From: Paenibacillus sp. JZ16
Lineage (GTDB): Bacteria > Bacillota > Bacilli > Paenibacillales > Paenibacillaceae
NCBI RefSeq assembly: GCF_015326965.1
Contig: NZ_CP017659.1
Location: 1-64,000, forward strand
DNA length: 64,000 bases
Direction of reading: 5' to 3'
Both the position numbers and the translations under genes were made by a program. The notes under the pieces were generated by a model. The model worked only from the letters and a program-made list of their open reading frames with translations. It had not been told where the DNA came from and did no database searches. Below are positions 1 to 64,000 of the stretch, piece by piece; positions within the stretch are counted from its first letter, which is position 1; each line of letters starts with the position of its first letter.

Positions 1-44
1 CCGGACCTTCTTCATGAGTTATGAAACTTGGTAATGGTGGGGGC

Positions 45-914
45 TTAATTCGGTTCTATATGAACATGTACGTCATAAACGCCGTGTGTTTCTTTTAATT
101 CATGTTCCACCTGGTCTGAAATATCATGGGCGACCCGGATATCCAGATTCGACCTGACCAGGATGACGATGTCAACAACCGTGTTGCTGCCGTAATTTCT
201 TGCCCGGATGTCCTTGACTCCCTTAACGCCAACCACTTGCTTTACGGTTTCTTTGTAACTTTTGACAATGTTCTCATCAAAGCCATCGGTTAAATGATGT
301 GAGGCATCCCGGAATATATCCCAAGCGGTTTTACATATCAGGAAGCCTACCAATACGGCGGTCAGCGGATCGAGCCATGGCAGATGAAATTGGGCGCCGA
401 TGATACCAACGACCGTGCCGATGCTGACCCAGGCATCCGAAAGATTGTCCTTGGCCGCTGCCATAACGGCTTGACTGTTTATTTTGGTAGCCAGGCGTTT
501 GTTGTAGCGGTAGACCAAGAACATCACGATGGCGCAGCCAATACCGGTCCACGCGGATAGAAGATCAGGCGATTCATGGTTGCCTTCAAACATGGAAGAA
601 ACGGCCCCGAACAGGACTTGGATCCCGACGGCCATCATAATAAAAGAGGCGATCAAGGAGGCTACCGTTTCCGCTTTCCAGTGGCCGTATGGATGATCCC
701 GATCCGCAGGTTTTTGCGATAAACGCAGTCCGATCAATACAGCAATGGACGCCACGATATCTGTAGCATTATTTAATCCGTCCGCCCGCAGAGCCTCGGA
801 GTTCGCGGTGTAACCTATCAATAATTTGATTGCAGATAAACAGATATAAGCAATGATACTGATGATGGCACCTTTTTCACCCAATTTTAAATCATGATAA
901 CGTTGTTGTTCCAA
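45..914 (-). CDS. Cation diffusion facilitator (CDF) family divalent metal efflux protein
   Basis: The 289-residue product is a membrane metal/proton antiporter of the CDF family, resembling the Mn2+ exporters MneP/MneS of Bacillus. Hydrophobic segments fill the first ~200 residues. The TM2 metal site shows as an ADGLNNATD motif near residues 44-52 and the TM5 partner as KDNLSD near 155-160. HPYGH at 74-78 is the family loop motif. The last ~85 residues form the cytoplasmic ferredoxin-like domain, ending in VHVHIEPN. The start is TTG, with AAGGAG about 10 bases upstream. Metal specificity (Mn, Zn or Fe) is inferred only from the DGxNxxxD pattern. It is monocistronic. Confidence 0.9.
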   Translation of the reverse strand: MEQQRYHDLKLGEKGAIISIIAYICLSAIKLLIGYTANSEALRADGLNNATDIVASIAVLIGLRLSQKPADRDHPYGHWKAETVASLIASFIMMAVGIQVLFGAVSSMFEGNHESPDLLSAWTGIGCAIVMFLVYRYNKRLATKINSQAVMAAAKDNLSDAWVSIGTVVGIIGAQFHLPWLDPLTAVLVGFLICKTAWDIFRDASHHLTDGFDENIVKSYKETVKQVVGVKGVKDIRARNYGSNTVVDIVILVRSNLDIRVAHDISDQVEHELKETHGVYDVHVHIEPN

Positions 915-1158
915 ATCTAGCCGACTCCTTCCACACGCCCCAAAAAATAGTACCTGACTATATTACCAAGCCGAGTTGGGGTGGGTCTAGAGCAACGTTT
1001 TTTCCTATCACTTAATAAGTGACAAGGGGCAAAAAGAGTTGCACTGGACTAAGAAAGATAGTTCGAGGCTAAGGTCTTGGCATATAAAACTGAATACTGG
1101 ATGGATGATAGCATTAAGCATGACGCTTGACATCAATATCCAAGGAGGGTAACATTGA

Positions 1159-1180
1159 TTATATACTAGTTGGTACATAA
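1159..1180. promoter_or_regulatory. Imperfect palindromic operator upstream of the TetR gene
   Basis: This 22-bp box matches the perfect palindrome at 1791-1812 at 19 of 22 positions. It ends about 15 bp before the TTG start of the TetR-family gene. That position suits autorepression. Confidence 0.7.
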
Positions 1181-1195
1181 CTGAGGTGAGAGTGG

Positions 1196-1777
1196 TTGGC
1201 GCGTCCGCGGGAATTCGATATGCAGAAAGCATTGAACAATGCGTTGGAGTTATTTTGGGAAAAGGGTTACGAAGCGACCTCCATTACAGATTTAACGACC
1301 AGGATGGAGATTAGCCGGCCGAGCCTATACATGGCTTTTGGAGATAAACGTGCGTTATTTATGAAGGTATTGGACATTTATATGGACCAGTTTCTTCGGA
1401 AACTCGAGTCTATTCTTGCTGCTAATGGATCGGGGTACAAGGGGATTGAGGCATTATTTCGAGATATTGTTGAACCGGTCGATGACCGTGGAATAAAGCG
1501 CGGTTGCTTGTTCGTAAACACAATGACGGAGCTTGCCGCACATGATGAGCAAATCGCGTTAAAAGGCCGTGAGTATCAGGACAAGGTATCACAGTTTCTG
1601 GAAAACGCGTTGACCGAAGGAAAGGAAGCGGGAGACATTGCGCAGACCATCGACGTTCATTCCACGGCACACTTTCTAATGCTGGCATTGGTTGGACTTT
1701 ACGTGGTCATAAAAATAGAACCCGCCCCGGTTGTTTTGAAACACAGTATAGAAGTTACTTTGGGTGTATTGAGGTAA
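1196..1777 (+). CDS. TetR/AcrR family transcriptional regulator
   Basis: A 193-residue one-component regulator. The N-terminal helix-turn-helix spans about residues 25-47 and is preceded by the typical 'alpha-1' helix FDMQKALNNALELFWEKGYE. The C-terminal ligand-binding domain is all-helical. The TTG start is chosen because GAGGTGAG lies just upstream and the N-terminus MARPREFD is standard for this group. Operator-like palindromes lie directly upstream and between this gene and the metallo-beta-lactamase-fold gene that follows. It probably represses itself and that gene. The inducer is unknown. Confidence 0.88.
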   Translation: MARPREFDMQKALNNALELFWEKGYEATSITDLTTRMEISRPSLYMAFGDKRALFMKVLDIYMDQFLRKLESILAANGSGYKGIEALFRDIVEPVDDRGIKRGCLFVNTMTELAAHDEQIALKGREYQDKVSQFLENALTEGKEAGDIAQTIDVHSTAHFLMLALVGLYVVIKIEPAPVVLKHSIEVTLGVLR

Positions 1778-1790
1778 TTTTTTTTGATCA

Positions 1791-1812
1791 TTATATACCA
1801 ATTGGTATATAA
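1791..1812. promoter_or_regulatory. Perfect 22-bp palindromic operator
   Basis: TTATATACCA followed by its exact reverse complement TGGTATATAA (with central AT) makes a perfect 22-bp palindrome, 34 bp before the AAGGAG of the metallo-beta-lactamase-fold gene. A near copy lies upstream of the TetR gene. Two matched copies in one locus strongly suggest a TetR binding site. Confidence 0.78.
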
Positions 1813-1855
1813 AAGTGCGAGCGCATATTATAACTTTTGTAAGGAGATGGTTGGA

Positions 1856-2479
1856 ATGCGATGGAAGCAGCTGACACGTCACGTGTGGGGCGGATATGTA
1901 TATTGGCCATTGCCTGTCATGGTATGGATCGTTGAAGATCGAGACGGATTAACGCTGGTTGACGCAGGGATACCGTCCATGTGGAATTCGTTGTATCAAG
2001 CGTTAAACGTCCGCTTCAAGAATAAGCCCTTAGTACAGGTGCTGCTTACGCACAGTCATGGGGACCATGTGGGGATGCTGCCGAACCTGACTCGGACCTT
2101 GCAGGTTCCGATAGTAGTACACCCATTAGAAGCGGACCGGATATCTGATATCTCCTCTAATCCAACCAAATCCCTGGATTTGGACAATGCGTATGGCGGG
2201 TTAATCCCTTATCATACACCGGGACATAGTCCGGGGCATGTGGTATTCTATCATCCTGACGACAAAATTCTTCTCGCAGGCGATCTGTTCACAGCATTCT
2301 TCGGCAAACTCCGCAGACCCATTGCGAAATTTACGCCTGATATGGAAGAGTCACTTCGGAGCGGGAGGATTCTTGAACGACTGGACCCTAAGCTTACGGC
2401 TTGCGCCCATTGCGGTGTTGTTAAACATGCGTCATCGCAATATCCCAAGCTGCTTCGTAAAGGTCATGGCAGTCGGTAG
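1856..2479 (+). CDS. Metallo-beta-lactamase fold hydrolase
   Basis: A 207-residue MBL-fold protein. The signature HSHGDH is at about residues 66-71. A second-shell 'PGHSPGH' histidine lies in mid protein, 'AGDLF' is near residue 142, and a late histidine is in 'CAHCGVVKH'. These fit a binuclear metal site. Substrate is not predictable; the family includes glyoxalase II-like thioesterases and quorum-quenching lactonases. The ATG at 1856 is preferred over the ATG at 1847 because AAGGAG (1841-1846) directly abuts 1847 but is 9 bases from 1856. It is a probable target of the upstream TetR regulator. Confidence 0.85.
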   Translation: MRWKQLTRHVWGGYVYWPLPVMVWIVEDRDGLTLVDAGIPSMWNSLYQALNVRFKNKPLVQVLLTHSHGDHVGMLPNLTRTLQVPIVVHPLEADRISDISSNPTKSLDLDNAYGGLIPYHTPGHSPGHVVFYHPDDKILLAGDLFTAFFGKLRRPIAKFTPDMEESLRSGRILERLDPKLTACAHCGVVKHASSQYPKLLRKGHGSR

Positions 2480-2605
2480 TCTTTGATTGCTTACACTGTA
2501 AACAACCACATGATAACGGCTTTACAGCCCTTATCCCCGGTATATACCTCCAGTTCGGAAGCATTGAATGCCAGAGACTATCCTTTAGAAGGAAAACGGA
2601 TCGAA

Positions 2606-2645
2606 CAAAAAAATAGCGGGCGAGATCATCTCTCGACACCGCTAT
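2606..2645 (-). terminator. Rho-independent terminator of the ribosomal protection gene
   Basis: Read on the minus strand, ATAGCGG ... CCGCTAT forms a stem with an inner GAGA/TCTC pairing, followed by seven T residues. It lies 20 bp beyond the stop codon of the Tet(M)-like gene. Confidence 0.8.
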
Positions 2646-2664
2646 GGATTGACACGTACGTTCT

Positions 2665-4611
2665 TTACATGATCTTGTTCAAATAAAGCATATATTCACC
2701 GCGGTTCAGCGGGTTGACTTGTCGCCGTTTGTTCACAGGGACGGTGGCTTGCACCTTCACGTAGCCTCCTGGTTTAACGGAGAGCATGCCCTCACCGCTT
2801 GTCAGGGAATGGACTTCGGCTTTCAGCAAGTCGGTTGTCCGCACGGGGATGGTACCATGAACGTGGACAGCATGGTTGTGGAATGTTGGTTCCTGATAGG
2901 TCCCCTCTAGCGCTGCCAACTTGGATAACACTTTGCTTAAACTGGTTTCCGGCAGAATGAATTGGATGACATTGATAGGCTCGTATACTTCCGTTCCGGC
3001 TTTGCCCAGCGCAGACATGAGGACGAGTGGGGTCAGGCTGCGAAAATCCTTTGCCGTCGACACCGGACTTGCGTAACCGGTATGCGTCAGCGTCACGATA
3101 ATATCGGTCACGGTCCATCCATACAAACCTTCCTGGAGCACCTCAATCACCGTGTCTTTAATCGCTTTCTGAAAGGCTAAGGGGAGAGAGCCCAGTTCCA
3201 CTTCCAGACGATACTGAATTCCGGTTCCTCTCTCGCCAGGCTCAACCCGTAAGCCAACCGTTGCATAAAAAGGACATTCGCCAATAAATTCAACAGCCTC
3301 TCCGGTCGCAACCGGCTTCTCGATACAAATGACCCGCGGAGCAGAAAATGCAGCTTCGATGCCATATTGCTGCTGGATCGTTTCCAGCAGAATTTCCTGC
3401 TGGACTTTACCGAATACGTGGATGATGTTTTCTTTGGTTTTCATATCCTGGATATATTGCAGGAATGGATCCTCTTCGGTGAGATCGCATAAGGCCGTGT
3501 GTAGTTGATGCTCCTCCGCGGGATTCTTGGCCGAAACCTGGACTTGAATCGGCGGCTTCTGAAAGTGGACCCTCTTCATCCTGTCGGAAACAGCACCGAT
3601 GACGTCGCCCACCTTGAGTTCATCGGTCATGAGAATCGCAATGTCTCCGGCATCGATCTGATTCACCGGCATGGATTTGCCATGGTGCAGAGCATGGAGG
3701 TGTTTTACCTTGAACATGTTGATGTTTCCGTTCTGCATTATCACCGTAATCTCGTCTCGCGCCTGGATACTGCCGGCGAACAGCCGGAGGTATACGTTCC
3801 GTTCTCCGTTCGGAAGTTTGATCACTTTGAACACCAGGCCGGATAACGATTCATGCTGAAGCTCCGAGGCGTCATTAACGGGGAACAACTCACCAAGCGC
3901 TTGAAGCAGCGGCTCGATGCCGATCCCTTTGGCTGCTGATCCTGCAAATAGAGGGTAAGCTTTACCTTGCTGGGTTTGCCTGCGTAATTCTTCCTGCAGC
4001 CGCTCGCGTGATATGGGAATATCCTGGGCATAGTCGTTCAGCAGATCGTCATTGGTCAGTGCCAACATTTCGACCCATCCGGCGTTATGGGGATCGGCGA
4101 TGTCTACCCGAACGGTTGCGCTGCCCTCATGAGATACAGAGCTCATCTCGCAAATATGTTCATCCAGCAGATTTCGTATCATGGTATAGACATTGTGGTA
4201 ATTCGCGCCCATTCGATCGATCTTGTTCATGAATAGAAGGGTGGGAATCCGTTGTTCTTTCAGCGTCTGCATGAGCACCCGCGTCTGAGCCTGTACGCCC
4301 TCAACCGCGGAAATCACCAGAATGACGCCATCCAGCACACTCAGTGAATGCTCGACCTCCGAGATGAAATCGGCATGTCCCGGCGTATCGATCAGATTGA
4401 TTTTTAGATCGCCCAGCATGAAGGATACGGCAGCGGATTTTATCGTGATGCCCCGTCTTCGCTCAATCTCCAGCGAATCCGTGATGGTATTGCCTTGGTC
4501 AACGGAACCCGCTTGATCAATAATGCCGGATCTGAACAGGATTTGCTCCGTTAGTGTGGTTTTACCGGCATCAACATGGGCCAAAACTCCAATATTCAAT
4601 ATGTTCTTCAT
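2665..4611 (-). CDS. Tet(M)/Tet(O)-type ribosomal protection protein (EF-G-like GTPase)
   Basis: A 648-residue translational GTPase that would release tetracycline from the 70S ribosome. The G domain is at the N-terminus: AHVDAGKTT (about 10-18), the RRRGITIKSA switch region, DTPGHADF (about 76-83) and NKIDRMG (about 130). The domain order of EF-G follows, with no insertion or truncation, and the length suits Tet(M) (~640). The sequence is clearly not the mobile tet(M) itself and looks like a chromosomal family member. A 36-codon leader ORF with a strong SD overlaps its start. Whether it confers resistance cannot be told from sequence. Confidence 0.88.
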   Translation of the reverse strand: MKNILNIGVLAHVDAGKTTLTEQILFRSGIIDQAGSVDQGNTITDSLEIERRRGITIKSAAVSFMLGDLKINLIDTPGHADFISEVEHSLSVLDGVILVISAVEGVQAQTRVLMQTLKEQRIPTLLFMNKIDRMGANYHNVYTMIRNLLDEHICEMSSVSHEGSATVRVDIADPHNAGWVEMLALTNDDLLNDYAQDIPISRERLQEELRRQTQQGKAYPLFAGSAAKGIGIEPLLQALGELFPVNDASELQHESLSGLVFKVIKLPNGERNVYLRLFAGSIQARDEITVIMQNGNINMFKVKHLHALHHGKSMPVNQIDAGDIAILMTDELKVGDVIGAVSDRMKRVHFQKPPIQVQVSAKNPAEEHQLHTALCDLTEEDPFLQYIQDMKTKENIIHVFGKVQQEILLETIQQQYGIEAAFSAPRVICIEKPVATGEAVEFIGECPFYATVGLRVEPGERGTGIQYRLEVELGSLPLAFQKAIKDTVIEVLQEGLYGWTVTDIIVTLTHTGYASPVSTAKDFRSLTPLVLMSALGKAGTEVYEPINVIQFILPETSLSKVLSKLAALEGTYQEPTFHNHAVHVHGTIPVRTTDLLKAEVHSLTSGEGMLSVKPGGYVKVQATVPVNKRRQVNPLNRGEYMLYLNKIM

Positions 4612-4681
4612 ATATCATAACCCTCATTCGTTTCATAGTTAGTTGTCCTTTCGGTTGGAAGTTATGGTTCAATTGCCGCAT
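4571..4681 (-). CDS. Leader ORF overlapping the start of the Tet(M)-like gene
   Basis: On the minus strand an ATG with a good SD (ACGGAGGCGATATAC before it) opens a 36-codon frame beginning MRQLNHNFQPKGQ. It ends in TGA inside the first codons of the Tet(M)-like gene, in a different frame. The leader has a stronger SD than the resistance gene. tet(M) genes are known to have leader peptides linked to attenuation. Here I infer translational coupling or attenuation, but see no clear terminator hairpin in the leader. Confidence 0.5.
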   Translation of the reverse strand: MRQLNHNFQPKGQLTMKRMRVMIYEEHIEYWSFGPC

Positions 4682-4892
4682 GTATATCGCCTCCGTGTAA
4701 AATAAAGTTACTTCTAGTTTATCCATTGAGAGATGATCGGAATATGTAATAAATACTTATAATCGTTCATTATCTTGCTCTAAATATGGCAACGTGCAGC
4801 GTCTTATTTGAATTTACATATTTAATACCGTGAAAAATGGTCGGCATTGGATTAGGATAAAGGCATACACCATATATGAAGGAGTCTTGCAT

Positions 4893-5333
4893 TTGATAAC
4901 ACTTCATGCCATAGATAAGGACAATTGGGAGGATTGCATCCGTCTTAAACCAAGACCTGAACAGGAGAAGTGGATTGCCCCCAATCTATACTCGATAGCG
5001 GAAGCTCAATTCATGGAGGGCTTCAAAACGCGTGCGATCTACCATGATGAAGAGATGATCGGATTTGTGATGTATGGCCTGCACCCGCACGATGATAACT
5101 TCTGGATCTACCGGTTTATGATCGACGGCAAGTTTCAGGGACTACATTATGCCAAACCTGCGATTCGTTTGGTTCTCGAGGAGATTCGGAACTCGCCGGA
5201 TACAACAAACGATGTTATGCTCTGTTATAAATCCGAGAATGTACATGCAAAAAGGCTATATTCCCAAATCGGGTTTAAAGAAGCCGGGATTGCTCCATGG
5301 GGAGATGTGATGGCTAAATATCGTTTTATATGA
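4893..5333 (+). CDS. GNAT family N-acetyltransferase, BltD-like (spermidine/spermine acetyltransferase type)
   Basis: A 146-residue GNAT enzyme similar in layout to BltD/PaiA polyamine acetyltransferases. The GFVMYGL strand, FWIYRFMID, QGLHYAKPAIRLVLEEI (acetyl-CoA pyrophosphate loop, partly degenerate) and ENVHAKRLYSQIGF are seen in order. The start is taken as TTG 4893 because GAAGGAG lies 8 bases upstream. An ATG in the same frame at 4830 has no SD and would add 21 unrelated residues. It is probably co-transcribed with the phosphatase and IF-3 paralogue, 22 bp downstream. Confidence 0.8.
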   Translation: MITLHAIDKDNWEDCIRLKPRPEQEKWIAPNLYSIAEAQFMEGFKTRAIYHDEEMIGFVMYGLHPHDDNFWIYRFMIDGKFQGLHYAKPAIRLVLEEIRNSPDTTNDVMLCYKSENVHAKRLYSQIGFKEAGIAPWGDVMAKYRFI

Positions 5334-5355
5334 TTAGCGTAGGGAGGGAACGGCA

Positions 5356-6105
5356 ATTCGAATATTAGCGATTAGCGACATTCATGGCTGCTACGATGAG
5401 TTCAATCAGTTACTGTATGATGTGCAGTACAATCCCGCTAAGGACAAGCTGATCTTGCTCGGGGATTATGTGGATCGCGGATTCAAAAGCAGGGAAGTCA
5501 TTGAACAAGTGATGAAACTGCGGGATGAAGGTGCCATCACTCTTCGCGGAAATCATGACCAGATGATGCTGGATGCCATTTTGCTTGATACGGATGAAGC
5601 GAACTCGCGCTGGATTCGCAATGGAGCTCGACATACGATTGAAAGCTACTGCGGCGCCGATTTTTTTGAGGGTGAAATGGATCGTGCCAGATATAACGAA
5701 GGAAAAGCCTATATTAAGAAGGGGTATGAGCATCATCTATCCTTTCTTGATACGCTGGCTCTCTTCTATGAAACAGACACTCACATATTCGTGCATGCAG
5801 GGATCAATCCGGGTGTTGAAGACTGGAAGTTGCAGCCTCAGGATGATTTCATCTGGATACGGGAACCATTCTTCAATTATCCTACAGGCATCAACAAAAC
5901 CGTGGTGTTCGGGCATACGCCAGCGGTCAACCTGCACGACTCGGAGCAGATCTGGTTCTGTGGAGAAGGGGACAAAATCGGTATTGATGGAGCGTGCGTG
6001 TACGGTAAACAGCTGAACTGTCTGGAAATCACGGAAGAGCAGGAATACCGAACCCATTCTGTTCGGTTCATGCACCATGATGTGAACGCAAAGGCAGAGC
6101 AATGA
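5356..6105 (+). CDS. Metallophosphoesterase / serine-threonine protein phosphatase, apparent ATT start
   Basis: A calcineurin-like phosphoesterase of about 249 residues. Metal ligands appear in order: SDIHG (residues 7-11), GDYVDRG (about 37-43), RGNHD (about 68-72), FVHAG, and VFGHTP. This is the PrpA/PrpE/PP2A-like bacterial set. No ATG, GTG or TTG lies between the in-frame stop at 5335-5337 and the catalytic SDIHG motif. The codon 7 bases after the SD GGGAGGG (5342-5348) is ATT, giving N-terminus (M)RILAISDIHG. The internal GTG at 5422 would remove the first metal ligands. An AUU start is known for infC of enteric bacteria, and an IF-3 paralogue follows this gene. Confidence 0.82.
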   Translation: MRILAISDIHGCYDEFNQLLYDVQYNPAKDKLILLGDYVDRGFKSREVIEQVMKLRDEGAITLRGNHDQMMLDAILLDTDEANSRWIRNGARHTIESYCGADFFEGEMDRARYNEGKAYIKKGYEHHLSFLDTLALFYETDTHIFVHAGINPGVEDWKLQPQDDFIWIREPFFNYPTGINKTVVFGHTPAVNLHDSEQIWFCGEGDKIGIDGACVYGKQLNCLEITEEQEYRTHSVRFMHHDVNAKAEQ

Positions 6106-6138
6106 ACGAACACCTACTTTTAATAGGAGGATCTATCC

Positions 6139-6627
6139 ATGTTAATGATGAATGAAAAGATAAAAGCACGCGAAGTAGAGCTGACCGGCTTAAACGGCGA
6201 AGATCTGGGAGTCGTCTCCAGGGATGAGGCACTTGTGCTGGCGAAAAGTCACAAAGCCGATTTGGTGTGTACCTCCCTATTCAGCAGTCCCCCGCCATGC
6301 AAACTCGTAAGCCGGGGGCAGGCGAAGCAGGAGGCTGTGAAAGAGAAGAAGGGCCAGCAAGCTTCAGCCGGTCCGATGAAAGTAAAGGAATTCCGCTTGT
6401 CCGTCCATATCGAAGAGCATGATTATGACACCAAGCTGTCGCAAATGCATAAGCTGCTGGCAGCGGGCAAAGCTGTCCAGCCCGTTATTCGCATTCAAGG
6501 CAGGGAGGGCGAAGCCGCCCGCAAACTGCTGGAGCGACTCGTGCAGGATCTGGCTGAGGTAGGCAAGAAGGAGACGGGTATACAAGTCAGCGGCAAGCAG
6601 GCTACGGTGAAGCTGCTGCCTATCTAA
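6139..6627 (+). CDS. Divergent paralogue of translation initiation factor IF-3
   Basis: A 162-residue protein with both IF-3 domains. The N-terminal part NEKIKAREVELTGLNGEDLG followed by VVSRDEAL matches the IF-3 start. The C-terminal part KVKEFRLSVHIEEHDYDTKL matches the IF-3 C-domain. The linker is altered: the usual DYGKFxYEQ is replaced by VSRGQAKQEA. The conserved FRGRE stretch reads IQGREGE. So it is an IF-3 homologue but not the canonical infC, which normally sits with rpmI-rplT. SD is TAGGAGG. It is 33 bp after the phosphatase stop. Likely role: modified start-codon selection or ribosome interaction under some condition (inference). Confidence 0.8.
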   Translation: MLMMNEKIKAREVELTGLNGEDLGVVSRDEALVLAKSHKADLVCTSLFSSPPPCKLVSRGQAKQEAVKEKKGQQASAGPMKVKEFRLSVHIEEHDYDTKLSQMHKLLAAGKAVQPVIRIQGREGEAARKLLERLVQDLAEVGKKETGIQVSGKQATVKLLPI

Positions 6628-6684
6628 CAGAACGGGACAAATTTTTCATTGCATCGGCGTTTCATTGCAGTCGACGTTTTACGG

Positions 6685-6713
6685 TTTACTTTTTATTTTT
6701 TTGATGATACTAT
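6685..6713 (+). promoter_or_regulatory. Sigma-A promoter of the glnS T-box transcript
   Basis: TTTACT, 17-bp spacer, then TACTAT with an extended -10 TGA directly before it. The T-box leader begins just downstream. Confidence 0.65.
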
Positions 6714-6719
6714 GGATCA

Positions 6720-7012
6720 AATTGTAAACGCCATGAAGAGAAGAGTAGATGAACAGGAATCCCTACAGAGAGCTCCGGTAAGCTGAAAAGGAGTTGGATG
6801 CCATTCATTGAACCAAGCCTCTGAGCGGCGCATCGGAACTTATGGATAAGGGATGGTGCGACAGGAGCTCCTGTTACAGAGCTAGGGTATAAGCGATCGC
6901 GTGATGGCCGTACCTGATAAGGCCTGATATCGTGAGATATCGGCGAATAGGGGTGGCACCGCGAAACCAATCTCGTCCCCAAGACTTATGTCTTGGAGAC
7001 GGGATTTTTTTG
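6720..7012 (+). ncRNA. T-box leader, glutamine specifier (CAA), with antitermination terminator
   Basis: Stem I features are present: AGAGAGCTCCGGTAAGCTGAAA near 6765-6787. The specifier region reads GAACCAAGCC, giving CAA (Gln) at 6814-6816. The T-box core AGGGGTGGCACCGCG is at 6949-6963. An intrinsic terminator follows: the stem CTCGTCCCCAAGAC / GTCTTGGAGACGGG and a run of T at 6972-7012. The UGGC bulge would pair with a GCCA tRNA 3' end. The leader thus raises glnS expression when uncharged tRNA-Gln accumulates. Confidence 0.93.
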
Positions 7013-7060
7013 TTTTTCATGGAATTACGGCAGATCCAACAACGTAAGGAGGAGTCAGGT

Positions 7061-8743
7061 ATGAGCGACGACAAAAACAAAGGAGAAGAAACGGTGGATT
7101 TCTTGACCAAGATGATCAAGGAGGATGTAGAGAACAGCGTGTATCACAGGCCGGTGGCTACGCGATTTCCGCCGGAGCCCAACGGCTATCTGCACATCGG
7201 CAGCGCCTATGCGATTTACATTAATCACTCCATCGCCAGCCGGTTTCATGGAACATTCAATCTTCGGTTCGACGATACGAATCCACTGAAGGAAGATATC
7301 AAATATGTGCATGCGATTCAGGAGGATATCGAGTGGCTTGGACTTAAGCCGAGTGTATATTTCGGGTCGGATTATGCGGATCAAATCGCTGAAGCGGCCA
7401 AGAAACTCATTGCCAAAGGGAAGGCTTATGTCTGCGATCTCTCGCCCGAACAAATGACGGAATACAGGGGGACGCTGACCGAAGCCGGCATCAACAGCCC
7501 GTTTCGGGAGCGCAGCATTGAGGAGAATATGGCATTATTTGAGCAAATGATCGCGGGAGCATTCCATACGTCGGAAAAAGTACTCCGAGCCAAAATCGAT
7601 ATGTCGTCCCCCAACATGAACCTGAGAGATCCCGTCCTGTATCGTATCATTCATGCGAAGCATTATCGGACCGGAACAACTTGGTGTGTGTATCCGATGT
7701 ACGATTTCGCCCATCCGATCCAGGACTGGATCGAAGGAATTACCCATTCGCTATGCTCAGCCGAATTTAAAGATCATCGACCGCTATACGAGTGGGTACT
7801 TACGGAGCTGGAAGTAACCGAGCCGCCGAAACAGCGGGAATTCGGAAGATTGAATATCTCGGGATACGTTACGAGCAAGCGATACCTGAGGGAATTGGTA
7901 GAGGGGGGCTTTGTCGACGGATGGGATGACCCTAGACTGCCAACGTTGAAAGGATTACGGCGGCGAGGCGTGACACCTGAGGGCATTCGGCGTTTTCTGG
8001 GCGAACTCGGGGTGTTTCGCGGCAACAGTCTGGTGGATTCAGGCATGCTCGATCATTATATCCGTCAAGACTTGAAGGAACGGTGTTATAACGCAATGGC
8101 TGTCATGAAGCCGCTGAAGGTGATCATCACGAATCTTTCAGAAGATTGCACCGAGATGCTTGCTATACCGAATCATGAAAATGATGATACGTTGGGTGAG
8201 CGGGAGGTTCCTTTTTCACGGGAGTTGTACATCGAGCGTGAGGACTTTATGGAGGAGCCCGTTCCTGGATTTCACCGGTTATCTCCTGGCAAGGAAGTGC
8301 GTTTGAAAGGAGCCTACTTCATCAAATGCGAACATGTCGTGAAAGCTCCAGACACGGGGGACATCATGGAGATCCACTGCACGTATGATCCATTAACGAA
8401 GAGCGGGAGCGGATTTAATGAGCGGAAGGTGAAAGCAACGCTGCATTGGGTGTCTGCGAAGCACGGGATCCCGGCGGAACTTCACTTGTATGATAAGCTG
8501 CTGAAGGAATCTGCCGAGTTATCTGAATCGGGGAACATATGGGAGGAGCTAATGAATCCCGCATCGTTGATTCGCATCGAAAATGCTATATTGGAGCCTT
8601 CCATGCAGGAGGCGACCCAAAACCGAACGTACCAATTCATCAGACACGGCTATTTCTGCGTGGATTCCAAATATACGACCGAACGGAGACTGGTGTTTAA
8701 CCGTATCGTTCCTTTGAAGGATTCATGGAAGAAGCCTATGTGA
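7061..8743 (+). CDS. glnS: Glutaminyl-tRNA synthetase
   Basis: A 560-residue class I synthetase of normal bacterial GlnRS length. PPEPNGYLHIGSA with the HIGH-type motif is at residues 38-49. FDDTNP, the GlnRS-specific GWDDPRLPTLKGLRRRGVTP, and a KMSKS-like loop VTSKR near 270 follow, then the C-terminal beta-barrel anticodon domain. The loop lacks the usual Met and final Ser. The start is the ATG after AAGGAGGAG; the frame extends upstream only by reading through the T-box terminator. Bacillus subtilis lacks GlnRS and makes Gln-tRNA through GatCAB, so the gene is notable in this lineage. Confidence 0.95.
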   Translation: MSDDKNKGEETVDFLTKMIKEDVENSVYHRPVATRFPPEPNGYLHIGSAYAIYINHSIASRFHGTFNLRFDDTNPLKEDIKYVHAIQEDIEWLGLKPSVYFGSDYADQIAEAAKKLIAKGKAYVCDLSPEQMTEYRGTLTEAGINSPFRERSIEENMALFEQMIAGAFHTSEKVLRAKIDMSSPNMNLRDPVLYRIIHAKHYRTGTTWCVYPMYDFAHPIQDWIEGITHSLCSAEFKDHRPLYEWVLTELEVTEPPKQREFGRLNISGYVTSKRYLRELVEGGFVDGWDDPRLPTLKGLRRRGVTPEGIRRFLGELGVFRGNSLVDSGMLDHYIRQDLKERCYNAMAVMKPLKVIITNLSEDCTEMLAIPNHENDDTLGEREVPFSRELYIEREDFMEEPVPGFHRLSPGKEVRLKGAYFIKCEHVVKAPDTGDIMEIHCTYDPLTKSGSGFNERKVKATLHWVSAKHGIPAELHLYDKLLKESAELSESGNIWEELMNPASLIRIENAILEPSMQEATQNRTYQFIRHGYFCVDSKYTTERRLVFNRIVPLKDSWKKPM

Positions 8744-8806
8744 AATTAAAATACAATTCCATAACTGAAGCGTTTACAGGCGTTAAGTGTAGGCGATTCG
8801 GCCATT

Positions 8807-8846
8807 ACCAAAAAGCCGGCTGCAAGTTAGCTGCCGGCTTTTTGGT
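8807..8846. terminator. Bidirectional terminator between glnS and the pentapeptide gene
   Basis: ACCAAAAAGCCGGC ... GCCGGCTTTTTGGT is an inverted repeat with A and T tracts on both sides. It sits between two convergent genes. Confidence 0.85.
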
Positions 8847-8889
8847 GTTGGTAGTAAATCTTCAGCTGTTCTACCCGATATATTCAGCG

Positions 8890-9756
8890 TTAACGCGTCC
8901 AATGGTCCGGTCGAGATAAGGATGGAGGCAGTTTGGTATTGGCGTCCCCTTTTGCCGCGTTAACCTGGAATTGAGTAAGGAAAAGGCTGTTCGCCAGATT
9001 GGCTCCTCTCAGGTCTGCGTCCCTGAAATCGGCACCGATCAGGTCGGCAGCCCGCAGATCGGCTCCTCTGAGGTCCGAGGCAATAAGATAAGCTCCTCTC
9101 AGATTGGCGTATCTTAGGTCTGCTCCTTTAAGTTTAGCTCCCATCAGATCAGCACCGCGGCCCCCGATCTTTTGACGCACGGGCGGTCCCTTATGCTTCT
9201 TGCGCGCATCATCCCGCACAAGCTCACTGGTCCGAAGAAGCAGCTGATTCACGTCTGCCCGATGAGCTGCCACATCCAATCTTAACAGGGATTCGGGAGG
9301 AAGCTGAGTCATCCGTCGTGTCTCTTCCAGCGACAATCTCAAGTCGGTATGAATGACTTGAGCCGGTTGCAAAGTCAGGGCTTCGTTCAAATACCATAAC
9401 AGCTCGTGAAGCTGCCGCATGATCGGGAATACGTCATACATTTCTTTTGCCGTCCCAGGGGCCTGCCGCCAGTCGTGTCCGTTATAGGTAACCTGTGAAA
9501 CCATTTGTCCCGCTCCGAAGCAGTCGTATACGGTGCAGCCTCTCATACCTCGCTGCCTCAAGCTGCTGTGCACACCGCAGCGGAAATCGGATTGCAGATG
9601 GTGACAAGGGGTTCCGCTGTCTTTGTCTATGGCAAAATCCGTGGAGGCGGCGAAAGGTAAAGCGACGCAGCATAATCCAAAGCAGCGTTCGCAATCCGCT
9701 TGTAATTGTAATCCACCCTGTTCATCGGGACCTTGCTCTTGTTTGTCTGGCATCAT
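8890..9756 (-). CDS. Cys-rich domain fused to pentapeptide-repeat domain
   Basis: A 288-residue protein with two parts. Residues 22-85 hold nine clustered cysteines (DCERCFGLCC, PCHHL, FRCGVH, GCTVYDC), a layout like YkgJ-type metal (Zn or Fe-S) cluster proteins. Residues ~200-265 hold pentapeptide repeats of the A(D/N)Lxx form: ADLMGAKLKGADLRYANLRG and onward, about 12 repeats predicting a right-handed beta helix. A charged linker (KKHKGPPVRQK) joins them. Function unknown; pentapeptide domains may act as scaffolds or DNA mimics, but the run is short for a gyrase-protecting Qnr-like fold. Confidence 0.8.
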   Translation of the reverse strand: MMPDKQEQGPDEQGGLQLQADCERCFGLCCVALPFAASTDFAIDKDSGTPCHHLQSDFRCGVHSSLRQRGMRGCTVYDCFGAGQMVSQVTYNGHDWRQAPGTAKEMYDVFPIMRQLHELLWYLNEALTLQPAQVIHTDLRLSLEETRRMTQLPPESLLRLDVAAHRADVNQLLLRTSELVRDDARKKHKGPPVRQKIGGRGADLMGAKLKGADLRYANLRGAYLIASDLRGADLRAADLIGADFRDADLRGANLANSLFLTQFQVNAAKGDANTKLPPSLSRPDHWTR

Positions 9757-9951
9757 GTTAGAGGAGCTCCTTCCAGTCGGTGTTACGTCAATAATGTGAC
9801 ATCTATTTATATTTTAAAACAAAATGATCATAGAGTCATAGATGAAATGTTGGTTTAAACGGTTTTATACCTGGTGAAGGGATTAAAATCAGAAGCCCCG
9901 GATGCTATAATGCACCTTAAGCATTTGAACGAATAGATAAAGGGGAATAGC

Positions 9952-10893
9952 ATGACAACAAACTAACTTGCCTTGGAGGCAATTGAATCGAATGATTACG
10001 AGCGTGCATTGTTACTGTTTCAACAGGCTGTCAGGGAGTCGAGAGATGTTCAATCTCTTCATAACTTGGCGTTTTTCTATGTTCACGAGGGAATACCGGA
10101 CGATCAGGGCTGCTGGGAAGCGGCCGAGGATCTAGCGATTGAGCTTTTGAAGGAGTGCATCGAGCTTCAGCCTCGCTCTCATTTTCCTTACCAATTGCTA
10201 GGAGAAGCGTACCTGAATCTTGAACAGTGGGAAGAGGCGCTTGTGGCGTTAGAACGCGCAGTTCGTGTTCATCCAACGCCTGTAGCTATGCATAATGCAG
10301 CCGTGGCAGCCTACCGGCTGGAGAACGTAGAATTGGCCGTCTCCTACTTTGGACAATCTGTAGCTGTAGGCGAGAACGAGTATACGAAATATGAATATGC
10401 GGCCTGTTTAGTTGAAACGAAACGATATGACGAAGCGCTTGCGATGATCGAGAAATTGATGAGCGAGACAGACGACTATATCGGAGATGTCGAGATCGCG
10501 GAATTGTATCTGGAGATGGGGCAATACCATTCTGCCGTTACCTTTTACGAGAAAGGCTGGCGCGAATTCGCGAAGGATCCTCGTTGGGTGAATCGGTTTA
10601 TCTATTCGCTGATTCGTACTGAACAGAATCAAAGAGCAGAAGAAATCGCAGCTGAGGCAGTACAAGAAAACAGGGCATGGATTGCCGATATTCAGCATGA
10701 TCCGGAAGAAGATGAGTTTGATGAGGAAAACCAGGCAAGCATCCGCTTCGCCTTGGACGATATTGAAAATTACCAAACGATCAATTCTCGTTTCACAGAA
10801 GGAGTAAATCCCGTCATGGATCATCGTCCATCCATACTGACCGCTTGTTATTGGTTCGGCTGCAAAAGGCATGGGCATCCTGAATATGTATAA
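9952..10893 (+). pseudogene. TPR-repeat protein with a stop at codon 5 (possible restart at TTG 9973)
   Basis: The best start is ATG 9952, after AAAGGGGAATAGC. It reads MTTN then TAA (9964-9966), and in the same frame runs straight on into a 306-residue open frame from TTG 9973. The protein has TPR-type helical pairs: YERALLLFQQAV, WEEALVALERAV, VELAVSYFGQSV, YDEALAMIEKLM and YHSAVTFYEKGW. The C-terminal 60 residues are acidic, then HGHPEYV. TTG 9973 has no SD of its own. Either the gene is disabled at codon 5, or translation restarts at the TTG nine bases after the stop. The rest is intact. Confidence 0.65.
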
Positions 10894-10917
10894 GTCACTG
10901 CATCGTGGCAATCCGTT

Positions 10918-10948
10918 AAGCTGCCAAGGGAAATCCGGCAGCTTTTTT
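10918..10948 (+). terminator. Rho-independent terminator after the TPR gene
   Basis: AAGCTGCC / GGCAGCTT stem with six T residues, 25 bp after the stop. Confidence 0.85.
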
Positions 10949-11109
10949 GTATGTTACATGCCAAGCCGACCGATAGTATATAATGAAATTCGTGTCTTTG
11001 GGCATCGCTTTATTTGGAATTCCCTTCATTTCAGGACATATGTCCTTTCCCGAGTTTGGGGAATTCACTTTTAATAGTATACAGACCTATAGAAAAAGGA
11101 GTATGTATC

Positions 11110-11535
11110 GTGAGAGGAATCTTATTTGCATTCATTGGCGGTGCCTGCATTACGCTGCAGGGGGTGGCCAATGCCCGGATTAGCCAGGATATGGGCACAT
11201 GGCAGGCTGCCACCGTTACGCAGTTGACCGGATTTATTATGGCTTTGGTCATTTTGCTGTTCGTCCGGGACGGAAGCAGACAAGGATTTGGACAAGTGAA
11301 GCCGCTCTATCTAATCGGGGGAGCCTTGGGGGCACCCATTATATTCAGTGAGGTGACAGCGATTCAGAATATCGGTGTCACATTAACGATATCCGCATTG
11401 TTGATTGCCCAGTTATTCTTAACGTTCCTGATTGACAGCAACGGATGGTTCGGCGTGGTGAAGAAGAGAATGAGCTTGCCTCACTTCATCGGGATTGGGA
11501 TGATGATCGCCGGTGTCGTGATAATCAAATTATGA
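11110..11535 (+). CDS. YdcZ/DUF606 family small membrane transporter (first of a pair)
   Basis: A 141-residue membrane protein with about five hydrophobic segments and the DUF606 features ITLQGVANARIS and LIAQLFLTFLIDSNGWFG. The family belongs to the drug/metabolite transporter superfamily. The start is GTG 11110, with AAAAAGGAG 9 bases upstream; the longer frame from 11014 has no SD. It is followed 48 bp later by a Crp-like regulator and then a second DUF606 gene. The two half-length proteins may form a heterodimer. Confidence 0.82.
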   Translation: MRGILFAFIGGACITLQGVANARISQDMGTWQAATVTQLTGFIMALVILLFVRDGSRQGFGQVKPLYLIGGALGAPIIFSEVTAIQNIGVTLTISALLIAQLFLTFLIDSNGWFGVVKKRMSLPHFIGIGMMIAGVVIIKL

Positions 11536-11583
11536 TATGGAAGCAAGTGATCCATTGAAATGTTCGGGAAAGGAGAGAGAGAC

Positions 11584-12285
11584 GTGAAGGAAATTCATAA
11601 TGCGGAGCTCATGCAGCATTTTTTGCTGAGCAACCAGATCCAGTCCGTATTTCACGATGATTTAATGCCATATCTGGTGTTATATCACTTCGATCAGGGC
11701 GACATCGTCTGCACGCAAGGCGAGCCGGCCGAGATGCTGTATATCCTGGTTCAAGGGAAGATTAAAATCTTCACGACCTCCGCAGAAGGCAAGGCGCTTG
11801 TTCTATCTTTTAAAACACCGCTTGAGGTGATCGGAGATATTGAATACATTCAAGGCAATCCGTTGATCAATACGGTACAGGCCATATCATCTGTGTATAT
11901 GATCGGCGTGCATTATCGCTGGCTTCGCAAATACGGACAGGAGCATCCGCCGCTGCTGCAATTTTTGCTGCGGATCATTACGCGGAAGTTTTATATTAAA
12001 TCCAATTTCTTGAGTTTTAATTTGCTGCATCCGGTTGAGGTGCGACTGGCCAGCTATCTATTATCCGTATCTGACGAAGAGTCAGGCACGTTCGCTGCCA
12101 ACGATCCGGCCGCTTACAATCTGACGGATATCGCGAATCTGCTCGGCACCAGCTACCGGCATTTAAACCGGGTGATTCTGAAGTTCAGTCAAGAAGGGCT
12201 GATCGAGCGCCGCAAGGGGTTCATTCTGATTAAAGATCGGGAAGCGTTGACGAGTGTAGCGGGAGGCAACATCTACGAAGAATGA
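11584..12285 (+). CDS. Crp/Fnr family regulator (YeiL-like)
   Basis: A 233-residue regulator. The N-terminal cyclic-nucleotide-binding-like beta barrel runs about residues 20-125 (GDIVCTQGEPAEMLYILVQG, GDIEYIQGNPLINTVQA). The C-terminal winged helix is near 165-215 (LTDIANLLGTSYRHLNRVI). No Fnr-type N-terminal cysteine cluster is present, so oxygen sensing through Fe-S is unlikely. GTG 11584 is chosen because AAAGGAG lies 8 bases upstream. It sits between two DUF606 transporter genes and probably controls them. The effector is unknown. Confidence 0.85.
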   Translation: MKEIHNAELMQHFLLSNQIQSVFHDDLMPYLVLYHFDQGDIVCTQGEPAEMLYILVQGKIKIFTTSAEGKALVLSFKTPLEVIGDIEYIQGNPLINTVQAISSVYMIGVHYRWLRKYGQEHPPLLQFLLRIITRKFYIKSNFLSFNLLHPVEVRLASYLLSVSDEESGTFAANDPAAYNLTDIANLLGTSYRHLNRVILKFSQEGLIERRKGFILIKDREALTSVAGGNIYEE

Positions 12286-12325
12286 CGCTTGGTGAGGATG
12301 AATCAATGAAGTGAGGAGATGGAAC

Positions 12326-12784
12326 ATGATAGCAGGATTGGTATTGGCACTAATCGCGGGTTCATTGGTTAGTTTGCAGAATATTTTCAATAACAGAGTG
12401 AATGAGAAAACAGGCTCCTGGTCTACAACGACGTTGGTGTTAGGCATGGGCTTCGTGGCTTCGTTTGGCATGAGTCTTGTTGTAGAAGGCAAAGGGACGT
12501 TCTCCCTACATAACATGGAGCCTTGGTACTGGATTAGCGGGTTGATTGGGGTCGGCGTGGTGATTTGCCTGGTGCAGGCGACAAGGCTGCTCGGTGCCAC
12601 ATTCGCCATTTCGATTGTCATGACCTCGCAGCTCGGTTTTGCGTTGTTGTGGGACTCCCTGGGATGGTTAGGGTTAGAGAAGGTTCCGTTTACCATGAAT
12701 CAGCTGATCGGTGTTCTTGTTATTGTTGGCGGGATTCTGGTATTTAAATTAGGCGGGAAACGGGAACAACAAGAGACGGCTTAG
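12326..12784 (+). CDS. YdcZ/DUF606 family small membrane transporter (second of a pair)
   Basis: A 152-residue paralogue of the protein at 11110: SLVSLQNIFNNRVNEKTGSW matches TLQGVANARISQDMGTWQ, and TSQLGFALLWDSLGWLG matches AQLFLTFLIDSNGWFG. About five TM segments. ATG 12326 has GGAG 7 bases upstream; the in-frame GTG at 12311 overlaps that SD. It ends with a short charged tail (KREQQETA). Together with the first DUF606 gene and the Crp regulator it forms a three-gene operon. Substrate unknown. Confidence 0.82.
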   Translation: MIAGLVLALIAGSLVSLQNIFNNRVNEKTGSWSTTTLVLGMGFVASFGMSLVVEGKGTFSLHNMEPWYWISGLIGVGVVICLVQATRLLGATFAISIVMTSQLGFALLWDSLGWLGLEKVPFTMNQLIGVLVIVGGILVFKLGGKREQQETA

Positions 12785-12817
12785 CGTTAAGCTTATCTGA
12801 TGAGAGGAGGAATCCAT

Positions 12818-13222
12818 ATGATAACGGAGATTGACAAAATCGCCTGGATCCACATCGCGGAAGGACGCATATTGGGCGCTCGTTCCAAAGGAAAGGATAC
12901 GTACTACTTGCCGGGAGGAAAGCGAGAACCTGGGGAATCCGATATCGACACGCTGGTGCGGGAAATCCAGGAGGAACTGTCCGTTCGTATCAATCCGGAG
13001 ACCGCGGCGCATGCTGGCAGCTTCCGCGCTGGCGCTCACGGCAAATCGGAGGGCGTTCGAGTAACGATGTCCTGTTACACGGCGGAGTATGAAGGAGAGT
13101 TAAGCCCGGCTTCGGAAATTGATGAATTGGCTTGGCTAACGTACAAGGATCGGGAGCGGGTCTCTGAGGTCTGCCAGATGATCTTCGATCATCTGCATGA
13201 ATTGAAGAAGCTGGCTGATTAA
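12818..13222 (+). CDS. NUDIX hydrolase
   Basis: A 134-residue protein with a full Nudix box, GGKREPGESDIDTLVREIQEEL (about residues 34-55), giving the metal-binding REIQEE helix. The family cleaves nucleoside diphosphates linked to other groups. Substrate cannot be assigned. Start ATG follows GAGGAGG. It lies 33 bp after the second DUF606 gene and may share its transcript. Confidence 0.88.
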   Translation: MITEIDKIAWIHIAEGRILGARSKGKDTYYLPGGKREPGESDIDTLVREIQEELSVRINPETAAHAGSFRAGAHGKSEGVRVTMSCYTAEYEGELSPASEIDELAWLTYKDRERVSEVCQMIFDHLHELKKLAD

Positions 13223-13266
13223 GTCCCGTTGGAGAAGCAGCCTGCATCCAGCTCCATGCATCAAAA

Positions 13267-13290
13267 AAGACGCTCCCGCGGGAGCGTCTT
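13267..13290. terminator. Perfect-palindrome hairpin after the NUDIX gene
   Basis: AAGACGCTCCCG / CGGGAGCGTCTT is a perfect 12-bp inverted repeat preceded by an A tract but not followed by a clear T run on the plus strand. It probably ends the upstream operon. Confidence 0.6.
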
Positions 13291-13494
13291 GTCATATATG
13301 GAACAAATGTTCGTTTTGTGGGTCATCTAAATTAAATCGGACGATATTCGGCTTTCATATTATTAGTATAGCTCAGCGCTTAATATAAGTCTATATTTTG
13401 CCAGGGAAATGTTTTATAGTTTGTAATACCCGGCCGGGGGACGTGGTATATCGCATTTTTTACTTGTGCTGTTCGGATAGAAAGAGGGAGTCCT

Positions 13495-14742
13495 GTGCAA
13501 ATTCGATTATGGGATAACAACTTAAAGGTTCGATTATTGGGTGAAGCGCTGTTCAATATGCTGTTTTGGATGTACTTTCCCTTCATAACGGTTTATTTCG
13601 GAGCGGCTTTAGGCAATCATATCGCGGGAATCCTCATGACGGTTCCGCCGATATTCAGCATCATCGGCAGCTTGCTCGGCGGCGCATTAGCCGATCGGCT
13701 GGGACGCCGCCCCATCATGCTGCTTGGCGCCTCGCTGCAGACGGTCATGTTTGCGCTGTTCGCGCTGTCGCCTTCGCACTGGATCGATTATGCCGCATTT
13801 ATCGGCATCGGATTCGGGGGCGCCATCTATAGGCCTGCCAGCTCCGCGATGGTAGCCGATCTGGTTCCGGTTGAAGAACGCCGGCAGGTATTTGCAACGT
13901 TCATGACGGCGAACAACTTGGGAGCCGTGCTTGGTCCGGCGCTTGGGGCCATTTTCTTTTTTCAGTATCGGCAAGAGCTTCTGTGGTCTTGTTCCTTCGT
14001 CTTACTGATCTATTTTATCGCCATTTACTTCATCGTTCAGGAAACCCTGCCGGCGCCTGCAAAACGCACGAAGCCGACAGGTTCGATTCTTCAGGTATTC
14101 AAGGAACAGTGGAAGGGATATGGCGTCATTTTTCGAGATAAGGTGTTTTTGGTGTACATACTGGCGGGGATTTTTGCTCTTGTGGCCATCATGCAGCTGG
14201 ATCTGTATTTGGCTGTATATGTGATCGATTATGTACCATCCCAGGCGCTGTTCTCCTGGAATGGGCATTCGCTTATGCTTTCGAGCACGGAGATATTAGG
14301 GTGGGTGCTGGGGCTTAACGGGCTCTTGTTCGTTCTCTTTATTCTCCCGGTCACCAAGTGGTTTCGGGATTGGAAGGAGCGTGACGTATTCGTACTGTCT
14401 TCCCTGTTATCCGGAGTAGGCACTTTTGCACTCGGGCTGAACACAAACATCTGGTTCCTATTCTTTGTAACCATTATTTTCACTTTCGGCGAAATGGTCC
14501 GTTCCCCCGTGACGCAAAGCTTTATCAGCCGTTATGCTCCGGAGCATGCAAGAGGACAGTATATGGGAGCTGACAGCTTACAGTTTACGATCGGAAGATT
14601 TCTGGCACCAGTGACGGTCTTTCTGTCCTCTTGGCTGCAGCCTATGGGTATATTCAGCATTATCTTGCTATCGGCATTAATCAGTGTGGTGCTGTATATC
14701 CTGCTATTTCGAATGTATGAAGAAAAAAAAGACGCAGCATAA
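13495..14742 (+). CDS. Major facilitator superfamily transporter
   Basis: A 415-residue MFS protein with 12 predicted TM segments. The loop 2-3 signature GGALADRLGRRPIM is at about residues 61-75. The central cytoplasmic loop (PAPAKRTKPTG) follows TM6. It looks like a proton-driven drug or metabolite exporter, with no substrate clue. Start GTG 13495 follows GAGGGAG. About 200 bp upstream hold no gene. An intrinsic terminator follows. Confidence 0.88.
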   Translation: MQIRLWDNNLKVRLLGEALFNMLFWMYFPFITVYFGAALGNHIAGILMTVPPIFSIIGSLLGGALADRLGRRPIMLLGASLQTVMFALFALSPSHWIDYAAFIGIGFGGAIYRPASSAMVADLVPVEERRQVFATFMTANNLGAVLGPALGAIFFFQYRQELLWSCSFVLLIYFIAIYFIVQETLPAPAKRTKPTGSILQVFKEQWKGYGVIFRDKVFLVYILAGIFALVAIMQLDLYLAVYVIDYVPSQALFSWNGHSLMLSSTEILGWVLGLNGLLFVLFILPVTKWFRDWKERDVFVLSSLLSGVGTFALGLNTNIWFLFFVTIIFTFGEMVRSPVTQSFISRYAPEHARGQYMGADSLQFTIGRFLAPVTVFLSSWLQPMGIFSIILLSALISVVLYILLFRMYEEKKDAA

Positions 14743-14776
14743 TAGGCCAGACCTATGATAAGAGAGTAGAAATGAG

Positions 14777-14820
14777 AGCAAGCCCGGTTGGAACGCAGCC
14801 GCAGGCTTGCTTTCTTTTTT
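14777..14820 (+). terminator. Rho-independent terminator of the MFS gene
   Basis: AGCAAGCC ... GGCTTGCT stem followed by TTCTTTTTT. Confidence 0.85.
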
Positions 14821-14875
14821 ATTCGACGCTGAACGTGACTGAAGTCTTTAAAGGAATAAATTTGAAATTCATATT

Positions 14876-14900
14876 TACAAACCGCTGGTCGGTATATATA
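14876..14900. promoter_or_regulatory. Candidate TetR operator upstream of the DoxX-like gene
   Basis: AACCG (14880-14884), CTGGT, then CGGT (14890-14893) forms a short inverted repeat within a promoter-like AT-rich region. It resembles TetR-family half-sites and lies 40 bp before a gene that sits next to a TetR regulator. Confidence 0.35.
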
Positions 14901-14936
14901 ATAAAGCTACAAATATACGGAGGGTTGGTGAAGGTC

Positions 14937-15389
14937 ATGATTCCGTTTATAGCCATGTTGGTTTCGCTTCTTTTGTTTCGGACGCTCGGCTTTGCAGGCT
15001 GGGAGTATATGAATGACTGGGTCATCTCACTCAGATTTGCGGTTGCGGTCCTGTTACTGCTAACGGCTTCTGCCCACTGGGGAAAACGAAGACCCGATTT
15101 AATCGCCATGATCCCGCCAGGAATACCGAAGGCTGCGCTCATGGTTACCATCACCGGTGTGCTGGAGCTTGCAGGCGCGATGCTCATCCTTATTCCGGCT
15201 ACAACAGCATGGGCCTCTGCCGGTCTGGCGCTGATGCTGATCGCCATGTTTCCCGCCAATGTATACGCAGCAAATCACCATTTGTCACTTGGCGGTAAGC
15301 CGGTCACTCCAATCGTACCGAGAACGTTTCTCCAAATCGTGTTTCTGGCAGCGGTTCTCATGGCGGGCTGGCTTCCACCTCAAGGGTAA
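14937..15389 (+). CDS. DoxX-like membrane protein
   Basis: A 150-residue protein with four hydrophobic segments. The second half shows the DoxX-like pattern KAALMVTITGVLELAGAMLILIP with FPANVYAANHH near residue 105-115. ATG 14937 is chosen because GGAGGG lies about 12 bases upstream; the frame upstream to 14772 runs through a terminator and is not coding. It is 29 bp before a TetR gene. Function unknown; DoxX proteins are linked to redox stress. Confidence 0.75.
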   Translation: MIPFIAMLVSLLLFRTLGFAGWEYMNDWVISLRFAVAVLLLLTASAHWGKRRPDLIAMIPPGIPKAALMVTITGVLELAGAMLILIPATTAWASAGLALMLIAMFPANVYAANHHLSLGGKPVTPIVPRTFLQIVFLAAVLMAGWLPPQG

Positions 15390-15418
15390 TCAACTTATCA
15401 TCAAGGAGGAATTAATAA

Positions 15419-16045
15419 GTGAAGCAGGAAGAAAGGCGAGAGCAAACCAAGCGAATACTGCTTGAAGCCACGGAAGACCTGATTAGGGAGCAAGGCTGCA
15501 GCCAAACCACCCTTAATGACATCATGAAGCGTTCCGGTTTGTCTAAAGGCGCCATATTTCATTATGTTTCAAGTAAGGATGAGTTGTTTGTGCACGTATT
15601 ACGGGCTAAGCTTGCCGAGCAGAACGAGCAGTTCATGAGCGAAGTGAACAAGCAAGGGGATATCAAACAGTTTGACGGACCGATGAATACCATTACCAAC
15701 AGCATGTCGAGACTGGAAAGTCGTGATGATGTCAGCAACCTGATCTTCATGTACCTGATTGGCAAAAGCGATCAGCCCGAAATCGCCGACATTGTGGCTG
15801 GCTTCTATAGGGAAGCGACAGCCACTTCGAAGCTATGGATTGTCACAGGCCAGGAAGCAGGGGTTATACCGGAATCCATCGATGCGGAACGCACCGCCGA
15901 GCTGTTCGAGCTGTTGTCGTTCGGACTGCGGATGCGGGGGCTTATCGGTGTAAATAGTCATGCATTCAGCACGAAGGATTATGCCGAATTCATCATCGAT
16001 ATTCTCCGGCCCGGGCACCGGAAAGAGGGGAAGGATGGCTTATGA
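15419..16045 (+). CDS. TetR/AcrR family transcriptional regulator
   Basis: A 208-residue TetR-family protein. The HTH is near residues 25-46: TTLNDIMKRSGLSKGAIFHY, close to the family consensus. The ligand domain is helical. GTG start with AAGGAGG upstream. The stop overlaps the next gene's start (ATGA), and a DoxX-like gene precedes it, so the three form an operon encoding two small membrane proteins and their probable repressor. Confidence 0.88.
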   Translation: MKQEERREQTKRILLEATEDLIREQGCSQTTLNDIMKRSGLSKGAIFHYVSSKDELFVHVLRAKLAEQNEQFMSEVNKQGDIKQFDGPMNTITNSMSRLESRDDVSNLIFMYLIGKSDQPEIADIVAGFYREATATSKLWIVTGQEAGVIPESIDAERTAELFELLSFGLRMRGLIGVNSHAFSTKDYAEFIIDILRPGHRKEGKDGL

Positions 16046-16503
16046 CGCTGTGGTTATTTCTGCACATCGCCGGATGCGTATTATTTCTCGGTAATATCAT
16101 TACGGCGGCATTCTGGAAAATAAGAGCTGACCTGAAAGGGGATCCGGCCGAAGTCCATAATACGGTTAAGAATGTTATGTTAGCCGATATGGTATTTACC
16201 CTGCCAGGTTTGCTGCTAATTATCGTCTCAGGCGTTATGATGGCTGTTCAAGCCGGATATGCAATGGGCGGAATGAACTGGCTGATGGCCTCATTGATTC
16301 TGTTTGGCGTTACGGGGATCCTGTGGGCAGGTTTTTTGATTCCGCTGCAAAAAGGAATGATTCGGCATAGCATGCAATCCATTAGGGATGGGGTCATTTC
16401 AGCCGGTTATAAAAGAGCTTCGACGTATTGGGCTTTAGGCGGGACAATAGCCACCCTGCTGCCCATTGTTATTTTATACTTCATGGTCAGCAAACCATTT
16501 TGA
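16042..16503 (+). CDS. DUF2269-like integral membrane protein
   Basis: A 153-residue protein with four TM helices. The N-terminal LHIAGCVLFLGNIITAAFWK matches DUF2269, whose conserved His and Gly lie in TM1. Its start overlaps the TetR stop by four bases (ATGA), indicating translational coupling. Function unknown. Confidence 0.8.
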   Translation: MTLWLFLHIAGCVLFLGNIITAAFWKIRADLKGDPAEVHNTVKNVMLADMVFTLPGLLLIIVSGVMMAVQAGYAMGGMNWLMASLILFGVTGILWAGFLIPLQKGMIRHSMQSIRDGVISAGYKRASTYWALGGTIATLLPIVILYFMVSKPF

Positions 16504-16514
16504 AGTGAAGAGAA

Positions 16515-16550
16515 CGATCTGATTGCCTAACGTGATCAGGTCGGTTTTTT
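16515..16550 (+). terminator. Rho-independent terminator after the DoxX-TetR-DUF2269 operon
   Basis: CGATCTGAT / ATCAGGTCG stem with six T residues. Confidence 0.85.
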
Positions 16551-16678
16551 AACTTGCGTTCATCCGACAATGGAACACAGGGGTGAGACGTGCCATTTCA
16601 ACCTGCCTGCAGGTGCATATTTGACCATCCTCTGCATACAGTTAGGCGAGAAAGCTCTGAATAAGGGAGGATGCCCAA

Positions 16679-19186
16679 ATGTCCGTTAATGATCAGCATT
16701 TGGCACAAATCGCTAAGGCTTATCTGCCAAGCGGTGCTGAACTTGTACGAATCGATAAACCTATAGAACATCCTGCGGTTATCGCAGCCGACGTAACGGG
16801 AGATCACATACTGGAGATTGCTGGTGTGTCCCGATTCAATGAAGCACTATATTTATTTGTGCTGCAGTACCGCAACGGCGGATATGAGGTCGTAGCCAAT
16901 GTCTTGGGGCAGGGATATGCGGTTCATTTATTGACCGCGGCCCCGGTGTTGAACCCTCATATGAATCAATTGATCGTGGGATGGCAGCTCGGTTCCATCT
17001 GGTCAAAATTGTCGATATACGCTTGGACACCAGAGGGCCTCCAAGATATCGCACCTGCCGATATATATTACAGTTATATCGAAATTGCCGACATGCCAGG
17101 TGCTTCGGGTCCGGATGGTCAGGCTGAAATTGCGCTTTGGATTCACGATACAGGCGAAGCTTATCGAGTCGAGGTCGTCAGGTGGAGCCAAGGGGCCTTA
17201 GTCACTGCACCGGATGTATACCCCTATTATTATCCTGTCGTTGTTAGGTACTACGAGAGACTGACGCAAGAACATCCGGATTACTCATATTATTGGTATT
17301 ACCTGGCGGAGGCACAGTATCGGGCCGGAATGCCGGAAGCAGCCCTTGTGTCGGTCCGCAAAGCACTTACGTTCGCAGAACCTTACCCGGCGCGCGAAAC
17401 GCTGCTTGAACTTGAGAAACGGATCAAGGAGATGCTGGCAAGCAGAGGGCAGTCTCAGCAGCATGTCGGGTTATTTCCGGCATCCGTGAAAACGACGAAC
17501 GGAACGAAATGGGGATACATTGATCGCAGCGGAAATATGGTCATTGAGCCGAAGTACGATGATGCACAGGATTTTCAGGACAATGGTCTCGCGATCGTAG
17601 GCGTGAAGGGGAAGTATGGCCTCATCGACAGGTCTGACCGTTTTGTAGTGAAGCCTATATATCAGTTCATCAGCCCGTTCTCGGAGCATCGAGCGACCGT
17701 GATCGATGAACAAGGTTTTAAGATGATTAACGAACAAGGAGTAGTTCTGACACGACGAGGTTATCCGTATATCGCAGAACTTAAAGAAGGAAGAGCGGTT
17801 TATTATGTAACCGATAATGGCAGTGGCGATGGCGCGAACAGCAGATACGGCTATTTAGATTCCGCAGGCCAAGAGGTAATCCCGGCGCAATATGAGGAAG
17901 CGAATGATTTTGTCGATGGCAAAGCTGTTGTGAAAATCCAAGACCGTCATTACGCGCTCGTTGATCTCCATGGCCGCCGATTGGCCAATTATCCATTCGT
18001 CTACGTCGGACCGCCCGGCGATGGCTTGCTTGCTTATCAGAAGGATAGCACTGGCAAATACGGCTATATCGACGAGCAGGGGAACATCGTCATTCCGCCG
18101 ACCTATACTTCGGCATTTCCTTTTCATCATGACAGAGCCATCGTCAACACGGCTGAAGATTACAAGTCGAAGTATGGCGTCATTAATAAACAGGGCGAGT
18201 GGGTCATCCAACCGGAATATAACGATATTCGGGATTTGAATGGAGACCGGTTTGCGCTTGGACGTGCGATCGATCCTGCACAGCCGTATATCGGTTCGAT
18301 CTATGCCATTGCGGATTGGGATGGAAAGAGGTTATCCGATTTTGTATACCGTGAAGTATCGGAATACAAGCACGGATTGGCATCTGTTTATGATGCACAG
18401 CAGACGTATTTTATTGATCGAACCGGCAGACCGGCGCCGGGGTATCCTCAAGTGAACGGCAGCGGTTCGCTCACGCTCGAACCAGGCGGGCTAATTAAGG
18501 CATTGGTCGATCAGCGGCTGTCTTACGTAGACCGGTCGGGTCACGTCATCTGGAAGCAGAACACGGTGATTCCGCTGCAACCACCTTATAAGGTAATGGA
18601 AGAAAAGTACAAACCCAATCCGGATTACTTGGTCTACTATCCACAGATCGAAGGTATGAGGGATCAGGCAGCTCAGCAAACGCTGAATACGAAGCTTAAA
18701 GAAATGTCACAGGTGAAATTCATTCCTGAGAATCAACAGCTTGATTACACGTATACAGGTGATTTTGACGTCATTTTCTACAAGCAGAAGCTCCTCGAAC
18801 TAGAATTGAACGGCTATAACTATCCCTTCGGTGCCGCACATGGCATGCCAACCAAAGTTTACGCTGTGATCAACCTGGAGAACGGCAGGATGTATGAATT
18901 GAAGGACTTGTTTAAGCCTGGCATCGATTATGTGAAGGAGCTCAGCCGTATCGTTGGCAAGCAGATACAAGAGGATCCGCAGTATTCGTACGTATTCCCT
19001 GATAGCTACAAGGGAATTGCAGCAAACCAGCCCTTCTATGTAACCGAGGACGCGTTGCATCTGGTGTTTGCACCGTATGAGATCGCTCCTTACGCAGCGG
19101 GTTTTCCGACATTCACAATTCCTTTCGCTGAGATCAAGGACATGATCAATACGGAGAGTGAATTTTGGAGTGCGTTTCATTCCTGA
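16679..19186 (+). CDS. Large WG-repeat protein with C-terminal DUF3298-like domain
   Basis: An 835-residue cytosolic-looking protein with no signal peptide. Residues 1-185 form a VCBS/FG-GAP-like beta region (HPAVIAADVTGDHILEIAGV). Residues ~200-250 contain a TPR-like stretch (YYLAEAQYRAGMPEAALVSVRKAL). Residues ~275-610 hold about seven WG repeats of the form KxGYIDRxGxxVIxPxYDDAxxF. Residues ~690-830 resemble DUF3298/RsiV-PdaC type domains (YPFGAAHGMPTKVYAVINLE). That domain is usually extracytoplasmic, so its presence without a visible export signal is odd. SD AAGGGAGGA precedes ATG. Confidence 0.8.
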   Translation: MSVNDQHLAQIAKAYLPSGAELVRIDKPIEHPAVIAADVTGDHILEIAGVSRFNEALYLFVLQYRNGGYEVVANVLGQGYAVHLLTAAPVLNPHMNQLIVGWQLGSIWSKLSIYAWTPEGLQDIAPADIYYSYIEIADMPGASGPDGQAEIALWIHDTGEAYRVEVVRWSQGALVTAPDVYPYYYPVVVRYYERLTQEHPDYSYYWYYLAEAQYRAGMPEAALVSVRKALTFAEPYPARETLLELEKRIKEMLASRGQSQQHVGLFPASVKTTNGTKWGYIDRSGNMVIEPKYDDAQDFQDNGLAIVGVKGKYGLIDRSDRFVVKPIYQFISPFSEHRATVIDEQGFKMINEQGVVLTRRGYPYIAELKEGRAVYYVTDNGSGDGANSRYGYLDSAGQEVIPAQYEEANDFVDGKAVVKIQDRHYALVDLHGRRLANYPFVYVGPPGDGLLAYQKDSTGKYGYIDEQGNIVIPPTYTSAFPFHHDRAIVNTAEDYKSKYGVINKQGEWVIQPEYNDIRDLNGDRFALGRAIDPAQPYIGSIYAIADWDGKRLSDFVYREVSEYKHGLASVYDAQQTYFIDRTGRPAPGYPQVNGSGSLTLEPGGLIKALVDQRLSYVDRSGHVIWKQNTVIPLQPPYKVMEEKYKPNPDYLVYYPQIEGMRDQAAQQTLNTKLKEMSQVKFIPENQQLDYTYTGDFDVIFYKQKLLELELNGYNYPFGAAHGMPTKVYAVINLENGRMYELKDLFKPGIDYVKELSRIVGKQIQEDPQYSYVFPDSYKGIAANQPFYVTEDALHLVFAPYEIAPYAAGFPTFTIPFAEIKDMINTESEFWSAFHS

Positions 19187-19296
19187 GCTTTCATTTTGGG
19201 AATAAAAGCCATACCTAACCTTTCCATATTTCCGAACAAGGATTAGAATAGATGAAAACTCCCCTTACATACGAAGCTGGGCTTGGAGGTTTGGTT

Positions 19297-19707
19297 ATGG
19301 CAGATAGTGTCACAGGCAAAAAAGATTTCGTTATCACATGCGCTGAGGATTGCGGGAACGCACCGAAGAAGGAGCTGCTTAAGAAACTCCACATCGCTAT
19401 GGCTGGCATGGACGCACAATTTATGAATGAGAATTTCACGGATGGGATTCAGCTGAATTACGTTGGGGAAAGAATCGTTCAAGGGAAGGAACAAGTGATT
19501 GAATCGTTATGTCAGGTGAAGTATGGCAAGACAGTCGAACTGCATATTCATCATCTGATTACACATGGCAGTACCGGCGCAGCGGAAGGGATCCTTGTAT
19601 TCGATGACCGGAAGCGCCTGGCATTTTGTAACGTGTACCGGTTTAGCAGCGGTAAAGCTGCCAAAATTAAGGAGATCACTTCCTATACAATCCCATTATC
19701 TGAATGA
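19297..19707 (+). CDS. NTF2/SnoaL-like fold protein
   Basis: A 136-residue protein with the cone-shaped NTF2-like pattern: an N-terminal helix (LKKLHIAMAGMDAQFMNENF), then strands ending KIKEITSYTIPL. ATG 19297 is preferred because GGAGG lies about 9 bases upstream; an in-frame ATG at 19252 has only a weak SD. No catalytic residues are assignable. It is 26 bp before an MFS gene. Confidence 0.6.
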   Translation: MADSVTGKKDFVITCAEDCGNAPKKELLKKLHIAMAGMDAQFMNENFTDGIQLNYVGERIVQGKEQVIESLCQVKYGKTVELHIHHLITHGSTGAAEGILVFDDRKRLAFCNVYRFSSGKAAKIKEITSYTIPLSE

Positions 19708-19733
19708 TCACGTCGTAGAAAGGACCTTAATTT

Positions 19734-20951
19734 GTGGTAACTTTTTTTCTTCTTATTATTTATTTGGCCTTTATTAGTTTAGGGCTTCCCGATTCCTTGC
19801 TTGGGGTCGCCTGGCCGGCCATGCAGCCGGAGATCGGCGCAGCCTTCGAATCCGCAGGGCTGCTATCCATGGTCGTAACCGGAGGCACCATTGTATCCAG
19901 CTTGGTCAGCGGAAGTTTGATTGAACGCTTCGGAACGGGTATCGTTACGTTTGTCAGCTGTTTGTTGACGGCGAGCGCGCTCCTCGGATTTTCGTTTGCG
20001 CCATCGCTGTTCTGGCTGATTTTGCTGGCGATTCCGCTTGGATTAGGTGCAGGGGCAGTCGATTCGGGGTTGAACAACTACGTGGCGAACCATTATAAGG
20101 CCCATCATATGAGCTGGCTGCACTGTTTCTGGGGCGTAGGCGCAACGTTAGGACCCATCATCATGTCTTATTCGATGGGGACCAACGATGCATGGAGAGA
20201 CGGATATTATACCGTATCGATGCTGCAATTCGTGCTGGTCTTCATCCTGCTGCTCACGCTTCCGCTTTGGAGGATCGTGGCGGGCAAACATCAGCCCCAA
20301 GGCATGGAGGAACTTCATACGAGAAACGAATCAACGAGCGGTGATGAGGCTGCCGCACGCAAACAAGGAAACCCGCTTCAAATGAAAGGGGTTAAGTTTA
20401 CTTTGATGGCCTTCTTGTTTTACTGCGGAGCGGAAATGACCGTCGGTTTATGGGGAGCGAGCTTTCTGGTCGGGACCAGAGGTTTACCGTTAGAAACAGC
20501 AGCAGTGTGGGTTTCCATGTATTATGGAGGCATCACGGTCGGCCGATTTATTACAGGATTCGTAACGCTGAAGTTCAACAACCTCACGCTTATCCGGGCC
20601 GGGCAGATGACAGCCATTGCAGGGGCCATCCTGTTATTGCTGCCGCTGCATCCCTATTTGTCCCTAATCGGTTTGGTTGTCATCGGACTCGGGCTTGCGC
20701 CTATATTTCCTTGTTTGCTGCATGAAACGCCGGCCCGCTTCGGCAGAGCCCACTCATCCAGAATTATGGGCTATCAGATGGCTGTAGCTTATACGGGCAC
20801 CACGATACTGCCTCCGTTGTTTGGCATCGTTGCGGCTCAAATATCGATAGGTTTGTTCCCTGTCGTCATTCTATTGTTTGCCGTGATGATGCTGCTGAGC
20901 TCCGAGAAAGTTAACCGTATCCTTTATAAAAACGGGAAGAGCGCGGTTTGA
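19734..20951 (+). CDS. Major facilitator superfamily transporter (FucP-like sugar MFS group)
   Basis: A 405-residue protein with 12 TM segments. The N-terminus FISLGLPDSLLGVAWPAMQPE is typical of a group annotated as fucose permease-like. Also seen: GSLIERFGTG after TM2 and LGAGAVDSGLNNYVA in TM4. The central loop is Lys/Asn-rich. GTG start with AAAGGACC upstream. It may be co-transcribed with the NTF2-like gene. Substrate unknown. Confidence 0.8.
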   Translation: MVTFFLLIIYLAFISLGLPDSLLGVAWPAMQPEIGAAFESAGLLSMVVTGGTIVSSLVSGSLIERFGTGIVTFVSCLLTASALLGFSFAPSLFWLILLAIPLGLGAGAVDSGLNNYVANHYKAHHMSWLHCFWGVGATLGPIIMSYSMGTNDAWRDGYYTVSMLQFVLVFILLLTLPLWRIVAGKHQPQGMEELHTRNESTSGDEAAARKQGNPLQMKGVKFTLMAFLFYCGAEMTVGLWGASFLVGTRGLPLETAAVWVSMYYGGITVGRFITGFVTLKFNNLTLIRAGQMTAIAGAILLLLPLHPYLSLIGLVVIGLGLAPIFPCLLHETPARFGRAHSSRIMGYQMAVAYTGTTILPPLFGIVAAQISIGLFPVVILLFAVMMLLSSEKVNRILYKNGKSAV

Positions 20952-20972
20952 TTAGAACCGGGCTCTTCTTTT
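20936..20972 (+). terminator. Terminator overlapping the MFS stop codon
   Basis: GAAGAGC-G-CGGTT ... AACCG-G-GCTCTTC followed by TTTT. The 5' arm contains the last codons of the MFS gene. Confidence 0.8.
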
Positions 20973-21086
20973 GTCCGGAATTATACGTATACCGTATAAA
21001 CCTTGCGGGCGCACTATTCTATTTTGGACAAACCTGATACATTATAGGAATACAAAAAAATAGTAGAGTAGAGGTGTTTGACACAT

Positions 21087-22298
21087 ATGCTTCATAACCC
21101 GACAGGAAAAGAACGCCTCGGATTAGCCTTGCTCCTCAGCTTGCTTGGCATATTAGGACCGTTCAATATCGATATGTATTTGCCGAGCTTTCCCGACATT
21201 GCCGATGATTTAAGCGCGCGGGCGTCGCTCGTACAGCTTAGCTTGACATCCTGTCTGATCGGCCTTGCGGCTGGCCAAATCATTGTGGGACCGATCAGCG
21301 ATGCGCAAGGAAGAAGAAGACCGCTGCTCATATCGCTTGCCTTGTTTGCTCTTTCTTCCTTATTCTGTGCATTGGCACCCGATATTACGACCCTTATCAT
21401 CGCCAGATTCTTGCAGGGATTTACGGCAGCTGCCGGCCTTGTCATCTCGCGCGCCGTAGTAAGGGATGTGTTCAGCGGTCGCGAGCTTACGAAGTTTTTT
21501 GCCTTATTATCCGTCATTAATGCGGTTGCCCCTATGGTTGCACCGATGTCCGGTGGAGCCATTTTGCTTATGCCGGGTGCAAGTTGGCATTCGATCTTTT
21601 ATTTTTTAAGCTTGTTCGGTGCAGTCATCGTATTGATCGTCGCTTTTCGGTTGAAGGAAACCTTGCCGCGGGAGAGAAGAACGCCAAGCTCCCTTACCCA
21701 TTCCGTGCGTACGATGGGAAGCTTGTTCAAAGATCGATCCTTTATCGGATATGCGTTGACAGTGGGCTTTATTCACGGAGGGAGCTTTGCTTACGTTTCG
21801 GGGACGCCGTTTGTATACCAAGGAATTTACGGTGTGTCACCGCAGGTATTTAGCGTGCTGTTCGGAATCAATGGAATCGCCATTATTTCGGGGAGCTTTA
21901 TTATTGGTCGTTTTGGCGGCATCATCCATGAGCGGAATTTGCTTCGAATCGGGGTCATCGTCTCCGTAAGTGCAACCTTCCTGCTCCTGATCATGACGAT
22001 GCTCAGAGGGCCTCTCGCGATCATTGTCATCTTGATCTTTATGTATATGGTTACAATCGGCATGGTGGCTACCAGCACATTTACGCTGGCCATGGAGAAA
22101 CAAGGTCATCGGGCAGGAAGCGCAAGTGCTGTCATTGGTTTGCTGCCCTTGATGCTTGGTTCGATTTTGTCACCGCTGGTCGGTATTGACGAATCCACAG
22201 CTGTGCCGATGGGGGCCATATTGTTCTTCACTTCCGTGTTGGGCGCGGCATCATTCTTCAAATTGACGAAACCACAGGGGAGTCCAGTGGAAAGCTGA
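21087..22298 (+). CDS. Bcr/CflA family multidrug efflux MFS transporter
   Basis: A 403-residue protein with 12 TM segments. The N-terminus shows the Bcr/CflA signature GPFNIDMYLPSFPDIADDL (about residues 24-42), the loop motif GPISDAQGRRRPLL, and QGFTAAAGLVISRAVVRDVF. This family exports drugs such as bicyclomycin and chloramphenicol; the substrate here is not known. ATG 21087 is preferred over TTG 21078, which lies too close to the SD TAGAGGTG. Confidence 0.88.
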   Translation: MLHNPTGKERLGLALLLSLLGILGPFNIDMYLPSFPDIADDLSARASLVQLSLTSCLIGLAAGQIIVGPISDAQGRRRPLLISLALFALSSLFCALAPDITTLIIARFLQGFTAAAGLVISRAVVRDVFSGRELTKFFALLSVINAVAPMVAPMSGGAILLMPGASWHSIFYFLSLFGAVIVLIVAFRLKETLPRERRTPSSLTHSVRTMGSLFKDRSFIGYALTVGFIHGGSFAYVSGTPFVYQGIYGVSPQVFSVLFGINGIAIISGSFIIGRFGGIIHERNLLRIGVIVSVSATFLLLIMTMLRGPLAIIVILIFMYMVTIGMVATSTFTLAMEKQGHRAGSASAVIGLLPLMLGSILSPLVGIDESTAVPMGAILFFTSVLGAASFFKLTKPQGSPVES

Positions 22299-22311
22299 TT
22301 TTGTGATTGGT

Positions 22312-22338
22312 GAGAGGGCGACAAGCCCTCTCTTTTTT
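22312..22338 (+). terminator. Rho-independent terminator of the Bcr/CflA gene
   Basis: GAGAGGGC / GCCCTCTC stem followed by TTTTTT. Confidence 0.88.
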
Positions 22339-22427
22339 AGGACAAACAGGCATAAAGAAATATGCAAAATATCCCTCGAATGACATTCCCATCTCCGTGA
22401 CAAAATGTACTAAGGTGGTGAATGGAA

Positions 22428-24032
22428 ATGCAGATAAAGAGAATTATAACCATAATGCTGTCGCTTGTATTGATCACGATTGTGGGCTGCCAGCATCAAA
22501 AACCTGCCGAACAGGATTTGCTGCGGGTTAAATCCGAACAAGGGGCCACACATAAGAAAGTCATATTCCTGATGGTCGACTCACTCATGGCACAGGCGAT
22601 CGATAAGGGCATTTCACAAAAACAGCTGCCCACCATACAGTATTTGATTGAACATGGACAATACCATAAGGATATGGTTAGCTCATTTCCTACGATGTCC
22701 GTTACGATTGACAGCACGATGTTAACCGGGAAAAATCCGAATGACCATGGTATACCGGGTCTCCTATGGTATTCTTCCGACGATAAAAAAATGATCAACT
22801 ACGGTACCGGACCGATGGAAATCCTCAGACAAGGCATCAATCCGGTCCTGACCGATGCATTAATCCATTTGAACGGGAAACATTTAAACTCGAATTCACG
22901 AACGATCTATGAAGATTTAGCCCGTGCTGGCTTGAAATCAGGATCGATTAACGGCTTGATATATCGGGGAGCGACCGAGCATACGCTGACGATACCGGAT
23001 TGGATTCAAGGTCCGACAACACTGCAGAAAAAAATAAAAGTCAAGGGGCCGGATTTTCTAACTTTGGGAGCCTTGTCTAATCCCTTAGAAGGTGCGGAGA
23101 ATTTGCCTGATCATCTCACCGACCGGATGGGGCTAAACAATAAGTATGCAATAGAAGCTTTGAACTATTTAATTCAAGCGAACAAGCTGCCGGATTTTTT
23201 GTATGTTTATTTACCGGATATGGACCAGGAGCTTCACAAGAAGGGTCCGTCTTCGCTTGAAGGAGTCAAAGAGCTGGATCAGCAGCTCCAATCCGTATTG
23301 AATTCCTTCGGTTCGCGGGAAAAAGCGTTAAATGAAGCTATTTTCGTCATCGCCGGGGACAGCGGAATGACACAGCTTCTTCCAGCAAATCAGCGTTCCG
23401 TGATTGATATGCCAGCTATGTTGAGAGGCATCTCCGTTCTAAAGCCGGGCGAAGAGGTAGAAGCTGAAACCGAGGTCGCCCTTGCAGTCAATGAAACGAT
23501 GGCTTATGTATATAATTTCAAACCCAATCGTTCCCTGCGAAGCTTGGCGGAAATCCTGAGCAAGGATGACCGTATCGACTTTGTTGCTTGGAAAGAAAAC
23601 GAATGGATGCATGTCCTTCAAGGGTCCACTTTGAAAGAACTCCGATATAAGGCGAAAGGTAACCTGATCGATCGCTATAAACAAACGTGGACCGTGAAGC
23701 AGGATGCCGAGGTGCTGGACCTTACATTAAATGCCGATCATCGAACCTTGGATTACGGACAATATCCCGATGTGCTGGAGAGGTTGTCCGGTTCGCTGAA
23801 TTCTCATAAAGGTAAATTTTTGGTCGTGACGGCTAAACCGGGATACGAATTGGCAGACCGAAGTTCACCAACACATGAGGGGGGCGGGGGTCATGGCTCG
23901 CTCCGTCGAACCGAGTCGCTTGTCCCGCTTATCATTGTTGGAACTGACGAAAAGCCTGAGCATCTACGAATGGTTGATCTAAAAGCCTATTTACTTGATC
24001 TGCTGACAAATCACGTTAAGAAGACAAAATAA
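22428..24032 (+). CDS. Alkaline phosphatase / nucleotide pyrophosphatase superfamily lipoprotein
   Basis: A 534-residue secreted lipoprotein. The N-terminus has a hydrophobic signal ending in the lipobox ITIVGC (Cys about residue 20). The alkaline phosphatase fold is indicated by KVIFLMVDSL (metal Asp), SSFPTMSVTIDSTMLTGKNPNDHGI (Thr nucleophile region), YLPDMDQELHKKG, IAGDSGMTQ and, near the end, HEGGGGHGS. All metal ligand motifs are present, so it is likely active as a type I phosphodiesterase or phosphatase on the outer face of the membrane. Substrate is unknown. SD AAGGTGG. Confidence 0.85.
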   Translation: MQIKRIITIMLSLVLITIVGCQHQKPAEQDLLRVKSEQGATHKKVIFLMVDSLMAQAIDKGISQKQLPTIQYLIEHGQYHKDMVSSFPTMSVTIDSTMLTGKNPNDHGIPGLLWYSSDDKKMINYGTGPMEILRQGINPVLTDALIHLNGKHLNSNSRTIYEDLARAGLKSGSINGLIYRGATEHTLTIPDWIQGPTTLQKKIKVKGPDFLTLGALSNPLEGAENLPDHLTDRMGLNNKYAIEALNYLIQANKLPDFLYVYLPDMDQELHKKGPSSLEGVKELDQQLQSVLNSFGSREKALNEAIFVIAGDSGMTQLLPANQRSVIDMPAMLRGISVLKPGEEVEAETEVALAVNETMAYVYNFKPNRSLRSLAEILSKDDRIDFVAWKENEWMHVLQGSTLKELRYKAKGNLIDRYKQTWTVKQDAEVLDLTLNADHRTLDYGQYPDVLERLSGSLNSHKGKFLVVTAKPGYELADRSSPTHEGGGGHGSLRRTESLVPLIIVGTDEKPEHLRMVDLKAYLLDLLTNHVKKTK

Positions 24033-24095
24033 TTTGCAGAGGCTATACCATCATGTTCTACGACTTGGCCGGTGTAGTGTAGTTTGCTTGATATT

Positions 24096-24136
24096 AGGCA
24101 CCTTTTTCCGATTTTATGGAAAAGGGTGCCTTTTTT
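24096..24136 (+). terminator. Rho-independent terminator of the phosphodiesterase gene
   Basis: AGGCACCTTTTTCC ... GGAAAAGGGTGCCT stem with six T residues. Confidence 0.88.
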
Positions 24137-24238
24137 ATAGCGATTTATTTGAATTTTGCCGTTATAATATGATGTAACTCTTAGCTGTACAAGATGATCT
24201 CAACCTTATAAGAATTTTAATAAAGGAGCTGTACGAAC

Positions 24239-24544
24239 ATGACGACCAACCGAATCATTCATTCCGTTATTTTTTCGCTTAAACATGAGAAAGGCTCAGC
24301 GGAGGAGCAGCGTTTCCTGGAGGATGGACGATCTGCCCTCAGCACGATTCCAACGGTTCAAGACTTTAAGATATTCAAGCAAATCAGTCCTAAAAATACA
24401 TATGATTTCGGCTTCTCGATGGTGTTTGAGAACGAAGCCGATTATGATGCCTATAATGTGCACCCGCAGCATGTGGACTTCGTCGAGAACCGCTGGAAGA
24501 AGGAAGTCGAACAGTTTTTGGAGATCGATTACAGCGAAGTGTAG
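24239..24544 (+). CDS. Dabb (stress-responsive A/B barrel) domain protein
   Basis: A 101-residue protein beginning IIHSVIFSLKHEKGSAEEQRF and containing NTYDFGFSMVFENEADYDAY and HPQHVDFVE, the standard Dabb fold. Such proteins are dimeric ferredoxin-like barrels of unclear function. SD AAAGGAG. The stop is 13 bp before the hisC remnant. Confidence 0.88.
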   Translation: MTTNRIIHSVIFSLKHEKGSAEEQRFLEDGRSALSTIPTVQDFKIFKQISPKNTYDFGFSMVFENEADYDAYNVHPQHVDFVENRWKKEVEQFLEIDYSEV

Positions 24545-24557
24545 AAGATGAATTCAC

Positions 24558-24704
24558 ATGAATAAGCTGCTGGAGCGGGGGATCATCGTCCGCTACGCCA
24601 AAGGTTGGGGACTGCCTGAGCATATTCGGATTTCGGTAGGAACCGCGGAAGAAAATCAAGCGCTGCTTGATGCTTTGGGTGAAATCCTAGGGCATATCAC
24701 GTAA
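24558..24704 (+). pseudogene. hisC: C-terminal remnant of histidinol-phosphate aminotransferase
   Basis: The 48-codon frame MNKLLERGIIVRYAKGWGL... continues PEHIRISVGTAEENQALLDAL and ends normally with TAA. This matches the last ~45 residues of HisC-type class I/II aminotransferases. The PLP-binding lysine and the whole catalytic core are missing. No upstream coding remnant is visible; the Dabb gene directly precedes it. It may be a deletion scar. Confidence 0.72.
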
Positions 24705-24722
24705 CCTATGGATCGCCGGTTG

Positions 24723-24778
24723 AACTGCACCTCCCACTGTTAGACATGATCTAACAATGGGAGGTGCAGTTTTTTTTG
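24723..24778 (+). terminator. Strong rho-independent terminator
   Basis: A 20-bp stem AACTGCACCTCCCA ... TGGGAGGTGCAGTT with inner TGTTAGA/TCTAACA, followed by eight T residues. Confidence 0.9.
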
Positions 24779-24814
24779 ATGAATATTGATGCAGTCTAAT
24801 CCGTTATCCTGAAT

Positions 24815-25897
24815 TTATAGGTTCTTCAGATTACCCCGATTCTCAATGATGGTTGTTACATGCAGTTTGAAATCCAGATTCGGGTAGTAAGTGGTTCTCC
24901 AATCCCGCAGCTGTTCACGATTCAGGTGATTTCTGAAATATTGGCCCAAGGCAAAGATATCGGCTTGTTCTTTTTGCGTTTTCTTGAACATTTGATCCAG
25001 ACGAGAGGTCAACAGCGCCTCCAGCCTCTCCTTAATTTGTTCTTCCGTTAGATGCCCCCTGGAATCTAGAATGGTGACCTTCAGCCTGAGATGGCTGCGG
25101 AGGTAAGGCTTATCATTCTTCATCCAGCTGTGATGGGTAAGCCTGTTGCTAATGATTTGTACGGTGGTGCTGTCCATAATCTCCACCTTGCCGAATGCGC
25201 TTTTTCCATAAAAGGCATTGGCTACTAACGTTTCATCGGATCCGATTTGACCCGTCATTCTGCCATTCTTGATGATGGCCGAACCCATGCATTCGATACT
25301 TGTGGATCTTCCTGAACGTATGATCGGGACGATGACATCATGCGTATAGGAATGAATGCTGCGAAACATTTGCCATATCCGGGTATCCGCCAATTGAGGG
25401 TTCCAGCCGGCGTTTTCTTCAAAAAAATCATAAATGATATTGCCGCTGTGCTCCGATTTGGCTGCCATATCCGAAAAGAATTGATCCAGCCCTTGATCAC
25501 TGATGGCAAATAGCGTTTTGGAGGAGATGTCTCTGGAACGATTAAACGCGGAGATAATGTCTTCCATGCCGTTACGGGCAAAATTTTTATCCACGATGAC
25601 GATTTTCAAATGCAGCAAATCGACCTGAGTCTCCATATTCATGCTAATATGATCAATAATTTTATTGATGGTGTCACCCGTTTCCGAAACGATATTTACG
25701 GTGCTCGTTTCATTGGTTGCCGGAATATCCAGAAACACCTTGTATTGATTCTCCTCGGTTAACGAAATGCCCATAATGACCGGAAGCGAGCGATGGTTAA
25801 TGTCTTTGATATCCCAGCAACCGGTTACGAAGGGAACCATCGCAACCAGCAGGAGAACGAATTTAAAGGTAATTCGGATGGTGGCAAGCTTGTCCAT
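24815..25897 (-). CDS. Ger(x)C family spore germination lipoprotein
   Basis: A 360-residue lipoprotein of the GerAC/GerBC/GerKC type. A signal peptide ends in the lipobox VTGC, followed by WDIKDINHRSLPVIMGI, the typical Ger(x)C start. The C-terminal domain shows LRLKVTILDSRGHLTEEQIKERLEALL. It is the third subunit of a germinant receptor in the inner spore membrane. It starts right after the GerAB-like gene (one base apart). Confidence 0.93.
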   Translation of the reverse strand: MDKLATIRITFKFVLLLVAMVPFVTGCWDIKDINHRSLPVIMGISLTEENQYKVFLDIPATNETSTVNIVSETGDTINKIIDHISMNMETQVDLLHLKIVIVDKNFARNGMEDIISAFNRSRDISSKTLFAISDQGLDQFFSDMAAKSEHSGNIIYDFFEENAGWNPQLADTRIWQMFRSIHSYTHDVIVPIIRSGRSTSIECMGSAIIKNGRMTGQIGSDETLVANAFYGKSAFGKVEIMDSTTVQIISNRLTHHSWMKNDKPYLRSHLRLKVTILDSRGHLTEEQIKERLEALLTSRLDQMFKKTQKEQADIFALGQYFRNHLNREQLRDWRTTYYPNLDFKLHVTTIIENRGNLKNL

Positions 25898-25898
25898 A

Positions 25899-26993
25899 TT
25901 AAGTTACCTCCGTCGTACGGTTCGCTTTATGCTTGTGCCGCCAACCGATGATAAACGTGATCAGCGGAATCACCAGGAACATATACAGCCTCAGTGGAAT
26001 TATCCACCCTTGCAGCGTCTTAAGGTAGTCCCAGTTGGGGATGGCGATGGATATGGCAAACAATCCGATGGTCAGCGCAATCAGGAGAACGTTTTGAGGA
26101 ATGAACGGGACGGCCCGCTTCGCAAGCGTGACGAGAACCCATAACGTCACACCCAGGTACAGAAATGCAAAAGCCATCAAACTCAATAAAAAGAAGATTG
26201 TGACCCGATCAAATAAAAGCCATGTAATGTTCACGGTGTCTATCGTCATTAGCATGGGGAATTCATATAATTCGGCGGTTGCGTGACCAAAGGTCAGAAG
26301 CGGCAAATATACGGACAATAAGAACATGGGAAACAGCAAGAGACAGCCTAGCATCATTTTTTTGGTGCTGATCTGTATAGAGGGCGGCAACAGCCCCAGG
26401 AAAAAGAAGCCGCCCGCATATACGAATAAACTGACCAGAAAATCAGGTTTCGCAAGAAAATGGAACGATTGACCAGGGTCAATGATCGGCAGCAAGTAAT
26501 ACCAATCCACATTTTGAAAGCTAAAGCAGAGAACAAAAAGGATGGGGATTGTGAACAGGATAACCAGCAGGACACTGGTTCGGGCCATGCTGCTCATTCC
26601 TTGCCAAGCCATGAGGAAAGCAATGGATATCAGTAACAACTGGATCGCCCACAGCGGCGTGCTCGATAAGAATACTAAGGTGAGCATCTCGGAATAAGCT
26701 CGGATCGTTATGATAATGGCTACGCCGAAGTAGAGCAAGGCAGGCAGCAGGAGTAGCCACGGAAGAAATTTGCCGACGCTCCCGAAAATATCCACGACAT
26801 TCCGATGCGCGGCCCATTGCAGTCCTTTGACATACATGTAGAGGGCTATCGCATGCAGTGCATAGCTTATGGAAATTCCGATCCAATGCCCCATGTCCAT
26901 GGCTGAAAACAAATCGGAAGGATAGAGAAAAAAGATAAGACCCATATGACAAACCACATACACGATGGCTGCTTGATAACCACTCTTATCCAT
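25899..26993 (-). CDS. GerAB-type spore germination permease subunit
   Basis: A 364-residue membrane protein with ten TM segments, of the APC-like spore permease family. Characteristic stretches are YPSDLFSAMDMGHWIGI and LIAIVEFPMLMTIDTV-like (here LYEFPMLMTIDTVNI). This B subunit is thought to bind the germinant. ATG 26993 is chosen with AGAAGG about 9 bases upstream; it overlaps the end of the upstream GerA gene by eight bases. Confidence 0.92.
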   Translation of the reverse strand: MDKSGYQAAIVYVVCHMGLIFFLYPSDLFSAMDMGHWIGISISYALHAIALYMYVKGLQWAAHRNVVDIFGSVGKFLPWLLLLPALLYFGVAIIITIRAYSEMLTLVFLSSTPLWAIQLLLISIAFLMAWQGMSSMARTSVLLVILFTIPILFVLCFSFQNVDWYYLLPIIDPGQSFHFLAKPDFLVSLFVYAGGFFFLGLLPPSIQISTKKMMLGCLLLFPMFLLSVYLPLLTFGHATAELYEFPMLMTIDTVNITWLLFDRVTIFFLLSLMAFAFLYLGVTLWVLVTLAKRAVPFIPQNVLLIALTIGLFAISIAIPNWDYLKTLQGWIIPLRLYMFLVIPLITFIIGWRHKHKANRTTEVT

Positions 26994-28320
26994 TGCGATC
27001 ATCCTTCTGATTTAATGTTGGAAATGACAAGTAAGGAATGCCCATGCTTTTTTGATGACCCATATAGGCACAGATGACCACGATTCCAGCAAGGAGCCCC
27101 AACATCCCATAGATGGCGGATAAAATGATCAGCAGGTATTTGAACACGCGAACAGATACAGCGTTCTGAAACCCCACTACAGTAGAAGAAGCGATCGTGG
27201 TACCCGCCAGCACGATAATCAGAAGGTTGCTGACAAGTTTAGCGGACACGGCTGCCTGGCCCAGTATAATACCGCCAACCATCGTAATCGTGGGTCCCAC
27301 GCTTTTTGGAAGTCGAACACTTGCTTCAAGAATGAGCTCTAGAACGATGAGGAGCAGCAGCGTTTCGACAAAGGCGGGATAAGGTACGTCCTGCCGGCTG
27401 TTAGCAATCGACAAGGCCAGCTGAAGCCGCAGTACTTCAGGATTAATGGACACTAAGGCCACATATAACCCAGGAATAATCGTTGCGATCAAGACGCCCA
27501 CAATTCGCAAAAGACGGATAAGGTACATGAAGGTGCGAGGGTAATTATGATCGTCCTTCATGCAGAACATATCCATGACGAGACTGGGTAAAATGATTGC
27601 AAAAGGATGACGGTCAATCATAAATACCACTTTACCTTGTTGAAGGGCGTGAGCTGCATTTTGCGGTAATTCCGTCATGTTGAAGTTGGTTACGAACGAC
27701 CACTTGTTTAATCCCAGCATGTTCTCAAGCTGTTGGATATGTTGAACATCCTGGTGTAATCCTGCTCTGATCTTCGCTTGAATGGATTGCAGTAACTGGG
27801 GTTTGATCCTGTCCTCTTGATAAATTAGCATTAACGACTTGGGGTGACTTGACCCTGCCGTGTACGCTTCTACCTGAAGGCTGGATCCGGTGCAGTGTTT
27901 TCGGAGGATGCCGATATTCGTATGGATATCCTCCAGAAAAGAGCTGCTGGAGCCGTATACCGTACTTTCCGTTTCAGGCGCTGAGACCGAGCGGGTGACA
28001 TTTTTCGATATCGGAAGAACGGCACAGCATGTCCCTGACAGAGGCTCCAGCAGGATCAGGTGGCCCTTCATGATGTCAGGTATAATCGATGCCAGATTAG
28101 GTTCTACAAGCTCGCCCAAAATTTTAAGAAGCTTAGCGGGCGGCAGGGAGGTTTTGACCAGATTTGAGGTTTGAGTTTGAAGGGATGCGATACTCTGGGG
28201 CAGATCAACTAACGAATCTAAACCAATCACTTGAACTTGATACTGCTGCAATCGAATTTCTACATTGAAATAATCAGCATTCGCTTTGAAATACTCAGCA
28301 AGGCTTTCTTTGAGATCCAT
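26986..28320 (-). CDS. GerAA-type spore germination protein (A subunit)
   Basis: A 444-residue protein of the GerA family. The N-terminal hydrophilic domain carries EAYTAGSSHPKSLMLIYQEDR. A middle conserved block is VVFMIDRHPFAIILPSLVMDMF, followed by the membrane region with RLLRIVGVLIATIIPGLYVALVSINPEV and SVRLPKSVGPTITMVGGIILGQAA. The start MDLKESLAEYF is preferred since GGGAG lies upstream; an in-frame ATG 63 bp earlier has no SD. It is the first gene of gerA-gerB-gerC. Confidence 0.93.
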   Translation of the reverse strand: MDLKESLAEYFKANADYFNVEIRLQQYQVQVIGLDSLVDLPQSIASLQTQTSNLVKTSLPPAKLLKILGELVEPNLASIIPDIMKGHLILLEPLSGTCCAVLPISKNVTRSVSAPETESTVYGSSSSFLEDIHTNIGILRKHCTGSSLQVEAYTAGSSHPKSLMLIYQEDRIKPQLLQSIQAKIRAGLHQDVQHIQQLENMLGLNKWSFVTNFNMTELPQNAAHALQQGKVVFMIDRHPFAIILPSLVMDMFCMKDDHNYPRTFMYLIRLLRIVGVLIATIIPGLYVALVSINPEVLRLQLALSIANSRQDVPYPAFVETLLLLIVLELILEASVRLPKSVGPTITMVGGIILGQAAVSAKLVSNLLIIVLAGTTIASSTVVGFQNAVSVRVFKYLLIILSAIYGMLGLLAGIVVICAYMGHQKSMGIPYLSFPTLNQKDDRNG

Positions 28321-28460
28321 ATATTCACTCCCACGCGCCGGTATATTAGATATCATTTCCATTACAGCCATTGATTTATGCAAAAAAGCTTAATTGATGT
28401 CACACTTGGCGTGCCTTATTTGTCTACATTATGAAATAGACGAAAAAGGAGAGATATACG

Positions 28461-29120
28461 ATGGAGAACATGCTCATCATCAACGCACATCCGAGGGTGG
28501 AGTCAGCGACATCGGTCAGCCTGCAGGTGCTTCAGCATTTTTTGGAGGCGTACACGAAATGGAGCCCAGTAGGAGCAATAGAACAAATCGATTTATACCG
28601 TGATTCTATACCTGCCATAGATCATATGATTCTAGAGCTACGGAGCAAACAGGGAAGAGGGGAGCTGCTTAGCGAAGAGGAACAACAGCTAACGGTCCGC
28701 ACGTCCGCCATTCTACAGCAATTTAAGGCGGCACGGAAATATGTCATCGTCTTGCCGATGCACAATTTCAACGTTCCTTCGAAGCTTAAGGATTATATCG
28801 ATAACATCCTCATTGCACGAGAGACGTTCCAATATACGGAGAAGGGTTCGGAAGGTTTGCTAACCGATGGCCGCAGTCTGCTGGTCATTCAGGCGAGTGA
28901 CGCCATTTATACAAATAATGATTGGTATACCGAGGTGGAATATTCGCATAAATACCTAAAATCCATGTTTAACTTTATGGGGGTTATGGATTATCAGATC
29001 ATCCGGGCTCAAGGAAATGCATTTTTCGATAGGGATCAAATTCTAGAACAGGCTTATAAGGAAGCCGAAGAAGCTGCGAAACGTCTTGCAGGTAAGAAAA
29101 TTGAGACATCAAGTAAGTAA
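28461..29120 (+). CDS. azoR: FMN-dependent NADH-azoreductase / NAD(P)H dehydrogenase (quinone)
   Basis: A 219-residue flavodoxin-like enzyme. FMN-binding features are NAHPRVESATSVSLQVL at the N-terminus, LPMHNFNVPSKLKDYIDNI (about 99-117) and the FQYTEKGSEGLL loop. AzoR proteins reduce azo dyes and quinones with NADH. The gene is divergent from the germination operon, with a 140-bp gap. SD AAAAAGGAGAG. Confidence 0.88.
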   Translation: MENMLIINAHPRVESATSVSLQVLQHFLEAYTKWSPVGAIEQIDLYRDSIPAIDHMILELRSKQGRGELLSEEEQQLTVRTSAILQQFKAARKYVIVLPMHNFNVPSKLKDYIDNILIARETFQYTEKGSEGLLTDGRSLLVIQASDAIYTNNDWYTEVEYSHKYLKSMFNFMGVMDYQIIRAQGNAFFDRDQILEQAYKEAEEAAKRLAGKKIETSSK

Positions 29121-29156
29121 GGGAAGATAGAGTTCTGCTCTGTATATCAATTAAAC

Positions 29157-29182
29157 AAGGCTGCCAACCCGGCAGCCTTTCC
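29157..29182. terminator. Bidirectional terminator between azoR and the MocR gene
   Basis: AAGGCTGCC AACCC GGCAGCCTTTCC between convergent genes. Confidence 0.82.
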
Positions 29183-29187
29183 TTCGT

Positions 29188-30585
29188 TCATTCATAGTGG
29201 CCCTGCTCCTTCAAATAGGTGAGCAATGACGCCATGTTTATGCGGATCTCATCAGGGTTCAGATGACCGTAACCCAAAAGCAGCTTGTTTACATGCATGC
29301 CCTTCTGAATACTGTGATGCTCCACAGGCGTAATGCGTATTCTGTTTAACCGGCTTTTTTCTCTGAACGACTCATCAAAATGAATTCCGGGAAACTCAAC
29401 GGCAAGATGCAGTCCTGCCGCATCTCCCCAGGGGTGCCAGGCCTCCCCGAAACACTCTTTAAGTGATGATAGAAGCACCTCTCTACGCTCACCATATAAC
29501 CTCCGCATTTTCCTAATATGTCTGTCGAATTTTCGAGTATGTAAAAACTCAGCCAGTGTTGCTTGCTCAAACGGCGGATTCTGGACATCCGTATAAGTGC
29601 GGAGAAAACGCCAGCGTTGCTGAAGCTTAGGTGGAAGTATCGCATAACCAATTCGAAGAGCAGGAAAGAGTACTTTACTAAAAGTACCGATATAGATTAC
29701 CCGCTCTGAGTCCATGGCATATAACGGCGATACCGGATCACCATAATACCGGAATTCGCTGTCATAATCATCCTCGATAATATAGCTTTGGTTCTCTCGT
29801 GCGAAACGGATTAACGCGGCACGTCGGTCAGCGGGCAGGATTCCGCCTAGAGGAAATTGATGCGAAGGCGTGATATAGACGGGTGAAGATGATTTTCCTT
29901 TCAGCTTGTCTGGCTGTATTCCATGTTCATCCACTGAAATAGGCTGGACGTTGTAGCCCTTATTAATAAATGTCTGCAGCATCTCGATGTTGCAGGGGTC
30001 TTCAACCATAATTTCCATTCCATCCTCATACAACAAGTCAGCAATGACGTGCAGTGCATGGGTAGCTCCTGCCGTTATAAAGACGTCTTCAGGATCTACG
30101 GAGAGCCCTTTGCTCCTGTAAAGCCATGAAACGATTTCCATGCGCAGTCGCGGCAAACCTTGGGGGCCCGTATAACCTAGCAGATCATGAGGCATCTCGC
30201 TTAAAGTTTTCTGCGAGATCTGCTGCCACAGATACCGTGGAAATTGCCTTAATTCCGGCTGGCCCGTCCGGAAATCAACTAAAAAAGATAGGGGACTCTC
30301 TACTCGCTTCGGCGGTTCTTCGACTGGAGGCACCTCCAGAGACAAACCTTCGGCAATCCGGGTCGGTGCTCCCTGGCGGCTTACGACAAAGCCTTCGACG
30401 AGCAGCATCTCAATAGCTTCATTTACGGTGTTTCGTGAAACATGCAGCACATTTGCCAAAACACGAGTAGATGGCAGTGCTTCGCCTTCCTTGAGTTTCC
30501 CGTTAATAATCTGGTCCCGGACGGCAAGATAAATCTGGCGTTTCAGCGGAATTTCGCTGCTCCGTATCAGTTCAATTCCCCACAT
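29188..30585 (-). CDS. MocR/GabR-type regulator (GntR HTH fused to aminotransferase-like domain)
   Basis: A 465-residue protein. The GntR winged HTH is at residues 10-75 (PLKRQIYLAVRDQIINGKLKEG, LPSTRVLANVLHVSRNTVNEA). A fold-type I aminotransferase domain follows from ~105, with the PLP lysine in GTFSKVLFPALRIGY. MocR proteins sense PLP or PLP-amino acid adducts and usually control neighbouring metabolism or transport genes. The divergent EamA transporter is the probable target; AACTGG half-sites lie between them. Confidence 0.9.
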   Translation of the reverse strand: MWGIELIRSSEIPLKRQIYLAVRDQIINGKLKEGEALPSTRVLANVLHVSRNTVNEAIEMLLVEGFVVSRQGAPTRIAEGLSLEVPPVEEPPKRVESPLSFLVDFRTGQPELRQFPRYLWQQISQKTLSEMPHDLLGYTGPQGLPRLRMEIVSWLYRSKGLSVDPEDVFITAGATHALHVIADLLYEDGMEIMVEDPCNIEMLQTFINKGYNVQPISVDEHGIQPDKLKGKSSSPVYITPSHQFPLGGILPADRRAALIRFARENQSYIIEDDYDSEFRYYGDPVSPLYAMDSERVIYIGTFSKVLFPALRIGYAILPPKLQQRWRFLRTYTDVQNPPFEQATLAEFLHTRKFDRHIRKMRRLYGERREVLLSSLKECFGEAWHPWGDAAGLHLAVEFPGIHFDESFREKSRLNRIRITPVEHHSIQKGMHVNKLLLGYGHLNPDEIRINMASLLTYLKEQGHYE

Positions 30586-30600
30586 TAGGGCATGACCTCC

Positions 30601-30650
30601 AACTGGTCTGTATAAATTCTAGTTTAACTGGCACTTTTTCCATACCAGTT
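30601..30650. promoter_or_regulatory. Candidate MocR operator region with three AACTGG half-sites
   Basis: AACTGG occurs at 30601-30606 and 30626-30631 (direct repeat, 25-bp period) and inverted as CCAGTT at 30645-30650. Direct repeats about 2-3 helical turns apart are usual for MocR regulators. The sites lie between the MocR start and the EamA gene. Confidence 0.45.
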
Positions 30651-30716
30651 CACACTCTATGATTGTAGCATATATCAATGTCTATTAGTCCTAGGATGGT
30701 TGGGGGATGTGATTGT

Positions 30717-31739
30717 TTGGAGCGTTGGAAAGGGATGTTGTATCTGTTGGGCGCATTTTCACTTGCGGGCACTTCGGTTATTACCGGTTGGTTTTTGAAC
30801 GAAAGATTAGGGGTTTTCACCATTACCGCAGTCAGCTTGTTCTTTGCGCTTCTGTGTTTGCTGCCGCTGTGCCTGAGGAACCTGATGAAGACGGTCCGTC
30901 GTTTATCGATAAGAGAGTGGAGGATTCTATTCTTCCAGGCGTTATTTGGAATGTTTCTGTTTCGGATGTTTTTACTGTACGGCCTACAACATACAAGTTC
31001 TGCTGAAGCCGGAATCTTAACGGGTGCCACGCCTGCCTTTACCGTTATTCTGGCCGGCATGCTGCTGAAAGAATCGATGAACCGCACCAAGCTAGTAGGT
31101 GTTCTAAGTACGGTGGGAGGCGTTATCGTGATCCAGGGGTTATTTTCATCGGATGTTTCATTTTCCCTTCATCATATACGGGGTAACGCGCTAGTCCTCT
31201 GCGCAGCAGCGAGTGAATCTTACTTTAACATCCTGTCTCGGATCAGTTCAGTCAAGCAAAACAAGACATACGATGAGAATATTCATCCTATAGTCCAAAC
31301 GACATTGGTCTCTGCACTTGCCCTCATGCTCTGCCTGGTTCCTTCATGGTTTGAGAACCCCGCAGCTTCACTATCAGCGATCGGGCTAAAGGAGTGGTTG
31401 GCTCTGGTATGGTATGGACCTATTGTAACGGCGCTGGCTTTTATTTGTTGGTATGCCGGCATCAAGCGGTGCCAGGCTTCAACGGCCGCAGCTTTTTCGG
31501 GGATGATGCCATTCACCGCTTTAATGCTCTCGGTCATCCTATTAAAGGAATCGGCCGGCTGGGAGCAGTGGTGCGGGGGACTCCTGGTCATTATAGGTAT
31601 GATTCTGATTGGGAGAAATCAAGCACAAACCGGTAAATTGTCCATGCAGCCTGTCTCTGACCATGGAATGATATCTGGAGTTCGAAATGAACGCATGGAT
31701 CCAGACGGAGGGAAACGTAGAACAGATAAAATTGGGTAA
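30717..31739 (+). CDS. EamA/DMT family transporter (10 TM)
   Basis: A 340-residue protein with two EamA repeats, each of five TM segments: GTSVITGWFLNERLG and LLYGLQHTSSAEAGILTGATPAF in the first, and ICWYAGIKRCQASTAAAFSGMMPF in the second. The C-terminal ~35 residues are hydrophilic. TTG 30717 follows GGGGGAT; the frame upstream to 30678 has no SD. It is divergent from the MocR gene and probably an amino acid or vitamin transporter under its control (inference). Confidence 0.8.
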   Translation: MERWKGMLYLLGAFSLAGTSVITGWFLNERLGVFTITAVSLFFALLCLLPLCLRNLMKTVRRLSIREWRILFFQALFGMFLFRMFLLYGLQHTSSAEAGILTGATPAFTVILAGMLLKESMNRTKLVGVLSTVGGVIVIQGLFSSDVSFSLHHIRGNALVLCAAASESYFNILSRISSVKQNKTYDENIHPIVQTTLVSALALMLCLVPSWFENPAASLSAIGLKEWLALVWYGPIVTALAFICWYAGIKRCQASTAAAFSGMMPFTALMLSVILLKESAGWEQWCGGLLVIIGMILIGRNQAQTGKLSMQPVSDHGMISGVRNERMDPDGGKRRTDKIG

Positions 31740-31784
31740 TAAATGATAAGAGGGATAACATTAAGGATAAGGAGAGTGATCCGA

Positions 31785-32135
31785 ATGGAGAAATTACTAG
31801 TTAAGCTTCTGGTGCATGGTGTTATGATTACGGCAATCCTAGTCGGTCTATCGAATGCTACGTTTGCATCAGCGGTTATTGCTGCTTTGGGTATCGGGAT
31901 TGTTGCTTATCTGGTGGGTGATCTTTTAATTTTGCCGAGGACGAATAACATGATGGCTACCATTGGAGATGCGGGACTGGTATTCGTCATGCTGTGGATT
32001 ATCAGCGAATCGGCGAACTGGACCTTGACCTTACCGGAGATCTTGCTGATTACGGTGTTAGCCGGTATCTTTGAATATTTCTACCACATGTGGCTCCTTC
32101 GGGACCACGAGCCTGTTCAAAAACAACGGGCTTGA
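31785..32135 (+). CDS. DUF2512 (YndM-like) membrane protein
   Basis: A 116-residue protein with four TM helices: VKLLVHGVMITAILVG, GIGIVAYLVGDLLILPRTNN and GLVFVMLWII are DUF2512 hallmarks. These are common in Bacillales spore formers; function unknown. ATG 31785 has AAGGAGAG upstream. It is 45 bp after the EamA gene. Confidence 0.82.
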   Translation: MEKLLVKLLVHGVMITAILVGLSNATFASAVIAALGIGIVAYLVGDLLILPRTNNMMATIGDAGLVFVMLWIISESANWTLTLPEILLITVLAGIFEYFYHMWLLRDHEPVQKQRA

Positions 32136-32180
32136 GTTTCGGCAAGGTCAATCTGTGATTAACAAATTTTAAACAAAGAA

Positions 32181-32218
32181 AAAACACGCTGACCTCATCG
32201 GAGATCAGCGTGTTTTTG
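32181..32218. terminator. Bidirectional terminator between the DUF2512 and DUF3231 genes
   Basis: AAAACACGCTGA ... TCAGCGTGTTTTT with inner CTC/GAG pairing and A/T tracts on both sides. Confidence 0.87.
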
Positions 32219-32227
32219 TGCTTTGGG

Positions 32228-32740
32228 CTATTTTTCTTCAGGTCTCTTGATTTGAAGAGGAGGAGGAATGAGCCAGCCTTTTTCCTTATTCATCTGGAGG
32301 ATCCGCACACCCAGCGCCGTCTTGGTGAGATGATATTTAGCGAATAAGGCTCCAATATCCTCCCGGATGGACATCCCCATGGTTTTACTGCATGATACGA
32401 GTCCGAGTGATGTATCAGCAGCGATTTTGGCTGCAATTTCAGGATCTGTGAATCTTGCACCTACTGGAATATCCTCAAGTTTGGCCGGGGGTCTTTCGGG
32501 AAGTCCCGGTGCAGGGGCGATTCCGTTATCTGTAAGCAGTTCATCACATTCTTTAATCTCAAGTTTTGCTTGATCCAGCAGATCTTTTAGCATATTTTTG
32601 AGATCTTTATCGCCTGCGTGACTCATATAAGCCTCGTAGCAGGAAACCATGCCTTTTGCCATCATGGACGTTTCCCATACACTGAAGATTTCACCATAAT
32701 GCATAGGCTCATTTTTAGGATTGCCGCTTAGAATTCCCAA
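32228..32740 (-). CDS. DUF3231 family protein
   Basis: A 170-residue, mainly helical protein: NEPMHYGEIFSVWETSMMAKGMVSCYEAY at the N-terminus and GFTDPEI-like (here RFTDPEIAAKIAADTSLGLVS) in the middle. It looks like one repeat of the ferritin-like DUF3231 fold found in spore formers. TTG 32740 is taken as start: AAAAGGAG lies 8 bases upstream. A longer frame to 32827 lacks an SD. It is divergent from the manganese catalase gene. Confidence 0.78.
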   Translation of the reverse strand: MGILSGNPKNEPMHYGEIFSVWETSMMAKGMVSCYEAYMSHAGDKDLKNMLKDLLDQAKLEIKECDELLTDNGIAPAPGLPERPPAKLEDIPVGARFTDPEIAAKIAADTSLGLVSCSKTMGMSIREDIGALFAKYHLTKTALGVRILQMNKEKGWLIPPPLQIKRPEEK

Positions 32741-32927
32741 GTTGTTCTCTCCTTTTGTGTTTAATACAAACAGAGTCATTATGTGCAGGAGAGTATCTTT
32801 TAATTCTTTCGAAGCAGGTACAGGCATTTTTCGAGGAAATCATTGTCTGAAGGTGCGGATGCATGGGAAATGGGACATTAACGCAAACTGGATTCGTGAC
32901 AATATTGAGGAAGCGGGAGGACGTTAC

Positions 32928-33782
32928 ATGTATTTTTACAAAGAGGATCTGATCAATCTGATCGTTCCGGATAAACCCGATCCAGCAGCTGCAAAAGTGC
33001 TGCAGGAAACGTTAGGCGGCCGATTCGGCGAAATGCGGACGTTGATGCAGTTCTTTTTCCAAAGCAATAATTTCAGAGGGAACGCAACTCAATACCGTGA
33101 CTTGATCCGTGGCGTTTTCTTGGAGGAGATAAGCCATGTTGAGTTGGTTCAACATACAATAAACCAGCTGCTGACAGGCGCGGGCGCAGAAGGCGCAGGT
33201 AATGCCGGAGCGGACGGTGCTCCGCTGAATGAAGCGATTAAGCATGCGAATCCGCATCACTTCATTATGGGGGCCCAAAGTTCTTTGCCTGTTGATGCCG
33301 CAGGAAACCCATGGCAGGGTAATTACGTGTACGATCACGGAAATTTGGTTAGTAATTTACTTGATAATGTCGTGCTCGAATCAACGGGAGTGCTCCAAAA
33401 AACGCGAATCTATGAGATGAGCACAAACAAAACCTTCCGTGAAACGTTGGCTTTCCTGATTGTACGGGATAACGCGCATCAAAATGCGTTTGCCAAAGCG
33501 CTGGAGACGCTGGGCGTTGAATGGGGTAAAATATTCCCCGTTCCGAATTATGACATCCATAAATATCCGGAGTGTCAAAAATACGTAGATATGGGCTTCC
33601 ATAACGCACAATTCAACTTCAGGCTGGATGATACACGAATCGGCGAAATCTTTAGCGGTCAAACCCCAAGCAGAAATGGCGGGGAACTGCAAGTGGTTCA
33701 ACCTCCGGAGGGGTTCCCGTTACCTGTGATGCCTGAGCTGGCCAACGAGCATGCACCTGGGTTATACGATTTAAATCAGTAA
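32928..33782 (+). CDS. Manganese catalase (non-haem)
   Basis: A 284-residue ferritin-like catalase. Metal ligands are visible: GEMRTLMQFFFQS (Glu35), EEISHVELV (Glu66, His70), then VLESTGVLQKTRIYEMSTNKTFRETLAFLIVRDNAHQNAF with the second Glu and His set. YdbD/YjqC-type enzymes of Bacillus are close relatives and are often spore-associated. ATG 32928 has GGGAGGA upstream. Upstream in-frame codons overlap the divergent gene and are not used. Confidence 0.92.
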   Translation: MYFYKEDLINLIVPDKPDPAAAKVLQETLGGRFGEMRTLMQFFFQSNNFRGNATQYRDLIRGVFLEEISHVELVQHTINQLLTGAGAEGAGNAGADGAPLNEAIKHANPHHFIMGAQSSLPVDAAGNPWQGNYVYDHGNLVSNLLDNVVLESTGVLQKTRIYEMSTNKTFRETLAFLIVRDNAHQNAFAKALETLGVEWGKIFPVPNYDIHKYPECQKYVDMGFHNAQFNFRLDDTRIGEIFSGQTPSRNGGELQVVQPPEGFPLPVMPELANEHAPGLYDLNQ

Positions 33783-33814
33783 TTCATCTGTTTGGATATG
33801 CAGGCTATTGAACC

Positions 33815-33846
33815 AAAAGAGGCAGTCATCGGACTGCTTTTTTTGT
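33815..33846 (+). terminator. Rho-independent terminator after the manganese catalase gene
   Basis: GCAGTC ATCG GACTGC followed by a T tract, with an A tract before. Confidence 0.82.
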
Positions 33847-33965
33847 TTGTTTTTATTTATTTATCTTTTGAATTTAGAGATAAGTATAGTAAGATAGAAC
33901 ACAATCCGAAAGATCGGGATATCTTTAAGATCATATAGAGTGACAAGGACGGGGGAGGATGGCTT

Positions 33966-34559
33966 TTGAAAAAAGTGCTTTTGCTGTTGGCGGATGGATT
34001 TGAAGCTGTGGAAGCGAGTGTATTTACGGATGTACTGGGGTGGAACAACCTGGAGGGAGACGGGACAACCCAGGTAGTGACCGCGGGACTGCATGACAGA
34101 TTGAAATGCACGTGGAATTTTACCGTCATTCCCGAGGTCACGCTGGACTCGGTGAAGGTGGAGGATTACGATGCTCTGGCGATTCCTGGCGGGTTCGAGG
34201 AAGCGGGCTTTTATAACGATGGATACGACTCCAGGTTCTCCAAGATCATTCGGGAATTTCATGAGCAGGGCAAGTGGATTGCCACAATCTGCGTTGCAGC
34301 TCTTACGCTTGGCAAAGCCGGCGTGCTGGAGGGACGAAAAGCCACGACGTATGATCACCCGACCAGCGTCCGAAAATCGCAGCTGCGGGAATTCGGTGCC
34401 CATGTCGTGGATGAGCAGATCGTTGTGGATGGAAACCTGATCACCTCATGCAACCCGGCAACGGCTTTTGAAGTGGCATTCACTTTACTGGAAAAGCTGA
34501 CATCCTTGGAAAATACAATGCATGTGAAAGAGCTTATGGGATTTACAAAGAAATCATGA
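33966..34559 (+). CDS. DJ-1/PfpI family protein
   Basis: A 197-residue class I glutamine amidotransferase-like protein. Conserved features are LLADGFEAVEASVF (Glu at 16), LAIPGGFEEAGFY, the nucleophile elbow ATICVAAL (Cys109) and an intact C-terminal NLITSCNPATAFEVAFTLLE. Members act as deglycases, chaperones or hydratases; here assignment is only to family. TTG start after GGGGGAGGA. Confidence 0.88.
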   Translation: MKKVLLLLADGFEAVEASVFTDVLGWNNLEGDGTTQVVTAGLHDRLKCTWNFTVIPEVTLDSVKVEDYDALAIPGGFEEAGFYNDGYDSRFSKIIREFHEQGKWIATICVAALTLGKAGVLEGRKATTYDHPTSVRKSQLREFGAHVVDEQIVVDGNLITSCNPATAFEVAFTLLEKLTSLENTMHVKELMGFTKKS

Positions 34560-34580
34560 TTAGAGACGAAATGGATTTTA

Positions 34581-34628
34581 AGCAGTAAGCCTGTCGGAAG
34601 AAGACAGAGCTTATTGCTTTTTTTTTGT
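34581..34628 (+). terminator. Rho-independent terminator after the DJ-1/PfpI gene
   Basis: AGCAGTAAGCCTGTC ... GACAGAGCTTATTGCT stem followed by a long T run. Confidence 0.87.
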
Positions 34629-34732
34629 GATGACGACGTACCGCGGTTTATATAAAAAATAATTATAATCATACAGCCTATATGTAAGCGTTGGTTGAGG
34701 ATGATACCCTTGAGTGCAAGGAGGGATATGAT

Positions 34733-35002
34733 TTGAGTTTATTTCCTGTCACCTACTCGCTTCTATCCAAGCAAGCGGTAGGGTTACATATCCAACATCA
34801 TTATGATATCGGCAGCGTTGTGAAAATTATTAGATCCCTCAGCGAAAATGATCTTGCCGCTGTCCCGTTTTTTGTTGCCATTCGGCAGCTTTGGCTTTTT
34901 GGATTATGTTTTCAAGATTCGGAGTTTGCAGGCATTGCCGACTATGATGAAGGTTTTATAGATCGCAAAATGCAGTATTTCAAGAGTTTGGGTTATGTCT
35001 AG
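34733..35002 (+). CDS. Hypothetical 89-residue protein
   Basis: Begins at TTG after AAGGAGGGATATGA. The sequence SLFPVTYSLLSKQAVGLHIQHHYDIG, then IIRSLSENDLAAVPFFVAIRQL, looks folded, helical and cytosolic. No family recognised. It ends 15 bp before the broken acetyltransferase gene and probably shared its transcript. Confidence 0.6.
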   Translation: MSLFPVTYSLLSKQAVGLHIQHHYDIGSVVKIIRSLSENDLAAVPFFVAIRQLWLFGLCFQDSEFAGIADYDEGFIDRKMQYFKSLGYV

Positions 35003-35017
35003 AACGGAGGAGAGCAT

Positions 35018-35453
35018 ATGAAAGTTACCGTGGAGTTAACCGATTCTTCCACCAAATTTATCATTAATAATATATATCCGCTGTATTTGCATGATTTATC
35101 AGGGATATGGGGATGGCATTCGAGTGGATGGCATCCCGGCAGGATTTGCTCTGGTAGCAACCCCGCCATATACATATGGCAGTGAATTTTACATGAATGA
35201 GTTTTTAGTTTTGAAGCCCTTTCGAGGCAAACATGTTGCGGAGAATGCTGCATCACAAGTGTTCCGCAAGCATGCCGGCAGCTGGGAAGTCCAGACGAAT
35301 GCCATGGATCGCAATACGCGGGCGCAGGCATTCTGGAGAAAGACGATGAGCAACTATGTTTCGGACTCACGCGTGCAGGAATTTGTGGCTGCGAGGGACG
35401 ACAATGAGAAGCTGATCTTCCAGTTTGACTCATCGCTGGCATCATTGAAGTAA
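35018..35453 (+). pseudogene. GNAT acetyltransferase with internal deletion and frameshift
   Basis: ATG 35018 after CGGAGGAG reads MKVTVELTDSSTKFIINNIY followed by PLYLHDLSG, a normal N-terminus for a GNAT subgroup. The frame then stops at about 35180. From 35091 the +1 frame carries the rest: RVDGIPAGFALVATPPY, EFYMNEFLVLKPFRGKHVAENA (acetyl-CoA loop) and AFWRKT. Between HDLS and RVDG roughly 30-40 residues expected in a GNAT fold are missing. So the gene has lost an internal segment and its frame. Confidence 0.68.
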
Positions 35454-35469
35454 AGTTTGAGGGAAAGTC

Positions 35470-35500
35470 CAACCGGTCGATTACGATCGGTTGTTTTTTT
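35470..35500 (+). terminator. Rho-independent terminator
   Basis: CAACCG ... CGGTTG stem with a T run, just after the GNAT remnant. Confidence 0.78.
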
Positions 35501-35602
35501 GTTACCTTGTCAGGCATTCTTCAGCTTTTAAACTTTTATTTTGCCATTGATGTAGCGGAATGGAGAGTTTAGCCGTCTAAAGGGTATGGAGGTGGTCAAC
35601 AG

Positions 35603-36155
35603 ATGGCAAGGCCGGCCGGCCCTAACGACAAATCAAGATTTCCGTCTGAGCCCTCCCTGGCGCTGGAGCAATTCATGATGGAGTATGGCACTTCCATACT
35701 GCGTACAGCCTACTTCTACCTAGGTGATCGACATTTAGCGGAGGACGTTAGCCAGGAGGTTTTCCTGCGGGCTTTTCGCCATTGGACATCATTCCGGGGG
35801 GAGAGCAGTGTGAAGACGTGGCTGACGAAGATTGCAATTAATGCATGCCGGGATAAACTGGGTTTAAAAATGACACAAGAGCAACCGACGGACCCGCTGC
35901 TGCTGGAAAGCTCCGCACTCCGCAGTGTGGAGGAGGAAGCCATGGAGCGCCTAGATCAAACAACTATTCTTAAATATATTGCCGAACTGCCGGTTCATTA
36001 TCATGAGGTTATTTACTTGTATTACTATCTTGACCTGGGAACTCGTGAAATCGCGGAAGCTACCGGAGCACCGGAAGGGACCGTTCGCCCGAAGGCTTCA
36101 CCGGGCAAGAGAGCTTCTTGGCGAATACCTGGCAAAGGAGGGACTCGCACAATGA
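35603..36155 (+). pseudogene. ECF sigma factor, frameshifted into its anti-sigma gene
   Basis: Residues 1-160 are a normal sigma-70 ECF factor: region 2 (YFYLGDRHLAEDVSQEVFLRAFRHW, FRGESSVKTWLTKIAINACRDKL) and region 4 (HYHEVIYLYYYLDLGTREIAEATGAPEGTVR). At 36088-36095 (CCCGAAGG) the frame departs from the family. The expected RLHRARELLGEYLAKEGLAQ then stop is found in the +1 frame, and its TGA overlaps the anti-sigma ATG (36152-36155). One inserted base explains this. As given, the sigma frame reads on without stop through the anti-sigma gene, making a 438-residue fusion with an abnormal end to region 4. Confidence 0.78.
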
Positions 36156-36919
36156 CATTCCAGGACGACCAACTTCGGGACCTTATAAAAAACGAAGCGG
36201 ATGACCTCCTGTTAGGAACCCTTCACTTCGATACGGATATGCAAGAGAAGGTAAAGCAGCTTGCAGAACGAGAACGAAAGCAGCTGGAGAATCAGGAGCG
36301 AAGAACGAAAAAAAGACGGTATCCATGGTTCGCCGGAGCAGCAGTCGCTGCTGCGCTCATCGGATTACTCCTCATTTTCGCTGAGCCTAACTTCATTAAA
36401 ACTCCGGGAGCGCCTCCTGTGCAGGAGCCACCTGCGCTCCTAAAAGATCCTGGTCCTGATGCCCCGATCGAGAATCCGCCGGGTATTTCGAATAACGAAC
36501 TACGAATTCTCGGCAGCTATGATGAGGCAAGGCAAGCCTTTGGTGATAAGCTTCGTATTCCGTCCTATCTTCCGGAGGGCTTCTCCCTTCATCAAATTTC
36601 GGTAACAGGTCCGAAAGAAGAGGCAGCTACGGAAGCGGTAATCAGTTACACAGCAGGCGACCGTTCATTCGGTCTGTTTGTAAACAAAGATGACAAAGTG
36701 AATATGCCCCAGTATTTCGATGAAAAAGTGGACTTGAACGGTGTCGAAGGCTATTTGATCAGAGGCGAGCCGATTCAAGACAACGGAGGGATGGTTCCTA
36801 ATGTTCAGCTCCATTGGTACACAGATCATATTCACTTTATGATCTCAGGTCTTGTGAGTCAAGAGGAAGCCCTTCAAATTGCCCGGTCCATGGAACCGGT
36901 TATGAATCCAGATCCATAA
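36152..36919 (+). CDS. Anti-sigma factor with DUF4367 extracytoplasmic domain
   Basis: A 255-residue membrane protein starting MTFQDDQLRDLIKNEADDLL, with a cytoplasmic Lys/Arg-rich helix to residue ~56, a single TM at 59-76 and an outer domain. That domain carries the DUF4367 pattern LRIPSYLPEGFSLHQISVTG and ends with GLVSQEEALQIARSM. Its own SD AAAGGAGGG lies 10 bases upstream. It should bind the preceding ECF sigma factor. In the present sequence it is also in frame with the sigma gene through a frameshift. Confidence 0.82.
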   Translation: MTFQDDQLRDLIKNEADDLLLGTLHFDTDMQEKVKQLAERERKQLENQERRTKKRRYPWFAGAAVAAALIGLLLIFAEPNFIKTPGAPPVQEPPALLKDPGPDAPIENPPGISNNELRILGSYDEARQAFGDKLRIPSYLPEGFSLHQISVTGPKEEAATEAVISYTAGDRSFGLFVNKDDKVNMPQYFDEKVDLNGVEGYLIRGEPIQDNGGMVPNVQLHWYTDHIHFMISGLVSQEEALQIARSMEPVMNPDP

Positions 36920-36953
36920 TCGATCATACAGAAAAATCAGGAGGTAATGAGAT

Positions 36954-37451
36954 ATGAAAAAGATAAATATGAAGCATTGGGGCAAGATACTGCTGTTGGG
37001 GAGCGCTTTGCTCGTAGTTGGGGCCGGTTCTGCCTTGGCTGCGCCGGATAGCGCGGTATCAACATCCTCGCACTTGGCTTCCGCGGCGGAAGATCGTCTG
37101 ACTAACAAACAAGCGGAGATTGACGAATATGTTGCCGGTGCAGGTCAAGAAGAGCTTTCCGCACAGGGTTTTACTGTGACTCACACGGGGGTGGTCGGTG
37201 ATAAGGTTGAGGTTGGCATTACACCATACAATGAACAGCATGCAGAATTCCTTTATGCGAAGTTTGGACGTGATATCGTTCAGGTGGTGGAAGGAGAGCA
37301 AGCGATTCTCTATGGAGCGAATGCGGCTGAAGCCGATGTGGTTGCAGCGGAAGAAGCGGGTCCGAGTCCATGGATCTGGGTCGGCGCGGCGGTTGTCATT
37401 ATTGCGGGTGGACTGCTTATCGCCGGAAAAAAACGATCTCCACGGAGTTAA
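36954..37451 (+). CDS. Secreted protein with signal peptide and C-terminal membrane anchor
   Basis: A 165-residue protein. A signal peptide ends at ALAA (about residue 30). The mature domain contains DRLTNKQAEIDEYVAGAG and FLYAKFGRDIVQVVEGEQAI. A C-terminal TM is at about 139-158, followed by KKRSPRS. There is no LPxTG. The gene is 34 bp after the anti-sigma gene with SD CAGGAGG, so it is probably in the same operon. Family not recognised. Confidence 0.72.
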   Translation: MKKINMKHWGKILLLGSALLVVGAGSALAAPDSAVSTSSHLASAAEDRLTNKQAEIDEYVAGAGQEELSAQGFTVTHTGVVGDKVEVGITPYNEQHAEFLYAKFGRDIVQVVEGEQAILYGANAAEADVVAAEEAGPSPWIWVGAAVVIIAGGLLIAGKKRSPRS

Positions 37452-37506
37452 GAAATTGCACGGTTTAACCGTTCAAAACCGTATGAACCAATAGATGGAC
37501 TAAATG

Positions 37507-37544
37507 AACCCAGGTTCCCGATCCTATCATCGGGAACCTGGGTT
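37507..37544 (+). terminator. Rho-independent terminator of the first sigma operon
   Basis: AACCCAGGTTCCCGAT / ATCGGGAACCTGGGTT perfect 16-bp stem, then TTAAT. Confidence 0.85.
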
Positions 37545-37600
37545 TTAATATGGGAAATGTTGTTTAAGCTGCATGGTTGATAGACTCAAGCTTATTGTGG

Positions 37601-38038
37601 TTATCCTTTACGGTGCGACTGGATTAAAGTATTCTGACCCGCAGCAAGGAGCCATGTGTCTTGATCCTTGACCATCACATAGATTGCCAAGCTACCTTGC
37701 CCGTCTTCGATGAGTTCCCCCTTCGATGTAGCCGGATACTGTCGTATATGCGCGATGGCCACATCCTGGCGTAAGAATACAAGTTTCTCAACGAAATACT
37801 TTGCGTATGAATGAAGAAGCGGCCCTTTTAAAACAACTTTATGTGCGTTATTTATTTGCTCCCAGCCTGAGAGCATCTCCCCCATCACATTGACCCAGGT
37901 GGAGTCTTGGGTAAAGTGACGGTCCAAGGCATCGGCATCATGTTGATTAAATGCCGATTCCAAATCGGCAATCGTTTGTCTAATGAAGCGACCTTCCTGC
38001 TCCTCTAATACCTTGTGATTTTCCTGGATGTTGGACAT
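37601..38038 (-). CDS. SgcJ/EcaC-type NTF2-like protein (DUF4440-like)
   Basis: A 145-residue protein: IRQTIADLESAFNQHDADALDRHF, TWVNVMGEMLSGWEQI and VKDQDTWLLAAGQNT are SgcJ/EcaC family features. Members bind small ligands; enzymatic role is not certain. SD AAGGAGG. It is divergent from the second sigma operon. Confidence 0.82.
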   Translation of the reverse strand: MSNIQENHKVLEEQEGRFIRQTIADLESAFNQHDADALDRHFTQDSTWVNVMGEMLSGWEQINNAHKVVLKGPLLHSYAKYFVEKLVFLRQDVAIAHIRQYPATSKGELIEDGQGSLAIYVMVKDQDTWLLAAGQNTLIQSHRKG

Positions 38039-38303
38039 TGCGAATAACCTCCTTTTATTTTTACTGCATTATGGGCCGATACCTCTTCGGCCTTAACCAT
38101 TGATTTCTGTGATTTCATCTTAGATGATAAGATATATAATTAAAAATATATTTTATGGCAGGAGCATATGCCTTCAGGTATATAAGCGAGAAGGGGATCA
38201 TCCAGACGTTCGAAGACCTCGTTATTGATACAAGAAAAGATCGACATTACATCAAAACAATTCATACTTGGGGTATGGGTTGTTTTTTTATTTATGTTAC
38301 AGG

Positions 38304-38333
38304 TGTCCCTTTTTTGGCAGAAGAGGTGTTATA
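38304..38333 (+). promoter_or_regulatory. Candidate ECF promoter of the second sigma/anti-sigma operon
   Basis: TGTCCC, 18 bases, GTTATA. The same elements with the same spacing occur at 39907-39936. The -35 regions share TGTCCCTTTT and the -10 regions share AGGTGTTATA. It lies 40 bp before the sigma gene, which suggests autoregulation. Confidence 0.65.
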
Positions 38334-38372
38334 CAAACGTAAATAAGATTTACGCGGAGGTGCGTCTTCGAA

Positions 38373-38954
38373 TTGGATTCGATAGAGGAGTGCGTGAGGC
38401 GCGTTAAGGCCGGTGAGGTGGATAGTTTCGAGCCTATCGTCGATACGTATAAAAAACAGATCTACATATATTGCTGCCGGATGCTCGGCTGCAAGCAGGA
38501 CGCGCAGGATGCCGTCCAGGATATCTTCATCAAGGCGTTCACCAAGCTTCATACCTATCAAGCGAAGGTATCGTTCACATCATGGTTATACAAGATTGCC
38601 TATCATCATTGTCTTAATCTGCTTCGCAAGAGACAAGTTCGTATGCGAGTGAACCGACTCATCAAACCGGCAGGTTATGCTGATAGCGTGGAGCAGATGC
38701 TGGAGCGCAGGTGGTTCAGCGAACCGCTGGAATATGCCATGACCAAGCTTTCGGTTGAAGAGCGAAATCTGCTCGTGCTGCGGGTGTTCGAAGATAAGCC
38801 ATTCACGGAGATTGCGCAGATTCTGGATAAGAATCTCAGTGCAGTGAAGAAAAAGTATGCTCGGATGAAACAGAAAGTCATCAAGCTGATTCAGGAGAAG
38901 GAGGGGACGGAGTTATGCGAGATTCGGGACAGCCGGAGCAAGATCGAATTCTGA
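38373..38954 (+). CDS. ECF-type RNA polymerase sigma factor
   Basis: A 193-residue sigma factor. Region 2 covers KQIYIYCCRMLGCKQDAQDAVQDIFIKAF and KVSFTSWLYKIAYHHCLNLLR. Region 4 covers LSVEERNLLVLRVFEDKPFTEIAQILDKNLSAVKKKYARMKQKV. TTG start with GCGGAGGTG upstream. It overlaps the anti-sigma gene by 40 bp. It is similar in layout to the third sigma factor of this window (61173), including VSF(S/T)xWLYK(I/M)AYHH. Confidence 0.92.
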   Translation: MDSIEECVRRVKAGEVDSFEPIVDTYKKQIYIYCCRMLGCKQDAQDAVQDIFIKAFTKLHTYQAKVSFTSWLYKIAYHHCLNLLRKRQVRMRVNRLIKPAGYADSVEQMLERRWFSEPLEYAMTKLSVEERNLLVLRVFEDKPFTEIAQILDKNLSAVKKKYARMKQKVIKLIQEKEGTELCEIRDSRSKIEF

Positions 38955-39880
38955 GAGGCATGGAACTGCACTCCGTGGAAGAAGAGGTGGACGTGACCCC
39001 CGCCATCATGCACAGGGTGCGTCAAATTCACCAGAAGAAACAAGGAAGAAATGCCGGAAATCGTAAGAAAACCTTGATTATTGCGATGCTTACTGCGATT
39101 TTGATTCTTTCGTCTATTAGCGTTTATGCAAGCCAATACCTGATTCAGATCAAGAACAAGGAAGGCAAAGTTATTCTGTCTACCATAAAGCCATGGAAAT
39201 ACTCCGAGTCGGAATATAATTCCAAACGTAAAAAAGAGACGGAAGAAGAGCTGAGCAAGAGGTTAAAGCCCGGAGAACAGGCTGTATATTATATCAAGGA
39301 TCAGCATCTGACTTCATCTACCAAAAAATATCCACTGAACTATTTTTATATGGCGACAAAGCATCCGAATTATCAAGAACTCGCAAAAGAAATTGAGGAG
39401 AAGGATGCGCCCCTACTTCGGAAACCTGATTATGTACCCGAAGGGTACCGATTTGATTTTGGACGGATTCAAATTAGAAACGAACCCGTGTGGGGAACAC
39501 CGGGGTACGAAAGTCTTCTAAATGAACTTAAAGAGCAGGCGGAGAAGTCGGATGAAGAACAGGGACTGTACTATAAAATTGTTCCTTGGTCCAAGATTGC
39601 CTCTACAGGAATGGAATATCGTAAAGGCGATAATCGGATCAGGATTTTAGCTTTTGCACGAGAGAAGGGCCCAAAAGCTGGAGTGCTCACAAATCAAGCC
39701 GTAAAACTGACGGTAAATGGGAAAGAAATGATTTTTTCTGCCGATCAGACAAATGAAACGCGCAGCTTGACTTGGTTAAGCGACAGTGAAGAGGTGCTAT
39801 ATATAATTACGGATGATCCAAAGGATCCGCTATCCAAGGATGAGTTTGCGAAGATTGCAGCCGGTCTTGTTTCGGAATAA
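38915..39880 (+). CDS. Anti-sigma factor with DUF4367-like sensor domain
   Basis: A 321-residue type II membrane protein. Residues 1-52 are cytoplasmic and would bind the sigma factor (EEEVDVTPAIMHRVRQIHQ). TM is at 53-72. The outer domain begins ASQYLIQIKNKEGKVILS and holds LKPGEQAVYYIKDQ, then LLRKPDYVPEGYRFDFGRIQI (DUF4367-like). Its start lies 40 bp inside the sigma gene, so the two are translationally coupled. A secreted paralogue of the outer domain follows at 39998. Confidence 0.88.
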   Translation: MRDSGQPEQDRILRGMELHSVEEEVDVTPAIMHRVRQIHQKKQGRNAGNRKKTLIIAMLTAILILSSISVYASQYLIQIKNKEGKVILSTIKPWKYSESEYNSKRKKETEEELSKRLKPGEQAVYYIKDQHLTSSTKKYPLNYFYMATKHPNYQELAKEIEEKDAPLLRKPDYVPEGYRFDFGRIQIRNEPVWGTPGYESLLNELKEQAEKSDEEQGLYYKIVPWSKIASTGMEYRKGDNRIRILAFAREKGPKAGVLTNQAVKLTVNGKEMIFSADQTNETRSLTWLSDSEEVLYIITDDPKDPLSKDEFAKIAAGLVSE

Positions 39881-39906
39881 ACGCTTTTCCATTATTTTTT
39901 ACAAAA

Positions 39907-39936
39907 TGTCCCTTTTGTTGTCGGCAAGGTGTTATA
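39907..39936 (+). promoter_or_regulatory. Candidate ECF promoter of the secreted sensor paralogue
   Basis: TGTCCC, 18 bases, GTTATA, the same as at 38304-38333, located 27 bp after the anti-sigma stop and 62 bp before the next start. Confidence 0.65.
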
Positions 39937-39997
39937 TGAGATGAAATTCAACACTATTTTAAAAGGCCTTACCGCCGAAAGGAGCACGAATTTTACC

Positions 39998-40789
39998 ATG
40001 ATGAAAAACAAGATGAAGGTCGCTTTATTTCTCGCAGCAACGATGATGATCGGTTCCGCGAATGGTTATGCAGCAAGCACTGCAAGCATGTCTGTTCCGC
40101 AGACGAAGGCAGCGGCTTCTACTGCTATACCGGAGAAGACATCCGTATCGTATGATGATCGTATCAAGGAGCTCAGTAACAAACTTAAAGCAGGGCAGAT
40201 GGTTGCGTATTATGTTGCGGACCAGGAATATAACCGGTTAGATGGATTTTACTTTACGTCTATAGGCTTTGTTCATACCAAGTATGCGGACTATGTGGCG
40301 AAGGCAAAGGCATTGAACGCTCCTACGCTTACCAAGCCTGCTGACTTGCCGAAGAGTTATTCATACCAGAACGCGATTTTATACTTAAAGAGTCCTGAAA
40401 GAACGTCTAGCTTGTACAAAGAAATTGAGCAGGAATTAAAAGCGAAGGCAGCAAACGGCGAGAAATTCGTATATTCCGACATCATGAAGTCGAATGAAGC
40501 GTCCGCGGCGGTTATGAATTTTGATAAAGGAAACGTAAAGCTTCAAGTCGTTGCGAGTTATATTGTCCCTGAACAGCCAATGGGTGGAACGCCTGTGCCG
40601 CAGAAGAAACCGAACGAGAAGAAGGAAACCATCGTCATTAACGGAGTGGAATGTGTCTACACAGCCGATTCCAAGGGAAGGGATCACCTGGATTGGGTGG
40701 ATGAAGAGCAGCAGATCCGGTATAGCATTTGGGCGGAGAGCGCCAAATCGGATGTGCTGAACTATGCCAAGAAAATGATTGCGAAATAA
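39998..40789 (+). CDS. Secreted paralogue of the anti-sigma sensor domain
   Basis: A 263-residue protein with a signal peptide (MKVALFLAATMMIGSANGYA) and no TM after cleavage. Its core matches the outer domain of the neighbouring anti-sigma factor: ELSNKLKAGQMVAYYVADQE versus ELSKRLKPGEQAVYYIKDQH, and APTLTKPADLPKSYSYQNAI versus APLLRKPDYVPEGYRFDFGR. It lacks the cytoplasmic sigma-binding part. SD AAAGGAG. With the matching promoter, it looks like a secreted ligand trap or feedback partner in the same response (inference). Confidence 0.82.
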   Translation: MMKNKMKVALFLAATMMIGSANGYAASTASMSVPQTKAAASTAIPEKTSVSYDDRIKELSNKLKAGQMVAYYVADQEYNRLDGFYFTSIGFVHTKYADYVAKAKALNAPTLTKPADLPKSYSYQNAILYLKSPERTSSLYKEIEQELKAKAANGEKFVYSDIMKSNEASAAVMNFDKGNVKLQVVASYIVPEQPMGGTPVPQKKPNEKKETIVINGVECVYTADSKGRDHLDWVDEEQQIRYSIWAESAKSDVLNYAKKMIAK

Positions 40790-40920
40790 GTTATTCTTAA
40801 GAGTCCATATTCATATTGACTCAACGCCAGTCTGTTTTTATTTTATTTCTCTATAGTCTAAGCTCTTTGAAATATCGAGCATAGGATGTTGTGTTCGGAA
40901 AAGTAAAGGAGGTTAGAACA

Positions 40921-41034
40921 ATGGGTGAAGTTGGTGGATATGGCGGAGGATATGGTTCCGTTGGAGCAGTACTGGTACTCTTCATTCTCTTGGTCATCAT
41001 CGTTTCTGCATTCGGATTTGGATTTGGAGTTTAA
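40921..41034 (+). CDS. YjcZ family sporulation miniprotein
   Basis: A 37-residue protein: a Gly/Tyr-rich start (GEVGGYGGGYGS) then a single hydrophobic helix VLVLFILLVIIVSAFGFGFGV. This is the YjcZ/YczN type small membrane protein of spore formers. SD AAAGGAGG. Confidence 0.88.
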   Translation: MGEVGGYGGGYGSVGAVLVLFILLVIIVSAFGFGFGV

Positions 41035-41047
41035 TAGGTATTAAATG

Positions 41048-41080
41048 AAACCCGCACCGCTTGCCCGGTGCGGGTTTCTT
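41048..41080 (+). terminator. Terminator after the YjcZ gene
   Basis: AAACCCGCACCG / CGGTGCGGGTTT stem then CTTCT; it also serves the convergent gene at 41086. Confidence 0.82.
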
Positions 41081-41085
41081 CTGTA

Positions 41086-42155
41086 TTAATGAGAAACCTG
41101 TCTGACGATTGGCGAGGTCCAACCATCATGTGGGACAGGCTCTAAAAGCAGGGACAACCATTTGTCGTATAACTCCCACGGTTTACCCGAATCCAGCAGT
41201 GCCTTGCAAGTATAGATCCCTTCCTCAACGGATCTGACCTTATCCGCCAACTGTAAACGTACAGCTCCATTCAGCAGAACCTGGTACATAAAAGCGATGT
41301 CCGCTTTGCCCTGCAGAACCTGTTCTGTAACATCAGCCTGTTCGGCGGGTGTCCAGCTTATGTCCGGAACGGGCGTATCAAGTCCGTAAGTTTCCGGATC
41401 GATGATATGGAGGCTGGCTTCACCGTTCTCAACCCGGTAAGTCCGCGTGGGCCGGTGAATGAACAGTTCATCGGAGCCTTCACTTCCCTGAATGATGATC
41501 GCTTTCCGATAACCGAGTTTTAGGATCAGTCGGCTTAAACGGTCAAAGACCGTGTTATGGTATACGCCGAAAGTTAGGAAAGGGGAATGGGCGTAATCCA
41601 CAAACTTTTCGGCCGTATTGAGCACGGTCCGCATACCGAGCTCCTCCCGGATCGGGCGAAGATTCTTAAGCGGGGGACACCATTCCTCAGCATGTACATA
41701 TAATACGCCAGATTGATGGGCTGCACGGATGCATGATTCTTTTGCCAGTAACGATCCGGATATCCCCTTCTCCGCGAGTATATCTGATAATGTGATCCCC
41801 CACTTCGGGGCAGTGATGCGGTTCCATGCAGAGTGACAGGCAGATCAGCAGCAGCCAGTACAAACGCGGTGGCTAACGTAGAGAAAAAAGAGGACTTTCT
41901 GCCATCATAAGGTCCTGCACAGTCTACACCCTCATGTACAAACGAACGGTCCGCATATTCACGGCAAACCTGCACAAATGCCTCCAATTCTTCCACGCTT
42001 TCCATTTTGATGCGTTCCGCAATGAAAAAGGCACCGATCTGAGCAGGGGTTGCCTGCAATCCGAGAATCGATTCTGCAGCCTGCAGCGCTTCCTCGTAAG
42101 TTAGGTCACGCGCGCCCCGCTTGCCGCGGCCGACTTCTTTTAATAAGTGGATCAT
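41086..42155 (-). pseudogene. Anthranilate phosphoribosyltransferase-like (TrpD2/YbiB type) protein, frameshifted
   Basis: Two overlapping frames together form one family-3 glycosyltransferase-like protein of ~356 residues. The first half has DLTYEEALQAAESILGLQATPAQIGAF and DCAGPYDGRKSSF (PRPP site). It then leaves frame after LHGTASLP at a G4 run (plus strand 41807-41810). One added base restores KWGITLSDILAEKGISG... up to MRTVLNTAEKFVDYAHSP. The span of 1,070 nt is one short of a multiple of three. TrpD2-like proteins bind nucleic acid rather than anthranilate. The start overlaps the ANTAR stop (ATGA), so it belongs to the nitrite regulatory operon. Confidence 0.75.
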
Positions 42156-42775
42156 GATTTTTTTGCACCTCCTGAACCGGTCTCCTGCAGCAATTGATAC
42201 AACTTGACGATCGAGGTTGCGACATCCACCATTCTTTTTCTTTCATTCATCGCCTGTTTGCGCAGGACATCGTATGCTTCGGATTCCGAAATATTTTTCA
42301 TCTTGCATAGAATGCCTTTGGCCATATCAATCCATTTACGCTCTTCAATGCGAGCAAGGAGCTGCGTTCTTTCGTTATGCCACTGCTCTCGTTCGTAAAA
42401 ATGCTTGGAGCTAAAATGCAGCGTCCAATGCAGCTCATGCTCCTTCATGGCGGGAAATAAAAGTCCATCAATGATAACATCATCCTCACATGCTTCGAGA
42501 GATTGCGAAGCGGCATGATCGCTGCACCACCACAGAACCGGAACGCGCTTTTGTTGTTCAAGGGTATTGGACCACGATTTGATTGCGGCAACCGGGAGGT
42601 GGAGAACCGTTCCGTCTGCTTCCACGATTCCAGCCAGCGCTTGCTTCTCACTTCGGGCAAGGAGGACCTTGTATCCATAAGAACGAAGGATAAACTCCGG
42701 AAGAAGCGCCCTGGCATCTGTGTCACTTCGCTCTGAAGCAGGGACCGGATGGTGGATAACCAGCAATGAACGCAT
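42152..42775 (-). CDS. ANTAR-domain RNA-binding antitermination regulator
   Basis: A 207-residue protein. Residues ~1-125 resemble a degenerate receiver domain with no clear phospho-acceptor set. Residues ~135-195 are the three-helix ANTAR domain: LLARIEERKWIDMAKGILCKMKNISESEAYDVLRKQAMNE, matching the ALxxRxxIxxAKGxLM pattern. ANTAR proteins bind tandem hexaloop hairpins in leader RNA and block termination. Exactly such hairpins lie in the leader of the divergent nirB gene. There is no NIT or other nitrate sensor in this protein, so the signal probably comes from a partner. SD AAAGGAG. Confidence 0.85.
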   Translation of the reverse strand: MRSLLVIHHPVPASERSDTDARALLPEFILRSYGYKVLLARSEKQALAGIVEADGTVLHLPVAAIKSWSNTLEQQKRVPVLWWCSDHAASQSLEACEDDVIIDGLLFPAMKEHELHWTLHFSSKHFYEREQWHNERTQLLARIEERKWIDMAKGILCKMKNISESEAYDVLRKQAMNERKRMVDVATSIVKLYQLLQETGSGGAKKS

Positions 42776-42839
42776 GGATTGACGCTCCTTTCATAAATGA
42801 TATCCGTCAGATATAAGCTGTCAGTAAAAATAGATATTA

Positions 42840-42856
42840 TGTTAAATTATATAACA
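42840..42856. promoter_or_regulatory. TnrA/GlnR box
   Basis: TGTTAAATTATATAACA fits the 17-bp consensus TGTNANAWWWTMTNACA at every defined position. It lies between the divergent ANTAR and nirB genes. A -10-like TTTAAT lies about 25 bp downstream, placing the box near -45 for a possible nitrogen-activated promoter. Confidence 0.75.
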
Positions 42857-42913
42857 TATATCACAGGTGGATGTCGATATTTAATTAATTTTCTTCTTTT
42901 CATGTCAAATATG

Positions 42914-42943
42914 TTGACAGTTGGCACGAGGGTATTGTATATT
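42914..42943 (+). promoter_or_regulatory. Sigma-A promoter of nirB leader
   Basis: TTGACA, 18 bases, TATATT. The predicted start falls ~15 bases before the first ANTAR hairpin. Confidence 0.65.
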
Positions 42944-42965
42944 TCCCTCAAGAACTTTAAATTTC

Positions 42966-43059
42966 GGATACAACGGTGTATCCCATTAGCGGCAAAGAAG
43001 CCTGCTTTCGTTCCGGTAAGAGTATGCCTACTCTACTGGAGCGAATGCAGGCTATTTTG
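42966..43059 (+). ncRNA. ANTAR-target antitermination leader of the nir operon
   Basis: Hairpin P1 is GGATAC-AACGGT-GTATCC (42966-42983). Hairpin P2 is AGCGGC-AAAGAA-GCC(T)GCT (42988-43006). Both have six-base loops with A at position 1 and G at position 4, the known ANTAR recognition pattern. The 3' arm of P2 is also the 5' arm of a long terminator stem, GCCTGC(T)TTCG ... CGAA(T)GCAGGC, ending at 43053 with a T-rich tail. P2 and the terminator are thus mutually exclusive. Confidence 0.8.
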
Positions 43060-43127
43060 GTTTCTGTAAGGCTTCTGATGAATCAACAAGTATATTCAAA
43101 GGTGTTAGACGGAGGGGAGCGCAAACC

Positions 43128-45560
43128 ATGACAAAAAAGAAGTTAGTAATGATCGGGAATGGTATGGCAGGGGTACGGGCAATCGAGCATTTGATTAAGC
43201 TTACGCCTGAGGCGTATGAAATCACGATATTCGGATCTGAGCCGCATCCGAATTACAACCGGATTATGCTGTCTTCCGTTCTTGCAGGCGGAGCCGACAT
43301 GCAGGAAATTATAATCAACGATTGGGATTGGTACAAAGAGAATAACATCCATCTATATAGCGGCCACACCGTAACCCGGATCGATACCAAGAACCGTAAA
43401 GTGTACTCCGATCAAGGAGCTGCGGCCGAGTATGATTCATTGATCATCGCAACCGGTTCGAATCCGTTTATGCTTCCTCTGCCTGGCGCAGACAAGGAGG
43501 GAGTTATTGCCTTCCGGGATATTAAGGATTGCGAGATTATGGTGGAGACTTCCAAAAAATATAAGAAAGCCGTGGTCATCGGCGGAGGATTGCTTGGTCT
43601 TGAAGCAGCAAGAGGACTGCTCCATCTCGGGATGGATGTTTCAGTGGTTCACCTTAGTCCCTATATCATGGAACGGCAATTAGATGAGACCGCTGCGAAA
43701 ATGCTGCAGCTGGAATTGGAAGCCCAAGGCATGAAGTTCCTGCTTAGTAAAAATTCAGAGGCCATTATGGGCCGAAAGCGGGTCAAGGAGCTCCGCTTCA
43801 CGGATGGGACGCGCGTTGAAACGGATCTGGTTGTCATGGCTGTCGGGATCAAGCCCAACGTCATGCTGGCACAATCCGCGGGAATTGAAGTCAACCGGGG
43901 AATTATCGTGAACGACTATATGGAGACGAGCATCCCGGGGATCTACGCGGTCGGTGAATGCGCCGAGCATCGTGGGATTGCGTATGGGCTTGTCGCTCCG
44001 CTCTACGAGCAGGGAGCCGTGCTCGCCAAGCATCTGGCAGGTGTGGAGACAAGTGGTTATGGCGGGTCCGTACTATCTACTAAATTGAAGATCTCCGGTG
44101 TAGATGTATTCTCGGCAGGTCATTTTGCAGACCCGGAAGGATCCAGGTCGATGCGGTACCAGGACGAAGTTGAAGGTGTATATAAAAAAATTGTCATCCG
44201 CGATGACCAGCTCATCGGAGCTGTTATGTTCGGCGATACGGGAGACGGGCCAAAGCTGTTCTCGCTCATGAAAAGCGGCGAATCCATCAAGGGCCGGGAG
44301 AAGGAGCTTCTGTTAGGCTTTACGGGTAACGCCGGTGCAGTATCGGCGGAACAGCGGCTGGCTCAGCTAGCGGATGATGAGATCATTTGCGGTTGTAACG
44401 GTGTGTCGAAAGAAACGATAAAAGATGCCATTCTCACGAAAAATTGCAACACCGTTGCTTCCGTTAAAGCTTGTACAAAAGCATCGGGATCCTGCGGCGG
44501 CTGCAAACCTCTTGTTGAGGGACTGGTTCAGTTATACGCCGGAGATGCAGCAGGGGAACCCGTAAAAGAAGGGATATGCGGGTGTACTTCGCTAGGACGG
44601 GATGAAATTATCGCAGAAATTACCCGTCTTGGACTTGGAACCGTCAAAGAAGTGATGAATGTGCTGGGATGGGAGAATCCGGAGGGATGTTCTAAATGCC
44701 GGCCATCGTTGAACTACTATCTGGGCATGCTGTTTCCGGAAACCTACGTCGATGAGAAGGAATCCCGCTTCACGAACGAGCGTTATCATGCCAACATTCA
44801 GAAGGACGGCACGTATTCCGTCGTTCCCAGAATATATGGCGGGGTGACGTCGCCTTCGGAGCTAAAGAAAATCGCGGAGATTGCGGAAAAATTCGATGTG
44901 CCGATGGTAAAGATTACAGGCGGACAGCGGATCGACCTGCTTGGCGTCAAGAAGGAGGATCTGCCGAAGATGTGGGAGGAGCTCGATATGCCTTCCGGGT
45001 ATGCTTACGGTAAAGCGCTCCGTACGGTTAAAACTTGCGTGGGGTCCACGTTTTGCCGATTCGGCACCCAGGATTCCATAGGCATGGGCGTACGCTTGGA
45101 GAAAGAGTTTGAGCGGCTGAGCACCCCAGCCAAAGTGAAACTTGCGGTTTCCGGATGTCCTAGAAATTGCGCAGAAGCGACCATCAAGGATTTTGGAGTC
45201 GTAGCGATTGATGGTGGATGGGAACTGCACGTCGGCGGCAATGGAGGCGTTCATGTTCGGGCTACGGAGTTATTGTGCATCGTGAAGACGGAAGATGAGG
45301 TGCTCGAATGGGCCGGGGCATTTATCCAATACTATCGGGAAAACGCGCAGTGGAATGAGCGTACATCGGTTTGGATCGAGCGAGTAGGCCTGGATCATGT
45401 GAAAAAGGCATTAGAGAAGAAAGAGGACCGCGTCGCGCTCTTCTCGAGAATAAAGCTGGCTTTAAGCAAGCAGCAGGATCCATGGAAGGAAATTACGGCG
45501 GACAGCGGACTTCGTAAAAACTTCGTGCCTTTGCCTGATGCTGAACCAGTGACGAAATAG
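43128..45560 (+). CDS. nirB: Assimilatory nitrite reductase, large subunit (NADH-dependent)
   Basis: An 810-residue multidomain flavoenzyme reducing nitrite to ammonium. An FAD domain (GNGMAGVRAIEHL, residues ~9-21) and an NADH domain (VIGGGLLGLEAARG, ~148-161) come first. Next comes a BFD-like [2Fe-2S] segment (CGCNGVSK near 423, then CGGC). The sirohaem/[4Fe-4S] nitrite reductase domain has CVGSTFC (about 637-643) and CPRNC (about 677-681). All cofactor cysteines are present. It leads nirB-nirD-nirC-cobA. Regulation by TnrA/GlnR and ANTAR antitermination is suggested by its leader. Confidence 0.96.
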   Translation: MTKKKLVMIGNGMAGVRAIEHLIKLTPEAYEITIFGSEPHPNYNRIMLSSVLAGGADMQEIIINDWDWYKENNIHLYSGHTVTRIDTKNRKVYSDQGAAAEYDSLIIATGSNPFMLPLPGADKEGVIAFRDIKDCEIMVETSKKYKKAVVIGGGLLGLEAARGLLHLGMDVSVVHLSPYIMERQLDETAAKMLQLELEAQGMKFLLSKNSEAIMGRKRVKELRFTDGTRVETDLVVMAVGIKPNVMLAQSAGIEVNRGIIVNDYMETSIPGIYAVGECAEHRGIAYGLVAPLYEQGAVLAKHLAGVETSGYGGSVLSTKLKISGVDVFSAGHFADPEGSRSMRYQDEVEGVYKKIVIRDDQLIGAVMFGDTGDGPKLFSLMKSGESIKGREKELLLGFTGNAGAVSAEQRLAQLADDEIICGCNGVSKETIKDAILTKNCNTVASVKACTKASGSCGGCKPLVEGLVQLYAGDAAGEPVKEGICGCTSLGRDEIIAEITRLGLGTVKEVMNVLGWENPEGCSKCRPSLNYYLGMLFPETYVDEKESRFTNERYHANIQKDGTYSVVPRIYGGVTSPSELKKIAEIAEKFDVPMVKITGGQRIDLLGVKKEDLPKMWEELDMPSGYAYGKALRTVKTCVGSTFCRFGTQDSIGMGVRLEKEFERLSTPAKVKLAVSGCPRNCAEATIKDFGVVAIDGGWELHVGGNGGVHVRATELLCIVKTEDEVLEWAGAFIQYYRENAQWNERTSVWIERVGLDHVKKALEKKEDRVALFSRIKLALSKQQDPWKEITADSGLRKNFVPLPDAEPVTK

Positions 45561-45573
45561 GGGGAATCCAAGG

Positions 45574-45894
45574 ATGACGAAGCTTCATGTAGGATATGTA
45601 AACGAAATTGATCATAAGGGCTCAAGGACCATTGAGGTCGGCGGAACGGAAATCGCGCTGTTCCGTTTATCGGATGGGGATATTCTGGCTGTGGAGAACA
45701 AGTGCCCGCATAAAGGAGGAAAGCTTTCGGAGGGAATGGTGTGCGGGAAGCAGGTGCATTGTCCGCTGCATGATTGGAAGATCGATCTATGCAGCGGGCG
45801 GGTTCAAGAGCCGGATACGGGAAATGTTAACACCTATCAGGTTGAAGTTGATCCGGTAAGCGGCGCGATTTACCTGCAGGATCTTACGGCTTGA
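45574..45894 (+). CDS. nirD: Nitrite reductase small subunit, Rieske [2Fe-2S] protein
   Basis: A 106-residue Rieske-type protein with the complete cluster motif CPH (44-46) and CPLH (63-66). NirD partners NirB in assimilatory nitrite reduction. It begins 13 bp after the nirB stop. Confidence 0.95.
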   Translation: MTKLHVGYVNEIDHKGSRTIEVGGTEIALFRLSDGDILAVENKCPHKGGKLSEGMVCGKQVHCPLHDWKIDLCSGRVQEPDTGNVNTYQVEVDPVSGAIYLQDLTA

Positions 45895-45975
45895 CGCGAA
45901 CCAGTTACCGAATTGCTGTAATTTCAGAGGCATTTCAATAGGTGAGTGATTGATTCATTAGAGGGGGTGCACGAT

Positions 45976-46850
45976 ATGGATTATGTGAAACCGAATCAGG
46001 TAATGGATGACTTGATCGAGGCCGGAGCCGCGAAAGCCCGGCTGAAGACTTCGCAGATGCTCATCCGCGGCATGTTATCGGGCGCCATCCTGGCGTGCGC
46101 CACCACGCTAGCTTTTACCGCTTCGGACCAAACGAATATCCCGATGGTAGGCGCGCTCCTGTTTCCGGTTGGCTTTGTGATGATTGTACTGCTGGGCTTA
46201 GAGCTGGTAACTGGAAGCTTTGCACTCTTACCATTAGCCGTCCTGCAAAAGAAGGCTTCAGGTTCCTCTATGGTTGCGAATTACGGATGGGTCATTCTCG
46301 GACATGTGATAGGCTGTCTGATTTATGGGGGCTCTATACACTTACCGCGACCAGGATGGGGACGGATATGAGTCATCCGCTTGTTCAGATGATCATCGAC
46401 ACCAGTGAAACAAAGACACTCGGTTATAAGGCACTGGGCGTGAGCGGCATGCTGCTGGTGGTGATCAAAGCTATGCTCTGCAACTGGATGGTGACGCTAG
46501 GCGTTGTCATGGCGTTTACGTCAAGTTCAACGATAGGGAAAATCGTTGCGATGTGGCTGCCCATCCTGGTCTTTTTCGGTCAAGGCTTCGAGCATGCCGT
46601 GGTAAATATGTTTGTGATACCGGCGGGCATGATGCTCGGGGCGGATGTCAGCTTGGCCGATTGGTGGCTCTGGAACCAAATTCCCGTATTAATAGGTAAT
46701 TTTATTGGCGGAGCGGTATTTACCGGGGCGATGTTGTACTTATCCCATTTCGGATTCGGAAACCGCAGCGAGGTTAACCCGATTGGAAAGGTCCATCATG
46801 GACTCAGAGTTATGGAGGCGACAGCGGTTCCGGTCGATAAAAGACGATGA
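45976..46850 (+). pseudogene. nirC: Formate/nitrite transporter NirC, frameshifted at a G5 run
   Basis: Start MDYVKPNQVMDDLIEAG follows GAGGGGGTG. The FNT family fold is clear: LKTSQMLIRGMLSGAILACATTLAF, VMIVLLGLELVTGSFALLPL, then after the shift SGMLLVVIKAMLCNWMVTLGVVMAF, GFEHAVVNMFVIP. The frame breaks at GGGGG (46327-46331). The first frame ends at 46371; the second carries YTLTATRMGTDMSHPL and all later residues. The span of 875 nt is one short of a multiple of three, so one G appears missing. If real, nitrite uptake by this protein is lost; if an error, the gene is intact (~291 residues). Confidence 0.82.
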
Positions 46851-47614
46851 GGGCGGGCATGGTGTATATTGTTGGCGCAGGTCCGGGAGATCCGGAGCTG
46901 ATCACGCTGAAAGCCCTTCGGCGTATTCAGGAAGCGGACGTCATTATGTACGATCGACTGGTGAACGATGAGCTGTTGAGTTACGCGAAGAAGGATGCTT
47001 TGCTCGTATACTGCGGTAAGGCACCCGGCAGCCATTCCGTTCCGCAGGAGAGGATTAACGAGAACATGATAGACTTTGCCCTTGCAGGTCATGATGTCGT
47101 CCGGCTCAAGGGAGGTGATCCGCTGATCTTCGGACGAGGCGGCGAAGAGGCGTGCGAATTGGCTGCACGAGGCATTCCCTTCGAGATCGTGCCCGGCATT
47201 ACCTCGGCTTTGGGCGCAGCCTCCTCCACTAGGATACCTCTGACCCACCGTGGAGCCAGCACTTCGGTAGCTTTTGTCAGCGGAACGAGCTGCCATGGAA
47301 ATGAGCGGGGCGTCAGGTGGGACTTGCTGACTCACAGTGTGGATACGCTAGTGGTATACATGGGCGTTAGCAGAATGAACGATATCTGCAAGGAGATGCT
47401 CGCTCATGGCAAGCCGTCGTCGACTCCCGTAGCTATCGTTGAACAAGGGACTCGGGCAGAGGAGCGAACCATAACGGGAACGCTCGGAACCATCCACAAG
47501 ATCGCTCTTCTTATGAACGTGAAGAATCCGGCGCTTCTGATCATTGGCGAAGTTGTGCGAGTGAGGGATCAGCTCCTGAAACTGGCTTCGGAGGCGGAGG
47601 AACGAACAGGATAA
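46847..47614 (+). CDS. cobA: Uroporphyrinogen-III C-methyltransferase (SUMT)
   Basis: A 255-residue SAM-dependent methyltransferase making precorrin-2 for sirohaem, the cofactor of nirB. Motifs: VYIVGAGPGDPELITLKALR (residues 6-25), YDRLV, VRLKGGDPLIFGRGGEE and VPGITSALGAAS. SAM-binding residues are intact. It overlaps the nirC stop (ATGA). The genes for dehydrogenation and iron insertion are not in this window. Confidence 0.93.
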   Translation: MRAGMVYIVGAGPGDPELITLKALRRIQEADVIMYDRLVNDELLSYAKKDALLVYCGKAPGSHSVPQERINENMIDFALAGHDVVRLKGGDPLIFGRGGEEACELAARGIPFEIVPGITSALGAASSTRIPLTHRGASTSVAFVSGTSCHGNERGVRWDLLTHSVDTLVVYMGVSRMNDICKEMLAHGKPSSTPVAIVEQGTRAEERTITGTLGTIHKIALLMNVKNPALLIIGEVVRVRDQLLKLASEAEERTG

Positions 47615-47647
47615 TAGGAACGAAACGCAAATACGCTGACAATAGGA

Positions 47648-47681
47648 GTGAACCCTTATCCACATGGGGTTCACTTTTTTT
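47648..47681 (+). terminator. Rho-independent terminator of the nir operon
   Basis: GTGAACCC ... GGGGTTCAC stem with seven T residues. Confidence 0.87.
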
Positions 47682-47998
47682 GATGTGAAACAGGTTTGCA
47701 GCACAGGGAAGGCATACACTATATGAAAGCGGAAAGTGTTATACGCCGCGGGATTCGAGGGGGAGGCGTTCACGGATACCGCGCATTGGAGGGAACGTTT
47801 CTGGGAGGCTGCATGTTCACGGGGAGACAGACGGGGCGGAGCATTGCGAAGCCCTGATAATACGTTCTTGTTTCGGTTACCGCACGGCAGATTGCACGTT
47901 GGTTGGCAGATTCTATATGGACAGACAAATGAAATTTTCCTCTTATCGTAGGAAGGTTTATGGTATTCTGTTTGGTAGCACATGAAAGGAGAATGTCC
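47682..47998. other. Unassigned 317-bp intergenic region with a G-rich imperfect repeat
   Basis: No convincing gene. GGGAGGC then GTTCACGG occurs at 47761-47775 and again, with a 5-base spacer, at 47803-47822. A short open frame (47736-47951) has no SD. The region may be a structured leader of the following MFS gene, but I could not match it to a known riboswitch class. Confidence 0.4.
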
Positions 47999-49330
47999 AT
48001 GTCCCATGATCATGATATTGCCGAAACCAACACGAAGCGGCAATCCCATATTCAATCTTACATCGATTCGCCCGACTTGCAGAACAAGCTGTATAAGAAG
48101 ACCCTCATCGTTGTGATCCTCTCGCAAATATTCGGTGGGGCTGGTCTGGCCGCAGGATTGACGGTCGGTGCGCTTCTGGCACAGGATATGCTCAAGACGG
48201 ACAGCTTTGCAGGAATCCCTGCTGCTCTTATAACGGTCGGTTCTGCACTGGGTGCCTGGTATATTGGACGGCTTACCCAGCGATATGGAAGAGGGCCGGG
48301 TTTGGCAGCCGGATTCCTGGCGGGTGGAATTGCCGCGATCGGAGTCATATTGGCTGCCGTTTATGACAATATTTATCTGTTATTCGCTTCGTTGTTGATA
48401 TACGGTGCAGGTACCGCAACGAATATGCAGGCTCGTTATGCAGGTACGGATTTGGCTAAACCTTCCCAGCGTGCAGGAGCGGTCAGCATGGCGATGGTTT
48501 CCACCACCTTCGGTGCCGTTGCGGGTCCGAATCTGGTGGAGGTTATGGGGAACGTTGCCGAATCCTTCGGGATTCCTGCCTTGGCCGGACCGTTTATTTT
48601 GGCGGCGGTGGCTTTTATTGTGGCAGGACTGATCCTGCTATTATTCCTGCGCCCGGATCCTTATGCGATAGCCCAAGCAATTGAGGAAGTTAAAATGAAA
48701 ATTTCCGGTGATTCTTCTGCCGGCACGGTGAACGGATCACAACGAAACAAACGGGGGATCATGGTTGGAGCCTGCGTGATGATATTGACTCAGGTGGTCA
48801 TGGTCTCAATCATGACCATGACGCCTGTCCATATGAAACATCACGGACATGATCTAGGAGCAGTAGGTTTGGTGATTGGCATTCATATCGGAGCGATGTA
48901 CCTGCCCTCGTTAATCACAGGTTTTCTTGTGGATAAAATCGGCCGCATCAGCATGTCCATCGCTTCGGGCGTCGTGCTCTTGAGCTCCGGGATTCTAGCT
49001 GCTGCGGCTCCCGCCGAATCCATGGCGCTGATCATAACGGCGCTGGCTCTGCTGGGGCTGGGCTGGAACCTTGGATTTATCAGCGGAACGGCGCTCATCA
49101 TCGATGCAACCCATCCATCCGCCCGCGCCAGAACGCAGGGAACAGTGGATGTCTTGATTGCTTTGGCGGGAGCATCGGGCGGCGCTTTATCCGGTATGGT
49201 GGTTGCCAATACCAGTTACGGTACGCTTTCCATTGCTGGAGGTTTACTGTCACTGGTGATGATCCCTATTTGTCTAAGCGCGGTGAACAAGCGCAAACCA
49301 TCATCATCTTCAAAAAACGCGGCAATATAA
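47999..49330 (+). CDS. Major facilitator superfamily transporter
   Basis: A 443-residue 12-TM protein. MFS signatures: WYIGRLTQRYGRGPGLAAG after TM2 and GFLVDKIGRISM in the second half. The N-terminal 40 residues are hydrophilic and His-rich (SHDHDIAE), which is a little unusual. ATG 47999 follows AAGGAGA. A 317-bp leader lies upstream. Substrate is unknown; the location beside the nir operon does not by itself make it a nitrate transporter, as NarK-type motifs are not seen. Confidence 0.85.
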   Translation: MSHDHDIAETNTKRQSHIQSYIDSPDLQNKLYKKTLIVVILSQIFGGAGLAAGLTVGALLAQDMLKTDSFAGIPAALITVGSALGAWYIGRLTQRYGRGPGLAAGFLAGGIAAIGVILAAVYDNIYLLFASLLIYGAGTATNMQARYAGTDLAKPSQRAGAVSMAMVSTTFGAVAGPNLVEVMGNVAESFGIPALAGPFILAAVAFIVAGLILLLFLRPDPYAIAQAIEEVKMKISGDSSAGTVNGSQRNKRGIMVGACVMILTQVVMVSIMTMTPVHMKHHGHDLGAVGLVIGIHIGAMYLPSLITGFLVDKIGRISMSIASGVVLLSSGILAAAAPAESMALIITALALLGLGWNLGFISGTALIIDATHPSARARTQGTVDVLIALAGASGGALSGMVVANTSYGTLSIAGGLLSLVMIPICLSAVNKRKPSSSSKNAAI

Positions 49331-49333
49331 TGA

Positions 49334-49370
49334 AAACAGCCTCCTATCATAGACGATAGGAGGCTGTTTT
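49334..49370. terminator. Bidirectional terminator
   Basis: AAAACAGCCTCCTATC ... GATAGGAGGCTGTTTT between convergent MFS and aldo/keto reductase genes. Confidence 0.9.
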
Positions 49371-49379
49371 GAAGTGGCC

Positions 49380-50297
49380 TTAAGGAAGGATGTTGCCCGC
49401 CGCACGGTAAATGGCATACCATTCTTCGCGGGTGAGCGTTACATCGCCGGCTTTAATACAGTCATGCAAGCGACTGATATTCATCGTCCCGATGATCGGC
49501 TGCATGTGTGCAGGGTGACGAAGAAGCCATGCGATGGCAATCGTAGTGTTGGTTATGTTGTATTTTTCCGCAATCTCGTCGATCTTCTCATTAAGCTCAG
49601 GGAACTTGTCGCTACCAAGGAATACGCCTTCAAAGAACCCGTATTGGAAAGGAGACCAAGGCTGAATCGTAATATCGTGAAGTCGGCAGAAATCGAGTAC
49701 GCTGCCATCACGGTTAACTGCGGCCTCATTCTCCATATTGACGTTGATCCCGCTTTGAATCATGGTGGTGTTCGTGATGCTAAGCTGCAGCTGGTTGGCC
49801 ACGAGCGGCTGCTTCACTGCTTTTTTCAGCAGCTGGATCTGCATCGGATTCTGGTTGGATACGCCGAAATGACGCACTTTACCGGAGCTTTCGAGTTTAT
49901 CGAATGCCTCAGCCACCTCTTCAGGCTCAACCAGCGCATCCGGACGGTGCAGAAGGAGTACATCGAGATACTCGGTTTTGAGTCTTTTCAGGATCCCATC
50001 AACGGAATTCAAGATATGCTCTTTGGAAAAATCGAACATGCCCTGGCGAATCCCGCATTTGGATTGCAGAATGATCTTCTCGCGGACTTGTGCATTCATA
50101 TGTATCGCGTCTGCGAAAATTTCCTCGCAAGCTCCGCCGCCGTATATGTCGGCATGGTCGAAGAAGTTAGCGCCTTCTTCCAGTGCGGATAACACGAAAC
50201 GCTCGGCTTCCGCTTTTTCCAGCGAATTTATACGCATGCAACCCACGGCTACAACAGGTACTTCCAGTGAACTGCTTCCAAGCTTCATCGTTTTCAT
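49380..50297 (-). CDS. Aldo/keto reductase
   Basis: A 305-residue TIM-barrel oxidoreductase of the YdhF-like AKR group. Catalytic set: FFDHADIYGGG (Asp/Tyr, about 45-53), Lys in IILQSKCGI, and His in LLLHRPD. NADPH-binding end: IIGTMNISRLHDCI. ATG 50297 is preceded by GGAGGACC; an upstream in-frame extension lacks an SD. Substrate unknown. Confidence 0.92.
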   Translation of the reverse strand: MKTMKLGSSSLEVPVVAVGCMRINSLEKAEAERFVLSALEEGANFFDHADIYGGGACEEIFADAIHMNAQVREKIILQSKCGIRQGMFDFSKEHILNSVDGILKRLKTEYLDVLLLHRPDALVEPEEVAEAFDKLESSGKVRHFGVSNQNPMQIQLLKKAVKQPLVANQLQLSITNTTMIQSGINVNMENEAAVNRDGSVLDFCRLHDITIQPWSPFQYGFFEGVFLGSDKFPELNEKIDEIAEKYNITNTTIAIAWLLRHPAHMQPIIGTMNISRLHDCIKAGDVTLTREEWYAIYRAAGNILP

Positions 50298-50612
50298 GAT
50301 TACGGTCCTCCAATTCAAAAATAGGTTGATTGTGCGACCACCTCGCTGTAGTTGCAGGGGCAGCTGAGAACTTGTAAGCGAAACTACATAGATGCATAGG
50401 TCCATGCTGACAGTCTCTAGTTTATTGTGACATGCAGATGGCAAGGTGTACAAGCTTAAATTTGCGAAGAGAGCTTGGGAATCATGGAGCAAGGGAAAAG
50501 GTTTGTGAAAATTTGATAAAGGGGATCTATACCATTGCGATATAAAAGCTGCGGCAGCCGGGTCAGGCGTATTGAATCACTTGCCACCTGACTACCGCAT
50601 AACCTTGCCGTT

Positions 50613-51872
50613 TTAATGCAGCGGTTTGACTTTCCGAATGACGATACGGCTGTGAGGAAGGGACGGCATATCGTGAAAGCTGAAGCTTACGTCCTGCACA
50701 GGCACTTCATAACTCATCTTGTTTGCGAGAAAGTCGAGACTTTCCTTCATGATCTCAAGCGTAATCCACTCCCCGGCACAGCGGTGTCCCGTATGATGGT
50801 CTCCGCCTCCTTGAGGGATAAAGCTAAAGGGGCTGCCGTTCCAATCGTCGAAACGATCCGGCTTGAACAGCTCCGGCTGATCCCACAGACCGGGATGATG
50901 ATTCGTTCCGTATAAATCGAGGATCGTGAGCACGCCTTTGTCAAATGCATATCCGTTCCAGGTGAAATCCTTCCGTGCACGGGCAGGCGCAAAGGGGAAG
51001 AAGGGATAGAATCGCCGGACTTCCTGGACAAATTTCTTGAGTTGCTTCTCGTCAGACGTTATCAATTTGTCACGCTCTTCGGGCTGCTGAATGACAGCTA
51101 AGGCAGTAAAGCACACGTAAATGGCGACCGCTACGATGGGGCGAAGAATGTTCAGAATCTCTACCGCTGCGGTTTTCTTGTCCAGGAGCTCGCCCCTAAG
51201 ATCGCGATGCCAGGATATTGTATGCAGGGTGCTGCCCTGTTGCGGGTCTATTGCTCCACTGCGTACCTCAACTACGAGATGCTGTATCCATTTTTCCGCT
51301 TTAGCCCGGGCATTTCTTCCTTTCCTGTGCTTGATACCAAAGGCTGCCGTAGCCTCAATCATGTCAGCTAGCCAGCCCGTTTTCTCTTTCACTTCCGCTT
51401 CGGGAAGCGGCACAGCCGCCCATTCACAGGCCACTCGGCACAGAATTTCCTGAGCCTCTTTATAGATCTCGACTTTATCCCTGGACTCCCATCGACACAC
51501 GGCAAGCTCCCAATGTTTATGGGTGATTTCCCTCATGCAGCCAAGAGCTTCTCTGGACATCAAGGACATAAACATCGCTTTGCGATGATGATGCTCTTCG
51601 TCATCCAGCGTCTGGACTCCGTCTTCACCGAACAGGGTCTTGAGCACGCGTTTCGGGGCTGCACCGCTACGAACAAACTTCGCCTGATCGTAAAATAGTC
51701 TGGCCGCATCTTCTCCGCGCATGCAGATGGCGCGTTCCCCCAATAGACGCGTCTCGAAGAGATCAGATTGAAAGCCGATCGTTCTGTTGGTAATGAACAA
51801 ATAACCTTCGCGCAGCACATTTAAGCTGTGATCGAGCCCCTCTTCCTTGGGCATCGGTTTGATATTTTCCAT
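50613..51872 (-). CDS. Cytochrome P450 of the CYP152 (fatty-acid peroxygenase) type
   Basis: A 419-residue P450. The haem thiolate is Cys365 in GGGDHHTGHRCAGEWIT. The I-helix region shows NILRPIVAVAIYV, with the Arg-Pro pair that replaces the usual acid-alcohol pair in CYP152 enzymes such as B. subtilis CypC. These use H2O2 to hydroxylate fatty acids at alpha or beta carbon. EVRRFYPFFPF is the ExxR-containing region. Start with AGGAGG 9 bases upstream. Monocistronic. Confidence 0.92.
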   Translation of the reverse strand: MENIKPMPKEEGLDHSLNVLREGYLFITNRTIGFQSDLFETRLLGERAICMRGEDAARLFYDQAKFVRSGAAPKRVLKTLFGEDGVQTLDDEEHHHRKAMFMSLMSREALGCMREITHKHWELAVCRWESRDKVEIYKEAQEILCRVACEWAAVPLPEAEVKEKTGWLADMIEATAAFGIKHRKGRNARAKAEKWIQHLVVEVRSGAIDPQQGSTLHTISWHRDLRGELLDKKTAAVEILNILRPIVAVAIYVCFTALAVIQQPEERDKLITSDEKQLKKFVQEVRRFYPFFPFAPARARKDFTWNGYAFDKGVLTILDLYGTNHHPGLWDQPELFKPDRFDDWNGSPFSFIPQGGGDHHTGHRCAGEWITLEIMKESLDFLANKMSYEVPVQDVSFSFHDMPSLPHSRIVIRKVKPLH

Positions 51873-52236
51873 AGTGATTGCCTCCTGATTGTTCAAGATT
51901 AGAGATGAAAACGTGCTTCCAACACAATACTTCTTAAATACCCGTTCTCATCCGATCTGAACAAATCAAGCTTTTACCACAATGTCAAAAGACAACACGC
52001 CAGTACCTGATCGCCAAACGACCGGATATCCTCCAGATAGTCGTAGCGGGGCGGGTTCGTTAAGGTGCTTGTATTTATTTGGTGACTGCGGATGTTAACC
52101 CTTTATTCGGCGTGGCCTGCATGCTTGATTACACCTCGTTTACTGGATATGTATGAATGACTCGAGCTCTCCGTTTCTATGGGAAGGCTCGAGTCACCAT
52201 TCTTCAGCTTCGGTATATTAAATAGGAATGCTGGGT
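51873..52236. other. 364-bp intergenic region without a gene
   Basis: Nothing coding seen. A palindromic hairpin GACTCGAG ... CTCGAGTC lies at 52159-52195, without a T tract on either strand. It may end the glycosyltransferase transcript weakly. Confidence 0.45.
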
Positions 52237-52956
52237 CTAACCTTTGCTTACGAAATTCTTAGCGTTGTCTACTTTCAGCTTTTTTACATGTTGAGTTAAT
52301 AGATTCTTGTCACTTACGATCCAGGTGTGATTCTTGGAGTTCCGTCTTCGGTTCGCTATGAAATGGTAGGGACTACCAGAGTATATTTTAAAGTTACGAG
52401 TTATACAATCAGCACAAAATTTGACGCACTCGCTCCGATTTTGGTTCGGAAACGATACTTGATCGAATACGTGCCGTTTAACCAAAATGGTCGCCCCTTG
52501 AACAAGGGGGGCCCATCGATTGGCCATGTTGGGGTAACGGTACAGAAGATCCTTTTGACCGGCAAGCTGCATGAAGTGAGCCCTTTTTCCTACAATATCA
52601 GCACGAGTCTTGATCATGAGATCGACGCTATCCTTCAGATAATCGCGAGCGTAATAATCATCGTCGTCAAATTTGGCAATGATGCTGTGTTTAGCGACCT
52701 TTACACCAAAATTGAGGCAGCTGCCGAGCGATAATTCAGCAGGCTTCCTATATATTCTCACGTTACGATATGGCTTGGCTGCCTGTTGAACTTCCGATAG
52801 TTTCAGGCTGCCATGATTTAATATGATGATTAACTCTTTGTGCCTGTAATTCTGTCTGGCGTAATTTTCTAGCAGATTGTGCAGGCATTCCGGTCTTTTG
52901 GTACAGGTGATGATCGAAACAGCAGGCTGTGAGGGAGATAATGACGTTCTCGTCAA
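52237..52956 (-). CDS. Family 2 glycosyltransferase-like protein, catalytic acid motif altered
   Basis: A 239-residue GT-A fold protein. The nucleotide-sugar part is intact: VSIITCTKRPECLHNLLENY and AKFDDDDYYARDYL (metal-binding DxD). In the acceptor part the ED motif seen in the upstream paralogue (NIGEDDLFC) reads NRSECVKFCADC, so the usual catalytic base is absent. The C-terminus matches the paralogue (KIYSGSPYHF, NHTWIVSD). TTG start overlaps the previous stop (TTGA) with GGAGG upstream. Confidence 0.8.
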   Translation of the reverse strand: MTRTSLSPSQPAVSIITCTKRPECLHNLLENYARQNYRHKELIIILNHGSLKLSEVQQAAKPYRNVRIYRKPAELSLGSCLNFGVKVAKHSIIAKFDDDDYYARDYLKDSVDLMIKTRADIVGKRAHFMQLAGQKDLLYRYPNMANRWAPLVQGATILVKRHVFDQVSFPNQNRSECVKFCADCITRNFKIYSGSPYHFIANRRRNSKNHTWIVSDKNLLTQHVKKLKVDNAKNFVSKG

Positions 52957-53693
52957 GTTCGGTCGCCTCCGGATTTCCTCTGAACGAATGTTTTGTAGTC
53001 TTTTACATTCGGAACTTTAGGGTGCTTGTCGGTAAGTTCTTTATCGCTGATCACCCAGGTATGGCTTGATGAATTCTTCCTTCGTACTGCTGCAAAATTA
53101 TACTTATCACCGGAATAGATCCTGTAGCCCTTACGCTTGCTTCTCATGCAAAAAAGATCGTCTTCACCGATGTTTCGATTCGGAAATCGCACTTGGTTAA
53201 GGACGTTCTTTTTAAACATGAGCGTAGCACCCGGCAGTTGGGTTACGGGGCGATTTTCATCGTTAGGAAAACGTAGAATTAGAGTTTTGGAGCCTTTTAA
53301 ATACATATAATGTGCGAGTTTTCCTATAATATCAGCATTCGATCTTCTTAATGACTTCAGGCAGTCCGACAAGTAATGAGGGGCGTAATAGTCGTCGTCA
53401 TCGAATTTGGCAATGATGCCGTATCTCGTTTTGCTAACGGCGTAATTTAGACACGCACCTAGAGTGACATGTTCGGGCATGCGATAAATTTGTATGTTTC
53501 GATGCTTATTGGCCAGCTGTTGGTAAGGAGAGAGTGCGATTGAACTATCGTTGATAACGATAATAAGCTCTTTTTTTGGGTGAGATTGTCTGGTGAAATT
53601 ATGGAACAGGTTTTTAATATAATTGGGGCGATTGGTGCAGGTAATAACGGATACGCCTTGTGCTTTAGATGAATGGTTAAAGCTTGCTGCCAT
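52953..53693 (-). CDS. Family 2 glycosyltransferase
   Basis: A 246-residue GT-A protein. VSVITCTNRPNYIKNLFHNF starts the fold. AKFDDDDYYAPHYL holds the DxD metal site and NIGEDDLFCMRSKRKGYRIY the ED catalytic motif. There is no TM. It overlaps the second copy by four bases. The pair presumably decorates a surface or spore polymer; the acceptor is unknown. Confidence 0.85.
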   Translation of the reverse strand: MAASFNHSSKAQGVSVITCTNRPNYIKNLFHNFTRQSHPKKELIIVINDSSIALSPYQQLANKHRNIQIYRMPEHVTLGACLNYAVSKTRYGIIAKFDDDDYYAPHYLSDCLKSLRRSNADIIGKLAHYMYLKGSKTLILRFPNDENRPVTQLPGATLMFKKNVLNQVRFPNRNIGEDDLFCMRSKRKGYRIYSGDKYNFAAVRRKNSSSHTWVISDKELTDKHPKVPNVKDYKTFVQRKSGGDRT

Positions 53694-53817
53694 TACATCA
53701 CTCTCCTTATCTATGAAGATAATTCCTATATCACATTAGAATATGTAAACTATAAATAGTGGTAACGGCATTACTGCATGGTCAACTCAAAAAAATTAAT
53801 AATAGGAGGGCATCGAG

Positions 53818-54801
53818 ATGAAAGAGGGATGGGAACGCACAGTGCCGCCGATGCAACTAGACATCACACAAATTCATGACATGATTACACCCGTATTTCC
53901 CCGTGAAAAAGTAGTAGCCGCTGAACGGATCGGTACCGGACTTAGCAATACCAACTACAAAATTCGTCTGGAAGGCAGTGCAGAACCTTACGTGCTGCGT
54001 TTGTTCAGGAAAGGCCTGGAGATTGCGGAAAAAGAACTGGCTATCATTCAAAGGGTTCGTCAAACCGTACCTGTTGCCGATTATATCTATGCGGATACGA
54101 GCTGCAGGGTATTCGATAAGCCTTGGGCGCTAATGGAGTGGAAGGCAGGCGATCTTCTACGTGACGTGATGCTGGGCGGAAGCGAGCAGGATCTCATCGC
54201 AGCTGCAGCCTCCGCCGGACGCATTCTCGCCAACATTCACGAGTACACATTTACGGAATCCGGTTTCTTCAGCGGTGACATGGAAGTCCAGGATCCGATC
54301 AGGATGGACGGGGAACGCTTCCTCGCATTTATTGAACAAAGCCTCTTTCAGGATCCATGCGGCCAATGGCTTGGGGAAGAGCTAGCTCAATCGGTGTGGT
54401 CCTTCAGTCAAACATACAGTCATTTATTGTCAGAGATTGAAGAGACGCCCGTGCTTGTTCACTCGGACTATAATGGCTTAAATATATTAATGCAGCATGG
54501 TCCAGAAGGATGTGCGGTTTCCGCAGTGCTTGATTGGGAGGAAGCTTTTTCATGGAACAGATACGTAGATATAGCCAATATGCTTCGATACGAACCCGAC
54601 GGATCTGTATTTGAAAAGAACTTCGTTCGAGCATATCGTGAGGAAGGAGCGGTTCTGAATGATCATTGGAGAATCCTATCCAAGCTTGAAGATCTTGTTG
54701 CCTTGTGCGATATGTTAACTCATTCCAACTTAGCTACGCCAACTCGAATGCGTGATCTTCAGCGTTTGGTTGCAGAAACCGTTCAGGTTACGAATGGCTG
54801 A
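53818..54801 (+). CDS. APH/choline kinase-like phosphotransferase
   Basis: A 327-residue kinase-fold protein. N-lobe: IGTGLSNTNYKIRL and EPYVLRLFRK (Lys/Arg region). Catalytic loop: LVHSDYNGLNILM (Brenner motif HxDxxxxN, about residues 219-230). Metal Asp: AVLDWEEAFSWNRYVDIANML. These match aminoglycoside phosphotransferase-like enzymes. Substrate is not assignable, and it should not be read as antibiotic resistance. SD AGGAGGG. Confidence 0.87.
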   Translation: MKEGWERTVPPMQLDITQIHDMITPVFPREKVVAAERIGTGLSNTNYKIRLEGSAEPYVLRLFRKGLEIAEKELAIIQRVRQTVPVADYIYADTSCRVFDKPWALMEWKAGDLLRDVMLGGSEQDLIAAAASAGRILANIHEYTFTESGFFSGDMEVQDPIRMDGERFLAFIEQSLFQDPCGQWLGEELAQSVWSFSQTYSHLLSEIEETPVLVHSDYNGLNILMQHGPEGCAVSAVLDWEEAFSWNRYVDIANMLRYEPDGSVFEKNFVRAYREEGAVLNDHWRILSKLEDLVALCDMLTHSNLATPTRMRDLQRLVAETVQVTNG

Positions 54802-54994
54802 GCTTTATTTGATTCGTATATCAAAATAACAAATCGAGTTGCAATATGGACTTTGTTTATCTATAATAGATATCACAAGTCTATAATAATATTTGTCCGT
54901 GGCAATCTTCCTTGAGCGTGGTGAATTTTCCAGAGGTCAGGATTTCTTATTTTATTATTATGGACATTAAAGATCCAGAAGGGTGATGGTATAG

Positions 54995-55906
54995 ATGACG
55001 GAGCAATTGCATGATGTCCTTATTGTTGGCGGAGGTCCGGCAGGCTTGAATGCTGCGCTGGTATTGGGAAGAGCGAGAAAAGATGTGGTGTTGATTGACG
55101 AAGGGAAGCCGCGAAATAAGGTTACCCGTGAGACTCATGGTTTTCTTACCCGAGACGGTGTCAGCCCATCGGAATTTCGCCGCATTGCAAGGGAACAGAT
55201 TAGCGCGTATCCTTCTGTCCGTTTCGTAGAGGGTACGGCTGCCGCCGTTGCAGGCGTGGACGGTGATTTTCGGATCACAACGGGAGAAGGGACGATCTAC
55301 CGCAGTAAAAAGCTGCTTTTTGCCGTTGGCAAGAAAGATAGCCCCTTGGATATTAACGGTTTGGCGGACGTATATGGCAAGAGTGCTTTCGTCTGTCCAT
55401 ATTGCGATGGATGGGAACTGCGGGATCAGCCGCTTGTTGTCATTGCCAAGGGGGCGGGGGCCGTGCACTTTGCCAAAGTCATTGCAGGTTGGAGTGATCG
55501 TTATACGATTTGTACGAACGGACCGGATGAACTGACGGATGAACAGCGCCAAGAGTTGAAGGAGCATGAAATCCCCGTATTCAGCTCCCCGATTCATCGC
55601 ATTGAATCGAACGAGGGTATGGTCCGGGAAGTCGTGCTGGAGGATGGAGAGATCATTCCTTGCACGGGCATCTTTTTCGCGCCTAAACTGGTCTCCGGCT
55701 CAGTATTGCCGGCCGCCATCGGATGTGATATCAATGAAGCCGGAAGCGTGGTCATTGACGCCTTCGGTAAAACGAGCGTGCCTGGCGTCTACAGTGCCGG
55801 TGATGCAGCCACGGAAATGTATCAGGCCATAGCCGCCGCTTCGATGGGAGCCATGTCAGCGGCTGCCATCAATGGTGAGCTGCTTAACGAACGTTGGAAT
55901 CGGTAA
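54995..55906 (+). CDS. Thioredoxin reductase-like FAD/NAD(P) oxidoreductase
   Basis: A 303-residue flavoprotein. FAD motif: VLIVGGGPAGLNAALVLGRA (about 8-27). Redox-active pair: CPYCDG (C134, C137). C-terminal FAD motif: GVYSAGDAATEMYQA. The layout is that of bacterial TrxR, but the CPYC pair and missing GxGxxA in the NAD domain (AKGAGAVHF) mark the divergent HTH/peroxiredoxin-linked group. Electron partner unknown. Confidence 0.87.
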   Translation: MTEQLHDVLIVGGGPAGLNAALVLGRARKDVVLIDEGKPRNKVTRETHGFLTRDGVSPSEFRRIAREQISAYPSVRFVEGTAAAVAGVDGDFRITTGEGTIYRSKKLLFAVGKKDSPLDINGLADVYGKSAFVCPYCDGWELRDQPLVVIAKGAGAVHFAKVIAGWSDRYTICTNGPDELTDEQRQELKEHEIPVFSSPIHRIESNEGMVREVVLEDGEIIPCTGIFFAPKLVSGSVLPAAIGCDINEAGSVVIDAFGKTSVPGVYSAGDAATEMYQAIAAASMGAMSAAAINGELLNERWNR

Positions 55907-55919
55907 AGCATGAATATGC

Positions 55920-55960
55920 GAAAAAGCAAGCTTGGTTATGAACCAAGCTTGCTTTTTTTA
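55920..55960 (+). terminator. Rho-independent terminator of the TrxR-like gene
   Basis: AAAAAGCAAGCTTGGTT ATG AACCAAGCTTGCTTTTTTT stem, T tract at end. Confidence 0.9.
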
Positions 55961-56060
55961 TGCCCTTAGGGGATTTTTTGAGTATAAATGATTCTTACAC
56001 TCCGCGGTCGTGACGTTTTGGGTATGATGGAATCATCAAGTAAAAGGAAGGGTGTTTGGG

Positions 56061-56117
56061 ATGAGAAAAACGATGGACTACACCATGAATCAAGTTTGGA
56101 GGGATAAGAACATCTAA
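56061..56117 (+). CDS. Short upstream ORF (18 codons) before the ABC exporter gene
   Basis: ATG 56061 with AAAAGGAAGGGTG upstream opens MRKTMDYTMNQVWRDKNI, ending 28 bp before the ABC gene start. It may be a leader peptide or chance ORF. Confidence 0.3.
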   Translation: MRKTMDYTMNQVWRDKNI

Positions 56118-56144
56118 CCCTCCGACATTATGGAGGAGATTGAT

Positions 56145-57881
56145 TTGAATTCACGAACCAAGAAATTTTTGTCCTATTATAAACCGTATCTGGGATTATT
56201 ATTTGCAGACTTGGCATGCGCTTTTGTTGTCTCGGCTATTACGCTAATGCTTCCTCTATGTATACGGTATATCACCATCAACGTGTTGGAAGGGAATTCC
56301 CCGAATCCACTGAACCAAATCTATGCGGTTGGTGCAATCATGCTGGCCATGGTCCTCATCCACACCTTCTGCGACATGTTCATCTCCTATAAAGGACATA
56401 TGATGGGGGCTTATATGGAGAGTGACATGAGACGGGAGCTGTTTGATCATCTTCAGAAGCTGTCGTTTGGTTTCTACGATGAGAACAAAACAGGGCAGCT
56501 CATGACACGCACTACCAATGACATTCTGTCGTTAACCGAGTTGTATCACCATGGACCCGAAGATATTGTCATTTCCGTTCTGAAGTTCCTGGGTGCATTC
56601 ATTATCTTAATGTATATTGACGTGAAGCTGACCCTGATCGTGTTTCTCTTTCTGCCGGTCATGGCCGTGTTTGCTTTTTATTTTAATAAGAAGATGAATT
56701 TGGCGCTGCGTGTTAGCAAGGACCGAATCGGGGATATCAACGCGCAGGTGGAGGATTCTCTATCGGGTATCCGCGTGGTGAAGTCGTTTACAAACGAACA
56801 CGTAGAGAGGAAAAAGTTCGCCTACGCTAACGGGCGATTCGTTGACAGCAGAAGGGAAGGGTATAAGAGTGAAACCTACTTTCACGAAGGGCTGGTTGGG
56901 TTTACCCAGCTCATTACCATAACGGTCATTGTGTTTGGCGGAGCCGCCATCGTGGATGCCTCGCTGGAACTGGCGGATTTGCTGACTTTTTTCTTGTGTA
57001 TTGGCATTCTGATCGAACCGATCCAGAGACTCGTTAATTTCGCCAGACTGTACCAGGAGGGTATCACGGGATTCGACCGGTTCATGGAGATTCTGGAGGT
57101 AGAGCCGGATATTGAGGATTCCGTTGATGCTGCGGTGATCACGCAGGTTCAGGGGAATATCACATTTCAGAACGTCAGCTTCAGATATAAAGATAACTAC
57201 GGATATGTGCTGAAACAGGTATCGCTGGACATCAAGCCTGGCGAGTATGTGGCATTGGTAGGTCCCTCCGGCGTTGGCAAGACGACGTTGTGCTCGTTGA
57301 TTCCGCGTTTCTATGAAGTAAGTGAAGGACGCATCATGCTGGATGGACGCGATATCCGGGATATCACGCAGCACTCGTTAAGAAGACATATTGGGATTGT
57401 TCAGCAGGATGTATATTTGTTTGCGGGAACCGTCTTCGATAACATCCGGTATGGCAAAATGGAGGCCAGCGAGGAGGAAATCATCGAAGCTGCGAAAAGA
57501 GCGAATGCCCATGATTTCATCATGGCACTGCCGGAAGGTTACGATACGGATATCGGGCAGCGCGGCGTCAAGCTGTCCGGAGGACAGAAGCAGCGGCTCA
57601 GCATTGCACGTGTGTTCCTGAAGAATCCGCCGATCCTTATATTTGATGAAGCGACCAGCTCCCTGGATAATGAAAGCGAGAGAGCCGTCCAGGAATCGCT
57701 GGAACGGTTGAGCAATAATCGCACAACGCTTGTCATCGCGCATCGCCTGACTACGGTACGGAATGCGCAGCGAATCGTCGTGTTATCCGAGGATGGAATT
57801 GAGGAACAGGGCACGCATGATGATTTAATTGCCCGTCAAGGCGCGTATGCGAATTTATACAATATGCAATTAACCATATAA
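56145..57881 (+). CDS. ABC exporter, fused membrane and ATPase domains
   Basis: A 578-residue half-transporter. Six TM helices lie in residues ~15-310. The nucleotide-binding domain has Walker A GPSGVGKTTL, Q-loop IVQQDVYLF, signature LSGGQKQRLSIARV, Walker B ILIFDEATSSLD and the switch His in IAHRLTT. It is a type IV (MsbA/YfiB-like) exporter, working as a homodimer unless a partner lies elsewhere. TTG 56145 is chosen for its GGAGGAG SD; an ATG at 56130 is in frame. Confidence 0.9.
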   Translation: MNSRTKKFLSYYKPYLGLLFADLACAFVVSAITLMLPLCIRYITINVLEGNSPNPLNQIYAVGAIMLAMVLIHTFCDMFISYKGHMMGAYMESDMRRELFDHLQKLSFGFYDENKTGQLMTRTTNDILSLTELYHHGPEDIVISVLKFLGAFIILMYIDVKLTLIVFLFLPVMAVFAFYFNKKMNLALRVSKDRIGDINAQVEDSLSGIRVVKSFTNEHVERKKFAYANGRFVDSRREGYKSETYFHEGLVGFTQLITITVIVFGGAAIVDASLELADLLTFFLCIGILIEPIQRLVNFARLYQEGITGFDRFMEILEVEPDIEDSVDAAVITQVQGNITFQNVSFRYKDNYGYVLKQVSLDIKPGEYVALVGPSGVGKTTLCSLIPRFYEVSEGRIMLDGRDIRDITQHSLRRHIGIVQQDVYLFAGTVFDNIRYGKMEASEEEIIEAAKRANAHDFIMALPEGYDTDIGQRGVKLSGGQKQRLSIARVFLKNPPILIFDEATSSLDNESERAVQESLERLSNNRTTLVIAHRLTTVRNAQRIVVLSEDGIEEQGTHDDLIARQGAYANLYNMQLTI

Positions 57882-57885
57882 GAGG

Positions 57886-57934
57886 AAAGGCGATTTGCGA
57901 ACGGTTTATGCACCGTCAGCAAATCGCCTTTTCC
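57886..57934 (+). terminator. Rho-independent terminator of the ABC exporter gene
   Basis: AAAGGCGATTTGC ... GCAAATCGCCTTTT with inner ACGG/CCGT pairing. Confidence 0.87.
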
Positions 57935-57998
57935 TATTGTTGGATCAATCTATTGATTGCGTTTGTTACGTTGTCCTGTTCCAATCGAAAATCGGAAT

Positions 57999-58823
57999 TT
58001 AACCTTGAAGCGTTTTTCCAGGCTGCTGGTCTTCCACTTCCTTGATTGCATTGTCCTCGTCTTGGACTTTCCCCTTCGAAGAACTAAACCATCCGATAAC
58101 GGCAATCAGCACAAGAACAATATAGAAGGATGCCTTCCAAATCGAGCTCTCAGGGAAGTGATGGTCGATGAGGGCAACATCGGGATGCGCAAGGGTAATG
58201 ACGGCAAGTTTGACCCCTACCCAACCGACAATGAGGAATGCCGCCACTTCAAGCCCAGGGCGCTGCTGCAGCAGCTTCACGAAGTAGGATGCCGCAAAAC
58301 GCATGATGATCAGACCAATGAATCCTCCCAGGAAGATGACGATGAATTGACCTCCATCCAGGCCGCCGATGTTCGCCAGACCGCTTGGAGGCAGTGCCAC
58401 AGCCAGTGCTACGGCTGCGAGTATCGAGTCTACCGCAAACGCGATGTCTGCAACCTCGACTTTGAAGACGGTCATCCAGAAGCCGGATTGCTTCTTGGGT
58501 TTGTCCGGTAGAGGCTTGGCGTCTTCCGTCGGTTTCTTGCCCTTGATCACATGTTTCAATGTGTGATTGATCGAAATGTAGAGAAGATAGAGTGCGCCAA
58601 TGGCTTGCACCTGCCATACGTCAACCAGAAACGAGATTAAGAACAGCGATCCGATGCGGAATACAAACGCTCCGAGCAATCCGTAAAATAAAGCTTTTTT
58701 ACGCTGCTCCTCAGGTAAATGCTTTACCATAATGGCAAGGACCAGCGCATTATCTGCTGCGAGCAACCCTTCCAGTGCGATGAGCACCAACAGTACCCAC
58801 CCATACTCCAATAAAAGCTCCAT
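57999..58823 (-). CDS. TerC family membrane protein (Mn2+-linked)
   Basis: A 274-residue protein with about seven TM helices. Conserved acidic residues are in LEGLLAADNALVLAIMV (TM1-2) and VEVADIAFAVDSILAAV, both typical of TerC (YkoY/YceF, MeeF/MeeY). In Bacillus these proteins help load exported enzymes with Mn2+. A manganese riboswitch precedes it. ATG 58823 has AGGAGG 8 bases upstream. Confidence 0.92.
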   Translation of the reverse strand: MELLLEYGWVLLVLIALEGLLAADNALVLAIMVKHLPEEQRKKALFYGLLGAFVFRIGSLFLISFLVDVWQVQAIGALYLLYISINHTLKHVIKGKKPTEDAKPLPDKPKKQSGFWMTVFKVEVADIAFAVDSILAAVALAVALPPSGLANIGGLDGGQFIVIFLGGFIGLIIMRFAASYFVKLLQQRPGLEVAAFLIVGWVGVKLAVITLAHPDVALIDHHFPESSIWKASFYIVLVLIAVIGWFSSSKGKVQDEDNAIKEVEDQQPGKTLQG

Positions 58824-58861
58824 ACCCATTCCTCCTAGTTGTTTAATTGAAGGCACAAAAG

Positions 58862-58941
58862 AAAAGGACCTCCACCGGCAGGTGAAGGCCCCTCATAATC
58901 AAAAAGAGACCTTCACCACAGAGTGTGTGGTAAAGGTCTCG
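58862..58941 (-). terminator. Two tandem hairpins of the Mn2+ riboswitch expression platform
   Basis: On the minus strand: GAGACCTTTACCACA ... TGTGGTGAAGGTCTC then TTTTTG (58899-58941). Next GGCCTTCACC ... GGTGGAGGTCC then TTTTCTTTT (58862-58893). The 3' arm GGTGAAGG of the first is complementary to CCTTCACC in the second. Confidence 0.78.
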
Positions 58942-59060
58942 CAAACAACGTATCGTTGCCAACAAAGCCGGGGAAATTTCCCGGAATGACGACTTTGTTG
59001 TGTCAGCTACTCCCCTTTAATCACGTTCCTGCATAACTGATATCGTTATCAGTTAAGCCG
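58942..59060 (-). ncRNA. yybP-ykoY (manganese) riboswitch
   Basis: The minus strand holds the class hallmark AAAGGGGAGUAGC (59005-59020) and the second conserved GGCAACGATACG. It is flanked by helices such as TAACTGATAACGATATCAGTTA. It sits directly upstream of a terC gene, the standard context for Mn2+ control. Confidence 0.9.
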
Positions 59061-59067
59061 TGATATA

Positions 59068-59096
59068 AAGATATATATTTTTGGGGGATTAGTCAA
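59068..59096 (-). promoter_or_regulatory. Sigma-A promoter of the terC riboswitch transcript
   Basis: Minus strand: TTGACT, 17 bases, TATCTT, with the riboswitch beginning just after. Confidence 0.6.
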
Positions 59097-59104
59097 GCTT
59101 TTTT

Positions 59105-60019
59105 TTACTTGAATTCAGCAGAATACGTCTCCATTGGAACGGGGCTATTCTTGATTGTGGAGCGTCTCCTCACATTTACATTAACGCTCGATATAACAAC
59201 GCTAAGAAATACTAGGGCAGCACCCAAATATTGATTGGAATTCAGGACCTCGTGAGCAAACCAGAATCCAACCAGCGCCGCGAATACAGGCTCCAGAGAA
59301 AATACAAGTCCCGTCCGGGTAGCCGTCGTATATTGTTGGGCAATTGTCTGAAAGATGAACCCGACCGCGGTGCACACCACGCTAAGAACAAGGACGGCCA
59401 CCCACGAGTGGGTCGTACTTGGCCATACCGGAGCTTCAAAGAGCAGAGACGAGATGAACGCGTACAATCCGGTGAATCCAAGTTGCAGGATGCCAAGGCT
59501 TAGCGTATCGACCTTCTGCGCGGCAGTGCTTACCATATTGATATGAAGCGCATAACATAATGCGGCCGCGATGCAGAACAGATCACCGATCTTAAATGTA
59601 AAAGGAAGCTGGATGGTTAACAGTGAAATGCCCGTTAAGGCCAGCACAATACTGACAACCGCTTTGTTCTCTATTTTTTTCTTAAATAGAAACGTATGTA
59701 ATAAGGGGACAAACACCACCGTTAGACTGACCAGAAATCCGGCATTGGATGTTGTCGTGGTCTTGAGACCGAAGGTAAGCGCGGTGAACATGATAAATAA
59801 TATAAAGCCTAGGAGCATGGCATATCGAATCGTCTTTACGTTAACCTGGCGCAAGCGGGGGAGAAAAATCAAGCCTGCAAGTATAAAGGCCAATCCAAAG
59901 CGTAGGGCTATCAAATTAAACTCCCCTAGCGAATCCAGTCCCATTTTCATAAAAAGATAGGACGAGCCCCAACAAATGGTGATGAATAAAATCATAAGAT
60001 CGGCCTTCAGCGGTTTCAA
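59105..60019 (-). CDS. EamA/DMT family transporter
   Basis: A 304-residue protein with ten TM segments in two EamA repeats: ITICWGSSYLFMKMGLDSLG, then TSNAGFLVSLTVVFVPLL, and TATRTGLVFSLEPVFAALVGF in the second. It is divergent from a LysR gene with a palindrome between them, so probably under its control. Substrate unknown. Confidence 0.9.
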   Translation of the reverse strand: MKPLKADLMILFITICWGSSYLFMKMGLDSLGEFNLIALRFGLAFILAGLIFLPRLRQVNVKTIRYAMLLGFILFIMFTALTFGLKTTTTSNAGFLVSLTVVFVPLLHTFLFKKKIENKAVVSIVLALTGISLLTIQLPFTFKIGDLFCIAAALCYALHINMVSTAAQKVDTLSLGILQLGFTGLYAFISSLLFEAPVWPSTTHSWVAVLVLSVVCTAVGFIFQTIAQQYTTATRTGLVFSLEPVFAALVGFWFAHEVLNSNQYLGAALVFLSVVISSVNVNVRRRSTIKNSPVPMETYSAEFK

Positions 60020-60103
60020 GTTCTATTTCCTCCTTCAAGTGATTGAACAGAATCAGTATACTCACGTACAATAGACAAGTAAAACGAATGTTTCTAATGA
60101 TAA

Positions 60104-60122
60104 ACATGAGTAAAATTCATGT
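60104..60122. promoter_or_regulatory. LysR-type operator
   Basis: ACATGA, 7 bases, TCATGT: an inverted repeat containing a T-N11-A core, between divergent EamA and LysR genes. Confidence 0.6.
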
Positions 60123-60145
60123 ATAAATGAGCAGGAGGAATTCCC

Positions 60146-61015
60146 TTGAGCATAAATAAATTCAAAGTTCTATTGAAGGTCGTCGAGCTCGGAAGTTTGA
60201 CCCAAGCCGCTGAAGTGATGGGTTTTACGCAGTCCGGTGTCAGCCATATGATCAGCAGCCTGGAAGATGAGTTTGGTTTCTCGTTGCTTATTCGGAATCG
60301 TTCAGGAGCGAAGCTGACAACCAATGGCGAAGAGATTCTGAAGACGATACGGGAAATATTGAAATGGAACGAACATTTGGAACAGCAGGTGGCTTCCATT
60401 CATGGAATCGAGCTGGGAACCATTCACATCGGTACCTTCACCAGTGTCGGTGTTCACTGGCTGCCGGGCATTATTCAGGACTTTCAGCGGGATTATCCCC
60501 ATATCGAGATTCGTTTGGTCGAAGGAGATTACCGGGAAATCGAGGATTGGATCGCTGAGGGCAAGATCGATTGCGGGTTCCTGTCACTTCCAACGTCGGA
60601 TACATTCGATGCGATTCCCCTGCATCAAGACCCGATGCTTGTATTGCTGCCCATGGAACATCCGCTTAGTTCTGAGGACTCTATTACATTGTCCCAGATT
60701 GAGAATGAACCGTTTATTATGCCAAGCAAAGGTTCCGATTATGATGTGAACCGGATGCTGGAGAAAGCCCGGATCAAGCCGGATATCAAATATACACTTG
60801 GTGATGATTATGCCATTATGGCCATGGTGGAGAAGGGTCTCGGCATCAGCATTCTTCCAGAACTTGTGCTGCGAGGGCAGCAACGGAATATACGGCTGAT
60901 CGAATTGAAGGAGAAGAGCTTCAGATCGCTTGGCATTGCCGTAAATTCCATGCGGGAGATATCTCCCGCTACGAAGCGATTCTTGGATTATGTTAAGAGT
61001 TACCCCAAGCTGTAG
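60146..61015 (+). CDS. LysR family transcriptional regulator
   Basis: A 289-residue LTTR. HTH at residues 14-36: SLTQAAEVMGFTQSGVSHMISSLE. The effector domain starts at ~90 (LGTIHIGTFTSVGVHWLPGIIQDF) with LVEGDYREIEDWI and ISILPELVL. TTG start with AGGAGGAA upstream. It is divergent from the EamA gene. Confidence 0.93.
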   Translation: MSINKFKVLLKVVELGSLTQAAEVMGFTQSGVSHMISSLEDEFGFSLLIRNRSGAKLTTNGEEILKTIREILKWNEHLEQQVASIHGIELGTIHIGTFTSVGVHWLPGIIQDFQRDYPHIEIRLVEGDYREIEDWIAEGKIDCGFLSLPTSDTFDAIPLHQDPMLVLLPMEHPLSSEDSITLSQIENEPFIMPSKGSDYDVNRMLEKARIKPDIKYTLGDDYAIMAMVEKGLGISILPELVLRGQQRNIRLIELKEKSFRSLGIAVNSMREISPATKRFLDYVKSYPKL

Positions 61016-61112
61016 CTGCTATAAGGGCGCTAAATGAGACTCATACCCGGCATACAGACGCTATCACACGGCAGGAGCTTCGTTCATGAACTTCACTACA
61101 TAAAATAATGGG

Positions 61113-61143
61113 TGTCACAAAATCACTTGTTGGGATTGTTATA
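61113..61143 (+). promoter_or_regulatory. Candidate ECF promoter of the third sigma operon
   Basis: TGTCAC, 19 bases, GTTATA, 30 bp before the sigma start. It resembles the TGTCCC-18-GTTATA pair at 38304 and 39907. Confidence 0.4.
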
Positions 61144-61172
61144 TAGGTAAACAAAGAAGGAGGTGAGCTCAC

Positions 61173-61766
61173 TTGCAGCCAACCATCCCCGGGGAAGCGG
61201 AAGGAAGAAGAGAAGCCATTGAAGCGGTTGTAGAACAAGTCAAATCAGGAGATAAACACGCATACCAAGCGATCATCCTCCAGTTTGAGCGGCAGATGTA
61301 CACGTACTGCTACTATATTCTGAAAAATCATACGGAGACTGAAGATGCGGTACAAGAAATTTTTATTCGTGCCTATGAACATCTTCATCAGTACAAGAGA
61401 CAAGTGTCTTTCTCCGCCTGGTTGTATAAAATGGCCTATCATCATTTGATCAATATCAAAAAGAAGCAGAGCCGTTTTCTTAACCTGATCGAGCATTGCA
61501 AGGAACAGCAGCCGGATATGCAGATATCTCAGCACGAGCCGGTTGTGTACGAGCTGTTAACCTACCTGACAGCAGAAGAACGACACATTTTGCTGTTGAA
61601 GGCGGTTGAACAGTATACCTTTGAGGAAATCAGCGACATCATGGGACTCAAATCGGCAACGATACGAAAGAAGTATGAACGGTTACGACGTAAACTGATG
61701 GACCGAATAAGCAAAAAAGGAGAGGTAGCACGTGGGACAATCGCCGAAACAAACGGAATTCGCTGA
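61173..61766 (+). CDS. ECF-type RNA polymerase sigma factor
   Basis: A 197-residue sigma factor: region 2 FERQMYTYCYYILKNHTETEDAVQEIFIRAY and VSFSAWLYKMAYHHLINI; region 4 LTAEERHILLLKAVEQYTFEEISDIMGLKSATIRKKYERLRRKL. The TTG start has AAGGAGGTGA, a perfect SD. It overlaps the anti-sigma gene by 35 bp. It is a relative of the 38373 sigma factor. Confidence 0.92.
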   Translation: MQPTIPGEAEGRREAIEAVVEQVKSGDKHAYQAIILQFERQMYTYCYYILKNHTETEDAVQEIFIRAYEHLHQYKRQVSFSAWLYKMAYHHLINIKKKQSRFLNLIEHCKEQQPDMQISQHEPVVYELLTYLTAEERHILLLKAVEQYTFEEISDIMGLKSATIRKKYERLRRKLMDRISKKGEVARGTIAETNGIR

Positions 61767-62931
61767 AATGAATGTACTTGAAGAAATGATTCGAGAATCA
61801 TCCTTACAGAAGAATAGCTTGAGCTATCAAATTATGAACAGGATTGGAGAACGTGAAATGACAAGGACAAGAACATCATCCAAACGGCAACCGAATGTTT
61901 TAAAAAGAACGATACTCGTTGCATCCGCAGCTGCTGTGCTGGGAGGAAGCGTAATCGGGTCAGGATTTGTATCGCCGGTCATGGCGGCAAACCTGAAGCA
62001 AATCCCAGTGATCGGCGTGCTATTCAAAGGAACCAGCGAAGAAGCAGTTCATACCGCTATAAAGCAAGGGATTCTATCCGAACCGAACTTGAGCGTGACT
62101 CACGATGGCGTGACTTTGAAGATAGCTAACCTTCTATACGATGGAACTCGGCTGTCCTTTATACTCGAACGCGAGGGAGTGGATTTACCGAGTACAGCTT
62201 CTCCGTATATAAGCGAAGATGCTAAATTCATCGGTAATCCAGATAGCGAGTATATTAAGTCGAGGACAGTAGCTAAGAAGGATCAGGAAAAAGGCTATAT
62301 TGAAACGCCGCGAATTCTGGTGGACGGACAAGAAGTAGTGATGGGCGAAGGGACATTTGGAGATTACCCGCAACAGGACAATGCCTACATCGTTGAGCTT
62401 TCCAAGGATCTGAATCTGCCTGATCAATTCGAGCTGACCATTCAGGCCAACGTAACCCAAGTGAATGAAACCTTCGAGTTCAAGGTCCCTGTGAATGTCA
62501 CTAATAAATCGGTTGTCGTGAAGCCGGACCAGGCTACAAAATCGGATGGACAATTCAGTTATACCGTGAAGCAATTGGATATTTCACCGGTATCGACCCG
62601 CCTGGTTCTGGATAGTAAAGGCGAGGTGCCTGCTTCTGCAGAGCAAACAGGCGATTACAGCGCCAGCATGGTATATTACGAACTTGTGGATGATCAAGGG
62701 AATGTGCTGAATCCTCGGATGTTTGGTTACTTTAACAGCAAGCCCAAGACTGAATATCATATCGACGAATTGTACAGTCCTGTAAACGGAACTCCGAAAT
62801 CCATCACGATTAAACCGTTTACTCTGACCGTAAACAACAAGGATTGGAGCGTAGTTGGTCAAGGAAAGGACAGCATCGGAGATAAAACATATCTGACGGA
62901 ACTGGAAATGACCATTCCGGTTCAACCGTAA
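61732..62931 (+). CDS. Anti-sigma factor, DUF4179-type with Ig-like outer domain
   Basis: A 399-residue protein. Residues 1-57 are cytoplasmic (ILVASAAAV follows); TM at 58-81. DUF4179 covers the segment with MAANLKQIPVIGVLFKGTSEEAVHTAIKQG. The outer C-terminal part has beta-rich DUF5643-like features (VKQLDISPVSTRLVLDSKGE, YYELVDDQGNVL). GTG start. It should sequester the preceding sigma factor. Confidence 0.87.
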   Translation: MGQSPKQTEFAEMNVLEEMIRESSLQKNSLSYQIMNRIGEREMTRTRTSSKRQPNVLKRTILVASAAAVLGGSVIGSGFVSPVMAANLKQIPVIGVLFKGTSEEAVHTAIKQGILSEPNLSVTHDGVTLKIANLLYDGTRLSFILEREGVDLPSTASPYISEDAKFIGNPDSEYIKSRTVAKKDQEKGYIETPRILVDGQEVVMGEGTFGDYPQQDNAYIVELSKDLNLPDQFELTIQANVTQVNETFEFKVPVNVTNKSVVVKPDQATKSDGQFSYTVKQLDISPVSTRLVLDSKGEVPASAEQTGDYSASMVYYELVDDQGNVLNPRMFGYFNSKPKTEYHIDELYSPVNGTPKSITIKPFTLTVNNKDWSVVGQGKDSIGDKTYLTELEMTIPVQP

Positions 62932-62948
62932 CAACGAGCGTAAGTATA

Positions 62949-62985
62949 AGAGAGGCCCGCATAAGCTGCGGGCCTCTCTCTCATT
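62949..62985. terminator. Terminator between the sigma operon and the flavin reductase gene
   Basis: GAGAGGCCCGCA TAAGC TGCGGGCCTCTC with a pyrimidine-rich tail TCATTCTTC. Confidence 0.8.
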
Positions 62986-63000
62986 CTTCATCATTCTGGC

Positions 63001-63620
63001 TTATGTTTCGGCTCGAAATGTTTTGCCTAACGGGGTGCCAAGGCCATAATAATGCCGGAAATTATATATGATCGGGCTCCATTTGGCAGGATCAATGTGA
63101 TGCTCATTCCACATGATGTTTCGATGGGCGTGTACATGGATCGCCTGTGTTTCGACAATGGCAAACATGGAAGAATAGTTAGGCATTGAATGTTTTTTAC
63201 TGCGGCCTCAATTTGAATGGGGCACTCCATGATGCGAGTAGGCTTTACCGCGACAGAATCCGCTGGAGTTAAACCGCTAATCGCGTATTTATCTTTTTCA
63301 TATGTAAAACCGTTCTTTGCCTTACCATCAGGAACCGGATATTTTCCTGTATGAGGGGCTAATTGTTCAACATTTTCCCATAAGGAAGGGTCTGGAAGGT
63401 TGATGACACATTCCGGATGCCTTTCCAAATTCTCCATCGCTTTACCGCCAAGTCCGATTCCTAAAACAATGTAATCTCCGAGCGCCCATGAAGAGGATAT
63501 GGGACTTATATTTACGGTATCGTCTTCATTTAGCGTATTGAGTAAAATTACCGGGGTTCCATAGTACAGAATTTTCGGTTTAATGATGTCCGAGTTGATC
63601 ATGCCTTTCATTTCCTTCAT
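63001..63620 (-). pseudogene. Flavin reductase-like FMN-binding protein, frameshifted
   Basis: Residues 1-150 from ATG 63620 form an FMN-binding split barrel: PVILLNTLNEDDTVNISPISSSWALGDYIVLG and KPTRIMECPIQIEAAVKNIQ. The frame then changes and CLTILPC... is non-homologous. The true end, MPNYSSMFAIVETQAIHVHAHRNIMW..., is in another frame from 63186. The break is close to an A6 run. The span of 620 nt is one short of a multiple of three, so one base seems missing. Restored length ~206 residues. Confidence 0.78.
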
Positions 63621-63716
63621 AAAATGTTCCTCCCATTAACTGTTTTATCCCAAATCATTGTAAAATAGAAAAGGTTCGATGCTCATCGAAATATGGATTA
63701 CATCGGAGGGATCGAG

Positions 63717-64000
63717 ATGAATGCGAATTCGAACATAGCACAAGTAGCCTCACTCGTAAGCGATGCTTCTAGAGCGGCTATTCTAACCGTCTTATTGGAT
63801 GGGCGATATCATCCGGCAAGCGAGCTGGCGTACATGGCAAACATCAAACCGCAAACGGCAAGCTTCCATTTATCGAAAATGGTAGCGGCGAATCTGGTCA
63901 CCGTTGAGCAGCAGGGAAGACATCGTTATTATGGGATACAGAATCAGGAGGTTGCCCAGATCATGGAGACACTTCTATCGATAACGCCTCCTGTCGAAAT
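63717..64000 (+). CDS. ArsR-type helix-turn-helix regulator (partial, runs off the window)
   Basis: ATG 63717 after GGAGGG opens MNANSNIAQVASLVSDASRA. The winged HTH follows: AAILTVLLDGRYHPASELAYMANIKPQTASFHLSKMVAANLVTVEQQGRHRYYGI. No metal-binding cysteines are seen in this part. It is divergent from the flavin reductase gene. The 3' end is beyond 64000. Confidence 0.85.
   Translation, partial: MNANSNIAQVASLVSDASRAAILTVLLDGRYHPASELAYMANIKPQTASFHLSKMVAANLVTVEQQGRHRYYGIQNQEVAQIMETLLSITPPVE

Follow-up and report, generated by a model that had tools for sequence, protein, structure and literature searches.

In the 64,000-nucleotide stretch of Paenibacillus DNA analysed here (the window), a gene for a predicted PPP-family phosphatase very probably starts at an ATT codon, and most of its relatives in the Paenibacillaceae bear ATT or ATC at the same position. 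We put at about 0.7 the probability that this AUU/AUC start has been selected, that it throttles synthesis of the phosphatase and makes it sensitive to IF3, and that the IF-3 paralogue encoded just downstream is not the regulator. The features concerned are listed in Table 1.

The phosphatase frame and its predicted product

The phosphatase frame was free of stop codons from 5338 to 6105, and its codons from 5338 read CGT AGG GAG GGA ACG GCA ATT CGA ATA TTA GCG ATT AGC GAC ATT CAT GGC, with initiation at ATT 5356 giving (M)RILAISDIHG. Between the upstream TAG and the D-x-H motif this frame had no ATG, GTG or TTG, as the original prediction had held for the region up to the first metal-ligand motif; the earliest canonical codon was the GTG at codon +22. 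The placing of a GGGAGGG 7 bases upstream of the ATT and of a 33 bp gap between the phosphatase and the IF-3-like gene, both part of the same prediction, agreed with the coordinates, since the former gene ends at 6105 and the ATG of the latter stands at 6139.

Table 1. Features of the phosphatase locus in the window, with their positions and the basis of each assignment.
Feature	Position	Strand	Basis or remark
EF-G-like GTPase	2665-4611	-	Resembles tetracycline ribosomal-protection proteins; tet_protect score 715.4 bits, short of its 775 cut-off
Upstream in-frame stop (TAG) of the phosphatase frame	5335-5337	+	Frame inspection
Shine-Dalgarno sequence GGGAGGG	5342-5348 (GGAGG core 5343-5347)	+	7 nt from the ATT
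Very probable start codon (ATT) of the phosphatase	5356-5358	+	Alignment column and identical leaders with ATG, ATT or ATC
Predicted PPP-family metallophosphatase, 249 aa	5356-6105	+	PF00149, 64.8 bits; 1g5b top match in PDB
GTG, earliest canonical codon of the phosphatase frame	5422-5424	+	Initiation here would delete the D-x-H metal motif
IF-3 paralogue, 162 aa, with ATG and its own Shine-Dalgarno sequence	6139-6627	+	Neighbour, probably not the controller
T-box leader RF00230	6724-6983	+	100.5 bits; precedes an aminoacyl-tRNA synthetase frame

An ATT, ATC or ATA preceded by a Shine-Dalgarno (SD) sequence and lying ahead of the first canonical start was found in 2 of the 75 window frames of at least 150 codons from stop to stop, and the SD-preceded ATT of the phosphatase frame exceeds the chance expectation in the window. 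The second frame, at 42158 on the minus strand, had an SD-preceded ATC with a canonical start as the very next codon, and is probably a trivial case. A scan of positions 4500-7300 against Rfam at gathering thresholds detected no known regulatory RNA over the phosphatase start, the only match being the downstream T-box; the synthetase frame that follows the T-box is presumably glnS. Genes related to translation were clustered around the locus (Table 1).

The members of the PPP family bear GDxHG-, GDxVDRG-, GNHD- and His-type motifs. In an alignment of 12 of the phosphatases the columns D8, H10, D37, R41, N66, H67, H147 and H187 were invariant, as were GDYVDRG and GNHD, and the first motif read SDIHG. 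The best PDB match by sequence profile was the lambda Ser/Thr protein phosphatase 1g5b (9.9e-17), which also came first in a fold search (E 1.4e-12, 27% identity) with a predicted model of mean pLDDT 87.3 and pTM 0.88, closely followed by Ap4A hydrolases and PnkP. Motifs and fold thus both place the protein in the PPP family. The scores stayed below the NCBIfam equivalog cut-offs for ApaH (90.5 of 176 and 66.6 of 222.85), PRK11439 (64.7 of 326) and PrpE (44.8 of 340). The product is described as a predicted PPP-family phosphatase, nearest to the lambda protein phosphatase by the top rank of 1g5b in both searches, and may act on proteins or on nucleotides.

Start codons across the Paenibacillaceae clade

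Matches to the phosphatase (E 0.001) were found in 72 of 100 genomes of the genus, and at E 1e-30 in 177 of 295 genomes of the family. Partial or split genes (G044, G029 and G005) and weaker matches were left out of the genus set; among family matches weaker than about 7e-69 only those of G110 and G166 were taken, and a second copy in G184 was left out. In one retrieval 80 of 558 relatives were kept. The phosphatase tree took genes of at least 200 bits (133 of the 194 distinct genes), after IF-3 paralogue loci, infC loci and exact duplicates had been taken out. In this quick tree, of whose 130 inner branches 53 were open, the window gene belonged to a branch of 98 genes from the Paenibacillaceae with an SH-aLRT of 96, referred to here as the clade. 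Two loci (L055 and L243) gave no motif, and distant homologues in Brevibacillus, Bacillus, Planococcus and proteobacteria lie outside the start-codon counts.

Non-canonical starts were found in 72 of the 98 clade genes (ATC 46, ATT 25, GTT 1) and canonical ones in 26 (ATG 21, TTG 5). One ATC and one ATG start sit one codon earlier (ATC 45+1, ATG 20+1), and these two genes, L104 and L106, are omitted from the start alignment, whose column in 96 genes consisted of ATC 45, ATT 25, ATG 20, TTG 5 and GTT 1. The 35 genes outside the clade began with ATG (30), TTG (2), GTG (1) or ATT (1), one being left unresolved by the rule used, and in 29 of them the start was one codon earlier, many reading M-K-R. 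Over the whole tree the changes between canonical and non-canonical starts numbered at least 12. The proposal that orthologues would conserve the ATT thus found support in 70 of the 96 aligned genes, with either ATT or ATC. ATG at the same codon, which the original prediction had taken as grounds for seeing the ATT as a local mutation or sequence error, did occur in 20 of the 96; the 70 genes with ATT or ATC nevertheless rule out a local mutation or a sequencing error.

Two further loci had unusual starts. In L142 (G184), outside the clade, the ATT lies one codon earlier and the frame upstream of it lacks a canonical start, so that this is possibly an independent case. L014 and L189, which are the same gene, have the GTT in the start column with a strong SD sequence and also canonical starts upstream in frame; this GTT resembles the GTT variants of sigR described in PMC5472188.

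Several observations suggested that this codon initiates. No canonical start lay upstream in frame in 44 of the 72 non-canonical genes, and 27 of these also had none through codon +8. An SD sequence was situated at 5-10 nt in all 72, with at least five exact bases in 61. One identical 30-nt leader preceded ATG in eight genes, ATT in five and ATC in one, and another pair of genes with a common leader had ATT in one and ATG in the other. Over the 70 ATT/ATC rows the start column showed 5 third-base changes, against between 9 and 19 in each of ten conserved Ile columns; among 27 conserved two-fold (NNY) columns, 3 changed as little (at most 5 times). ATA was found in none of the 70, compared with 227 of the 1615 internal Ile codons. 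On the absence of ATA, the slow third base and the identical leaders followed by ATG, an ordinary internal Ile codon was rejected.

A real start elsewhere, either upstream or at a TTG or GTG at +3 or +4 in some genomes, with the ATT/ATC as a plain Ile codon, would fit the 28 of the 72 genes in which a canonical codon upstream in frame makes an extended form possible. It would also fit part of the public annotation: 339 public relatives were found and 120 of them listed, and in the protein records of the 32 that were read the start was placed at the codon in 10, upstream in 10 and downstream in 12. This disagreement itself suggests why such starts get missed, and one record (P0070, strain OK003) starts at the ATT of L191 and so already reads ATT as Met. 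However, the genes with no canonical start upstream, the occurrence of the same leader with ATG, the behaviour of the third base and an SD spacing that suits the ATT/ATC codon in every non-canonical gene make a start elsewhere most improbable. We conclude that AUU 5356 is very probably the start of the phosphatase, as originally predicted, the codon being conserved as AUU or AUC.

In the mechanism that we favour, the phosphatase would be translated from AUU 5356 by the initiator tRNA, with the strong SD sequence 7 nt upstream holding initiation at that codon. The AUU/AUC start would be an old, selected feature of this phosphatase clade that acts as a brake, recognition of the mRNA being good and the codon-anticodon step poor, and could be rejected by classical IF3, the product of infC. 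The phosphatase would be kept low and its level should rise as discrimination by IF3 falls. The start looks like a selected brake because most of the relatives examined keep AUU/AUC there, and it seems dispensable in 26 of the 98 genes because ATG or TTG stands in its place. A strong SD sequence as a compensation peculiar to weak starts was not supported, since the ATG genes of the clade share it (mean SD energy -13.5 kcal/mol, n=21, beside -12.65 for the ATC genes, n=46, and -13.1 for the ATT genes, n=25).

The weak start may also serve constitutive low dosage alone, limiting a phosphatase that is harmful in excess, with no regulation by the level of IF3. The exchange of ATT, ATC and ATG behind identical leaders is what would be expected if the output level alone mattered, and we hold this to be a credible, though not the favoured, account. 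Against it, the start codon changes slowly even at its third base, and by analogy with infC and sigR (PMC5472188) some degree of IF3 sensitivity would be expected of an AUU/AUC start.

The IF-3 paralogue and classical infC

The gene downstream of the phosphatase had been called a divergent IF-3, which its scores bore out: PF05198 and PF00707 (IF3_N and IF3_C) exceeded their cut-offs, and TIGR00168 gave 105.6 bits against a cut-off of 60. Of the 100 genus genomes, 99 had a match to it with an E value no worse than 1e-39, and the remaining one, G029, had only a 55%-identical part; in the family it was matched at E 1e-26 in 253 of the 295 genomes. Across the genus the paralogue was mostly far from the phosphatase. 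It was directly adjacent and intact in six genomes (G000, G070, G069, G032, G033 and G052); G063 had a broken copy next to the phosphatase, and in G024 the distance was 1.4 kb. In the branch termed g7 all 32 genes were followed by it on the same strand at a distance of about 1.3-2.3 kb; at L191 a single gene, which may encode a manganese-dependent inorganic pyrophosphatase, separates the two. The paralogue adjoins the phosphatase in two lineages only. The adjacent match in G063 (L059, G063:C3:294075-294515) contains two in-frame TAG codons, indicating a decaying copy, and that genome has three IF-3-type matches.

The original prediction had gone further and proposed a circuit in which the IF-3 paralogue tunes translation of its neighbour through the AUU. 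The adjacency in six genomes, the broken and the 1.4 kb cases and the constant arrangement of the g7 branch speak for such a circuit, and the presence of the paralogue throughout the genus would allow action in trans. The start codons pointed the other way: non-canonical starts were rarer in linked genes (21 of 40) than in unlinked ones (51 of 58, a group in which 25 cases come from draft genomes where phosphatase and paralogue lay on separate contigs), and canonical starts made up a larger share of the linked (19 of 40) than of the unlinked genes (7 of 58). The Fisher value of 0.00012 (without L190) assumes independence of related genes, and we do not read it as a probability. Moreover, the presence of the paralogue was independent of the start codon and, contrary to the expectation that it would always follow ATT-start orthologues, 51 of the 72 non-canonical genes were unlinked. 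On these linkage counts adjacency was rejected as the cause of the weak start.

The protein has also diverged. Twenty-eight R/K/H columns conserved in at least 95% of 29 infC sequences were compared with the commonest residue in 30 paralogues; 6 were kept, 6 were R/K swaps and 16 were lost, and the RFRGREITH segment of infC had become RIxGKEG. The 30 paralogues themselves start mostly with ATG at or near the start, and one with GTG. Taken with the start-codon counts, the loss of these residues makes control of the phosphatase by the neighbouring paralogue very unlikely, and the paralogue is probably an incidental neighbour. Our literature search, whose coverage left subscription journals and bioRxiv largely outside, found no paper on the Paenibacillus IF-3 paralogue.

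Classical infC was sampled in 30 loci, 19 from the genus and 11 from other families of the order, of which 29 gave a pattern match. There was none in L166. The match fell one codon early in L162, at a CTT followed by ATT, and in ten rows at a GTT followed by ATC. As judged by SD sequence and homology, all 19 loci of the genus have ATC as the infC start, ten of them one codon past the pattern match. In the genome of the window it (L182, G000:C1:3012492-3012749) has an ATC start behind a TTTGGAGGTGG site. In the genus, then, an AUC codon also begins the gene for IF3, which is known to discriminate against starts of this type. Because infC is AUC-started in all 19, classical IF3 would be the likelier discriminator; the paralogue is ATG-started and has lost 16 of the 28 residues. 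The premise that IF-3 rejects AUU-type starts holds in so far as PMC5472188 and PMC13009471 place such starts in the class that IF3 discriminates against.

IF3 sensitivity of both starts would allow infC and the phosphatase to form an IF3-responsive set in Paenibacillus, both rising together when IF3 activity drops, as in slow growth or with a changed ribosome-to-IF3 ratio. We regard such a set, with these triggers, as rather unlikely; if it existed, a signal from translation initiation would be turned into protein dephosphorylation.

Relation to known non-canonical starts

The infC gene, which encodes IF3, is known for an AUU/AUC start through which IF3 regulates its own synthesis. The phosphatase resembles it in combining a weak AUN start with a strong SD sequence, and differs in that canonical starts occur in 26 of its 98 orthologues; since its product is a phosphatase, it would lack a self-feedback loop of the infC type. 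The AUU start of E. coli pcnB reportedly limits its translation, and the title of the 2002 work of Binns and Masters is said to suggest that excess is harmful. There, too, an AUU start limits an enzyme, in that case poly(A) polymerase. With subscription journals and bioRxiv again largely outside its coverage, the literature search found no paper on the phosphatase start.

According to PMC5472188, only a small number of bacterial genes that conserve a non-canonical start have so far been studied in any detail. That source describes the sigR gene of Streptomyces as repressed by IF3, with a conserved GTC start (GTC in 32 of 34, GTT in 2) and a conserved strong RBS. Here, too, a gene other than infC has a conserved non-canonical start and a strong RBS; the gene, the codon and the phylum are different, and repression by IF3, shown for sigR (PMC5472188), would hold for the phosphatase by inference. 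The ccpN (AUA) and cvfC1 (AUU) genes of S. aureus likewise come from a Firmicute and combine conserved non-canonical starts with extended SD sequences (PMC13009471); in poor medium, reporters bearing the non-canonical starts reached about 10% of the AUG level. They encode a transcriptional repressor and a small protein of 61 aa, respectively, and use AUA and AUU, whereas the clade described here encodes a phosphatase and has mostly AUC (PMC13009471). A clade-wide AUU/AUC start is unusual, because in a survey of start-codon switches that covered 61,358 ancestral AUG starts, one had switched to AUU (PMC5622118).

The kind of start is therefore already known from infC, pcnB, sigR, ccpN and cvfC1. 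What the phosphatase adds is an uncommon natural allelic series, with dozens of orthologues and ATG, ATT and ATC behind identical leaders, in which one can test directly what a weak start is worth under selection and how far discrimination by IF3 extends beyond infC.
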